From Candidatus Tenebribacter davisii (GTDB taxonomy: Bacteria > Cloacimonadota > Cloacimonadia > Cloacimonadales > TCS61), in assembly GCA_030765535.1 (NCBI GenBank), contig JAVCCH010000178.1, positions 1-45,857 of the forward strand: a stretch of DNA of 45,857 nucleotides. Reading direction: 5' to 3'. The notes beneath the pieces are model-generated. The model had not been told where the DNA came from. It saw only the letters and a list, made by a program, of their open reading frames with translations, and searched no databases. This document shows, piece by piece, positions 1 through 45,857 of the stretch. Position 1 is the stretch's first letter. Each line of letters starts with the position of its first letter. The position numbers and the translations under genes were made by a program.

Positions 1-2
1 CA

Positions 3-2921
3 CAGGATGTGGAAGAGACAGTAACTAAAACCATAGAAACAGCGATTGCCTCTGTTAAAAATATTAAGAACTTGAAATCAGAAAGTATGGAAAATGCTTC
101 TCTGATCATGGTTGAATTCAATTGGGGCACTAATCTTGATTTTGCTGCTCAGGATCTGAGAGATATGATTGATCAGATTGCTGACTATCTACCGGAAGAT
201 GTTTCACGTCCTCTCGTAATGAAGTATAATTTATCGCAAATGCCGATATTAATGTATGGAGTTACCGGTCCTGAAGATACTTATCAATTGCGTAAAACAT
301 TAGAAGATGAAGTCGCTTCAAAACTGAAGCAGTTATCAGGTGTGGCATCTGTAATGGTAATGGGTGGTGATGAACTTGAAAAGCAGGTCATTGTTGATAA
401 AGCAAAATTGGAGCTCTATAATATTTCAATTGATGAGATAGTACAGATTGTTGCTGCCGGAAATCTTAATATGGCAGCTGGATATGTTCAGGACAGGAAA
501 GATGATTTTCTCTTGCGAACAGTTGCGCAATACAAGACGATTGATGAAATACGGGATCTTCCAATCAGAATAACTAACAAGGGAAACACAATATATTTAA
601 AAAATATTGCCCAGGTGAATGACGGTTATAAAGAGAAAAGATATCACATTAGAACAAATTCTAAACCAACGGCTATGATGATGATCTCTAAGGAGTCCGG
701 AGCTAATACAATAACCGTAGCAAATATTGTGAGAGAAGAGATGAAGAAGATCCAGAGTGAACTAAAGATTGAACTTGAATTTAATGATATTATGGATATG
801 AGTCTCATGATCTCAAAAGTTACAGCTGGTGCAATGTCTAACCTTATCATTGGCGGTATTCTTGCTATTGCAATTATGTTCTTATTCCTTAGAAATTGGC
901 GGCCAACTCTGGCAATTTCACTGGCAATCCCAATCTCGGTTGTTGCTACAATGATTCCTGTTTACCTGGCTAAATTCTCGTTGAATATAATGACTTTAGG
1001 AGGTTTGGCACTGGGAGTAGGAATGCTGGTTGATAATTCAATTGTAGTGATTGAAAATATTTATCGACATATGGAACTGGGGGAGAAGAAAGTGAAAGCG
1101 GCAAAAATCGGTGCTTCGGAAGTTGCAATGGCGATTACTGCCTCTACACTTACAACCATAGCGGTATTTTTCCCTATGATCTTTGCCGAAGGTATGACCG
1201 GTATCTTGGTAAGAGGACTTGCACTTACAGTAGCTTTTTCTCTGGCAGCTTCTTTATTTGTCTCACTTACAATTGTACCGGCAATTGCTTCTGTTATCTT
1301 CCGTAAAGCGGTAAATAGACCGGATCATGATAAATCAGAAAAAATGTTTGATGGGATAAAGAAAAGATATATCGGGATGCTTAATTGGGCTTTGGATCAT
1401 AAGGGTAAAACGATCATTATTGTTGCTGTATTACTAATTATCTCTTTAATAATTCCTTTTACTGGAATTATCGGAGCTGAATTTATGCCTGAACAGGATA
1501 TTCCCATTATGGCGTTGCATGTAAATGCTCCTGTTGGGACTTCACTGGAGGAAACTGATGATATTGTTCGTCAGATAGAAGATGCATTTATGCAAGTTGA
1601 AGGAGTAAGACATGTAATGTCACTGGTCGGTCCTATGTCTGATGCTTCGGCACAGGCAGATCCGACAAATCCTCAGGAAGTTAATGAAGCTCAGGTTTAT
1701 GCTAGGCTGGAACAACAGAGTGATAGAGATATTTCTTATGCAGAGATCCAGGATAAAGTTCGTAAGATGATTCCCAATATAGAAGGTGCTGAAGTGAATT
1801 TCCTTTCTCGTGACCAAATGATGGGAAGCGGACAGACAAGTCCTATAGAAATAAAGATCTTTGGTAAAGATCTTGAATTATTAAAAGAATTTGCTGTGAG
1901 GATTGAAAACAGGATCAAAGGTGTTGAACATGTTAGTGATGTTGTAAATTCAGTTAAAACCGGTAAGCCCGAAGCTCATATTGTCCTTGATAAAGATAAA
2001 GCCTTTAAATATGGTCTTACCACATATCAAATTGCTTCGACTATTAAAACTGCAACAATTGGAACGCGAGCTGGGATCTTCCGTAAAGCAGGTGAAGAAA
2101 CCGATATTTTAGTTAAGCTGGATGAAGAATCATCTAATAGTTTTGAAGATATTATGCATATTGTATTGATCTCGCCAATGGGATTTTCCATTCCACTGAA
2201 TCAGGTTGCACATATTGAATATGAGGAAGGCCCTCGTGTGATAAGTCACGAAAAACAAACCAGAAAAGTAACCGTATCGGCAAATGTCTTTGGAACACAG
2301 GATATGGGTGGTGTTGTAACTGATGTTCAGGATGAGATATCTGATATAGTAGAAGATTTACCACCTGGATATTTTGTTGATATTGGCGGTGCTTATAAGG
2401 ATATGAAGGAAGCATTTAAAACACTCTCTCTAGCTTTACTTCTGGCAGTTATACTTATTTATATCGTAATGGCTTCTCAGTTTGAATCTTTGCGTCAGCC
2501 TTTTATTGTTATGTTCACAATGCCGCTGGCTGTTATTGGTGTTATGCTCATTTTGGGGATTACAGGAACTACGCTCTCAGTTGTAAGTTTTGTGGGAGGA
2601 ATCATCCTGGCAGGAATTGTGGTGAATAATGGTATTGTGCTTATTGACCATATAAATCAGTTAAGACTTAAAGGTATGGAAAAAAGGGATGCAATAATTC
2701 AAGCGGGTAAAGATAGATTGCGCCCAATTCTTATCACGGCAATTACAACCATGACGGGAATGCTGCCGATGGCATTAAGTACCAGTGAAGGTGCAGAGAT
2801 GAAAGCTCCAATGGCACTCACTGTTATAGGTGGTTTAATCAGTGCAACTTTCCTTACTCTTATATTCTTACCGGTAATTTATAGTTTAATAGCTAGGAAG
2901 AAAGTAGGAATTGAAGAGTAA
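3..2921 (+). CDS. RND-family efflux permease (AcrB/HAE1 type), 5' truncated
   Basis: Inner-membrane proton-driven RND pump subunit that would work with a periplasmic adaptor and an outer-membrane channel. The reading frame is open to the left edge (codons for Q-D precede the first GTG at 9), and the first visible residues match a region well inside the porter domain. The first transmembrane helix and the start are therefore outside the window. About 970 residues are visible, against roughly 1,020-1,050 for a full protein. Seen: two repeats of porter plus multi-helix membrane domain, the first-half motif GMLVDNSIVVIENI and the second-half motif GIVVNNGIVLIDHI. The paired aspartates of AcrB helix 4 are D-N here, a common variant. 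Substrate cannot be told. A strong terminator follows directly. Confidence 0.93.
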   Translation, partial: QDVEETVTKTIETAIASVKNIKNLKSESMENASLIMVEFNWGTNLDFAAQDLRDMIDQIADYLPEDVSRPLVMKYNLSQMPILMYGVTGPEDTYQLRKTLEDEVASKLKQLSGVASVMVMGGDELEKQVIVDKAKLELYNISIDEIVQIVAAGNLNMAAGYVQDRKDDFLLRTVAQYKTIDEIRDLPIRITNKGNTIYLKNIAQVNDGYKEKRYHIRTNSKPTAMMMISKESGANTITVANIVREEMKKIQSELKIELEFNDIMDMSLMISKVTAGAMSNLIIGGILAIAIMFLFLRNWRPTLAISLAIPISVVATMIPVYLAKFSLNIMTLGGLALGVGMLVDNSIVVIENIYRHMELGEKKVKAAKIGASEVAMAITASTLTTIAVFFPMIFAEGMTGILVRGLALTVAFSLAASLFVSLTIVPAIASVIFRKAVNRPDHDKSEKMFDGIKKRYIGMLNWALDHKGKTIIIVAVLLIISLIIPFTGIIGAEFMPEQDIPIMALHVNAPVGTSLEETDDIVRQIEDAFMQVEGVRHVMSLVGPMSDASAQADPTNPQEVNEAQVYARLEQQSDRDISYAEIQDKVRKMIPNIEGAEVNFLSRDQMMGSGQTSPIEIKIFGKDLELLKEFAVRIENRIKGVEHVSDVVNSVKTGKPEAHIVLDKDKAFKYGLTTYQIASTIKTATIGTRAGIFRKAGEETDILVKLDEESSNSFEDIMHIVLISPMGFSIPLNQVAHIEYEEGPRVISHEKQTRKVTVSANVFGTQDMGGVVTDVQDEISDIVEDLPPGYFVDIGGAYKDMKEAFKTLSLALLLAVILIYIVMASQFESLRQPFIVMFTMPLAVIGVMLILGITGTTLSVVSFVGGIILAGIVVNNGIVLIDHINQLRLKGMEKRDAIIQAGKDRLRPILITAITTMTGMLPMALSTSEGAEMKAPMALTVIGGLISATFLTLIFLPVIYSLIARKKVGIEE

Positions 2922-2944
2922 TTATTAAAGATAACAAAGTTAAG

Positions 2945-2972
2945 AAAGCTCCCGAGTTTCGGGAGCTTTTTC
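2945..2972 (+). terminator. Intrinsic terminator after the RND permease gene
   Basis: An 11-bp perfect stem (2945-2955 with 2959-2969) with a 3-base loop is followed by a run of T. It lies 23 bases after the permease stop. The stem may also stop leftward transcripts from rnhB, since the opposite strand has a T-rich but interrupted tail. Confidence 0.9.
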
Positions 2973-2984
2973 TTTTAAGCTGAT

Positions 2985-3014
2985 CGTATCATTTTGATGC
3001 GACCAGAATATTTA
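2985..3014. repeat. Dispersed 30-bp hairpin repeat, copy 1
   Basis: This block matches 30819-30848 at 26 of 30 bases. It contains an 8-bp hairpin (2984-2991 with 2995-3002, loop TTT). Both copies lie between convergent genes, here between the RND permease and rnhB. Confidence 0.75.
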
Positions 3015-3022
3015 GGTTTAAT

Positions 3023-3643
3023 CTACAAATTTGAACCAGCAAATATCAATTCTTGGACTGGCTTATAAGATCTCCGATGACAATCGATTATTCCAAATTT
3101 ATCAAGAGCTGCAATATGTTCTTTGGTTGGATATCCTTTATTCTGCTTGAAATTGTACTGAGGGAATTGCTCATGAATTTTGTACATAATTCTATCTCGT
3201 GTTACTTTTGCTATAATGGATGCGGCAGCAATTGAAGCTATTTTAGCATCACCCTTCACGATTGCTTTTGAGAAATTTTCTAATTTCATTGGAATTTTGT
3301 TTCCATCAATTAAACAGAGATCAGGTTTAATCTTCAGAGCAAGAACAGCTTCTTCCATCCCCAGTAGGGTAGCCTGCAGAATGTTTATTTTATCAATTAT
3401 CTCTGGTGAGATTACTTTCACTTCCCAGCAAATGGCTTCTTCCGTAATTATATCGTAAAGCTTTTCCCGCTTTTTCTCACTTAGTTTCTTAGAATCGTTG
3501 AGTCCTGGAATTTCCTTATTTATGTCCAGAATGACAGCAGCTGCTACAACCGGTCCTGCCAACGGTCCGCGACCTGCTTCATCAATCCCGGCAATAATAC
3601 CGAATTCCTTAGCATAACGTTTTTCATTTTTATATAATAGCAT
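3023..3643 (-). CDS. rnhB: Ribonuclease HII
   Basis: Cleaves RNA in RNA-DNA hybrids and starts removal of misincorporated ribonucleotides; cytoplasmic. The 206-residue length is typical. The motif GIDEAGRGPLAGPVV (residues 19-33) carries D21 and E22, LIDGN carries D113 and VKGDAK carries D132: the four acidic metal-binding residues of the family. DSKKLS and the C-terminal HRRSYKPV segment are also present. The start ATG overlaps the stop of the upstream pdxA-methyltransferase gene by one base (TAATG), so the two are almost certainly co-transcribed and translationally coupled. Confidence 0.96.
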   Translation of the reverse strand: MLLYKNEKRYAKEFGIIAGIDEAGRGPLAGPVVAAAVILDINKEIPGLNDSKKLSEKKREKLYDIITEEAICWEVKVISPEIIDKINILQATLLGMEEAVLALKIKPDLCLIDGNKIPMKLENFSKAIVKGDAKIASIAAASIIAKVTRDRIMYKIHEQFPQYNFKQNKGYPTKEHIAALDKFGIIDCHRRSYKPVQELIFAGSNL

Positions 3644-5352
3644 TATTTTTCCAGAATAAAGAATAATCGCGAAAAGTTTGATTCTAAGATCTTTGGATTA
3701 TGATCTATGAGATTATCTTGAGAGCCAATTCGGTAAATTCCCTTAATTTTAAGATCTGTTGCTCTAATATGATCTAATAATTCATTAACGGCAAATATCT
3801 TTTGTTTATGTGTTTCATTATATTTAGTGTATTGAAATCCTTTCTTTTTAAAAATTGTTAGATTTGTCACTTGAGTATGATTTGAAGCCTCGAAATCACT
3901 TTGATGGATAAATGTATCTCCATTGATCTGTTCGATATTAATGAATCCATCAAAATTACTTTCACAGTTTTTTGGAGTTGTAATATCAAAAATGAAAATA
4001 CCTTTTGCGGTTAGTGTATGATAAACATTATTTAGTAAAATATCAACTTCATTAATTTTATGCAGATAGTTCAAACTATCAAAAAGTAAAATAACAAGAT
4101 CATATTTATTGCCTGGAAGATCATCAGTCATACCCATCAATCTCAAATTTGGGGCAAAAGGTTTTCTGGAGGCAATTCTAAGCATTTCCGGTGAAAGATC
4201 AGAGGCATCAACATTCAATCCCCTTTTAACTAATAATGAGGATACATTAGCGGTTCCACAAGCAAGTTCTAAAGTTCTCTCAGGACTTTTACAACAGATC
4301 TTATTATAATGAGATAATATTAAATGAACCCAGTTTTTATATTCTACATGTTCCATATATTTATCGTAGTATTCTGCAAAAATGTTATAATTAGGATTTT
4401 CATTATCTTCTTTTTTTGTGATCATTTTTACAGCAAATCTTATAGCCTGTAATAAGCTTTTTTCTGAAGCAATATCTTTACCGACAATATCGTAAGCTGT
4501 TCCATGATCTACTGATGTTCTAATATAAGGTAATCCAAGTGTTACATTAACACCTTCTTCAGCGGAGATCATTTTAAATGGGATCAATCCTTGATCATGA
4601 TAGGCAGAAATTATCATATCATAAGAAGTTGCTTTTGTAGCAAAAAAAGTATCTGCCGGGAAAGGACCATCAATATTAATATTTTCTTCTTTTAATTTAT
4701 TTAGGATTGATGCAATATATTCATCATCATCACCAAAAGCACCATTCTCTCCAGCATGAGGATTTACAGCCAGCATTGCAATTTTTGGATGTTTAATTAT
4801 CTTCTTAGTTTCCTGATCTATAAGTTTGAATTTAGATTCCAAAGAACTGGATCTGAGATATTTTGAAACATTAGAAACTGCAATATGAGTGGATAAAAGT
4901 GAAAGATTAAAATATGGACCCCAAAATGACATGATCACATTTCTGGTATTAGATCTTGCTGCGAAGAACTCTGTGTGACCAGTAAAATCAGGATATGTAT
5001 AACGAATTGCTTCTTTGCAAACCGGTGCAGTTACAACGGCATCCAGTTCTCCGGAATTAAGATCATCAGCACAACGGGATAAAATCTCATAAGCCAGTAT
5101 TCCGCTTTGAGCAGTTGGTTTACCCGGTTCGATCTGGTTATTGTCAATTTCGATCCAATAAATATTTTCAGGGGAGTTAGCCTTGGATATGCCAGCAATT
5201 TTCTTTACTGGATTTCCTTCAGAAGTTTTATTTAATTTACCGTATACAATAAATATTATATCTTTATTAAATTTTAGAAATCGGATCGCTTTTGCTGTAA
5301 TTTCAGGTCCAATACCAGCAGGATCTCCAGTTGTAATTGCTATTCTTTTCAT
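3643..5352 (-). CDS. PdxA fused to a C-terminal SAM-dependent methyltransferase
   Basis: Single uninterrupted 569-residue frame. Residues 1 to about 313 are 4-hydroxythreonine-4-phosphate dehydrogenase (PdxA, pyridoxal phosphate synthesis): TTGDPAGIGPE at 7-17, metal-ligand histidines H156, H199 (NPHAGE) and H252 (AYHDQG), and DHGTAYD near 282. Residues about 320-569 form a class I methyltransferase of YqeM-like type, beginning with the NIFAEYYDKYM segment, with the SAM motif LELACGTANVS near 361 and DLVILLFDSLNYL near 418. The start chosen is the ATG at 5352, with AAGGA upstream and the family's MKRIAITTGDPAG beginning; a longer TTG start at 5409 adds a non-homologous leader. The methyltransferase substrate is unknown. 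Fusion to PdxA is not the usual arrangement. Confidence 0.9.
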   Translation of the reverse strand: MKRIAITTGDPAGIGPEITAKAIRFLKFNKDIIFIVYGKLNKTSEGNPVKKIAGISKANSPENIYWIEIDNNQIEPGKPTAQSGILAYEILSRCADDLNSGELDAVVTAPVCKEAIRYTYPDFTGHTEFFAARSNTRNVIMSFWGPYFNLSLLSTHIAVSNVSKYLRSSSLESKFKLIDQETKKIIKHPKIAMLAVNPHAGENGAFGDDDEYIASILNKLKEENINIDGPFPADTFFATKATSYDMIISAYHDQGLIPFKMISAEEGVNVTLGLPYIRTSVDHGTAYDIVGKDIASEKSLLQAIRFAVKMITKKEDNENPNYNIFAEYYDKYMEHVEYKNWVHLILSHYNKICCKSPERTLELACGTANVSSLLVKRGLNVDASDLSPEMLRIASRKPFAPNLRLMGMTDDLPGNKYDLVILLFDSLNYLHKINEVDILLNNVYHTLTAKGIFIFDITTPKNCESNFDGFINIEQINGDTFIHQSDFEASNHTQVTNLTIFKKKGFQYTKYNETHKQKIFAVNELLDHIRATDLKIKGIYRIGSQDNLIDHNPKILESNFSRLFFILEK

Positions 5353-5507
5353 ATTTATTAATTCCTTTTTTAAAGCATCATTAACTATTTCCAGAAAAAA
5401 AACACTCAATCTGTCAATTTATTTATTGTCATAATAAGTAATAATGAATAAATTATCAATGCATAAAGATTTATTTATTAGATAATTTTTTAAGAAGTGA
5501 GGAAATT

Positions 5508-6326
5508 ATGATTAGGAATCCAGTTGTTGCAGGTAGTTTTTATCCGGGAGATTCAAGTATTCTGAGTAAACAAGTAACCAAATATTTACAGGAAGCCAGT
5601 ATTAATGACGAAATAGAGGATATATTAGGTGTAATTTCACCTCATGCAGGTTATGTTTATTCCGGTCAATGCACAGCATTCAGTTTTAAAGCCATAGAGA
5701 AAAAGAATTTCGATCTTGCTGTAATAATTGCACCAAGTCACAGATATGCTGACTTTGATTTTTCACTTGGTGATTATGATGAGTATTTAACACCATTAGG
5801 CGGAGTAAAAGTAGCAAAAGATATCGTTAAAGAATTAATGGAAAGATATGATCTGAAAGCACATTATTATGCTAATAATATTGAGCACTCACTGGAAGTT
5901 CAACTTCCTTTTTTGCAGATGGTAAAACCAGATGCTAAGATCGTTCCAATCATACTTGGAGAACAAAATTCTAAAAATAGTCTACAGCTTGCAGACATGC
6001 TTGTTGATTTTTTTAGAGAAAGAATTGATAAGACAGTTTTTATTATCAGCAGTGATTTGAGTCATTATCATGACAGTGAAACAGCAACTAAAATGGATAA
6101 AATTGTAGCAGATAATTTTGAGCATCTTGATATAGAAATGATGAAAAAAAGTATGAGTTTTGATGAAATAGAAGCTTGTGGAATTGGTGGGATATTAACA
6201 TTAATGAATCTTGCCAAAAAGCTTGAATATAATAAAGTTACAACCTTGGATTATAGAAATTCTGGTGATGTTAGTGGTGATTATAAACAAGTTGTAGGTT
6301 ATCTATCAAGTTGTGTTTATAAATAA
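5508..6326 (+). CDS. amrB: MEMO1-family protein (AmmeMemoRadiSam system protein B)
   Basis: 272 residues, usual family length. The family is related to extradiol dioxygenases, and human MEMO1 binds metal through two histidines and a cysteine. Equivalent residues here are H46 (SPHAGYVYSG), H78 (APSHRY) and C224 (EACGIGG). IEHSLEVQLPFLQ and ISSDLSHYH are also family signatures. In many bacteria and archaea it is encoded with an AMMECR1 protein and a radical SAM enzyme; neither is in this window, so any partners must lie elsewhere. Start supported by AGTGAGGA four bases before the ATG. It is divergent from the pdxA fusion gene and followed by the tRNA cluster. Its biochemical role in bacteria is not settled. 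Confidence 0.9.
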   Translation: MIRNPVVAGSFYPGDSSILSKQVTKYLQEASINDEIEDILGVISPHAGYVYSGQCTAFSFKAIEKKNFDLAVIIAPSHRYADFDFSLGDYDEYLTPLGGVKVAKDIVKELMERYDLKAHYYANNIEHSLEVQLPFLQMVKPDAKIVPIILGEQNSKNSLQLADMLVDFFRERIDKTVFIISSDLSHYHDSETATKMDKIVADNFEHLDIEMMKKSMSFDEIEACGIGGILTLMNLAKKLEYNKVTTLDYRNSGDVSGDYKQVVGYLSSCVYK

Positions 6327-6327
6327 T

Positions 6328-6356
6328 TTGACAAGAAAACCATATGTTCCGATTTT
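6328..6356 (+). promoter_or_regulatory. Candidate promoter for the tRNA cluster
   Basis: A perfect TTGACA at 6328-6333 is followed, after 17 bases, by GATTTT, a weak -10. It lies about 15 bases before the first tRNA. The -35 is convincing but the -10 is poor, so this is tentative. Confidence 0.35.
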
Positions 6357-6370
6357 GCTTTCTGAAGTAA

Positions 6371-6445
<75 letters not shown>

Positions 6446-6456
6446 TTTTATGTTGC

Positions 6457-6530
6457 GGCGACATCGCCAAGCGGTAAGGCAAAGGTCTGCAAAATCTTTA
6501 TCCCCGGTTCGAATCCGGGTGTCGCCTCCA
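6457..6530 (+). tRNA. tRNA-Cys (anticodon GCA)
   Basis: The acceptor GGCGACA (6457-6463) pairs with TGTCGCC (6520-6526). The anticodon loop CTGCAAA sits between AAGGT and ATCTT, giving GCA. The T arm CCCGGTTCGAATCCGGG is perfect and CCA is encoded at 6528-6530. Confidence 0.97.
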
Positions 6531-6560
6531 ATTATGTGTGTTCTGAGTGACTAATTTTTT

Positions 6561-6647
6561 GCCGGAGTGGTGGAATTGGTAGACACAAGGGACTTAAAAT
6601 CCCTCGATCTTTGGGTCGTGCCGGTTCAAGTCCGGCCTCTGGTACCA
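6561..6647 (+). tRNA. tRNA-Leu (anticodon TAA)
   Basis: 87 bases with a long class II variable arm. The acceptor GCCGGAG pairs with CTCTGGT with two G-U pairs. The anticodon stem AGGGA/TCCCT encloses CTTAAAA, giving TAA (reads UUA and UUG). CCA is encoded at 6645-6647. Last of the tandem tRNAs, followed six bases later by a terminator. Confidence 0.97.
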
Positions 6648-6652
6648 AATAG

Positions 6653-6684
6653 AAACGCTAGCTTGTTACAGGTTAGCGTTTTTT
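6653..6684 (+). terminator. Intrinsic terminator of the tRNA cluster
   Basis: An 8-bp stem, AAACGCTA (6653-6660) with TAGCGTTT (6674-6681), extended by wobble pairs, is followed by a T run. It closes the Gly-Cys-Leu tRNA transcript. Confidence 0.88.
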
Positions 6685-6775
6685 ATTTTATTTCCAATAA
6701 TTGAATATCTATTTGACAATTAGATATCAAGAAAAAAAATTAAAATTGAAAAAATATTGTGTATATAGGAAGAAT

Positions 6776-7258
6776 ATGGAGCAAAATTCATATAGAACGT
6801 TAGGGCATTATATTCATTTTCGTTTAGGAAGTGGAAACATCCTGAATATTATAAGATCAATGTTTATTAAAGCGTTTAAAGCAAAATCTGCCAAAGAATT
6901 CTGGAATTATTGGAATCCATTATTCGGATATTATTTATTATTCTATTTATATAAACCCTTAACCAATAAGATACCCAGACCGTTCCGAGTAATAGTAACA
7001 TTTACGATTTCAGGTTTTTTCCTGCATGATCTTTTATTTTGGTGGCCATTCTGCTGGCTCATTACATATAAAACTCGTTTTCCTTTGGGAACAGTATGGT
7101 TTTTTTTTATGGCAATATTTATGTTGATATCTGAGAAAATTGGTTTCAATACTGAGAAACATTCAACCGGAATTCGTGTTTTATCAAATTTGAGTTATTT
7201 GAGTATAACGCTTGCCTTAACATTGTTAGTAGCAATTAGTTTTAACTTACTTAATTAG
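6776..7258 (+). CDS. Small MBOAT-like integral membrane protein
   Basis: 160 residues with about four predicted membrane segments. The pattern FWNYWNPLFGYYLLFYLYKPL, then about 20 residues later ISGFFLHDLLFW, resembles the catalytic core of membrane-bound O-acyltransferases (FWxxWH... followed by GxWHG), including one conserved-looking histidine. Normal MBOAT proteins have 400-500 residues, so this is at best a minimal core or a distant relative; no substrate can be assigned. The start at 6776 is chosen because AGGAAGAAT precedes that ATG; the longer frame from 6701 has no ribosome binding site. It sits alone after the tRNA terminator, and its 3' end overlaps the convergent BtpA-family gene by 8 bases. 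Confidence 0.6.
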   Translation: MEQNSYRTLGHYIHFRLGSGNILNIIRSMFIKAFKAKSAKEFWNYWNPLFGYYLLFYLYKPLTNKIPRPFRVIVTFTISGFFLHDLLFWWPFCWLITYKTRFPLGTVWFFFMAIFMLISEKIGFNTEKHSTGIRVLSNLSYLSITLALTLLVAISFNLLN

Positions 7259-8069
7259 TACTGCTATTTGATAATTTTCTCAAGTGCTGTATAAATAATT
7301 GAATCCTTTCAGTTGAAACACTATTTTGCCAGTTTCCATCTTCTTTAAAATACGATCCAATAATAAAACCGTCAGCAAGATCCCAATATTTCTCTATATT
7401 ATCAAGTGTGATCCCGGAACCTATCAGAATGGGAAGTTTACAAGCTCCACCTGCTTTGCGTAATTCACTTAATTCAGCTTCTTCTGAGGTTGATCTGCCA
7501 GTAACAATAATTCCATCTGCCATGAAAAATTCACATGCTTCTGCGAAATCTTTAATATCAAGATCAGAAGTTATGGCATGGGAAGAGTGTTTCTTCTTAA
7601 TATCAGCAAATACGGCAATATCTTCAGCTCCAATCATAGCTCTATAACGCATAAGCTCACCCGCACAAGCATTCATCAAACCTTCATCAGCAATATGAGA
7701 ATACACAAATCCTTCTACTCTAATAAAATCACATCCAGAAGCTTGTGCAACAGCCAGCGCTTCCTTATTGGCTTCCGCCAATATCTGAACACCACATGGC
7801 ATAGATATATTTGTATTAACTTCAGTTGCTATAGCTGTCATTGATGCAGTTATTTCCGGTCCTACTTGCTGGTTCAGATACGGTACATCGTGCATATTTT
7901 CCAGGATGATAGCATCTAATCCATTTTGTTCATACAGTTTTGCTTCTTGAACAGCATGAGAAATTATTTGTGATATGGGATATTTATGTTTTGGTGTGCC
8001 GGGAAGCGCATCGACATGAACCATGCCGATTATCAGTTTTCTCTTTTGTATTTCTTTTAAAAAGTTCAT
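7251..8069 (-). CDS. BtpA/SgcQ-family TIM-barrel protein
   Basis: 272 residues, the family's usual length. The N-terminal GMVHVDALPGTPKH matches the BtpA signature (G-hydrophobic-H-x-x-x-LPG-S/T-P). GLDAIILENMHDVP, the glycine-rich ILIGSGIT near residue 222 and DGFIIGSYFKEDG look like the strand-loop phosphate-binding elements of a (beta/alpha)8 barrel. Known members include cyanobacterial BtpA (photosystem I biogenesis) and E. coli SgcQ (a sugar-related gene cluster); the enzymatic activity is not established. It is third in a leftward run behind a TPP-riboswitch-controlled symporter, with its ribosome binding site (AAGGA) inside the end of the preceding gene, which suggests a link with thiamine metabolism. 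Confidence 0.85.
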   Translation of the reverse strand: MNFLKEIQKRKLIIGMVHVDALPGTPKHKYPISQIISHAVQEAKLYEQNGLDAIILENMHDVPYLNQQVGPEITASMTAIATEVNTNISMPCGVQILAEANKEALAVAQASGCDFIRVEGFVYSHIADEGLMNACAGELMRYRAMIGAEDIAVFADIKKKHSSHAITSDLDIKDFAEACEFFMADGIIVTGRSTSEEAELSELRKAGGACKLPILIGSGITLDNIEKYWDLADGFIIGSYFKEDGNWQNSVSTERIQLFIQHLRKLSNSSTN

Positions 8070-8070
8070 T

Positions 8071-8460
8071 CTAATCCTTCTTTATTTTCCAGTCTTTTCT
8101 TACACATTTGCAGAAACCATGATAGATTGCACAAATTCCACCCAGTGTTGCAAAGAATCCCCAAAAAAGCGGCATGGCAAAAATATAAATAATTTTCAAT
8201 TCTCCGGTTTTTTCGATCTGATGTGCTATCATTGGCACATAATATATCCCCGCTGTTATCAGCATACATCCGGCAACCACAACCATGTGTCCAAAGATTA
8301 TCGTACCATAACGATTTTTTACAAATTTTGAAACAATTAATCCTGCTCCGATCATGATCTTGATAATTGCCCAGAGATAGATCCCAATAATTAAATGATA
8401 AATTCCAAAAGCTAGAAGACCAATTCCTAATATTAATCCAACAATACCACCAGTTTTCAT
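8071..8460 (-). CDS. Small membrane protein of unknown function in the TPP-regulated operon
   Basis: 129 residues with about four hydrophobic segments (roughly 5-22, 27-45, 54-75 and 89-112) and a basic C-terminal tail containing CKCVRKDWK. I do not recognise the family. It starts 10 bases after the symporter stop and ends one base before the BtpA-family start, so it is almost certainly co-transcribed with both. It might be an accessory subunit for the symporter; that is inferred from position only. Confidence 0.7.
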   Translation of the reverse strand: MKTGGIVGLILGIGLLAFGIYHLIIGIYLWAIIKIMIGAGLIVSKFVKNRYGTIIFGHMVVVAGCMLITAGIYYVPMIAHQIEKTGELKIIYIFAMPLFWGFFATLGGICAIYHGFCKCVRKDWKIKKD

Positions 8461-8470
8461 TTCTTTTCTC

Positions 8471-9907
8471 CTATTTATATGATAGTTTATTTTTATACTT
8501 GCTAAAAAGACCGTAGCTTACTAAACCCAGAGAAGTTGCTAGAATTCCCATATAGAGTTCATCCACATTTTGCCAGAATCCAGGCAGCGTAATATTTCTC
8601 CAAATACTTACCGTGATAATTCCTAAAATGCTGGCAAAAACAAACTGCTTATCTTTGATCTTTCCAGGGAAAATGTATCCATATAGAACTGGAAGCAGCA
8701 GGCAACTGGCAGAATAACTACCCAGAGTTTTCCAGACTGCTTTAATATTACCATCAAATACAATTCCCAATAAAATTGCTAATATTCCCACAAAAATAAT
8801 TCCTAAATGATAAAGTGATATTTTCCCCTTCCATTTTTTAGGCATCATATCATAGGAAACAGTAGTGCCGGCAATGAATAGATAAGAATCTAATGTAGAT
8901 AGTATTGTTGCCAGAATTCCTGCCAGGACCAGACCTCGTATTCCATTTGGAAGGATTTGAAGTGCATAGATCAGATATGCTTTATCGGAAGCTGCTTCTG
9001 GGATTACGGCTCTAGCATACATGGCACCTGCTGTTGTGCAGATATCAAAAAGGATCCAGATAGCGGTAGAGATGAGAATTCCTTTTTTGGCAATCTTCGT
9101 ACTTTTAGCAGCAAAAACTCTCTGATAAAAATTGGGATCTACTAAAGTAGAAAGTGCTATAAATCCCCAAACTAGTGTTGTGGCAATTCCCTCTCCTCCG
9201 GTAAGTGTAAAATGACCGGCAGGGAGATTTGCTTTTAAAAAACTGATCCCGCCAAATAATTTATAGGAAAATAATAAAATTAGAAATACACCCAGACACA
9301 TTACAAAGAACTGGATAATATCAGAAAAAACAACAGCTCTAAATCCACCATAAAGTGTGTAAAGAACTACTACCGTTACACCTATTATCATGCTTAACAG
9401 AAATGTAATTCCAAATAAAGCTTGGATAAGAAGACCTAGACTTATCACATAGGCAATAGGCAGAACATTGAAAAAATTGAAAACCGCGCTTAATTTTCCG
9501 GCTTTTGGCCCGAACATCTGCTCGATCAGGTCTGGTAAAGTTACAGCTTTATATTTTGCTACTTTATGGGTGATGAAGAAGGCAAATAGAATATAAGAAA
9601 TATACCAGAAGACACCTTGAGTTATAAAATTAAAGATCCCTTGTTCAAAAGCAATTTTGGTAACACCAAAGATCCCACCATACCAGGTTGCAACCAGTGT
9701 AGCAACGAACATCGGTAAGGTAAGTTGTCTTCCCATTAGCAATAGATCTAAAAATCGAGCTTCTTTGTTCTCTGAAACCCCTTTTTTCTTCTTTAAATAT
9801 TGTCCGTAGATTACTGATATAAATGTTAAAAGTAAAATTCCAAAAAAAACGATCCAATCCAATCTACTCAAAATTGTCTTGTAATCTATTGTTAAATCAA
9901 ATTCCAA
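8471..9907 (-). CDS. Sodium:solute symporter (SSS family), likely thiamine or precursor uptake
   Basis: About 478 residues with 12-13 hydrophobic segments typical of the SSS (PF00474) fold. Family features include the segment around MFVATLVATWYGG in helix 1-2, VVLYTLYGGFRAVVFSDIIQF, and the helix-8 region GLVLAGILATILSTLDSYL, where serines near the sodium site occur. The protein would import a solute with Na+ across the inner membrane. A TPP riboswitch directly overlaps its translation start, which points to thiamine, a thiamine phosphate, or a pyrimidine or thiazole precursor. Other SSS-family proteins under THI-box control (called ThiV) are known. The start is placed at TTG 9907, six bases after AAGGAG; the ATG at 9928 lies inside the aptamer and has no ribosome binding site. 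Confidence 0.9.
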   Translation of the reverse strand: MEFDLTIDYKTILSRLDWIVFFGILLLTFISVIYGQYLKKKKGVSENKEARFLDLLLMGRQLTLPMFVATLVATWYGGIFGVTKIAFEQGIFNFITQGVFWYISYILFAFFITHKVAKYKAVTLPDLIEQMFGPKAGKLSAVFNFFNVLPIAYVISLGLLIQALFGITFLLSMIIGVTVVVLYTLYGGFRAVVFSDIIQFFVMCLGVFLILLFSYKLFGGISFLKANLPAGHFTLTGGEGIATTLVWGFIALSTLVDPNFYQRVFAAKSTKIAKKGILISTAIWILFDICTTAGAMYARAVIPEAASDKAYLIYALQILPNGIRGLVLAGILATILSTLDSYLFIAGTTVSYDMMPKKWKGKISLYHLGIIFVGILAILLGIVFDGNIKAVWKTLGSYSASCLLLPVLYGYIFPGKIKDKQFVFASILGIITVSIWRNITLPGFWQNVDELYMGILATSLGLVSYGLFSKYKNKLSYK

Positions 9908-9997
9908 ATTCAACTCCTTGTTCGGCATTATCCGAAAAGTCAGAGGGTTTAAGTGATATTCACTTCTCAGCCAATAGTTTTGGCTCCCCTGTTATTT
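9908..9997 (-). promoter_or_regulatory. TPP riboswitch (THI box) controlling the symporter operon
   Basis: Read leftward: CAGGGGAGCC, a P3 hairpin GCCAA/TTGGC, the invariant CTGAGA, an optional P3a hairpin AAGTGA/TCACTT, AACCC, then CTCTGA and CGGATAATGCCG. These are the conserved blocks of the TPP aptamer in the correct order. The closing P4 strand GGAG is part of AAGGAG (9914-9919), the symporter's only good ribosome binding site. TPP binding would therefore hide it, giving translational control. I see no terminator between aptamer and gene. Confidence 0.93.
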
Positions 9998-10120
9998 GAT
10001 TATTAAAATTCAGTTTCAAAGTTTATAAGTCAAATTATTTCTAATATTTGAGAAAGTCTTTGACATTCAAATCGTTCCTTTTTTTTTCAATTTGTAGTTA
10101 GTTCTTTATAATTATTGCTG

Positions 10121-10208
10121 TCAATGGGGTGCTGTTTGTTATTAGGCAAACGGTTGAGAACATACCCTTGAACCTGATCCGGATAATGCCGGCGTAGGAA
10201 ACTGAAAA
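10121..10208 (+). promoter_or_regulatory. TPP riboswitch (THI box) controlling the TonB-dependent receptor
   Basis: The conserved blocks appear in order: GGGGTGC, a P3 hairpin GTTTG/CAAAC, GGTTGAGA (TGAGA core), ACCCTTGAACCTGATCC, GGATAATGCCGGCG and GTAGGAAACTGA. This is close to the textbook consensus. A rho-independent terminator follows within ten bases, so control is probably by transcription termination when TPP is bound. It lies about 125 bases from the oppositely oriented TPP riboswitch of the symporter operon. Confidence 0.97.
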
Positions 10209-10216
10209 TAGATTAT

Positions 10217-10258
10217 AAAACACAATTCGGTTTTTTACCGGGTTGTGTTTTTTGTTTT
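10217..10258 (+). terminator. Riboswitch expression-platform terminator
   Basis: A 15-bp stem (10217-10231 with 10237-10251, two G-U pairs) with a T5 loop is followed by a T-rich tail. It lies between the TPP aptamer and the receptor start at 10288, the classic position for a riboswitch-controlled terminator. Confidence 0.92.
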
Positions 10259-10287
10259 TAATAATAAATTTTATAGAAGGGAAGAAT

Positions 10288-12726
10288 ATGAAAAAGTTTA
10301 GTTTTATCTTAATAAGTTTAGTTGTAATTGTAAGTTCTATGTTTGCAGAGCAGTTAGCAGGAAAGATCACAGATGCACAAACTGGAAAACCGATCGCTCA
10401 AGTTAGCGTGTATGTGGAAACGATGAATATATCTGCTGTTTCTGATGCAAAAGGTGAGTATAAGATGAACTTCATCAAGCCGGCAAATTTTGAGATATTC
10501 TTTGAGCGAATAGGTTATGAGAAGAAAGCTATTATCCATAATCCGTTTGATTCTGCTATTTTGAATGTGCAGCTGACAAGAGATCCCAAACATATTTCCG
10601 GAATAAAAATATCAGCTACAAAAGCGAAAGAACGTGAAACACCTGTTACCTTTACAAATATTACCCAGAATGATGTTCTGCAAAATAATTTTGGTCAGGA
10701 AATTCCATTATTGATGGAAGATGTCCCGGGGGTTTATGCCTATTCGGATGCTGGTGGATTAGTAGGGAATACACATCTTACAATTCGTGGTTTTGATCAG
10801 AAAAGAATAGGTGTGATGATCAATGGTATTCCGCTTAACGATCCTGAAGATCACAATGTATATTGGGTAAATATGCCCGATTTTGCTGAAAGTACATCCG
10901 ATATACAATTCCAGCGGGGTGTGGGTAGTTCACTTTACGGGATTTCAACTTTTGGTGGCTCACTGAATATGCAGACACAATCTTTTGTTAAGAAAAATAG
11001 AACAGAGTTCTTTTCCGCATTCGGTAGTTATAATACGTATAAAGTCGGCTTAAAAACAGCACAGAAGTTTGGGAAATACAGTACAAATATCCGATTTTCC
11101 CAGGTTGCTTCCGATGGATACAGAGATAACTCAGCTTCTAATCTCTGGTCTATTTTCACAAATGTTTCCAGACAGGGAGAACGATCAATGACAGAGCTAA
11201 ATTTCTATACCGGACATGAACTTACTCATGCTGCCTGGGAAGCTTCAGGAGATTGGGAACTGGAAGAGAACCATCAACATAATCCATATACATACGACAA
11301 TTATGTAGATGATTTTTCCCAACCGCATTTTGAATTGCATCACAGTTATTTCTTAAATGATAATTCAGAAGTTAATAACTCAATTTTCTATATTCACGGC
11401 AACGGTTTTTATGAACAATATAAAGAAGATCGTAATCTTTGGGAACACGGTCTGGTTGATGTTGATATTGATGAAGAGGCTGATATCATTCGCCAAAAGT
11501 GGATTACTAAAAATCACTATGGCTGGGTTTCTCAGTACAATTTACGTCACCGGAAAGGAACCTTTACTGCAGGAACTTATCTGAGCGGATTCAATAGTGA
11601 TCATTGGGGAGAGATAAAAGAGGTGATTGGTGTTGATACGCTTGATTATGTAAGCGGTCAGGATTACTATAATTACATTGGAGAAAAACAATATTTAACT
11701 GCTTACCTAAATGAAACTTATAAACCAGTAAATAATCTTTCAATTATGGTTAATTTATATTTACAGCATATTAATTATAACTTTGAACAATTGGAAGCTG
11801 GTAATTATTTCGGAGAAAATCTGAATGCTTATGAAGTGGATTACAATTTTTTTAATCCACGCTTTGGTGCTAATTATAATGTGAATGAAAGTTTGAATAT
11901 TTACGGAAATTTTTCTATCTCACAGAGAGAACCTACGGACAGTGAACTCTATGACACCTGGGATGGACCTGATGATCTAGGTGTAGCACCTCTTTTTGCT
12001 GTTGCAGATACAGTTTATAATGATGATGGTGATATCGAGAAGATCAATTGGAGTGACCCGTATGTGAAAGAAGAGAAATTACATGATATTGAATTTGGGG
12101 TGGGATATTCCAAGGGATTGGTTGATCTCGATATAAATGGATATTGGATGAATTTCACCGACGAGATAGTTGCTTATGGAGGAGTTGATGATGAAGGAAG
12201 TCCAATTAGAGGAAATGCTGATAAAACTGTTCATCGTGGTTTGGAACTATCCGCAAAAGTGATATTACCTGCCAACTTGAAATTATCCGCTAACTTTAGT
12301 TATAGTGATAACTATTTTGAAAAATTTATTATGAAAGATTGGTCCGGAGATATAGATCTTTCCGGAAACACTATTGCCGGATTCCCGGATATTGTCAGCA
12401 ATGGTAAGCTTATCTATAGCTTAGAACATTTCAATATTTTTACTCAACTTCAGTATGTAGGGAAACAATACTTGGATAATACTGAAAATGAGGATCGCAT
12501 AATTGATCCATTTAGCATTGTTAATATGGGAGCTGTTGTTAACATCACAAAATTATTTGATAAATTTGATTTGCAATTGAACCTGAAAGCAAATAATATT
12601 TTAGATAAAGAATATGAAACTGCCGGTTATTATGATCCCTGGGGTGGAGAGGACTGGACTGGAGCAAACTATTACTGGCCTGCTGCAGGAAGGAATTTTG
12701 TAGCTGGTTTGAGGGTTGGATTTTAG
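10288..12726 (+). CDS. TonB-dependent outer-membrane receptor, likely thiamine uptake
   Basis: 812 residues. A signal peptide spans residues 1 to about 20 (ends MFAEQ). A carboxypeptidase-regulatory-like domain follows (about 22-105, GKITDAQTGKPIAQVSV). The plug domain is about 130-235, with VPGVYAYSDAGG, LTIRGFDQKRIGVMINGIPL and QRGVGSSLYGISTFGGSL. The remainder is a beta-barrel ending in an aromatic residue (GLRVGF). It would import a ligand across the outer membrane using TonB energy. The TPP riboswitch upstream indicates thiamine or a derivative; THI-box-controlled TonB receptors are known in Bacteroidetes. The start at 10288 follows GAAGGGAAGAAT and begins the signal peptide; the longer frame from 10243 begins inside the terminator stem. 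Confidence 0.95.
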   Translation: MKKFSFILISLVVIVSSMFAEQLAGKITDAQTGKPIAQVSVYVETMNISAVSDAKGEYKMNFIKPANFEIFFERIGYEKKAIIHNPFDSAILNVQLTRDPKHISGIKISATKAKERETPVTFTNITQNDVLQNNFGQEIPLLMEDVPGVYAYSDAGGLVGNTHLTIRGFDQKRIGVMINGIPLNDPEDHNVYWVNMPDFAESTSDIQFQRGVGSSLYGISTFGGSLNMQTQSFVKKNRTEFFSAFGSYNTYKVGLKTAQKFGKYSTNIRFSQVASDGYRDNSASNLWSIFTNVSRQGERSMTELNFYTGHELTHAAWEASGDWELEENHQHNPYTYDNYVDDFSQPHFELHHSYFLNDNSEVNNSIFYIHGNGFYEQYKEDRNLWEHGLVDVDIDEEADIIRQKWITKNHYGWVSQYNLRHRKGTFTAGTYLSGFNSDHWGEIKEVIGVDTLDYVSGQDYYNYIGEKQYLTAYLNETYKPVNNLSIMVNLYLQHINYNFEQLEAGNYFGENLNAYEVDYNFFNPRFGANYNVNESLNIYGNFSISQREPTDSELYDTWDGPDDLGVAPLFAVADTVYNDDGDIEKINWSDPYVKEEKLHDIEFGVGYSKGLVDLDINGYWMNFTDEIVAYGGVDDEGSPIRGNADKTVHRGLELSAKVILPANLKLSANFSYSDNYFEKFIMKDWSGDIDLSGNTIAGFPDIVSNGKLIYSLEHFNIFTQLQYVGKQYLDNTENEDRIIDPFSIVNMGAVVNITKLFDKFDLQLNLKANNILDKEYETAGYYDPWGGEDWTGANYYWPAAGRNFVAGLRVGF

Positions 12727-12765
12727 TGCGGTAAGCGTGTAAGTATATAAGCGGATAAGCGTAGG

Positions 12766-12792
12766 GGCAGATCGTTGATCTGCCTTTTTTTT
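12766..12792 (+). terminator. Intrinsic terminator after the TonB receptor gene
   Basis: The stem GGCAGATC/GATCTGCC (12766-12773 with 12777-12784), loop GTT, is followed by eight T. The T run reaches the stop codon of the convergent acetyltransferase gene. The preceding 40 bases contain three copies of TAAGCG. Confidence 0.93.
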
Positions 12793-13549
12793 ATAATTCT
12801 TTCTTCAAGATATTCTTGAATCTAGTAGCGCTCAGATAATGATCTTCCAAAAGTTTGCCGTTGTGTAAGAGACTAAAAGTACCAAACCCGGAAGGAGAAT
12901 TTTTTGCATCCTTGCTTGAATTCAATTTTGTGATAGTTAATGTAACATTATTCTCTGTTGCAACTTCCTGCAGAGCTTCTACAGATTTATGATGCCAAGG
13001 ACATTGATCTGCGTAGAGTAGATGCCAGCCTTGATATTTTTCACGATTCTTTGTCCAATCAATAAGTTTTGGATCTTCAACTGTAAGGTTGAACTTCTTT
13101 ACCATCAATTCAAAACGTTCTAGTTTATCAGTTTGGGTAAATCCGTTCTTCTCAAATAATCTTTTATCAGCGATAAAAGTTCCTTTGCTGGTCATCGTAC
13201 AGATGCCTTTCATTTTAAGCTTTTTCGCTTCTTCTTCGCAGGCTTTTATCAGTAATGATTCATTACCAATATTTTTGTCTTTCTTGCTGTACATGAATAA
13301 ACACTGGATGAACATAAATCCTTGTGCTTCAATTGGACGCCAGGCATATTCAGACGGAACGAATTCAATGTATCCGATCTGTTTCCCAGCTTTATTCACC
13401 ATGATCTTGATCCTCAAACCTTCGGTGTAAGATTTTTTAAACCATTCTTTTTTCATCTCAAATTCTTTAGACTTAATGTTTTTAACGCAGAAGAATCCAT
13501 GTTCATTTACATTTTCTGGAGTTACATCTACAAATTTTAGATTATTCAT
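12791..13549 (-). CDS. YoaP-type GNAT acetyltransferase
   Basis: 252 residues, about the length of Bacillus YoaP (251). The N-terminal half is a GNAT fold: IGYIEFVPSEYAWRP is a substrate-side strand, GNESLLIKACEEEAKK replaces the acetyl-CoA loop, and RLFEKNGFTQTD matches the usual 'FYEKxGF' end. The C-terminal part (about 165-252) is the YoaP domain, which has a thioredoxin-like look with DQCPWHHKSVEAL in place of a CxxC active site. The acyl acceptor is unknown. The gene stands alone: convergent with the receptor and separated from birA by about 67 bases that hold a 9-mer repeat. Confidence 0.85.
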   Translation of the reverse strand: MNNLKFVDVTPENVNEHGFFCVKNIKSKEFEMKKEWFKKSYTEGLRIKIMVNKAGKQIGYIEFVPSEYAWRPIEAQGFMFIQCLFMYSKKDKNIGNESLLIKACEEEAKKLKMKGICTMTSKGTFIADKRLFEKNGFTQTDKLERFELMVKKFNLTVEDPKLIDWTKNREKYQGWHLLYADQCPWHHKSVEALQEVATENNVTLTITKLNSSKDAKNSPSGFGTFSLLHNGKLLEDHYLSATRFKNILKKEL

Positions 13550-13583
13550 TTGGTATCTCTTTTCTATGTCCTTTTTGTTAAAA

Positions 13584-13610
13584 AATCCTGTTAATCCTGT
13601 TGATCATGTC
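13584..13610. repeat. Tandem 9-mer intergenic repeat
   Basis: Two exact copies of AATCCTGTT (13584-13592, 13593-13601) are followed by a degenerate third, GATCATGTC. It lies between birA and the acetyltransferase gene. The unit looks like a class of short dispersed repeats (CAGGATTAACAGGATT type) that I recall from several bacterial genomes. Confidence 0.6.
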
Positions 13611-13615
13611 GAAAA

Positions 13616-14359
13616 TTATTCTGTCCAACTAATTACAGAACCAGCATAGAATGGTTGGATCATACCGGGTTTTAGTTCAATGAGTAAGGCGCCGTTTTTA
13701 TCAAGCCCTTTAGCTTTACCTTTAAATATTTTATAATCGGTATCAAGTTCGATCTGAAGTCCTTTCAGTAAAGAGTGTTTATTAAAGTATTTTATATCCA
13801 GTTCTTCTTCAACAAACCCGGGAAGTTCTGAGGCAAAATTATCCAAAAAACTTAATAATAATTTATTGTTATCAATTGGTTTTTTTAATTCGATTTGTAA
13901 TGAAGTTGCACTAGTTTTTAGCTCATCATCAAATTGTTCTATGTTTGTATTTATACCGATCCCGATAAGATGATATTTTCTGTTGCTGAGGTGACTGGAA
14001 AGGATACCACAGATTTTTTTATCATTTAAGTAAATATCATTCGGCCATTTGATCTTTAAATTCTGGGAGATCGAGGGAAATAATTCAACAAAAATTTTAT
14101 GTAAGCAGATTCCTGTAAAGATCGTAATATTAGATTTGAAGCTGAATCCGTAAAGTGCCTGTGTTAACCACAAACCACCTTTTGGTGATATCCATGAGTT
14201 TTTGCCACGTCCTCTGCCGGAAGTTTGTTCATCGGCAAGACAGAGGAAATTACCCTGAGCAGAATTGGATTTAATAAGAGATTCTGCTTTAGAAGAGGTG
14301 CTTCCTACTTTTTTAAAATATATAACTTCATCAAATAATGGATGTTGGAAATCTTTCAT
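13616..14359 (-). CDS. birA: Biotin--[acetyl-CoA-carboxylase] ligase
   Basis: Attaches biotin to the carrier domain of biotin-dependent carboxylases via biotinyl-AMP. 247 residues: catalytic domain plus the C-terminal SH3-like domain, without the N-terminal DNA-binding helix-turn-helix found in repressor-type BirA, so it is probably only an enzyme. Key motifs are STSSKAE near 20, GRGRGKNSW near 49-57, KWPNDIYLNDKKICGIL near 104 and GIGINTN. The start overlaps the queA stop by four bases (ATGA), placing it last in the leftward six-gene operon that starts with coaBC. Confidence 0.94.
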   Translation of the reverse strand: MKDFQHPLFDEVIYFKKVGSTSSKAESLIKSNSAQGNFLCLADEQTSGRGRGKNSWISPKGGLWLTQALYGFSFKSNITIFTGICLHKIFVELFPSISQNLKIKWPNDIYLNDKKICGILSSHLSNRKYHLIGIGINTNIEQFDDELKTSATSLQIELKKPIDNNKLLLSFLDNFASELPGFVEEELDIKYFNKHSLLKGLQIELDTDYKIFKGKAKGLDKNGALLIELKPGMIQPFYAGSVISWTE

Positions 14360-15396
14360 ATTATTAACATCGCATCACCATAACTGAAGAATCTGTATTT
14401 CTCCTCAACGGCAATTTTGTATGCATTCATTATATTCTCATAGCCGGCAAAAGTAGAAACCAGCATCATTAAAGTTGATTCAGGCATATGAAAGTTAGTG
14501 ATCAATCCATCAATGATTTGAATTTCTTTTCCAGGATACAGAAATATCTTTGTCCAATGTGAACCGCTTTCCAAATGGCCGTTTTCAGCAAAACTTTCTA
14601 ATGTACGGGTTGTAGTTGTTCCTACTGCGATAATCCGCCTACCTTCTTTCTTTGCCTTATTTATCTTTGCAGCGACTTCTTCCGAAATGCTGCAATGCTC
14701 ACTATGCATTGTATGATCTTTAATATCATCAGTTTTTACAGGTCTAAAGGTACCTAATCCAACGTGCAGAACAACTTCTAATATTTCAATGCCCTTTTCT
14801 CTGATCTGTTGCATAAGTGGTATTGTGAAATGTAATCCGGCAGTTGGTGCTGCTACAGATCCACGTTCCTGGGCATATACTGTCTGATATGTCTCTTTAT
14901 CTTTGTCTGTGGATTCTCTTTTTATATATGGTGGAAGTGGTACATTACCAATATTCTCAAGAATATCCCAAAAATTTTCTTCCCAATAAAATTCAACGAT
15001 CCTGCCACCTTCATCAGCATGATCAATGATCTTTGCTTTGAGGTCTTCATTAAAAATGATCTCAGAGCCGATCTTTAACTTTCGACCCGGCTTTACAAGG
15101 CATTCCCAACGGTTATCAGTTTTTTGTTCCAGAAGAAAAATTTCAACTTTTGCGCCTGTGCTTTTCGTTCCGAATAAACGGGCTGGTATTACTTTCGTTT
15201 TATTTACAACCAATATATCGGTAGGTTTCAGATGATTGATAATATGATTGAATTTATCATGTTGTATCTTCCCTGATGTCCTGTTCAGAACAAGCATCCT
15301 GCTTTCTGAACGTTTATCTTTTGGATGCTGAGCTATAAACTCAGGAGGAAGATGATACCAGTAGCTACTTTTTTTTGTAAGGGATATTTTCTGCAT
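14356..15396 (-). CDS. queA: S-adenosylmethionine:tRNA ribosyltransferase-isomerase
   Basis: Transfers and isomerises the ribosyl group of SAM onto preQ1 at the tRNA wobble position, giving epoxyqueuosine. 346 residues, normal length. Motifs include YHLPPEFIAQHP near the N-terminus, NKTKVIPARL, GSVAAPTAGLHFT and VVLHVGLGTFRPV, all QueA hallmarks. Its 5' end overlaps the DUF3108 gene by 32 bases; I see no better downstream start, because the conserved YHLPPE segment follows within 15 residues. The queuosine-pathway gene queC is found separately at 28793. Confidence 0.97.
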   Translation of the reverse strand: MQKISLTKKSSYWYHLPPEFIAQHPKDKRSESRMLVLNRTSGKIQHDKFNHIINHLKPTDILVVNKTKVIPARLFGTKSTGAKVEIFLLEQKTDNRWECLVKPGRKLKIGSEIIFNEDLKAKIIDHADEGGRIVEFYWEENFWDILENIGNVPLPPYIKRESTDKDKETYQTVYAQERGSVAAPTAGLHFTIPLMQQIREKGIEILEVVLHVGLGTFRPVKTDDIKDHTMHSEHCSISEEVAAKINKAKKEGRRIIAVGTTTTRTLESFAENGHLESGSHWTKIFLYPGKEIQIIDGLITNFHMPESTLMMLVSTFAGYENIMNAYKIAVEEKYRFFSYGDAMLII

Positions 15397-16117
15397 CTTT
15401 TAATATTGCCTTGAAGTTACCAAAAATTATTTTACTGCTCATTTTTACCGGGATTTTATGCTCATCTGCTGTTAACCAGATATAAATTTTTCCAGTCTGT
15501 TTAAATATTGCATCACCTTTTAGAATTGGTTCAACAACAAAACATGTCTTTTTACCAAAGATTGTTTTTATTTTTTCTTTTCTATGAACTACTACGTCAG
15601 CGGGATAATTTCTGCCATCTGCAGTCACATTTATCGTTAATGTATCTCCAATTGTAAAATCCTGCAGACGAAGATAATATAGTGCACTGAGAATATCCTG
15701 GGTGTTCTCAGGGATATCCATTTTCACCTCTTTGAAATTTTTTGTCTTTCTCCCGAATTTTGTATAGATTGTGAAATTTTGTTCTGGATAATAGAAATGA
15801 ATTCTGTATTGACGATATGAACCTTCCTGAAGTTTTTTTGTAAACCTGTGGGAAACCAGATCATTTTTATCCCAGATCGACTCAATTTTATCTCTAACTC
15901 GATAAATATTATCGAAGAAAAAATTTGTTTTTGCCAGGGATTCGATCTTATAACATTCTGTTGAATCCTTATAGGTGTGGGAATTTATTTGGATTGTTGC
16001 TTCACCGGCTCTAATAATACCATATTCTATTCTAAAAGTTAGTTTCTCACCGATCTCAAAAGCTTGTATGATAGTAGATGTCAGGATTATCATTACAAAA
16101 AGAAAAAAAGGTTTCAA
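15365..16117 (-). CDS. Exported DUF3108-family protein
   Basis: 250 residues with an N-terminal signal peptide (about residues 1-19, ending in IIQAFE). The opening EKLTFRIEYGIIRAGEATIQI and the central DILSALYYLRLQ resemble the DUF3108 family, probably periplasmic beta-rich proteins of unknown role. The stop codon region overlaps queA, and the start overlaps the stop of the Omp85-type gene by four bases. Co-expression with that outer-membrane protein suggests a shared envelope role; this is inferred only from the operon. Confidence 0.85.
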   Translation of the reverse strand: MKPFFLFVMIILTSTIIQAFEIGEKLTFRIEYGIIRAGEATIQINSHTYKDSTECYKIESLAKTNFFFDNIYRVRDKIESIWDKNDLVSHRFTKKLQEGSYRQYRIHFYYPEQNFTIYTKFGRKTKNFKEVKMDIPENTQDILSALYYLRLQDFTIGDTLTINVTADGRNYPADVVVHRKEKIKTIFGKKTCFVVEPILKGDAIFKQTGKIYIWLTADEHKIPVKMSSKIIFGNFKAILKDAENIPYKKK

Positions 16118-17178
16118 AAAGCTTCTCCACCACTAATTTCAAAACTTCTATGATCATTGCATAAACCTATATCAAATCTTAGATTAAAACGTTCATCAGT
16201 AAAAACTGAAAATCTAAATCCTCCACCGTAAGAACAATGTAGATTATTAGTAGAAAAATTTCGTACTTCAGAAGCAACTTCACCTGTTTCAAAAAAAAGA
16301 ACAAAGCCTAATCGATTTAAGATCTTAGAAGAAAAAGGAAATACACGATACTCTGTATGTAATGAGTACAATTTATTGTTAATAAATATTTCATCTGGGT
16401 ATGCACGAAGCTTATCACCTAGTTGAGGTAGTTTTTGAAAAGGAGCAATATCATCTGTAAATGTCACATTTGAAGAAATGGCAAAAACTTGATTCTCTGC
16501 AATGCTAAAATATTTGCTGGCTACAAATTGAAACTGGATATAATTATAATCACTACCAAACAAGTCATTATATCCATTGAATTCTAATTTGATAAGCTCT
16601 CCTTTGGTTGGATATGTTGCTGAGTTCCTAGTATCATACATGAGTCCACTTCCAAGTCCGATTATTGAGAATGGTTCACTCCCTGGTACTAACTGCTCTT
16701 GTAAAATTCCGTCTTCTTGTATCTTCTTTAGATTAGATCTATATAGTTCTGCGAATCCGAGTAAATACCAGGCGTTCTTGATCTTTCTTTTCACAATTAG
16801 ATCTATTGAAAATCTTTGTGAAGTATACTTCTCACTCTCAGCATTAAAATCGTTGTTGCCAATATCATAAAATTCAGATGGAAAATATTTGTAGGTAAAT
16901 TCAGTTTCAAACTCATATACCCCATTTTTTGTAAACAGGAAAGGTTCAAACATTAAGCTTAATTGCTTTTTTGATGTGTAAACTGCTTGAACAGTTAATT
17001 TCTGCTTTGGGATCTCTTTTGGAAAATCATTGAACTGAAATCTTGAATAACTTATCATACCTGCTAAAAAACCAGTTTCTTCAGAATATGAAAATTGCGG
17101 ATAAGCAGCGATATTAAATTTTGCTTCGAGTGGAATAATAAGTGAAAATAAAACAATAATTATACAAATAATTCGCAT
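16114..17178 (-). CDS. Omp85-type (BamA/TamA-like) outer-membrane barrel without POTRA domains
   Basis: 354 residues. A signal peptide at 1 to about 19 is followed at once by barrel sequence. YPQFSYSEETGFLAGMISYSRF resembles the 'SPETG' strand start of short surface-antigen (PF01103) proteins. GLGSGLMYDTRNSATYPTKGELIKLEF is the typical Omp85 barrel motif (D-TRN-xxYPTKG). No POTRA repeats precede it, in contrast to BamA or TamA, so it is unlikely to be the main assembly factor. The start overlaps the SDR stop by one base (TAATG). Function unknown; outer-membrane location is well supported. Confidence 0.85.
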   Translation of the reverse strand: MRIICIIIVLFSLIIPLEAKFNIAAYPQFSYSEETGFLAGMISYSRFQFNDFPKEIPKQKLTVQAVYTSKKQLSLMFEPFLFTKNGVYEFETEFTYKYFPSEFYDIGNNDFNAESEKYTSQRFSIDLIVKRKIKNAWYLLGFAELYRSNLKKIQEDGILQEQLVPGSEPFSIIGLGSGLMYDTRNSATYPTKGELIKLEFNGYNDLFGSDYNYIQFQFVASKYFSIAENQVFAISSNVTFTDDIAPFQKLPQLGDKLRAYPDEIFINNKLYSLHTEYRVFPFSSKILNRLGFVLFFETGEVASEVRNFSTNNLHCSYGGGFRFSVFTDERFNLRFDIGLCNDHRSFEISGGEAF

Positions 17179-17930
17179 TAAATCTTTCCGCCGGTTATAA
17201 AGAATTCCTCTCCTGTAATATAAGAATTATCTTTAGAAAGAAGAAATTTGCAAAGTCCAAAAATATCTTGGAATGAAGCACACCTTTTAAGTGGGATATC
17301 CCGTAATTTCTCTTTATAATATTCTTCGCGGAATTTTCGATAACTTTCAGAGAATTGGCTATCGTCAATTTTTATAGGTCCCGGAGATACGGTATTCACA
17401 ATAATATTATTGGCAGCTTCTTCAGAAGCAAGTGTCCTGCCAATATTTGCAATAGCTGCTTTAGAAGCTGCATATGCAGCACCTTTCGGAAGTCCGATCC
17501 TTGAAACATTTGAACCAAAAAGTACGATCTTGCCATAAGTGTTTTTCTTAAAATATTTAAGAGAAGTTTTTAAAATATTGAAAGTTCCAATCAGATTTGC
17601 ATTAATAATACTTTTCCATAGTTCAGGATCAGTATCAGCGAGGGAAATTATAATACTGCTTCGTGCTGTTGCTGTATGGATCAAACGATCCGGTTTCCAA
17701 TCTGTTTTAGAAATAACCTTTTCCAGTTTAATTTTAAGATCAGAATAATTAGAAAGATCAACTTGTAATGTTTTTACTTTTGCAGAATTATCTCTTACCA
17801 GATCTTTAATCCGATGATCATTTTTATGAATGATCAATATCAGATTTTCACCTTTATCACAATATTTCTTAGCAATGTAGGAACCTACATTTCCATTTGC
17901 ACCTGTTATAATTATAGCATTATTTTTCAT
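17178..17930 (-). CDS. SDR-family NAD(P)-dependent oxidoreductase
   Basis: 250 residues with a Rossmann fold. The nucleotide-binding loop TGANGNVG (residues 9-16) has the TGxxGxxG spacing rather than the classical TGxxxGxG. The catalytic residues S140, Y153 and K157 (AAYAASKAA) are present, with NTVSPGPI after them and the C-terminal ITGEEFFITGG typical of the FabG-like group. The substrate is unknown. It lies six bases after coaBC and touches the outer-membrane gene, so it is in the same operon. Confidence 0.92.
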   Translation of the reverse strand: MKNNAIIITGANGNVGSYIAKKYCDKGENLILIIHKNDHRIKDLVRDNSAKVKTLQVDLSNYSDLKIKLEKVISKTDWKPDRLIHTATARSSIIISLADTDPELWKSIINANLIGTFNILKTSLKYFKKNTYGKIVLFGSNVSRIGLPKGAAYAASKAAIANIGRTLASEEAANNIIVNTVSPGPIKIDDSQFSESYRKFREEYYKEKLRDIPLKRCASFQDIFGLCKFLLSKDNSYITGEEFFITGGKI

Positions 17931-17936
17931 ATTTTT

Positions 17937-19109
17937 TTACTTTTTTGCTAATCCTAAAATAGCATTTAAAATTTGATGAGCTGCGTAGAACTTATCGCCA
18001 CTGATTTTAGTTTCTATACTATTACTCAAAACAATGATTTCAGTATCATCTTTACCAGAAACTTTAAGGTTATTAGCACAAATATAATTCAAGTTCTTCT
18101 TTGTTAGCTTTTGCAGTGCATTTTCTTTAATATTTTCAGATTCAGCCGCAAAACCAACTAATATTTGTCCCTTTACTTTTTTCTCACCGAGTTCCTTTAA
18201 AATATCCTTTGTTCTTTTTAATTCAAGGTTCAGATCAGCTGATTTTTTTATTTTTTGTCTGGATGGATCTGCTGGTGTATAATCTGCTACAGCAGCCATC
18301 ATAAATGTAATATCATAATTTGGATAATCTTTGAGAATTGCTCTATACATATCCTGTGCTGAAATTGCTTTTACAGAATTCAAGTATTCAGGAACCTCGT
18401 CAGTAATAGAGGAATAGATCAATTTAACATTAGCTCCCCTTATATGAGCAGCACGAGCTAAGGCTAATCCCATTTTACCTGAAGAATGATTTGTTATAAA
18501 GCGCATAGGATCTATATCTTCTATATTGGCACCTGCTGTTACCAGAATATTTTTGTTTTTAAGGTCTTTTTTATAATCGAGGTATGTTATAATGTTGAAT
18601 ATTATTTCCTCGTTTTTGGGATATCTTCCTTTCCCTTCATAACCGCAAGCGAGAAATCCGAATTCAGGTTCCATAAAGAAATATCCAAATTTAGTAAGTT
18701 TTGTAATATTTTCTTGAACAATTGGATTTTCATACATGTGAATATTCATTGCTGGAATAAATAATACAGGAGCCTTTGTGGCCATAATAGTTGTGGAAAG
18801 CAGATCATCAGCAATCCCGAAAGTTGTTTTTCCAATTATGTTTGCAGTAGCAGGAGCTATAACTAAAATATCAGCCCAATCTGCAAGTGATATATGTTGA
18901 ATGTCTGCTTCAGCATTGAACATCTTAGTAATAACAGGTTGATGTGTAATTGATTTGAAGGTAAGTGGGCTAACAAATTCACATGCATGAGCAGTCATAA
19001 TAGTTCTTACTTCAGCTCCACTTTTTGTGAGTTTACTAGCAAGATCAACTGCTTTATAAGCAGCTATCCCTCCCGTTATTCCTAATAAAATCTTTTTATT
19101 TTTCAACAT
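17937..19109 (-). CDS. coaBC: Bifunctional phosphopantothenoylcysteine decarboxylase / phosphopantothenate--cysteine ligase
   Basis: Two steps of coenzyme A synthesis in one 390-residue protein. The N-terminal CoaC flavoprotein domain (about 1-180) has GITGGIAAYKA at 10-20, catalytic H72 (QHISLADWAD), PAMN at 119-122 and C155 in FLACGYEGKGR. The C-terminal CoaB domain starts near 187 with ILVTAGANIEDIDPMRFITN, followed by SSGKMG and AAVADYTP, then IKK lysines. First gene of the leftward six-gene operon. GGAGTTTATAG precedes the ATG. The 270-base gap upstream is shared with a divergent gene. Confidence 0.96.
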   Translation of the reverse strand: MLKNKKILLGITGGIAAYKAVDLASKLTKSGAEVRTIMTAHACEFVSPLTFKSITHQPVITKMFNAEADIQHISLADWADILVIAPATANIIGKTTFGIADDLLSTTIMATKAPVLFIPAMNIHMYENPIVQENITKLTKFGYFFMEPEFGFLACGYEGKGRYPKNEEIIFNIITYLDYKKDLKNKNILVTAGANIEDIDPMRFITNHSSGKMGLALARAAHIRGANVKLIYSSITDEVPEYLNSVKAISAQDMYRAILKDYPNYDITFMMAAVADYTPADPSRQKIKKSADLNLELKRTKDILKELGEKKVKGQILVGFAAESENIKENALQKLTKKNLNYICANNLKVSGKDDTEIIVLSNSIETKISGDKFYAAHQILNAILGLAKK

Positions 19110-19380
19110 CTATAAACTCCGTAATTCTAAGTATGCAAAGAATTTGCCGCTAACTTTTTTGTAAAGTTATTTGTTGGATTCAAATAAGTGTTTTCAGAAA
19201 CTTTAAATTGATAAATATAGGAGAAATTATAGGTAGAAAAGTTTTTAAAATAGATTGAAAAATGAGATTGAGTTTTATAATTAGCTTTTGCATTGACTTT
19301 TTAAAGTGGTTTTCAAAAAGTTTGACAAGAATAAATTGAAGATTAAAAAAATGTAATAGCATAAATAATTAGGAGGAAAA

Positions 19381-20352
19381 ATGAAAAAAGTATTTTTGAG
19401 TTTAATGTTTATAGTAATGATTACAGCACTGTTTGCCGGTGTTCAGGAGAAACTGGAACAGTTTGGTGAAGATAATGGCATAGTTTATGTAAAACCTTTG
19501 GTAACTGCATTTGGTACAACAATGAATACAGGGTTATTTAATACAGCCAAAGTTCTCAAACCTTTTACATTCGGTTTGAATGTGAATATGATGGCAGCCT
19601 TTGTTCCAAAGGAAGATAAAATATTCACAGCTATCAGACCGGATATTTCTATTGTTAATCCTAGTGATACAACTCAAGTTATTTATCTTTATCCAGTTGA
19701 AGAATTAGAATCTGCAACAGTTTTTGGAAAGGATGGAGCTACTTTTGAGCATAATGATCTTCTTAATGATATTCCGGGATTAGATGCATCACAATTGGAT
19801 TTGTCTTTGCCAAATGGAGCTAATTTACCAGCAGTTCCATTCTTAATGCCGCAATTTAACCTGGGTTTACCTTTTGGAAGTGAGATAATGGTACGTGGAA
19901 TGCCAAAAGTTAAGATCAGTAAAGATATTGGAGATATTGGTTTCTGGGGTGTTGGGCTGAAACATAGTATAGATCAATATATTCCACTTTTTCCTATAGA
20001 TATCGCAGTGCAGGCAGCATATCAAAATCTATATGTTGGTGATATATTGAAATTTTCAAATATCAATGCCAATCTTGAAGTTAGTAAAAAACTGCTTATG
20101 TGGACTCTTTATACAGGTGTTGGTTATGATAAAACAAATGTAACTGCTGAATACGATTATACATATCAAACCTTAAATCAAGCTAACGAAATTGAGGAAA
20201 TTGAACAGAATATCAAATTTGATGTCGATGGTGAAAATGATGTGAGAGCAACAGTCGGTATTAGATACAGCTTGCTCCTCCTTAAAATTTATGCAGATTA
20301 CACTGTTAGCAAATACTCAGTTTTCAATGCCGGTATTGGAGTTTCATTTTAG
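19381..20352 (+). CDS. Exported outer-membrane beta-barrel-like protein (DUF6588-like)
   Basis: 323 residues with a clear signal peptide (1 to about 19, ending LFAG) and alternating hydrophobic strands. It ends in FNAGIGVSF, the terminal aromatic expected of an outer-membrane barrel. It resembles short exported proteins annotated as DUF6588 in FCB-group genomes; the match is from memory and not certain. The strong ribosome binding site AGGAGG lies four bases before the ATG. The nitroreductase gene begins within its stop codon. The 271-base gap upstream is AT-rich, with a perfect TTGACA at 19322 but no clear -10. Confidence 0.75.
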   Translation: MKKVFLSLMFIVMITALFAGVQEKLEQFGEDNGIVYVKPLVTAFGTTMNTGLFNTAKVLKPFTFGLNVNMMAAFVPKEDKIFTAIRPDISIVNPSDTTQVIYLYPVEELESATVFGKDGATFEHNDLLNDIPGLDASQLDLSLPNGANLPAVPFLMPQFNLGLPFGSEIMVRGMPKVKISKDIGDIGFWGVGLKHSIDQYIPLFPIDIAVQAAYQNLYVGDILKFSNINANLEVSKKLLMWTLYTGVGYDKTNVTAEYDYTYQTLNQANEIEEIEQNIKFDVDGENDVRATVGIRYSLLLLKIYADYTVSKYSVFNAGIGVSF

Positions 20353-20912
20353 TGGAATTTAAAGAAGTAATTTTTTCGCGGAAAAGTGTAAGAAGTTTTA
20401 AGAATAAAGCAGTACCGGAAGAAATTATTAACGATATGATGGAGGCAGCAAGGCTGTCTCCATCTTTTCAAAACAAGCAGTGCTGGCGTTTTGTAGTTGT
20501 TCGGGATAAGAATATTATTAAAGAATTAGCTCTTAGAAGTGGATTGGTAAGTAAAGTTAATTTCTTTATTAAAGATGCCCCGCTGGTTATAGTTGCCTGT
20601 GCTGATCCAGCCAAAAGTGGAATAATGAATGAGCAAGATTATTATCTGGTTGATACTGCTATCGCATTCCAGCAAATGATGCTTACAGCATGGAATTATG
20701 GAATCGGAAGTTGCTGGCTGGCTGCTTTTAATGAACAAAAAGTAAGAGAAATACTGGAGATCCCAAAGAAAATCAGGATCGTTGCTCTTAGCCCGTTTGG
20801 ATATCCCAAAGAGAAAAAAACGGTTTATGAAAAAGCTTTGAAAGTATTTGCAGGTAGTAAAAAGAGAAATACATTTAATAAAATAGTTTGCTATGATAAA
20901 TGGAAGTTTTAA
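20352..20912 (+). CDS. Nitroreductase-family FMN oxidoreductase
   Basis: 186 residues. The N-terminal SRKSVRSFKNKAVPEEIINDMMEAA carries the FMN-phosphate-binding arginines of the nitroreductase family; SPSFQNKQCWRFVVV is the next family block and GIGSCWLAAF the later loop. It probably forms a homodimer reducing flavin-accessible compounds with NAD(P)H; the true substrate is unknown. It starts with GTG overlapping the TAG stop of the upstream barrel gene by one base, so it depends on translational coupling. The C-terminal 25 residues (basic) extend a little beyond the fold. Confidence 0.93.
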   Translation: MEFKEVIFSRKSVRSFKNKAVPEEIINDMMEAARLSPSFQNKQCWRFVVVRDKNIIKELALRSGLVSKVNFFIKDAPLVIVACADPAKSGIMNEQDYYLVDTAIAFQQMMLTAWNYGIGSCWLAAFNEQKVREILEIPKKIRIVALSPFGYPKEKKTVYEKALKVFAGSKKRNTFNKIVCYDKWKF

Positions 20913-20960
20913 TTTTTACAGAATTAGTTCTTAAGAATTATATTTAAACGGAGTTGTAAT

Positions 20961-22034
20961 ATGAAACTAAAAAAAGAATTTATTGAGAAATTGCCAAAAA
21001 CCGATCTGCATGTACATCTGGATGGATCAATTAGAATTTCCACAATTCTAGAATTAGCAAAAAAACAAAATGTAAAATTACCAGCGGATACAGAAGAAGA
21101 ATTAAAGAAAATAGTTTGTTGTGACATAGAGTGCCAAAGTCTGGATGAATATTTGAAAGCTTTTGATATAACCTTGAGTGTAATGCAAACCGAGGATGCT
21201 TTAGTCAGGACAGCTTATGAACTTGCTGAAGATGCTGCCAAAGAGAATATAAGATATTTAGAAGTACGATACTCACCGATCCTGCATACGGAAAAAGGAC
21301 TTAAATTAACTGTGATCTCTGATGCTGTATTAAAAGGGTTGAGGGAAGCTGAGAAGAAGTTTAATATTCGTACAGGTGTTATCATTTGTGGTATAAGGAA
21401 CATGGATCCGGATACTTCAGTTACATTGGCAAAATTAGCTGTAGCATATAAAAACAGAGGAGTTATCGGTTTTGATCTGGCAGGCGCTGAATACAATCAT
21501 CCAGCCAAAAAACATATGGAAGCTTTCTACCTGGCTCTTAACAATAACATCAATATTACGGTACACGCAGGTGAGGCGTATGGTCCAAAAAGTATACATG
21601 AAGCCCTTCATTACTGCAGTACTCACAGAATTGGGCATGGGACGCGTTTGATAGAGGATGGAGATCTTCTAAACTATGTTAATGATCATCGAATTCCGTT
21701 AGAAATTTGTTTGAAAAGTAATTTGCAAACAAAATCTGTTTCCAGCATTAAAAAGCATCCGTTGCGTTTCTATCTTGATTATGGACTGCGTGTTACTCTT
21801 AACACTGATAATAGGTTGGTTTCCAATACAACTCTTACCGATGAGTATATGCTTGCCATTAACGAATTGGGATTGGATTATGCAGATGTGAAAAGTATCA
21901 TCATAAATGGATTTAAAAGTGCTTTTATACCGTATCGGGAACGTGTTGTCCTACTTAATAAAGCGTTAGCTGAGATGGAAAAATTAGAAGAGGAAGAACT
22001 AAAAAGTAAAATTAAACTTGCTGATAATATTTAG
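20961..22034 (+). CDS. add: Adenosine deaminase
   Basis: Hydrolyses adenosine to inosine and ammonia in purine salvage. 357 residues, amidohydrolase TIM barrel. Zinc ligands are H17 and H19 (DLHVHLDG), H202 (VHAGEA) and D283; E205 and H226 (HRIGHG) are catalytic. The usual NTDDP is NTDNR here and the SN segment is CLKSNLQT, matching what I recall of the actinobacterial-type Add rather than the E. coli form. It follows the nitroreductase gene by 48 bases, with a weak AAACGGAG-like ribosome binding site. Confidence 0.93.
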   Translation: MKLKKEFIEKLPKTDLHVHLDGSIRISTILELAKKQNVKLPADTEEELKKIVCCDIECQSLDEYLKAFDITLSVMQTEDALVRTAYELAEDAAKENIRYLEVRYSPILHTEKGLKLTVISDAVLKGLREAEKKFNIRTGVIICGIRNMDPDTSVTLAKLAVAYKNRGVIGFDLAGAEYNHPAKKHMEAFYLALNNNINITVHAGEAYGPKSIHEALHYCSTHRIGHGTRLIEDGDLLNYVNDHRIPLEICLKSNLQTKSVSSIKKHPLRFYLDYGLRVTLNTDNRLVSNTTLTDEYMLAINELGLDYADVKSIIINGFKSAFIPYRERVVLLNKALAEMEKLEEEELKSKIKLADNI

Positions 22035-22046
22035 TTGAGAGGATAT

Positions 22047-23321
22047 ATGGAACTACTATACTTGTTTGCTGGAATTTTAATTGGCGGAATAATTATCGGG
22101 TTGTTTTTTTTCGGTAAAAAAGGCAAACAGGATGAAAAAATTAAACTATTTGAAAGTGAGATAATAAAATCAGAATCAGAGCTGAATACAGAACGAGAAA
22201 AAAGCACAAATTTGCTGTCAGAGATAGCCAAACTTGATACAATAAATCTGAACTTACAGGAAAAGTTAAATGATCAGAAGAAAGAGTTAGAAGAGTTGCA
22301 GGCAAAATTCACAGATGCTTTTAAGAATCTGGCGAATGAGATTTTAGAGGAAAAAACCAAGAAATTTACTGAACAAAATCGTGCAAATCTGGATGAACTC
22401 TTAAATCCATTAAAAGAAAAGATCAAAGATTTTGAACAGAAGGTAGAACATACAGATGAGAAAAACAGGATAAGCAATGCTTCGTTAATTGAACAAATTA
22501 AGGGACTCAAAGATTTGAATAAAAAGATCAGTGATGATGCCAATAACCTGACTAAAGCTCTGAAAGGTGATGTGAAAATGCAGGGCAATTGGGGAGAGGT
22601 GATCTTGGAAAGAATTCTGGAAGAATCAGGTTTGAGAAAGGGGATTGACTACGAAACTCAGGTCAGTCTAGTTGATGATGATGGTCATCGAAAACAACTC
22701 GATGTTAAAATTAATCTTCCTGAAGAGAAACACGTGATAGTTGATTCCAAGGTTTCTTTGGTAAATTATGAGCGCATGGTTACTTCTGAAACAGAAGAAC
22801 AGGCAGCAGGCTATTTAAAAGCTTTGAATCTCTCAATAAAATCTCAGATTGATGATCTTCATAAAAAGAATTATCAAGATTTGAAAGGCTTAAATTCTCC
22901 TGATTTTGTGATGCTCTTCATACCCATTGAAGGTGTTTTTGCAGTTGTTATGCAGCATGATAACATGATCTATCAATATGCCTACAATAAACAGATCGTA
23001 ATCGTGAGTCCAAGTACTTTACTGGCAACTTTGAGAACGATTGCTTTTATCTGGCGTCAGGAAAATCAAACTAAGAATGCTTTTGAAATTGCTCGACAGG
23101 GTGGTGCTCTTTTGGATAAGTTAAATGGTTTCATTGATGATCTTGAAAAGATTGATGTAAATTTAAAAAGAACTCAAGGTGCATATAATGATGCAGCAAA
23201 GAAGCTATCTACAGGTTCAGGGAATCTCATTTCACGTGCTAAAAAGATAGAAACTCTGGGTGCAAAAGCGAAAAAACAAATTCCTGAAAAATATATTCAA
23301 GAAGAAACACTAATAGAGTAA
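22047..23321 (+). CDS. rmuC: DNA recombination protein RmuC
   Basis: 424 residues. One N-terminal membrane helix (about 3-22) is followed by a charged region (about 28-140) with coiled-coil character and then the RmuC nuclease-like domain (about 160-380), which contains MQGNWGEVILERILEESGL, LDVKINLPEEKHVIVDSKVSL and SPSTLLATLRTI. E. coli RmuC limits inversions at short inverted repeats. The start at 22047 is preferred because AGAGG lies six bases upstream and the membrane helix follows; an earlier TTG at 22035 directly abuts the add stop. It converges on tcdA with an 8-base gap. Confidence 0.94.
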   Translation: MELLYLFAGILIGGIIIGLFFFGKKGKQDEKIKLFESEIIKSESELNTEREKSTNLLSEIAKLDTINLNLQEKLNDQKKELEELQAKFTDAFKNLANEILEEKTKKFTEQNRANLDELLNPLKEKIKDFEQKVEHTDEKNRISNASLIEQIKGLKDLNKKISDDANNLTKALKGDVKMQGNWGEVILERILEESGLRKGIDYETQVSLVDDDGHRKQLDVKINLPEEKHVIVDSKVSLVNYERMVTSETEEQAAGYLKALNLSIKSQIDDLHKKNYQDLKGLNSPDFVMLFIPIEGVFAVVMQHDNMIYQYAYNKQIVIVSPSTLLATLRTIAFIWRQENQTKNAFEIARQGGALLDKLNGFIDDLEKIDVNLKRTQGAYNDAAKKLSTGSGNLISRAKKIETLGAKAKKQIPEKYIQEETLIE

Positions 23322-23329
23322 AGAATAAT

Positions 23330-24064
23330 TTATATTTTCCCTGCTAATTTTCTTAAAACATAACTAGCAGCCCACATTCCCATAATTGCCGGTAGATAGA
23401 CTACAGAACCAAGTGTCCCTCTTTTCCTACCTTGAGTTGAACCCCATTCTTCTTTTGAACCAGCTTCAAAATCAAATTGAGGAATTGGTTGCTCAGTTGA
23501 GTATATTACCGTGATGCCTTTAAAAATACCTCTCCTGTGTAAATATTTTCGTACTTTACGTGCAAGAGGACACATGTGAGTTTCAGATATATCTGCCTGC
23601 ATAATTTTTGAGGGATCAAATTTTCCTCCAGCTCCCATTACAGAAATTACCGGTATCTTCATATTGTAAACTGATTCTAAAAGCTCAGCTTTTGGTCCTA
23701 AGCTGTCTATTGCATCAACGACAAAATCAACATTTTCTAAAAGTTCATCACGGGATTCACGTCTAAAAAAATCCGAATATATCTCAATTTTAACATTTGG
23801 ATTAATATCCAATAACCTATCTCGCATTGTTTCGGTTTTTAGTTTTCCAATTGTACTATGAAGTGCTGGAAGCTGCCTATTCAAATTAGACAGTCCGATC
23901 GTATCAAAATCAACCAGCAGTAATGAACCAATCCCACTTCTGGCAAGTGCTTCAGCAGCATAACTGCCAACACCACCCAAACCCATCACAGCTACTCTTG
24001 TTTTTTGAAATATCTCTATTGCTTCTTTTCCAAATAATAATTCAGTTCTATTAAATTGTTTCAT
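23330..24064 (-). CDS. tcdA: tRNA threonylcarbamoyladenosine dehydratase
   Basis: ThiF/E1-like ATP-dependent enzyme that cyclises t6A to ct6A at tRNA position 37. 244 residues, family length. The nucleotide loop GLGGVGSYAAEALARSG is at about 29-45, followed by the E1-family LVDFDTIGLSNLNRQ, DAIDSLGPKAEL, and the characteristic MGAGGKFDPSKI and HMCPLARKVRK. The sequence fits TcdA better than ThiF or MoeB, which lack these last two blocks. Ten bases separate it from the upstream tatD-family gene, suggesting co-transcription. Confidence 0.94.
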   Translation of the reverse strand: MKQFNRTELLFGKEAIEIFQKTRVAVMGLGGVGSYAAEALARSGIGSLLLVDFDTIGLSNLNRQLPALHSTIGKLKTETMRDRLLDINPNVKIEIYSDFFRRESRDELLENVDFVVDAIDSLGPKAELLESVYNMKIPVISVMGAGGKFDPSKIMQADISETHMCPLARKVRKYLHRRGIFKGITVIYSTEQPIPQFDFEAGSKEEWGSTQGRKRGTLGSVVYLPAIMGMWAASYVLRKLAGKI

Positions 24065-24073
24065 GCATGTTTC

Positions 24074-24817
24074 CTATAAATCTTCATGGAATATATTCTG
24101 GTAGCTCAAGTATTGAATTTCTTTTAATTCAGTTATGTCAACTCGAGTAATTTTTGAAATTTTTTCAACTGTCCACAGCAGGTTTTTTAAATGATTATAT
24201 TTTTCTTTTGAGTGCGGTGGTTTCTGATATGGGGCGTCAGTTTCAAAAAGATAAAAGCCGTGTTTTATGATTGAGCGTATTACTCCATCTTTAGGCAATT
24301 TACTACATACGGAAAAAGCAATGTCATAATTTTTGTAAACTTCAAAAACTTCTTGTGACCCCTTAAATGAATGCTGAATCCCGCGGATTTTCGGGAAATT
24401 ATTTTTTAAAATTTTATGCATTTCATAATACTGACGCACGTTGTGAAAAACAACAGGAAGATCATAATTTCTTGCCAAATCCAACTGCCTTAACAACATT
24501 TTTTTCTGCCACTCGAAATTGTTTTTTCGTTTATCCAGACCAATTTCACCAATAGCAATAATCTGCTTTTCATCACAGAGTTTTATCAAAGTTTTGAAAT
24601 CATTTTCAGCTGATTCATCATAATAGGGATGGATTCCAGCACACCATTTCATCCCGGGAAATGCATTGTCCTGATGCCATTCAAATTCTTTCTGGCATAA
24701 TGCAGAAGAAAAGAAATGTGTAATTCCAACTTTGTTAGCTTCTTCAATTTCATTCTGCAGGTTAGAAGCAATTCTTTCATCTGCCAGATGACAGTGTGCA
24801 TCTATAAGATTATTCAT
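24074..24817 (-). CDS. TatD-family metal-dependent hydrolase
   Basis: 247 residues, TIM-barrel nuclease family (metal-dependent DNase/3'-5' exonuclease). The N-terminal DAHCHL gives metal ligands H8 and H10. AGIHPYY, IGEIGLD (catalytic glutamate), VVFHNVRQYYE and HSFKGSQE follow in the usual order, and FETDAPYQ supplies the late aspartate. The usual PVxIHxR is FHNVRQ here. It precedes tcdA by 10 bases. Physiological substrate unknown, as for most TatD paralogues. Confidence 0.92.
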   Translation of the reverse strand: MNNLIDAHCHLADERIASNLQNEIEEANKVGITHFFSSALCQKEFEWHQDNAFPGMKWCAGIHPYYDESAENDFKTLIKLCDEKQIIAIGEIGLDKRKNNFEWQKKMLLRQLDLARNYDLPVVFHNVRQYYEMHKILKNNFPKIRGIQHSFKGSQEVFEVYKNYDIAFSVCSKLPKDGVIRSIIKHGFYLFETDAPYQKPPHSKEKYNHLKNLLWTVEKISKITRVDITELKEIQYLSYQNIFHEDL

Positions 24818-24829
24818 AAATATTTTTAA

Positions 24830-24931
24830 GTCTTTGCGAGTTTTCTTTCTACGGCATCAAACAAAGCAATCTCTATTGCCGAATGAGAAGAAAGAAATGA
24901 TTGCCGCGTCACTGTCGTTTCTCGCAATGAC
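24830..24931. repeat. Dispersed-type fold-back intergenic repeat
   Basis: The ends form an inverted repeat: GTCTTTGCGAG (24830-24840) and CTCGCAATGAC (24921-24931), one mismatch in 11. An inner pair GCAATC/GATTGC (24866-24871, 24899-24904) nests within. It resembles the GTCATTGCGAG...GCAATC class of dispersed palindromic repeats seen in many bacterial genomes. It fills the gap between the FecR-domain gene and the tatD gene, both leftward. Confidence 0.75.
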
Positions 24932-24940
24932 GGAGGAATC

Positions 24941-27073
24941 TTAAAAACTAAATTCAACACCCATGCTCATGGAAGTTATAGTTTCATCTTTACCCTTAAT
25001 TATACCATCATTATTAAGATCAACATAATACTCTTGATAACGTCCAATTAACTGCGTACTTCCACCTAATTCATAACCCAATGAACCGCTTATAACCGCA
25101 TTCGCAGTTTTAAATTCGGACAATTTATCAAATCCGGTTTGAGTATAGCCAATTTCAGCTTTTGAAAGTTTTGGAATAATTTTTGTATCAAGATTTGCTT
25201 TTCCCCATAGTGATCGGTAGTTAGCATCATTATCATCATACATATCTTCGTATGCTACAGTGATAAATAGGAAATTAAGAATATTAGTTGTGAGACCTCC
25301 ATACCAGCCATGAGATTTAGTGGTATACTGAAGAAGACTTTCCTTTGTGAGAACACTATCTATATCGGTGTAGACAGTAGCTCTCTGCTCATCATATAGT
25401 TGATCAAAGTAAGCCGGCAGGAAATCTTCCTGATATATTCTATATTCTAGATTCATGTGAAAAATAAGAAATTTAGAATAGAAACCAGGAAATATAAACC
25501 CCATTTTATGATCCATTATCTGAGCTGCTTCACCATAATGGCTTAATGTGAATAGCGGATTCTGAATAAACGGCAGTTCATAATCAACGCCAAAAACGGT
25601 TACAGCATCTTTTGGGATGTCATTAAAAGATTTATTTCTCAGCAGATCAATATAACCCTCATCTTCATAAAACCAATTATCAAATCCCGTTGAATCTCCA
25701 TTAATTGAAACATATGCATTTAACCAGTCATTAATATCATGATCTACTTCATTATGCCAATTATCATCGAAAGGATAATCATCAAAATAATCCGGGTAAT
25801 TATCATCATCAGAATCCATTAATCCTTTTACTTGATTTCTGCCATGTGCAATAGTTCCACCGAAAACAAGTTTATTTAATAAAGGAATGCTGGTATTATT
25901 TAATGGCTGTATCGTCAGTCTTCCACCCAGAACTTCATTTTTCACAGCATTAGAAGTAAACAGTTCTGCTGTCATTCCGGCTATTGGCAGGTTCCCGCCA
26001 AGTTGTATGCCTATCTGCTTATATTCCGGATAACGCAGCATATTAGAATAATCTTTCATAACAAGTCCATGACCTAAAGTATAAGATTTGAAACCACCAA
26101 GTCTTCCAAAAAAAGAGTCGCCTCGCTGGCCATAACGAAGATAATAAATCTTATTTACATAATCTTCAAAACTATCCCAATCTTCTTTTCGTACTTTACC
26201 GTTGCTATCGATCATAAGATCAATATCCAGTCCGAGACCAAATTTGCCGAAAGTAAGTTCAGGCAATAACCTGATCTGGGTATAAGTTTTTTCTCCCAGC
26301 ATTACTGAGCCAACTCCTCCACCCATGTTAAAAGGTCCTGAAAGTGTTGATTCTTCTGTGTCTTCCTCTAGAACTTCAGTTTCCGGCTCTATTACAGGTT
26401 CTATGTGTTCTGTCGGCGGAACTTTTTCACTCTCAATTTTAGGAGGGATTTCTTTCTTTATCATGTCATAATCTTCATTAATGAATTCATTTGTAGCTTC
26501 ATTAATTTCGTCAGGTGAAAATGGAGTTAAAACAATTGGTTGATCTCCAGAAATCGTACCTTTTTGCCCTGCTCCTACCGATATATTTTCGCCAGTGATC
26601 GTGTTTTGGAATAAGACTTCACCTTCAAATGTAAATAACTCAGTAATACCATCTTCATTTACATTCATCATAAAGTTGGTTCCTTTTACCGAAGCAACAG
26701 TTGTGGATGTATTGATCTCAAATCCACCTGAACCTTTTTCTACTTTAGCCCAGAGTTCACCCATTTTAAGAAAGCTTTTCTTGTTGAATTTGCCACCCTC
26801 TTCTTCTGTTCTAATATTTAGAATAGTATTAGGAAATAGCTTAATAATGGAACTCTCATCATTGAACTTGATAGCAGCAAAAGATTCTGTTTTTGTTTCA
26901 ATCTCATCTCCATTGAAAAGCTTGTCACCAAGCTTTAATACACTACTTTCAAGATCTCTGGTGAGATTCACATTCCCTTTAATTTTAAGTGGATATGCAA
27001 CTGAATCAATCGCATAAGCTCTCACTAGACTGATAATTATAAATGTTGCTATTAAAATATTTCTTTTATTCAT
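24941..27073 (-). CDS. Exported FecR-domain protein with C-terminal beta-barrel-like region
   Basis: 710 residues. A signal peptide (1 to about 21) is followed by a FecR-type domain (about 45-180), including SFAAIKFNDESSIIKLFPNT and TTVASVKGTNFMMNVNEDG, the pattern of FecR sensors. A Pro/Glu-rich linker follows (about 207-245). The rest (250-710) has alternating amphipathic strands and ends in MGVEFSF, as outer-membrane barrels do. Two calcium-binding-like loops occur: DSDDDNYPDYFDDYPFDD near 420 (thrombospondin type 3-like) and DLNNDGIIKGKD near 690 (EF-hand-like). Location is probably outer membrane or surface. GGGAGGATACA precedes the ATG. No sigma factor or anti-sigma partner is adjacent, so a classic FecR signalling role is not supported. 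Confidence 0.78.
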   Translation of the reverse strand: MNKRNILIATFIIISLVRAYAIDSVAYPLKIKGNVNLTRDLESSVLKLGDKLFNGDEIETKTESFAAIKFNDESSIIKLFPNTILNIRTEEEGGKFNKKSFLKMGELWAKVEKGSGGFEINTSTTVASVKGTNFMMNVNEDGITELFTFEGEVLFQNTITGENISVGAGQKGTISGDQPIVLTPFSPDEINEATNEFINEDYDMIKKEIPPKIESEKVPPTEHIEPVIEPETEVLEEDTEESTLSGPFNMGGGVGSVMLGEKTYTQIRLLPELTFGKFGLGLDIDLMIDSNGKVRKEDWDSFEDYVNKIYYLRYGQRGDSFFGRLGGFKSYTLGHGLVMKDYSNMLRYPEYKQIGIQLGGNLPIAGMTAELFTSNAVKNEVLGGRLTIQPLNNTSIPLLNKLVFGGTIAHGRNQVKGLMDSDDDNYPDYFDDYPFDDNWHNEVDHDINDWLNAYVSINGDSTGFDNWFYEDEGYIDLLRNKSFNDIPKDAVTVFGVDYELPFIQNPLFTLSHYGEAAQIMDHKMGFIFPGFYSKFLIFHMNLEYRIYQEDFLPAYFDQLYDEQRATVYTDIDSVLTKESLLQYTTKSHGWYGGLTTNILNFLFITVAYEDMYDDNDANYRSLWGKANLDTKIIPKLSKAEIGYTQTGFDKLSEFKTANAVISGSLGYELGGSTQLIGRYQEYYVDLNNDGIIKGKDETITSMSMGVEFSF

Positions 27074-27231
27074 TGTATCCTCCCGAAAAATTTATATTAA
27101 AATCTCCATTAAGTATGCATGATGTCAAGAATAATGTAGAGAACACTACATGGAATGCATTATCAGATTTGTTTTTATAGACAGAATCAGTTGATATTTT
27201 TTCTTGATAATTGAAAGGATTTGAGGAAGAA

Positions 27232-28713
27232 ATGCAATATAAATATTTAGCAGAATGGTTAGAAGAAAACAGGAAACAAAATCTTATCTTAAGATCATTA
27301 GGTAAATTTGAAGATCAATATTTCATTGAATTCAGTAAGCAAAAAAAAGGTCTTCACATTAATCTTTCATCGCAGGATTGTTTCTGCTTCTTTACTCAAA
27401 ATAAGACTCTTCCTTTTATACACAAAAACGAACTTGATACATTTAACACTCATCTTAGTAAAGCACGTTTAATAGAATTTAGCATATTTGAGACAGATAG
27501 AATAATATCCCTGAATTTCTCTAAAGTTGATATTTATAATAACAAGCAGAACTACACATTAGTTTTGGAATTAATTCCACGTTATCAAAATATTATTCTT
27601 CTTAGGCAAGAAGCAGACAATGTACGGATATTAGACTGCATAAGAAAAGTAAGCTTTGCTGAAAACAAGCAGAGACAGATCCTGCCTGGGTTGGCATATA
27701 CTCCACCTCAAACAGATTTTATGATAAACAAAGAAGAAGTAAAGTTTCCTGTTAGTATCCAAACAATAAAGAAAATTAGTGAATCCTCTACTGATCTTCC
27801 AAATTTTAATTCAATGAATCCATTATTTGAAGATTTGTATTTCAACTGGATATTCAAGGCAAGAAACGATAGAATAAAAAATGAAAAGATCAAACAATTC
27901 AATAAAGTGATTAAGAAGAAAAACAAAAAGATCGAAAAGCAGAAAGAAGAACTTCTAATAGCAAATAAGGAAGAAGCTTGGAAACAACAGGCAGAACTAT
28001 TAAAGGCGAATTTTACTTTACTAAAAAAAGGAATGAACTCGATTCTTCTTAAGAATTACTATGTGGCTGATTTCCCTGAGATCGAGGTAAAACTGGATCC
28101 TGATAAAGGTGCTAAACAGAATATTGAGAACTACTTTAAAAAATATCGCAAAGCAAGAGATGGAAAAGTAGAAATTCAAAAACAAATTAAAAAAACTCAA
28201 CATGAGATCGAAATATTAAAGAAAAATATTTTTGATCTGGAAGAAATAGAAATATTCTTGGCAAATCAAGAAAAAAGTAAAAAAACAAAACCTCAAAAAA
28301 CTAGTTATAAAAAGATAACTATCAATGAAGATTGGGAAATTTATATTGGCAGAACCAGTAATGAAAATGATATACTTACTACACGTTTTGCCAAACCGCA
28401 CGACTGGTGGTTCCACACGAGAGTATTTAGAGGAACACATGTAATTTTACGCAATTTCAACAAGAAGGAACTTCCGGGCAAATTAAGACTTTTATGTTCC
28501 CAACTTGCAGCTTACTACAGCAAGGCAAAAAAATCTACCAACGTGCCTGTTGATCATACTCAAATACGTTATGTGCGAAAACCACGGGGAAGTGCCCCCG
28601 GATATGTTACATATACAAATCAGAAAACTCTATTCGTCGATCCGCTAAGTATACGAGCTGTTTCTGAAATTTTAGATAATAAACACAGAGACACAAAGAC
28701 ACAGAATATGTAG
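27232..28713 (+). CDS. rqcH: NFACT-family protein (RqcH-like, ribosome quality control)
   Basis: 493 residues. The N-terminal NFACT-N domain carries D89-R90 in ETDRIISLNF, equivalent to the DR pair needed by Bacillus RqcH for recruiting tRNA-Ala to stalled 50S subunits. A long coiled-coil middle spans about 205-345. The NFACT-R domain has DWWFHTRVFRGTHVILR near 398 and PRGSAPGYVTYTNQKTLFVDP near 455. By family knowledge it adds alanine tails to nascent chains; older annotations call it fibronectin-binding protein. The start at 27232 follows GAGGAAGAA; the TTG at 27211 lacks a site. The last residues (HRDTKTQNM) are encoded by an 8-mer tandem repeat and look like a late addition. Confidence 0.9.
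   Translation: MQYKYLAEWLEENRKQNLILRSLGKFEDQYFIEFSKQKKGLHINLSSQDCFCFFTQNKTLPFIHKNELDTFNTHLSKARLIEFSIFETDRIISLNFSKVDIYNNKQNYTLVLELIPRYQNIILLRQEADNVRILDCIRKVSFAENKQRQILPGLAYTPPQTDFMINKEEVKFPVSIQTIKKISESSTDLPNFNSMNPLFEDLYFNWIFKARNDRIKNEKIKQFNKVIKKKNKKIEKQKEELLIANKEEAWKQQAELLKANFTLLKKGMNSILLKNYYVADFPEIEVKLDPDKGAKQNIENYFKKYRKARDGKVEIQKQIKKTQHEIEILKKNIFDLEEIEIFLANQEKSKKTKPQKTSYKKITINEDWEIYIGRTSNENDILTTRFAKPHDWWFHTRVFRGTHVILRNFNKKELPGKLRLLCSQLAAYYSKAKKSTNVPVDHTQIRYVRKPRGSAPGYVTYTNQKTLFVDPLSIRAVSEILDNKHRDTKTQNM
28683..28706 (+). repeat. 8-mer tandem repeat within the rqcH 3' end
   Basis: Three consecutive units ACACAGAG, ACACAAAG and ACACAGAA are read in frame as the last residues of the RqcH-like protein. 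The unit resembles the ACACAGAG-type intergenic repeats I recall from other genomes. Confidence 0.6.
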
Positions 28714-28792
28714 AGTAGTGAAACAAATCAAAGACTATGATGTATTCAGTGATATTCGATGTTTAATAATAAGTAAATAGGAAGGAATAATT

Positions 28793-29476
28793 ATGAATAA
28801 AGGGATCGTACTTTTAAGTGGTGGAATGGATAGTTTGGTAACAGCAGCTATTGCAAAAAAAGAGTGTGATGAGATTTACTTTCTGCATTTGAATTACGGG
28901 CAGAAAACAGAGGTAAGGGAAATGAGGGCATTCCGTAAAATGTGCAAGTTCTTCAATCCTAAAGACATCCTTGTTGTAGATATAAGTTACCTGAAAGAAA
29001 TTGGTGGCTCAAGTTTGACTGATGATAAAATGAAGATAAAAGATCATGATGGTGAGGAAGGTGTTCCTGATTCTTATGTACCTTTTAGAAATGCTCATTT
29101 GGTTACCATTGGAGCAAGCTGGGCGGAAGTTATCGGAGTTAACAGAATATACGTCGGTGCAGTGGAAGAAGACAGTTCAGGATATCCTGACTGCCGGGAG
29201 AGTTTTTATAAAGCATTGGAAAAAGCCATTGATCTGGGTACAAAAGATGAAACCAAAATTGAACTGAGAACACCTATAATACATAAAAGAAAAGCTGAGA
29301 TAATTAAACTCGGATTTGAAATGGGAGCACCACTAGAGTTAAGTTGGAGCTGTTATAAGAATAATGATATTGCCTGCGGAAAATGCGATAGTTGTGTACT
29401 GAGAATAAACGCCTTCAAAGAAGCAGGAATGAAAGACCCGATAAAATATGCGATTGAGATAGATTGGGAAAATTGA
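28793..29476 (+). CDS. queC: 7-cyano-7-deazaguanine synthase
   Basis: ATP-dependent conversion of 7-carboxy-7-deazaguanine to preQ0 for queuosine. 227 residues. The PP-loop motif SGGMDS is at 9-14; YGQ, YVPFRNA and VGAVEEDSSGYPDCR follow. The zinc site is C187, C195, C198 and C201 (CGKCDSC). AGGAAGGAATAATT precedes the ATG. No preQ1 riboswitch is evident in the 79-base gap upstream. trmFO begins inside its 3' end, so both tRNA-modification genes are in one transcript. QueA is encoded at 14356. Confidence 0.97.
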   Translation: MNKGIVLLSGGMDSLVTAAIAKKECDEIYFLHLNYGQKTEVREMRAFRKMCKFFNPKDILVVDISYLKEIGGSSLTDDKMKIKDHDGEEGVPDSYVPFRNAHLVTIGASWAEVIGVNRIYVGAVEEDSSGYPDCRESFYKALEKAIDLGTKDETKIELRTPIIHKRKAEIIKLGFEMGAPLELSWSCYKNNDIACGKCDSCVLRINAFKEAGMKDPIKYAIEIDWEN

Positions 29477-30807
29477 AAATAGAAAGTAAAATAAAAACAA
29501 TTAAAATAATAGGTGCCGGGCTTGCCGGCTGTGAAGCGGCTCTGCAATTTGCTGATAATAACTGGCAGGTTGAACTTTATGAAATGCGACCCGGTAAACA
29601 AACCGAAGCACATCAAACCGGTGATTTTGCAGAGGTCGTTTGCAGTAATTCCCTCAAAAGTAAATTAATAACAACAGCTTCCGGATTGTTAAAAGAAGAG
29701 ATGAAAATTTTGGGTTGTAAACTACTGCCAATTGCTGAAGAATACAGTGTTCCTGCCGGAAATGCTTTAGCTGTTGATCGGGATAAATTTGCCCGGGAAG
29801 TAACAAAAATTATTCAAAATAATCCCAATATCAATGTTCATAGGGAAGAAGTAACTTCTTTGGATGATGAACTCACAATCATAGCAACCGGTCCACTAAC
29901 ATCACAAAGACTTACTGGTGAATTGATAAAAATTATTGGAGATGAGCATCTCTATTTCTTTGATGCTATTGCACCGATCATCACTGCCGAAAGTGTTGAT
30001 GAAAGCATTGTTTATCGCAAAACACGTTATGATAAGGGTGAGGCTGATTACCTGAATTGTCCTTTTTCTAAAGACGAGTATTATGCATTTGTAGATGCTT
30101 TAAATGAAGCAGAAAAGCATGAAGTTCATGAATTTGAAAGTAGATTCTTTAAAGAGATAGATTTCAAGTACTATGAGAACTGTACTCCCATTGAAGAGCT
30201 TGCTCGAAGAGGAAAAGATACATTGCGTTATGGTGTGATGAAACCGGTTGGCCTGGATGATCCCAGAACGGGAAAATGGCCCTACGCTGTAATTCAATTG
30301 CGAACAGAAAATAACGATAGAACTTCTTATAACTTGGTTGGCTGTCAGACAATGTTGAAGTATGGGGAACAGAAACGAATATTTCGTTTGATCCCGGGCA
30401 TGCAAAAGGCAGAATTTGTTAGATTTGGTTCGATCCACCGCAATACATATTTGAATGGACCTCATATTTTAAAAGATGATATGTCATTAAAAAAGAAATC
30501 AAATGTTTATATTGCCGGTCAGCTGGCTGGTGTAGAAGGTTATGTGGAATCAATTTTAGCAGGGTTGCTTGTTGCACAAGTAATTACAGGAGAATTACAA
30601 AATACTAATGATATGTTGCCACTCACAACAATTTCTGGTCAACTTTGGAGACACCTTGTTTCACCAACAAAAAACTTCCAGCCAATGAATGCAAACTTTG
30701 GATTGCTTTCTCCATTAAAGGAACGAATTAGAGATAAAAAACGGAGGAAGCAAATGTATTTTGAAAGGGCAATAAAAGATTTGAAAAGTAAACTTGAAAA
30801 AGTGTAA
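29464..30807 (+). CDS. trmFO: Methylenetetrahydrofolate--tRNA-(uracil-5-)-methyltransferase
   Basis: Flavin- and folate-dependent formation of m5U54 in the tRNA T-loop. About 447 residues. The FAD loop IIGAGLAGCEAA is near the N-terminus; VCSNSLKS, YSVPAGNALAVDR, GVMKPVGLDDPRTG and GQLAGVEGYVESILAGLL are TrmFO signatures. The start is not certain: TTG at 29464 or TTG at 29473 (overlapping the queC TGA), neither with a strong ribosome binding site, and no ATG precedes the FAD motif. Either way it overlaps queC and is translationally coupled. A dispersed hairpin repeat follows its stop. Confidence 0.95.
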   Translation: MGKLKIESKIKTIKIIGAGLAGCEAALQFADNNWQVELYEMRPGKQTEAHQTGDFAEVVCSNSLKSKLITTASGLLKEEMKILGCKLLPIAEEYSVPAGNALAVDRDKFAREVTKIIQNNPNINVHREEVTSLDDELTIIATGPLTSQRLTGELIKIIGDEHLYFFDAIAPIITAESVDESIVYRKTRYDKGEADYLNCPFSKDEYYAFVDALNEAEKHEVHEFESRFFKEIDFKYYENCTPIEELARRGKDTLRYGVMKPVGLDDPRTGKWPYAVIQLRTENNDRTSYNLVGCQTMLKYGEQKRIFRLIPGMQKAEFVRFGSIHRNTYLNGPHILKDDMSLKKKSNVYIAGQLAGVEGYVESILAGLLVAQVITGELQNTNDMLPLTTISGQLWRHLVSPTKNFQPMNANFGLLSPLKERIRDKKRRKQMYFERAIKDLKSKLEKV

Positions 30808-30815
30808 TTAAGGCA

Positions 30816-30848
30816 GGACGTATCATTCTGATGCGTCCAAAATGTTTA
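30816..30848. repeat. Dispersed hairpin repeat, copy 2
   Basis: A perfect 10-bp stem (30816-30825 with 30829-30838, one G-U) with loop TTC. Bases 30819-30848 match 2985-3014 at 26 of 30 positions. It sits between convergent trmFO and the beta-helix gene and might act as a weak bidirectional terminator, though no T run follows. Confidence 0.75.
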
Positions 30849-32072
30849 TTCAATAAAGTCTCTGTAAAAATCAGAATTTTCCAAAATTGTTATCCGATTT
30901 ATCCACTCTTTTTGACTTTTTAAAATATCTTCGAATTTTTTTAAATTTATATCATGATTTGATAATCGAGGATCAGCTCTTCTATTATCATAAAAAAGGT
31001 TTTTATCAATAGTAAAATCATCTGGAACAAGATGCTCTGCCAGTGAGCATTGAAAACCATAGTAATCGGGTGAATCGTAAAGAGAATCCTGAGCAGTTCT
31101 TACAATGATATTCTCAATAAAAAAACCGGGATTTTCTTTAGTAGAAGAAGTTATAGAAGCTCCCATAGCACCGGTTTTATAAATAATATTATTACTGATG
31201 AATCCTCTTGGTTTCCCTTTGTCTGCATCCCAAAGTGAAATTCCCCAGGTAGTTACATCTTCCACGATATTATACTCTATTATCCCTTCAGCATCTACAA
31301 AAATTCCGATCCCTTTCCAATATCTTTTAACCAGATTATTCCGTATAGTGGCTTTTGCATTCCAGGTAATACCTATTCCAATTCCTCTTCCACCTTGTGC
31401 ATATCTACCACCTGTTTTGTGAACTCCATCTATAATATTTTCTTCTATCATTGCTTCAGAGTCCCGATATAAAGCAATTCCATCCCAGGAATTTTTTGTG
31501 ATCAAATTATTATAAATTCTTAAAAATGAATTTTCACGTCCGCAAATTCCCATTATCCCCACAATATTCTTCTCTATCAATGATGTGTCACCATAATTCC
31601 GGGAGATCTTGTTATTACGAATAACAACATTGCTGTTCTTAACCACAATTGCTGCATCAGTAGCAAATTCACTTGAATCTCTAATCCCACCTGTGATCGT
31701 AAGATTTTCAAGAACACAATTTTCACAATTAAAAACAAATAAACCATATCCTGAATTTGTTATTATTACTGCAGTTTTATCATCAGGTCCAGAAATTTTT
31801 ATATCTTTTCCGGAAATTATCAGGCCAGCCGTTGCTGCGATCAATGTATCTTGAATTTCGCAGTTCCCGCAAGTTGAATCTATAATTGACTGAGCACTAA
31901 GATCATAAATACCACTTGCAAGAATAATATTGATATTTTGTTGAGGCTTGTTAAATAGCTTTTCTAACTGATCAGCTGTAGAGATCCTGATCGTCGGGTT
32001 AGGTTTTGTTAATATAAAATTCAAGATGAGTATTAGTGTAAATAAGATTGCAGTTATATGATATTTTTTCAT
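30846..32072 (-). CDS. Exported right-handed parallel beta-helix protein
   Basis: 408 residues. A hydrophobic N-terminal segment (about 6-22) acts as a signal peptide or anchor. From about 90 to 340, repeated turns rich in N and G (for example VVIRNNKISRNYGD, LRIYNNLITKNSWDGIALY, ATIRNNLVKRYWKGIGIF) match the NosD/pectate-lyase-like beta-helix repeat. C68 and C71 (TCGNC) and C115/C118 (CENC) form Cys pairs. Possibly a polysaccharide lyase or surface protein; no catalytic residues can be assigned. The start overlaps the amidohydrolase stop by four bases, so the two are co-transcribed. Confidence 0.85.
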   Translation of the reverse strand: MKKYHITAILFTLILILNFILTKPNPTIRISTADQLEKLFNKPQQNINIILASGIYDLSAQSIIDSTCGNCEIQDTLIAATAGLIISGKDIKISGPDDKTAVIITNSGYGLFVFNCENCVLENLTITGGIRDSSEFATDAAIVVKNSNVVIRNNKISRNYGDTSLIEKNIVGIMGICGRENSFLRIYNNLITKNSWDGIALYRDSEAMIEENIIDGVHKTGGRYAQGGRGIGIGITWNAKATIRNNLVKRYWKGIGIFVDAEGIIEYNIVEDVTTWGISLWDADKGKPRGFISNNIIYKTGAMGASITSSTKENPGFFIENIIVRTAQDSLYDSPDYYGFQCSLAEHLVPDDFTIDKNLFYDNRRADPRLSNHDINLKKFEDILKSQKEWINRITILENSDFYRDFIE

Positions 32073-32866
32073 AACTTATACATCTCCGTTCTGCGATCTG
32101 ATAAAAGATCATTAAATTCGGTAACACTCTTATCTTCTGCTACCAGTGGGTCGATTTCAGTTACAAAAACCGATTCTTCCGTTTGATCCATCCTGTGAAT
32201 TATCTGTCCCTTTGTGTTCACGACCTGGCTCATCCCCGTAAAATTTAGTTGCTTATCACCGTTTTTCTCTCTACCTGTTCTATTGGAAGTTAAAGAGAAT
32301 ACTCCATTTTCAAGGGATCTTGTAAGCATTGCCTGCTGACCCCAGGGAAGAACAAGATTAGTTGGATGTGCAATTATTTGAGCTCCCGCTAAAGCTAAAG
32401 ATCGTGCTGACTCAGGGAATATCCAGTCAAAACAGATCATTATCCCAATTTTGATATTATTCTTGGCATTGAAAACATTAAATCCGGTATCTCCAGCCTT
32501 AAACCATTTTTTTTCTTCAAAAAATAGATGAGTTTTTCTGTATAATTGAACTGATCCATCAGGGTTGATCAATATGGCAGAATTGTAGATATATTCATTA
32601 GATTTCTCAGCAATACCAACTACATAGCTTGTATTATTCTGTTTAGCAAGTTTTTTGAAAGCTACAGCAGTAGGTCCATTTTGAGGATTTTCGGAAATAC
32701 TTTTAACTTCCTCCTTCAAATTGAAAATATATCCACTGGATGCAAGTTCAGGTAAAACTATAAGGTCAGCAGTAACATTTCTCAACAGGTCTCCCATTTT
32801 TTCCAAGTTCTTCTCTTTTTGCAAAAATTCAGGTTTGAACTGGCATATTCCAACCTTATATCCCAT
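32069..32866 (-). CDS. Carbon-nitrogen hydrolase (nitrilase superfamily)
   Basis: 265 residues. The catalytic triad E40 (LPELASSGY), K111 (YRKTHLF) and C145 (MICFDWIFPES) is intact. The fold cleaves amide or nitrile bonds; the substrate could be an omega-amide, a carbamoyl amine or another small amide and cannot be fixed from sequence. The start at 32866 is preferred because GGAGG lies five bases upstream of this ATG; the frame could extend to 32887 without support. Divergent from the rimP operon. Confidence 0.93.
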   Translation of the reverse strand: MGYKVGICQFKPEFLQKEKNLEKMGDLLRNVTADLIVLPELASSGYIFNLKEEVKSISENPQNGPTAVAFKKLAKQNNTSYVVGIAEKSNEYIYNSAILINPDGSVQLYRKTHLFFEEKKWFKAGDTGFNVFNAKNNIKIGIMICFDWIFPESARSLALAGAQIIAHPTNLVLPWGQQAMLTRSLENGVFSLTSNRTGREKNGDKQLNFTGMSQVVNTKGQIIHRMDQTEESVFVTEIDPLVAEDKSVTEFNDLLSDRRTEMYKL

Positions 32867-32987
32867 GTAACCTCCATAGCAACTCATATGAAAAAAGTGA
32901 ATCCAGATTTGTCAATCTTAAATCAATTGGGTAAGTTTAAAGAGATGTAATATTATAATTAAATTATATTTATATAATAATTTACTC

Positions 32988-33120
32988 TTGACAGCATAAG
33001 ACCTAAATTTTTATTGAAATCGAAGTAAATAAAAAGCGTATAGTTTTTTTGCTGACATCTTTGGTCAGCATTTTTTTGATAAAAAATAGATACCACTGTC
33101 ATTCAGTGGTTTAGTCATTT
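32988..33120 (+). promoter_or_regulatory. Promoter and leader of the rimP-nusA-infB operon
   Basis: TTGACA at 32988-32993 is a candidate -35, with a weak -10 (TATTGA, 18-base spacing). The leader that follows contains a terminator-shaped hairpin at 33050-33077 and a second hairpin ACCACTG/CAGTGGT near 33090-33110, before the GGAGGG ribosome binding site of rimP. The layout suggests attenuation. Confidence 0.45.
33050..33077 (+). terminator. Leader terminator-like hairpin upstream of rimP
   Basis: TGCTGAC (33050-33056) pairs with GTCAGCA (33064-33070) around a 7-base loop, followed by seven T. It has no rightward gene before it, so it can only act on the operon's own leader transcript. Confidence 0.7.
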
Positions 33121-33138
33121 TATGGAGGGTTTTTTAGG

Positions 33139-33594
33139 GTGGATCTAAAAGATAGAATCGAGCAATTAACAAAAGAAGCTTGTGTGGATGTGGGTGTAGC
33201 ATTATATGATATAATTCTAAAGCAAGCATCCAAGGGCTTAATCGTACTGATCTACATTACTAAGATCGGTGGTGTGACAATAGATGAGTGTAAGAAAGTG
33301 AGTAGATTAATTTCTGAAGTTCTTGAGACCGAAGATATAATAAAAGAGAGATTTTTTCTAGAGATATCATCTCCCGGTCTTGAACGGTTACTGAATCAGA
33401 AGAGGCATTATGTAAGTGCTATTGGTGAGAAAGTACAGGTCACTTTTGCAGAGAATGAGGAAAATGTGACAGCTATCGGCGAGTTAAAAGAAGTTTTACC
33501 GGAAAGTATCAAGATTGAATTTGATGATACTGTTAAAGAAATTCAGCTAACTGATGTGAAGAAAGCAAAAACGTATTTTGATTATAAGAAATAA
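33139..33594 (+). CDS. rimP: Ribosome maturation factor RimP
   Basis: Needed for 30S subunit assembly. 151 residues, normal length. The N-terminal alpha-beta domain has GVTIDECKKVSRLISEVLE and FFLEISSPGLERLL, the clearest family blocks; the C-terminal SH3-like domain follows. It starts with GTG, nine bases after GGAGGG. First gene of the rimP-nusA-ylxR-ylxQ-infB-rbfA operon, the conserved order in many bacteria. Confidence 0.95.
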   Translation: MDLKDRIEQLTKEACVDVGVALYDIILKQASKGLIVLIYITKIGGVTIDECKKVSRLISEVLETEDIIKERFFLEISSPGLERLLNQKRHYVSAIGEKVQVTFAENEENVTAIGELKEVLPESIKIEFDDTVKEIQLTDVKKAKTYFDYKK

Positions 33595-33608
33595 ATAGTG
33601 AGGAGATT

Positions 33609-34841
33609 ATGAATTCAAATATTATGGGATCCCTTGCCGAATTGGCTAATTTGAAGCAGCTTGATAAAGAAAAATTAACTTCAATTATTAAAGAAGGATT
33701 ATATCAGGCTATTTCTAAAAAAATGATTCTGGACAATGAATTAGAAATAACTACCGATTATAATACAAATAAAATAATCGCAAAATTTAATAGAATTGTG
33801 GTGGAAAGAGATACATCTCTTGGTGAAATATCTATTGAAGAAGCAAGACTGATGAATGAGTATCTGGTGTTAGGCGATAAGATCCCGGTTGAGATGAGTA
33901 TTACAGAATTTGAACCGAAGGTTATTCGAAATGCTAGAAAAGCTATTCTGGAACGTATCAAATTGTTAGAAGAAGACAGAATTATGTTTGATTATGAAAA
34001 CCAGAAAAATCAGCTTGTATCGGGTAAGATCACGAAAGATGATGTTAGCGGTTATCTTGTAAATATAGGTTATGCTGATGCGCTCCTATCTAAAGAGGAA
34101 CAAGTTGAAGACGAATATTATAAAGTAGGCGACGTAATCCGGTGCTATGTTGTAAATATTCGTAAGCGTAAAAAAGATGTTATTGTTATATTATCCAGAA
34201 CGCGACCGGAATTTGTTAAAAAAATATTTGATGCAGAAATACCTGAGATCACTTCTGGAGAAATAGAAATAAAAAAAATAGTGCGTGAACCTGGAATGCG
34301 TACTAAAGTATCTGTTCATTCTAATAATTCAGAAGTTGATGCAACTGCTGCCTGTCTTGGTCCACACGGTGTAAGGATTGAAGCTATAAGAAAAGAATTA
34401 AACGGTGAGCTTGTAGACATTGTGGTTTGGGATTCAGCTCCTGAGCAGTTAATTGCCAATGCGATAGGCTCTGACCTGGTTGAAAAAGTTTATCTGGCTG
34501 ATAGAGGTAAATTTGCCAGAATTATTGTAAATAATGCAAACAAGAATCTTGCTATAGGCAAAAAAGGTAAGAACGTAAAATTAGCGGCAAAACTTACTGA
34601 CTATAAATTAGATATTTATACAGAAGAAGAATTTGAAGAAAAAATTTCTGAAGAACGTAGGATCACAAGTCATATCAGCGATTTGGATGGAGTATCTCCA
34701 AAGGTAGCAGAAATTCTAAAAATACACGGTTATACATCTGTACAAGATATTTATGAAGCAAGTATAGAAGAACTTTGTAATCTGGAAGGACTCGGGAAGA
34801 AAACTGCAGAAAAGATCAAAGAATCTTCCAAATATTTCTAG
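33609..34841 (+). CDS. nusA: Transcription termination/antitermination factor NusA
   Basis: Binds RNA polymerase and nascent RNA, affecting pausing, termination and antitermination. 410 residues. Polymerase-binding N-terminal domain to about 130, S1 domain about 135-200 (LVSGKITKDDVSGYLVNIG), then two KH domains (CLGPHGVRIEAIRKEL near 251 and AIGKKGKNVKLAAKL near 316). A C-terminal helix-hairpin-helix follows (LEGLGKKTAEKIKES). The extra acidic repeats of E. coli NusA are absent. GTGAGGAGATT precedes the ATG. NusA could act on the operon's own leader hairpin, as autoregulation of this operon is known in E. coli. Confidence 0.97.
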   Translation: MNSNIMGSLAELANLKQLDKEKLTSIIKEGLYQAISKKMILDNELEITTDYNTNKIIAKFNRIVVERDTSLGEISIEEARLMNEYLVLGDKIPVEMSITEFEPKVIRNARKAILERIKLLEEDRIMFDYENQKNQLVSGKITKDDVSGYLVNIGYADALLSKEEQVEDEYYKVGDVIRCYVVNIRKRKKDVIVILSRTRPEFVKKIFDAEIPEITSGEIEIKKIVREPGMRTKVSVHSNNSEVDATAACLGPHGVRIEAIRKELNGELVDIVVWDSAPEQLIANAIGSDLVEKVYLADRGKFARIIVNNANKNLAIGKKGKNVKLAAKLTDYKLDIYTEEEFEEKISEERRITSHISDLDGVSPKVAEILKIHGYTSVQDIYEASIEELCNLEGLGKKTAEKIKESSKYF

Positions 34842-34871
34842 AGTTCCAAGTTTAGGAATTACTGGATCATT

Positions 34872-35096
34872 ATGCCGAACAGATCTTCTAAAGCCGGGCA
34901 TATACCGTTTCGAACTTGTGTAGTATGCAGAAAGAAAGCCGAGAAGAAGAAATTGATGAGATTTGTTATATTAGATTCTGAAATCGTAATTGATCTTACC
35001 GGTAAGTTGAAAGGTCGTGGTTATTATGTTTGTGATGATAATGATTGTCTGCAGAAATTAGAAAAGAAAGTAGTAAAAATATTGAGGAACAGGTAA
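34872..35096 (+). CDS. ylxR: YlxR-family (DUF448) RNA-binding protein
   Basis: 74 residues. IPFRTCVVCRKKAEKKKLMRFV contains the family's RTCxxC motif, and GKLKGRGYYVCDDNDC is the second signature. YlxR is a small, basic, probably RNA-binding protein almost always located between nusA and infB; its role is poorly defined. Thirty bases after nusA and two bases before the next start. Confidence 0.93.
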   Translation: MPNRSSKAGHIPFRTCVVCRKKAEKKKLMRFVILDSEIVIDLTGKLKGRGYYVCDDNDCLQKLEKKVVKILRNR

Positions 35097-35098
35097 TT

Positions 35099-35398
35099 AT
35101 GGAAGATAAAGTAATTAATATATTACACATGGCTCGAAAAGCGGGTAAGCTTAAATCCGGTTTTGATGCATGTGAAAGATCTTGTTTCTCGAATAATGCA
35201 AAGTTGATCATCTATGCTTCTGATCTTGCAGAAAAAAGGATAAAAAATTTGATGAATATTGCTAATGCAAGTAATATCAAAATAATAAAGTTTGGTTCAA
35301 AATCTCTCTTTGGTAAAGAATTTAATATCAGAGATATTGGAATAATTTGTATTGAGGATGTAAATCTTGCAAAAGGGATTTTACGTTCTATTGGATAA
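35099..35398 (+). CDS. L7Ae-family ribosomal-type protein (YlxQ-like)
   Basis: 99 residues. The N-terminal INILHMARKAGKLKSGFDACERS and LIIYASDLAEKRIKNL match the L7Ae/L30e fold of YlxQ proteins, which can bind kink-turn RNA. The start at 35099 has AGG six bases upstream and gives the family's usual beginning; an earlier start at 35045 lies within ylxR and adds unrelated residues. Position between ylxR and infB is the conserved one for ylxQ. Confidence 0.9.
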   Translation: MEDKVINILHMARKAGKLKSGFDACERSCFSNNAKLIIYASDLAEKRIKNLMNIANASNIKIIKFGSKSLFGKEFNIRDIGIICIEDVNLAKGILRSIG

Positions 35399-35410
35399 AC
35401 TGGAGGATAC

Positions 35411-37816
35411 ATGCCGATTAGAGTACATCAATTAGCTAAAGAACTGAAGATATCAACTGCAGCTCTTAAGAAACATTTAAGTGATATGGGTGTTATCGTT
35501 AAAAGTCATATGAGTCCTATTGACGAAGGAACGGAAAAAAATATTCGTGCGAAATTTAATGCTGAATTTAATGCTGTAAAAAAACGTCAATTAGATCGAA
35601 ACACCTATCATAAGAAGATTGTATTGGCTGATAGAAAGAAAGTAGAAGTTGAAAAAGAAAAACAGTCTCTATCACAAGATAAAGAATCAAGAAAAGAAGT
35701 TCAAAATTTTGTTCAGAAAAGCATAAAGAAAACTGATACGCGCATACCTCAGAAAAAAAATAGTGTTTATAGAAAACCTATAGTCACACAAAAACAAGCA
35801 AAATTACCTGATATACCTCCGGAAGAAGATAAACTAAAATTCAAAGATCATGATAAAAAAACTGTTTCAGCTAAAACCTTTGATAAGAAAGATAAACATC
35901 TGAAAGCTAAAATAAATCATTTAGTAAAAGGTAAAAGGAAAAAACGCTTTGTGCCAAGTGAGAGCGAAGAAGCTGAAATAGCTAAGAATATTAAACTTAC
36001 TTTATCCGAAGATTCCTCCAAAAGAAAAAAATATAAAAAAGATAAAGTATTGATTGATAAAGATGTTAAAATTGTTATCAGTGAATATACTTCTGTAAGT
36101 GAATTAGCTAAAATGATGAATGTCTCCGCCTCAGAAATTATAACAAAATTTTTCATGATGGGACAGATGGTTACAATTAATCAACGTTTAGATAAAGAAT
36201 CACTTGAGATGATCTGTGATGAATTTGAATTTGATGTAGAGTTTAAAGAAGAATACGGCAGCGAAATATTGGAAGATCAGAAAGTTGAAGACGAGGATAT
36301 TGAAACTGCAGCCCGACCACCTATTGTAACGATCATGGGACATGTAGATCATGGTAAAACTGCCATTCTTGATAGGATCCGTTCAACAAATGTAATTGCC
36401 GGTGAATCAGGCGGGATCACTCAGCATATTGGAGCATATCAAGTTGAGTATACTGACAAAAAGATCACATTCCTCGATACACCCGGCCATGAAGCATTTG
36501 CCGCCATGCGGGCTAGAGGGGCAAATGTTACTGATATTGCTGTGATTGTTGTCGCTGCAAATGAAAGTGTGATGAAACAAACGATTGAAGCTATTGATCA
36601 CGCCAAATCAGCTGGTGTTACAATTATTGTAGCAATTAATAAGATAGATCTTAAAGATGCAAATATAGATAAAACTATTGCTGATCTGATGAAACAAAAT
36701 GTTATGCTAGAGGGATATGGCGGAGATATAGTATGGGTTGAGTGCTCTGCTAAAACAGGTGAAGGGATTGATGATCTGCTTGATTCCATTCTGCTTACTA
36801 CCGAAATGATGGAACTTAAAGCACCAGTTAATACTTATGGTGAAGGTATTGTTATTGAATCCCGAAAAGATGCTCGTAAGGGTACAAGTGTTACTGTATT
36901 GTTAAGAGAAGGTAAACTGGCAAAATCTGATAGTGTTGTTTGCGGAGCAACTTATGGTCATATAAGAAAGATAGAAGATGAACGTGGAAATGAGATTGAA
37001 GTTTTGAATCCTGCCGATGTTGGTGTGTTATACGGTTTGAATAAAGTACCTAAGGCAGGTGATATCCTGAATCAAGTTGATGATGAGAAAAAAGCGCGTC
37101 AAATTAGTGCTGAACGAAGAAATATACGTCGAGAACGTGAGAAATATCAGACAAAAACAAATTTTGATAATCTGTTCCAGAAGATCAAAGAAGATCAGAT
37201 GAGCGAGATCAAACTCATTGTAAAAGCTGACACAGACGGTTCAGTAGAAGCACTATGTGATTCTTTCCAAAAACTCAGCACAGATGAGGTTGTAGTTAAT
37301 ATCATTCGTAAAGCAGTTGGAGGTATCAATGAAGCTGATGTGAACATGGCTTCGGCTTCCAATGCAATAATTATAGGATTCCATGTACGGGCAGGAACAT
37401 CCGCCAAAAAATTAGCAGAAGATGAAAATGTAGAAATTAAAATATATCAGATCATCTATGAAGCTATTGAAGAAATAGAAGCTGCGATGACTGGAATGCT
37501 TAAACCTAAGTTTGAAGAAAAATATATGGGATCAGCAGCAGTAAAACAGGTTTTCAGAATAAAGAAAATTGGTACAATTGCTGGAGTAACTGTAGATAAA
37601 GGTGTAATTAAAAATGAAGGTGTAGTAAGAATATATCGTAATGACATTGTAATTCACGAAGGAAAATTATCCTCATTAAAGCACTATTCTGAAGAGGTGA
37701 AAGAATTAAAAGCCGGAACAGAAGGTGGAATTGGAATGGAGAAGTTCAATGACATTAAAGTGGGTGATATAATAGAAAATTACATTGTTGAAGAAGTTGA
37801 ACGAAAACTAAAATGA
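35411..37816 (+). CDS. infB: Translation initiation factor IF-2
   Basis: GTPase that brings fMet-tRNA to the 30S subunit and promotes subunit joining. 801 residues. The first IF2-N module is at the N-terminus ([20 protein letters not shown]), then a lysine-rich, low-complexity linker (about 55-215), then a second IF2-N module near 225-285. In the G domain, G1 is GHVDHGKT (about 308), then DTPGHE, NKID and SAKTGEG. Domains II-IV follow. GGAGGATAC precedes the ATG. Confidence 0.98.
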
Positions 37817-37832
37817 TCTTGAGAGGTTTTTT

Positions 37833-38189
37833 ATGGCAAGGATCAGAATTAAAAGATTAGAGAGTGAACTTTTCAAACTAATTAGTACCATAATCAGTTT
37901 CAAACTTAATGATAATAATCTTACAATGGTTACAGTAACCGGGGTTAAACTTACTAATGATCTGTCATATCTCAGAATTTTTTATTCTCATTTTGATGAA
38001 ACTAAAACAGAAGATGTTCAAAGATCATTAAATAAAAGCAGTGGATTTTTTAAAAACGAAATTGCTAAAGCTAAGTTCATGAGAAAAATTCCGGAAATTA
38101 TTTTTGAATATGATAAACTTGAAGAAAATGCCCGTGATCTGGATAAGATCTTTGCAAAGATCGATGCAGAAAAAAAGGAAGAAGAATGA
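37833..38189 (+). CDS. rbfA: Ribosome-binding factor A
   Basis: KH-like 30S maturation factor. 118 residues. MARIRIKRLESELFKLISTII, a shared VTVTGVKLTNDLSYLRIFYS strand block and the helix IAKAKFMRKIPEIIFEYD match RbfA. GAGAGG precedes the start. Its stop overlaps the nrnA start by four bases (ATGA). Confidence 0.93.
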   Translation: MARIRIKRLESELFKLISTIISFKLNDNNLTMVTVTGVKLTNDLSYLRIFYSHFDETKTEDVQRSLNKSSGFFKNEIAKAKFMRKIPEIIFEYDKLEENARDLDKIFAKIDAEKKEEE

Positions 38190-39172
38190 TCATAAAGAAA
38201 TTATCAGAAATCAAAAAAATACTATTTGAAAATGTGAACAATTATTCCAAAATAGCTTTATTAACGCATAAAAATCCTGATGGAGATGGCCTTCCTGCCT
38301 GCCTTGCATTGCAGGAGATTCTCTCTCAGCAAAAAATCAAATCTGATATAATCCTGGAAGAAGAGCCTTCGGAAATATATGATTTCCTGGCTGGGTTTGA
38401 AAGGGTAAAAGTATTTTCTGAATATATGATCTATGATCTTTTGATCTTTCTGGATTGTCATGAAGAAGAACGTATTGGTATTTGTGAGCCACTTATCCCA
38501 ACAGCAAAAAAAATAATTGCAATTGATCATCATCTTCTCAATGAGCCGATAGATAATGCCGATACCTATATTGATGTTTCAGCTGTTTCTGCCGGTGCGA
38601 TCATTTTCAATATGTTCAAAGCTGAAATTGAAAAATTCAAGGAAGGATCTGCCAACTATATTGCTAAGGCGATCTATACTTCCATAATAAATGATACAGA
38701 TAATTTTCTCAACCAGAATGTAGATGAAAACACATTTCTTATATGTTCCCAGCTTATGAAATATAAGATTAATCCGGGAAGAATTACCGAACTGTTTTTA
38801 TTGAATAAACCAGCAAATGAAATACGTTTTGTGGGTGAAGTTCTTTCGACAATTGAAACTTACGATAATGATCAGATTCTGTTTATGCATGCTGATAATA
38901 GTATGTTAAGAAGGAATAAGATCAGTCATGAAGGGAACTCTAAACTTACAAGCTGGGTTAAGGGAACGCAAAATGTAAAAGTTGCAGTTTTATATCATCA
39001 AGTCGTAAAAAACCGCTATCGTCTCAGCTTACGTTCAAATTATATAAATGTTAATAAGATTGCCGTAAAATACGGTGGTGGCGGACATGAAAAAGCTTCT
39101 GGATGTGAGATGAAAGGAAGTTTGGAAGAATTGAAAAATACAATATTGAAAGATATCCGGGAACAATTATAA
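38186..39172 (+). CDS. nrnA: DHH-family phosphoesterase (NrnA-like oligoribonuclease/pAp phosphatase)
   Basis: 328 residues. Manganese-binding motifs are HKNPDGDG near 28, LDCH near 91, DHH near 115 and NDTDNF near 170; the DHHA1 domain ends with GGGGHEKASGC near 295. NrnA enzymes degrade 2-5-mer RNAs and hydrolyse 3'-phosphoadenosine 5'-phosphate. The motifs differ slightly from the textbook forms (LDCH versus LDxxD, DTDNF versus DTGSF), so substrate preference is uncertain. It lies between rbfA and truB; many genomes have a DHH phosphoesterase here. Confidence 0.9.
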   Translation: MIIKKLSEIKKILFENVNNYSKIALLTHKNPDGDGLPACLALQEILSQQKIKSDIILEEEPSEIYDFLAGFERVKVFSEYMIYDLLIFLDCHEEERIGICEPLIPTAKKIIAIDHHLLNEPIDNADTYIDVSAVSAGAIIFNMFKAEIEKFKEGSANYIAKAIYTSIINDTDNFLNQNVDENTFLICSQLMKYKINPGRITELFLLNKPANEIRFVGEVLSTIETYDNDQILFMHADNSMLRRNKISHEGNSKLTSWVKGTQNVKVAVLYHQVVKNRYRLSLRSNYINVNKIAVKYGGGGHEKASGCEMKGSLEELKNTILKDIREQL

Positions 39173-39175
39173 AAA

Positions 39176-40039
39176 ATGTCTGATTTCGGTGTAATATTAA
39201 TTGATAAACCACCGAACATAACTTCATTCGATGTTGTACGAAAACTTCGTAAGATAACAGGGATCAGAAAAATAGGTCATTCTGGAACTCTTGATCCGTT
39301 TGCTACCGGACTTCTGCAGCTCTGCATTGGAAAGGCTACACGCATAGTTTCTAAACTTTCAACTGAAAATAAAATATATGTAGCAACCTGCAAGTTAGGA
39401 ATTCAAACCAATACCGGTGATATTACAGGTGAAACTATAAAAGAGGAAACGCCTCTTGGTATTACTCAAAAAGGTCTGAAAAATATCATTCCAGAAATTC
39501 TAAAAATAACATCTCAAATTCCCCATAAATTTTCAGCAGTAAAAGTAAATGGCAAAAGAGCTTACGAAATGGCAAGAGAAAAAAAAGAAGTAATTTTGCC
39601 TCCCAGACCAATTAAAATTTTGGATTTTAAAATTGTTAAATTTGAAAATAACGAACTCACTTATTTAGCTCATGTAAGCAAAGGAACTTATATTCGAGTT
39701 CTCTCCGAAACAATTGCAGAAAAACTAGGAACAATAGGAACAACGATAAAATTAAAACGAATCCAAATTGGTGATATTCCTTTAACAAATGCGGTTGAAC
39801 TGGAACAACTAAACAGCACTAATTGGAAAGAATATTTAATCCCATTAACTAAAGTTTTTGCCAGTGTAACTCCGGTTATTATTGATAATGAGCAAAAGCA
39901 GCTTTTCCAAAATGGGGGCGGAATTGCTATATCAATGGATGATGAGATTGAAGTTATCGTTCTTGACAAGGCAAAAGATTGTATTGGATTTGGCTCTATA
40001 AAAGAAGGGTTTCTAAAGCCTAAAATAGTATTTATATGA
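39176..40039 (+). CDS. truB: tRNA pseudouridine-55 synthase
   Basis: 287 residues. The catalytic motif GHSGTLDPFATGLL holds D40. DKPPNITSFDVVRKLRK at the N-terminus and KFSAVKVNGKRAYEMAR are TruB signatures; SKGTYIRVLSETIAEKLG is the RNA-contact block. Makes pseudouridine 55 in the T-loop; the m5U54 enzyme TrmFO is also in this window. The stop overlaps the ribF start by four bases. Confidence 0.97.
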   Translation: MSDFGVILIDKPPNITSFDVVRKLRKITGIRKIGHSGTLDPFATGLLQLCIGKATRIVSKLSTENKIYVATCKLGIQTNTGDITGETIKEETPLGITQKGLKNIIPEILKITSQIPHKFSAVKVNGKRAYEMAREKKEVILPPRPIKILDFKIVKFENNELTYLAHVSKGTYIRVLSETIAEKLGTIGTTIKLKRIQIGDIPLTNAVELEQLNSTNWKEYLIPLTKVFASVTPVIIDNEQKQLFQNGGGIAISMDDEIEVIVLDKAKDCIGFGSIKEGFLKPKIVFI

Positions 40040-40965
40040 AATATTTAAAAAAACAAAAATATAGTTTTTCAAAACCAGTTATTGCAATGGGAACTTTTGA
40101 CGGTGTTCATCTTGGACATATAAAATTATTAAATAGAGTTGTTGAAAAAGCAATTGAGAAAAACACAAAATCTATTGTGATCACCTACTATCATCATCCC
40201 CTGGAAACTATTCATAAAAAGACATTTCCATATCTGCTTACAGAGCGAGACAGGAAAGAAAAATTAATAAAAGACTGTGGAATTGATTATGTGCTTTATT
40301 TAGACTTTGATGAATTCATGGCACAAATGCAACCGGAAGATTTTTTAAAAAAGATTCTCATTGATGAAATCGGAGCACAGGATCTGATCGTTGGTTATGA
40401 TACACATTTTGGTAATTCTCGAGAGGGGAATTATGAGTTTCTAAAAGAAAGAGCTTCAATTTATAATTATAGTATTGAATTGATAGAACCGATAAAGATG
40501 GATAATCATATTATCAGCAGCAGCCTGATAAGAGATTATATAAGAGAGGGTGATATGCAGTATGCTTCAAAGCTGCTGGGCAGGAATTACTCTATTCACG
40601 GAACCATTAATCAAGGTCAAAAAATAGGAAGAAAGATCGGTTTTCCCACGATCAACCTACAACCACATGATGACAACAAATTGGTTCCTGCGATCGGCGT
40701 GTATATTTGTGAAGTGCTGGTCGAAGGTAGAAAATATCTCGGTGTTACGAATATTGGGTATTCACCAACTTTGAAAACGACCCGTATTAAAGAAATTGAA
40801 ACTCATATCTTAGATTTCAATGAGGATATCTATAATAAAAATGTTAAGCTATGTTTTAGTAAAAAAATACGGGATGAATTGTTTTTCCAAAACAAAAATG
40901 AATTAATTGTCGCAATAAATAAAGATGTTCAAACAACACGGGAATTTTTTAAAAGGAGCGAGTGA
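40036..40965 (+). CDS. ribF: Bifunctional riboflavin kinase/FAD synthetase
   Basis: Makes FMN, then FAD. 309 residues. The N-terminal adenylyltransferase domain has MGTFDGVHLGHIKLL (about 17-31) and LTERDRKEKLI, with ISSSLIRDYIREGD near 156. The C-terminal kinase domain (about 180-305) has GRKIGFPTINL and LGVTNIGYSPT. It overlaps truB by four bases and radA by one (TGATG), so it is embedded in the operon. The nitroreductase, TrmFO and CoaC in this window all use flavins. Confidence 0.97.
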   Translation: MKYLKKQKYSFSKPVIAMGTFDGVHLGHIKLLNRVVEKAIEKNTKSIVITYYHHPLETIHKKTFPYLLTERDRKEKLIKDCGIDYVLYLDFDEFMAQMQPEDFLKKILIDEIGAQDLIVGYDTHFGNSREGNYEFLKERASIYNYSIELIEPIKMDNHIISSSLIRDYIREGDMQYASKLLGRNYSIHGTINQGQKIGRKIGFPTINLQPHDDNKLVPAIGVYICEVLVEGRKYLGVTNIGYSPTLKTTRIKEIETHILDFNEDIYNKNVKLCFSKKIRDELFFQNKNELIVAINKDVQTTREFFKRSE

Positions 40966-42314
40966 TGTTCTTTTGTACAGAATGTGGATCAGAGACCTCT
41001 AAATGGAGCGGGAAATGCCCTTCATGTGGAGCTTGGAACAGTTTAAAAGAGACAACAAGTGTAACTGGAAGAAAAAATAAAAAAACCACAGGTCGTGACC
41101 TTTTTGAAAACGAACCTAATAAAAAGCCCTTGAAACTTGCAGAGATAAATTATACTGAAGAACAACGGACTAAATCTGGTATTGCTGAATTTGATGGAAC
41201 ACTTGGCGGTGGGATAGTCCCGGGAATGGTAGTTCTTATCGGGGGAGAACCCGGTATAGGTAAATCAACTTTAATGCTGCAGGTTTCAGATAATCTGGCA
41301 GATCAGAATAAAAATGTGTTATATATTTCCGGGGAAGAGAGCCAGGAACAGATCAAACTTCGCAGTAAGCGCTTGAATTGCAAAGCAGATAAATTATTCC
41401 TGTATTGTGCTACTGACTTTGAGGAAATTGCTCAGACCATATTCAATACCGAGCCGGATGTGGTGGTCATTGATTCAATTCAATCCATGTATCTCAGCAC
41501 AATAGAGAGCGCACCTGGAAGTGTTTCACAATTAAGGGAATGTACCGGCTTCTTTACTCGGATTGCTAAACAAAAGAATATCCCGATATTTTTAATTGGT
41601 CATGTAACCAAAGGTGGTATAGTTGCAGGACCCAAAATAATAGAGCACATGGTGGATACAGTACTTTATTTTGAAGGCGAAACACAAAATCAATTTAAAA
41701 TACTTAGAGCTACCAAAAACCGTTTTGGTTCTACAAATGAAATCGGCCTGTTTGAAATGCTTTCAACTGGATTATCTGAAGTGAAAGATCCGTCACAATT
41801 ATTTTTAACCAGGGAGAATAATATAGGTTCATCAGTTGGTTGTTTACTGGAAGGTTCAAGAGCATTTTTAGTAGAAGTACAAACTCTTGTATCTCCGGCA
41901 AGTTATGGAACTCCGCAAAGAGTTTCACTGGGATTTAATCACCGTAAACTGGCATTGTTATTGGCTGTTATTGAGAAGAATCTATCCATAAATCTTCGCA
42001 ATAATGATGTATTCCTCAACCTTACAGGCGGTATAAAAGTTACAGATCCAGGACTTGATCTTTCCATAGTCGCTGCAATCCTATCAAGTTTCAAAGAACT
42101 CACCCTTCCAGCTAATACCCTGCTGCTGGGTGAAGTTGGATTGAATGGAGAAATAAGGCCAGTCTCTCAAACTGATAAAAGAATTAAAGAGGCAAAAAAA
42201 CTTGGTTATGAAAATATAATTATATCTGCAAAAAGTAAAAATACCAGTAAAGAAATTAATGTAAAAAAGATCAAACATGTCAGGCAATTATTTCCAATAT
42301 TATTTAATAATTAA
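40965..42314 (+). CDS. radA: DNA repair protein RadA
   Basis: 449 residues. The N-terminal zinc finger is CTECGSETSKWSGKCPSC, the Walker A GGEPGIGKST is near 90-100, the KNRFGS motif specific to RadA is near 245, and a Lon-protease-like domain ends the protein. RadA helps branch migration in recombinational repair. ATG 40965 is chosen because AAAAGGAG lies six bases upstream; the GTG at 40962 would be only three bases away. Last gene of the long rightward operon. Confidence 0.97.
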   Translation: MFFCTECGSETSKWSGKCPSCGAWNSLKETTSVTGRKNKKTTGRDLFENEPNKKPLKLAEINYTEEQRTKSGIAEFDGTLGGGIVPGMVVLIGGEPGIGKSTLMLQVSDNLADQNKNVLYISGEESQEQIKLRSKRLNCKADKLFLYCATDFEEIAQTIFNTEPDVVVIDSIQSMYLSTIESAPGSVSQLRECTGFFTRIAKQKNIPIFLIGHVTKGGIVAGPKIIEHMVDTVLYFEGETQNQFKILRATKNRFGSTNEIGLFEMLSTGLSEVKDPSQLFLTRENNIGSSVGCLLEGSRAFLVEVQTLVSPASYGTPQRVSLGFNHRKLALLLAVIEKNLSINLRNNDVFLNLTGGIKVTDPGLDLSIVAAILSSFKELTLPANTLLLGEVGLNGEIRPVSQTDKRIKEAKKLGYENIIISAKSKNTSKEINVKKIKHVRQLFPILFNN

Positions 42315-42354
42315 GTTCACAATTTAAGTTGCCTCGTAAGGGAAAATAACAATC

Positions 42355-42493
42355 GTCATTCTGACGAGTCTTGCACGTTGTTCTTTTAAGGAAGAATAAA
42401 CAACAAATAACAATTATTAAGTTTCCATCCGGTTCTTCGTTAAGATTTATCAGCCTTAGGCTGAGTAACAGCAAGAAGGATCCTCAGAGTGAC
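42355..42493. repeat. Dispersed-type fold-back repeat between radA and the TPR gene
   Basis: The ends are an inverted repeat, GTCATTCTGA (42355-42364) and TCAGAGTGAC (42484-42493), with one mismatch in 10. Inside are a hairpin TCAGCC/GGCTGA (42450-42464) and a GTTGTT/AACAAC pair. The ends resemble the TCATTCTGAGGA...TCCTCAGAATGA class of dispersed repeats. With the terminator it fills the 250-base gap. Confidence 0.72.
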
Positions 42494-42510
42494 GGAGATG
42501 ATAAAAGAAT

Positions 42511-42547
42511 ACAAAAAATCCCCTTTGAAATAATCCAAAGGGGATTT
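42511..42547 (-). terminator. Intrinsic terminator of the TPR gene
   Basis: The stem AAATCCCCTTTG (42516-42527) with CAAAGGGGATTT (42536-42547), 12 bp, is followed on the minus strand by a six-T run. It lies 20 bases downstream of the leftward TPR gene's stop. Confidence 0.92.
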
Positions 42548-42566
42548 ATGTTATTATTTCAATAGA

Positions 42567-44159
42567 TTAAAATTCACCTGATTTAGTAGCGATCTTCAGT
42601 TGTTTTAGAGTCTGCCTGGTGCGTGTGATATCATTAATAACAGAATCTTTATCAGTTCTTTTCTCTGTTTCCACCAGATATGATTCTGCTTTAACGAAAT
42701 TGTTATACGCATCTAACTTCACTTTATCACGTTTTTCAACCAGCTCATCAGCTTTAGCGCCATAATAGACACTTTTATCTTTATACAATTCTTCATATTC
42801 AAGGAATTTTTCATATTTCATATAACCTTTTTTCTGATGAATAGAAGAAAGCACACGATATGAATCATAAAGTTTAGGATCAAGTTCAATTGTTTTATTT
42901 GCGTACTCAGTTGCTTTAATGAAGTTATCCAGAGCAATTTCTACATCAGCAAGTCGGAGATATACTTTTGGATTATCAGGGTCGAGAGTTTTAAGATCAT
43001 TAAGAATTTTATGTGCTTCTTCAATTTGGTTTGTTTCTCTATAAGCACCGGCTAAATTCATGTAGGCGGTTTTATTTTTAGGTTGATCAATGATCATCTG
43101 CTTATAGTTTTCTATTGCACTATCCAGTTTGCCGGTTTTATGGTAGCATTTAGCAAGTTTCTCCTGAAGATCTTCATCTTCAGGAAATGCGATGGAAGCA
43201 GTTTCAAGTGGGTTGATAGCTTCATCATAAAATTCCATAGTATATAAAAATTCACCCTGCGCCTTATAAGCTTCACTGTAATTTTCATCAATCTCTATAG
43301 CGCTATTAAAGGCATCCTTTGCTTGATCTGTATACTGAAGTTCAGCATAGATATTTCCAATTCGCAACCAGATCTCTTTATTATCCTCATGCTCTGTTAT
43401 TTTTTCAAGTGCTTCAGCCGCCAGTTCAAATTCTTCCATTTTAAAATAAGATTTACTCAGGAAATCAAGAATATCTTTATCTTCAGGAGCATTTTCCAAA
43501 GCTATGTTATAGTATTCAACAGAGCCGTTGTAGTCCTTCTGAATGAATTTTATCAAACCCAGATAAAAGTTCCCATCTCTATTCTTATCATCAATTTTTA
43601 TTAGACTCAGGAATGTTTCTTCAGCTGAAGTATAATTTTTGCTGCTGAAATGCTGAATTCCGATATTAAGCAGTTTATCAATCTCTCCAGCACCCAATTC
43701 CTGGATCTTTGGAATAAGCTTATCTGCTAATGTTTGCTGTCTTGGTTTACTCTTTTTTTCTACGCTAAAAGATGTAACACTTACTTCATTGGACTGTAAA
43801 CTGTAAATTTTTGCAACAATTTTAAAACATGAGCCAGACTCAGCAGCAACAGTTCCCCAGATCACAACATCAACATCAAGTTCAGCTCCCATTTTAGCGA
43901 TATCTTCAGTTCCGGCATAAGAAAGATTTGTTATGCCAGAAGCTTTAAAGACTTTTTGAGACTCTGATATTTTGGTAAGTTCGACCTGGTCAAATTTATT
44001 GAAAACCTGCTTAAAATCCCTTTTCATTAGAGAATTAGCAACATAATCACTTTCTCTATCACTATTGCTGAAATCAAGTATAGCTACTTTCTGTACCTTA
44101 GCTGCCAGAATACTACTGATCATTAGTATCATAAGTATTGATAATATAATTTTTTTCAC
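42567..44159 (-). CDS. Exported TPR protein with N-terminal TolB/CsgG-like domain
   Basis: 530 residues. A signal peptide (1 to about 19) is followed by a domain beginning VQKVAILDFSNSD and containing DVDVVIWGTVAAESG. This is the pattern of CsgG/TolB-N-like modules that compute a 'FlgO-type' fold. From about 160 to 460 there are about nine TPR-type helical pairs (for example HFSSKNYTSAEETFLSLIKID, NIYAELQYTDQAKDAFNSAIEID). The C-terminal 60 residues are charged and helical. It begins with GTG after GGGAGGAAAC. Probably a periplasmic or outer-membrane-associated scaffold; partners unknown. Confidence 0.85.
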   Translation of the reverse strand: MKKIILSILMILMISSILAAKVQKVAILDFSNSDRESDYVANSLMKRDFKQVFNKFDQVELTKISESQKVFKASGITNLSYAGTEDIAKMGAELDVDVVIWGTVAAESGSCFKIVAKIYSLQSNEVSVTSFSVEKKSKPRQQTLADKLIPKIQELGAGEIDKLLNIGIQHFSSKNYTSAEETFLSLIKIDDKNRDGNFYLGLIKFIQKDYNGSVEYYNIALENAPEDKDILDFLSKSYFKMEEFELAAEALEKITEHEDNKEIWLRIGNIYAELQYTDQAKDAFNSAIEIDENYSEAYKAQGEFLYTMEFYDEAINPLETASIAFPEDEDLQEKLAKCYHKTGKLDSAIENYKQMIIDQPKNKTAYMNLAGAYRETNQIEEAHKILNDLKTLDPDNPKVYLRLADVEIALDNFIKATEYANKTIELDPKLYDSYRVLSSIHQKKGYMKYEKFLEYEELYKDKSVYYGAKADELVEKRDKVKLDAYNNFVKAESYLVETEKRTDKDSVINDITRTRQTLKQLKIATKSGEF

Positions 44160-44202
44160 GTTTCCTCCCGTGTATTGATTTTCTAATCATATCAATTCTT
44201 TT

Positions 44203-44230
44203 AAACTTGCAATAAAATGCAAGTTTTTTT
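44203..44230 (+). other. Hairpin with T tail on the plus strand in the TPR gene's 5' region
   Basis: AAACTTGCA (44203-44211) pairs with TGCAAGTTT (44218-44226) around a 6-base loop, followed by TTTT. As a terminator it would work rightward, but no rightward gene precedes it; read leftward it is a 5' leader hairpin of the TPR gene. The rest of the 200-base gap is very AT-rich with nothing else clear. Confidence 0.5.
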
Positions 44231-44359
44231 AGTTCCATATTTATAAAATAATTCTCAAATGTTAATTTAGAAAAATTAATTAACAATTATTACATTTTAT
44301 TTTTATTTTTTTTCTGTTCATAATTTATGTTTATAAATATAATTGGTTAAATTAGATAA

Positions 44360-45085
44360 TTAATTGAATTTTTTATTAGATCTATTTATTAATATGTTAA
44401 GCAGGGAATCAACAATAATTCCAGCAAATCCCATTGTAATAAAATAGATAAACATTTCCGGATATTTAAGTAAATAGCGAAAATCCATTAGTCTGAATCC
44501 CATTCCATTATTAACTCCCAGCATTTCTGCTGCAATAATTACAGTCCAACCCAGTCCCCAGATCAATCGGAATAAATGCATAAGAGAAGGAAGTGTTAAA
44601 GGTAGTTCTATATGAATGAACATCTGCAGATGAGATGCTCCCAATACATGACCTTCATCAAGATATTCATGCGGGAGATTGGAGAAATGACCGGATGATG
44701 CGATTAGAGTGGGGAAAAAGAGGGTGATGAACATAATAAATATAACCGGAGATTCTCCTAAGCCAAACCATATAATAGCAAACGGAAGCCAGACAAAAGG
44801 AGAAATATGACGAATGAAATTAATGATCGGTATAAACAGATTGTTTAATATTGCAGAATAATACAGCAGATAACCACCCAATACTCCGGATACCCAGGCT
44901 ATAATAGAGATGATCGTAACTCGTAAAAAAGATATCATTAGATCTTTCATGAGCAGATCAATTGATAACCTGCTATTCAGAATTTCACTTAATGTAATTC
45001 CAAGTGAAAGAGCTAAAATAATGAAGAATAATAAGACAAGTAAGCCGCCTAGAATTTTAGAGCTATTTAATTTCGAAATAAACAT
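44360..45085 (-). CDS. ABC transporter permease (SsuC/TauC/ThiX type)
   Basis: 241 residues with about six membrane helices. The EAA loop, which contacts the ATPase, is GASHLQMFIHIELPLTLPSL, and WGLGWTVIIAAEMLGVNNGMGF is typical of the nitrate/sulfonate/taurine permease family, which also includes the pyrimidine-precursor permease ThiX. The start overlaps the 3' end of the substrate-binding gene by 23 bases. No ATPase gene follows within the window; it may lie upstream, beyond the right edge. Substrate undecided. Confidence 0.9.
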   Translation of the reverse strand: MFISKLNSSKILGGLLVLLFFIILALSLGITLSEILNSRLSIDLLMKDLMISFLRVTIISIIAWVSGVLGGYLLYYSAILNNLFIPIINFIRHISPFVWLPFAIIWFGLGESPVIFIMFITLFFPTLIASSGHFSNLPHEYLDEGHVLGASHLQMFIHIELPLTLPSLMHLFRLIWGLGWTVIIAAEMLGVNNGMGFRLMDFRYLLKYPEMFIYFITMGFAGIIVDSLLNILINRSNKKFN

Positions 45086-45857
45086 CTTCCATTTTTATCT
45101 GATTGTTAACATAACCTTTATCGATCATTTTATTAAATGTTTTCAATTCAAATTTCTTCATATTTTCATCTAATCCCATTATATATTTTGTGTGATATAA
45201 AGATTGCTTTGAGTATGGTGGATACAATTTATAGAATTCTTCAATTGCTTTATAGGCAGTATCAGGTGATTTGTTAAGTTCAGATGTAGCGGAATTCAAT
45301 CCGTTAAGAAATTCTGAGATCAGATCAGTTTTAGTTCTAATTGCATTCTCTGTTGCAGATATATCACAGCATGTATGAAGCGGATAATCATTACCATACC
45401 AATGGATTATATTGTAGCTGCTGGGAAATTTGAAAATAGAAGGAACATAATAACTAAGGGCATCTACCTCTCCAGATTTTAACGCAGCCGCCATGTCCAT
45501 TGGAGTGCGGAAATAAACAAATTCCAGCTTGATATCATGATCTTCAGAAAAAAGTTCAGCAAAAATATCCAGAGTTGAAGCTTTCAGAACACCGATCTTC
45601 TTGCCATTTAGCTGATCAATATTCTTAATTTCCGGTCGAGTTATTATTCCATCACTTTCACGTTCAAGAAAAGAAATTATCTTAACTTTTTTATCATTTG
45701 CTATATCCATCCATGTATAGGTAAAGGGCATAATTGCTATATCAATCTTCCCGGAAATAAGAGCTTCATTGGTTTCCCACCCGGAAGTGAATTCTCTAAT
45801 AATGTAATTTTCCCGATTCAGAAATTCGGTAGCCAACCCAAAATCAAAGGGAAGATG
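45063..45857 (-). CDS. ABC transporter substrate-binding protein (NMT1/ThiY-like), 5' truncated
   Basis: The frame is open to the right edge (residues HLPFDFG precede the first TTG at 45836), so the signal peptide and first strand are missing. About 264 residues are visible. GWETNEALISGKIDIAIMPFTY, LNGKKIGVLKASTLDIFAEL and FRTPMDMAAALKSGEVDAL match the periplasmic-binding-protein group of the NMT1/THI5-like, sulfonate and nitrate systems. Cognate permease gene overlaps downstream. Ligand could be a sulfonate, nitrate or thiamine-pyrimidine precursor; sequence alone does not choose. Confidence 0.88.
   Translation of the reverse strand, partial: HLPFDFGLATEFLNRENYIIREFTSGWETNEALISGKIDIAIMPFTYTWMDIANDKKVKIISFLERESDGIITRPEIKNIDQLNGKKIGVLKASTLDIFAELFSEDHDIKLEFVYFRTPMDMAAALKSGEVDALSYYVPSIFKFPSSYNIIHWYGNDYPLHTCCDISATENAIRTKTDLISEFLNGLNSATSELNKSPDTAYKAIEEFYKLYPPYSKQSLYHTKYIMGLDENMKKFELKTFNKMIDKGYVNNQIKMEDVYFEIK

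Follow-up and report, generated by a model that had tools for sequence, protein, structure and literature searches.

TPP riboswitches belong to the most widely distributed classes of riboswitch and serve as a drug-target model; to our knowledge, their recognition of pyrophosphate is treated as universal. In structures of TPP aptamers, G60, C77 and G78 are the conserved contacts to pyrophosphate and Mg (PMC3764141; PMC7824784). Caldithrix abyssi carries a locus composed of a TPP riboswitch, a TonB receptor, an SSS symporter and thiamine pyrophosphokinase (TPK), Cabys_3975-3977 (PMC5317091). In Bacteroides, OMthi (BT2390) and PnuT-Tnr3 each have a TPP-type riboswitch, and the transport operons under TPP riboswitches respond unlike the biosynthesis operon (PMC5613172).

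The stretch of DNA that we analysed, called the window in the following, comprises 45,857 nucleotides of a Candidatus Tenebribacter davisii contig. Its relatives are Candidatus Cloacimonadota, in a genus that includes 'Ca. Tenebribacter'. The original prediction had placed two TPP aptamers back to back in the window, one facing a TonB receptor and the other a three-gene run led by an SSS symporter. Infernal searches with the Rfam model RF00059 yielded one match on each strand, with 62.1 and 55.0 bits; these are the only two in the whole 3.0 Mb genome, and the families of the adjacent proteins agree with the predicted arrangement. On the forward strand, the higher-scoring, canonical aptamer (10116..10217) lies upstream of a TonB-dependent receptor (10288..12726; PF00593, PF07715, PF13715; Plug and barrel, with CarboxypepD_reg at the N-terminus), whose long-ORF start TTG 10243 we rejected by sequence inspection in favour of ATG 10288. 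On the reverse strand, the second aptamer (9898..10000, core 9910-9995) lies upstream of an SSS-family sodium:solute symporter (8471..9907; PF00474). Its conserved start is TTG 9907; ATG 9928, located in loop L5, was rejected because it opens a frame that is stopped in three relatives (G018, G030, G021). Two more genes follow on the reverse strand, which in relatives are usually the second and the last of the SSS operon: a small membrane protein of 129 residues without a match in Pfam or NCBIfam (8071..8460) and a BtpA/SgcQ-family protein (7251..8069; PF03437, 5e-74). The latter is predicted to be a TIM barrel of the HisF/ThiE type (AlphaFold, pLDDT 85.8). Sequence searches against the PDB gave no match for it, and the Foldseek matches are generic TIM barrels, mainly HisF, which is also the best match, with ThiE among them; we therefore claim no function for this protein. 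The same window also contains a piece of an NMT1/THI5-like ABC transporter, at 44360-45857.

Comparison with related genomes shows that the divergent aptamer pair recurs in eight congeners and in several further genera of the family. The gene order is well kept, with some losses: PdxA, Memo, tRNAs, BtpA, the small protein and SSS, and divergently from these the TonB receptor, BirA and QueA. Among the 14 genomes with the divergent pair, we found no ThiE and no ThiC above the cut-off, only one sub-cut-off ThiC fragment in G006, and TPK in 11; searches of the window's own genome, a draft that is 95% complete, did not find TPK. As ThiC and ThiE are missing and TPK is mostly present in these relatives, HMP is of no use to them and thiamine must be imported. 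Of ten genomes from Bdellovibrionota and Bacteroidota that carry SSS, nine are without ThiE as well. Further, two Bacteroidetes contigs (L114, L115) have the order TonB receptor, TPK, SSS, and in L114, where the upstream sequence is present, this operon is under a TPP riboswitch. The gene content of the relatives, these operons and the Caldithrix locus all speak for the transport function originally proposed, and it is close to certain that the locus serves thiamine import, with good support for transport across both membranes. The TonB receptor is a probable outer-membrane thiamine receptor, which like OMthi is under a TPP riboswitch, here in a thiamine-requiring genome. The symporter is a probable inner-membrane thiamine importer, likened to ThiV by its family (PF00474) and its TPP-type riboswitch; the solved structures nearest to it are choline transporters.

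The receptor-side aptamer (E-value 6e-10; RF00059 cut-off 54.3 bits) has the properties of a TPP riboswitch in its covariance score, its UGAGA T-loop and a GAU/CGU pocket containing G60, C77 and G78. The sequence of its pyrophosphate sensor, ACCUGAU..GCGUAGG, matches that of thiM, and the receptor-side aptamers of relatives keep the residues of this sensor, except for one C77U. Just 5' of the aptamer is a promoter-like site, TTTTCA-17-TATAAT (10084..10112, forward strand), which scores 10/12 in a consensus scan but is a weak candidate, the number of such sites being no higher than in shuffled sequences. Between the aptamer and the receptor gene lies an intrinsic terminator on the same strand (10217..10258), with a 15-bp stem followed by a T-rich tail (one found in the scan against 0.2 expected; fold z −6.0). 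A hairpin with a U-run is present in the receptor leaders of all 13 relatives examined, with compensating changes; inspection of the receptor leader by eye identified no antiterminator pairing. The receptor side thus uses a transcriptional platform. Since a conserved terminator follows the aptamer, high TPP would leave the aptamer bound and the terminator would stop transcription of the receptor gene.

On the SSS side, the score is barely above the RF00059 cut-off and those of several relatives are below it. This is not noise, but due to the missing pyrophosphate-sensor motif: G60, C77 and G78 are gone in every SSS-side aptamer. Of the segment G60-A61-U62, only one or two nucleotides are left, and A-rich letters stand in place of C77-G78-U79, giving a pocket of U/ACA in the window and of A/AAA in most relatives. 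The sensor reads ACUU-U-..-ACAAGGAG in the window and ACUU-A-UCGG-RUAAUG-CCGA-AAAAGGAG in most relatives. The helices P2, P3 and P5 are kept, and across 16 sequences the UGAGA T-loop, G19, the G-C pair of P3 and the UAAU of L5 are invariant or nearly so; the T-loop of the pyrimidine sensor and the docking of L5 onto P3 are therefore retained. The Shine-Dalgarno sequence AAGGAG (9914..9919, read 9919-9914 on the reverse strand) lies inside the aptamer, where it makes up the 3' strand of P4 and also the beginning of P1. P4 consists of CUU paired with the AAGG of the Shine-Dalgarno sequence, whose AAG and final G are both base-paired in the aptamer fold. There is no terminator on the SSS side, which uses a translational platform; in the window's genome, P1 can be prolonged across the start codon. 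The two sides differ in expression platform as well as in aptamer, and the original prediction missed both differences. What it described as a pair of TPP riboswitches holds on the receptor side, with its canonical pocket, and is doubtful on the SSS side, where the loss of the pyrophosphate-binding residues is consistent and strongly conserved. We consider the SSS-side RNA likely to be a TPP-riboswitch variant with a changed ligand.

We built a dedicated covariance model (R1), which scores the SSS-side aptamer at 93.9 bits. Among 125 genomes of the phylum, the variant model scores above 50 bits in 17 genomes from seven genera, in all cases at SSS; the canonical aptamers of this phylum stand before genes for TonB receptors, ThiE, Thi4-like and ThiS-like proteins and a small number of others. 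The aptamer core has a mean identity of 96%, compared to 82% for the SSS protein and 43% for the fourfold-degenerate sites of its gene. As the core helices are nearly invariant, RNAalifold covariation is uninformative for the Cloacimonadota set. Aptamers of the variant type are distributed over the whole Cloacimonadota clade of the SSS tree, beginning with the branch that diverges first (G015). The conservation and the dedicated model rule out a chance match or a degenerate pseudo-aptamer at SSS. A related proposal would be that the element is a decayed aptamer, which has lost ligand control and sets the level of translation by its structure alone. Upstream of SSS, at least four relatives have lost the aptamer (G010, G016 and, together in the tree, G029/G035, with a remnant in G035), from which it follows that the control is dispensable, and the letters of J4/5 and J5/4 vary (A/U/G; AA, AC, AU, UA), as decay would lead one to expect. 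This proposal is improbable in our judgement, given that the nucleotides of the pyrimidine half of the ligand site and of the docking contact are invariant in 16 species, at near-saturation of silent sites.

The SSS orthologues of Bacteriovoracia, which fall outside the Cloacimonadota clade in the SSS tree, are under canonical aptamers with GAU/CGU pockets. These aptamers also have a P4 of CUU/AAG and the same embedded AAGGAG, and have nevertheless kept the pocket, which rules out that embedding the Shine-Dalgarno sequence forces pocket loss; the latter must therefore be a separate, derived step. That these orthologues are under canonical TPP aptamers may also be taken to mean that the SSS-side aptamer of Cloacimonadota has remained a TPP sensor, binding less tightly or coordinating the metal differently, and that the locus is an ordinary TPP-controlled pair, the change in the pocket serving to adjust the set point or being a consequence of the Shine-Dalgarno embedding. 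Rfam, after all, scores the aptamer as TPP, and the aptamer of the receptor opposite is a canonical TPP aptamer. We nevertheless find continued TPP sensing rather unlikely: the Bacteriovoracia aptamers speak against embedding as the cause, every base that contacts pyrophosphate is replaced on the SSS side, and a collapsed form in Bacteroidota has its pocket closed by a covarying base pair.

This second form has its own distribution. The variant model gave only eight weak matches in 395 Bacteroidota genomes, three of them also without C77/G78. A pattern for the Bacteroidota collapsed form matched 14 of 398 genomes in one order, and the reversed control pattern matched none. With the addition of G415, this makes 15 genomes with a downstream gene, which in all 15 is a TonB receptor homologous to that of the window; a collapsed-type match that faces no gene (L170/L178, in the Bacteroidota genome G488) was set aside. 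In this form, one covarying base pair replaces A61-U62/C77-G78, occurring as C-G, A-U, U-A, G-C or G-U; three of the 14 distinct sequences have G-A instead. These Bacteroidota aptamers are independent of the Cloacimonadota form. ThiC is missing in 13 of the 15 genomes. In the two that have it (G1049 and G1089), a canonical aptamer belongs to the thiC biosynthesis operon and a collapsed one to the receptor; import and biosynthesis genes thus differ in pocket within one cell. A survey of 99 distinct aptamers, which is a non-random sample since collapsed forms were searched for, comprised 66 with GAN/CGN pockets, three with C77U, 30 collapsed and none intermediate.

The changed ligand of the SSS-side variant is probably thiamine, as the RNA has closed its phosphate pocket and retained the one for the pyrimidine, and the genes import thiamine. 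In addition, free thiamine makes up a growing intracellular share in B. thetaiotaomicron as supply increases (PMC5613172), making free thiamine a usable signal. Against this, the receptor of the same locus has a canonical TPP aptamer, so that receptor and symporter would each respond to a ligand of their own, and canonical aptamers bind thiamine incompletely, with their arms undocked (PMC4775224). One could speculate that a stiffer P4-P5 arm docks without phosphates. The conserved half of the aptamer being the pyrimidine pocket, the ligand might also be another pyrimidine-bearing compound imported by the symporter, such as HMP, thiamine monophosphate or a thiamine breakdown product, particularly as HMP is what the SAR11 protein ThiV transports, which likewise belongs to the SSS family and is controlled by a TPP riboswitch (PMC11452348). 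However, the divergent-pair genomes, without ThiE, cannot turn HMP into thiamine, and related SSS genes share operons with TPK, which needs thiamine; a ligand of this kind therefore seems highly improbable.

Returning to free thiamine as the signal, we propose, at roughly even chances of being correct, that the locus imports thiamine for a thiamine-auxotrophic Cloacimonadota bacterium, with canonical TPP control of the receptor and with SSS under a derivative that most likely senses free thiamine. The TonB receptor would carry thiamine across the outer membrane and the SSS symporter across the inner membrane, and TPK, encoded elsewhere, would make TPP from it. As the Shine-Dalgarno sequence is paired in the aptamer fold, ligand binding should stabilise the P1 and P4 that hold it and block translation of SSS. 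For the collapsed-pocket aptamers as a whole, at SSS in Cloacimonadota and at TonB receptors in Bacteroidota, we suggest more tentatively, and at somewhat less than an even chance, that they form an unrecognised variant specific to B1 import, with free thiamine or some other non-pyrophosphorylated compound as its ligand, canonical aptamers keeping biosynthesis where both occur.

If true, a conserved set of aptamers that have discarded the pyrophosphate half, and that occur solely in front of import genes, in bacteria most of which are B1 auxotrophs, would represent a natural ligand switch within a riboswitch class. Collapsed pockets could then bear on the different response of transport and biosynthesis operons in Bacteroides (PMC5613172), and the short collapsed-pocket RNAs, from about 30 species, are open to direct binding tests. 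The divergent pair, originally singled out as a noteworthy design, is real, but the Caldithrix locus and the operons of TonB receptor, TPK and SSS show that the joint control of receptor and SSS by TPP is published and not new in kind (PMC5317091; compare OMthi/PnuT, PMC5613172). What appears to be unreported is the SSS-side variant, which the original prediction had overlooked, with its Bacteroidota counterpart; a search of the open-access literature found no earlier description of collapsed-pocket variants.

Among known systems, the Caldithrix abyssi locus and the L114 and L115 contigs share the transport logic of the window, with a TonB receptor and SSS, and there also TPK, under TPP control. 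The Caldithrix genes, however, form one locus with one riboswitch, whereas those of the window are divergent and have two aptamer types; TPK is located elsewhere, and BtpA and the small membrane protein are added. Bacteroides OMthi and PnuT likewise combine an outer-membrane TonB receptor with an inner-membrane importer, which is PnuT there and SSS here. SAR11 ThiV is, as here, an SSS symporter under a TPP-type riboswitch (PMC11452348), but it carries HMP in HMP auxotrophs, whereas thiamine is expected as the substrate in the window, where ThiE is missing. The HMP-PP riboswitch (thiS motif, PMC6478431) also senses a compound of the thiamine pathway other than TPP, but has an unrelated architecture, is embedded in a terminator and occurs with biosynthesis genes. 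The closest relative of the SSS-side RNA is the TPP riboswitch itself (RF00059, THI element), which it resembles in the P1-P5 layout, the UGAGA T-loop, the UAAU of L5 and the association with thiamine genes, and from which it differs in its pocket and in a P4 that is shared with the Shine-Dalgarno sequence.

The TPP aptamer in the leader of the sodium:solute symporter (SSS) gene at the Bacteriovoracaceae locus L111 (about 5798-5985) carries a long insertion and gives no match in Rfam; its pocket looks canonical. In two Cloacimonadota genomes, G027 (L032) and G025 (L051), a canonical TPP aptamer immediately precedes a gene predicted to be methyltransferase-like.

On the minus strand of L178, from the Bacteroidota genome G488, there is a TPP-like sequence of the type lacking the pyrophosphate-pocket residues (around 6502), with no gene downstream on that strand. 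Two further Bacteroidota genomes, G1089 (L218, at 4096) and G1049 (L219, at 4326), have a third TPP-like element, which is odd in sequence (UAAGGGUGGCC). In both loci it is followed directly on its 3' side by a terminator hairpin, and no same-strand gene is present for about 1 kb 3' of the element.

Within the window, PdxA and a methyltransferase domain are fused in a single minus-strand ORF (3643-5409), and this fusion is also kept in relatives. At the window edge, an ABC permease and an NMT1/THI5-like substrate-binding protein are encoded on the minus strand (44360-45857) with no TPP riboswitch; since the genome lacks ThiE, a ThiXY-like HMP transporter would be odd there.
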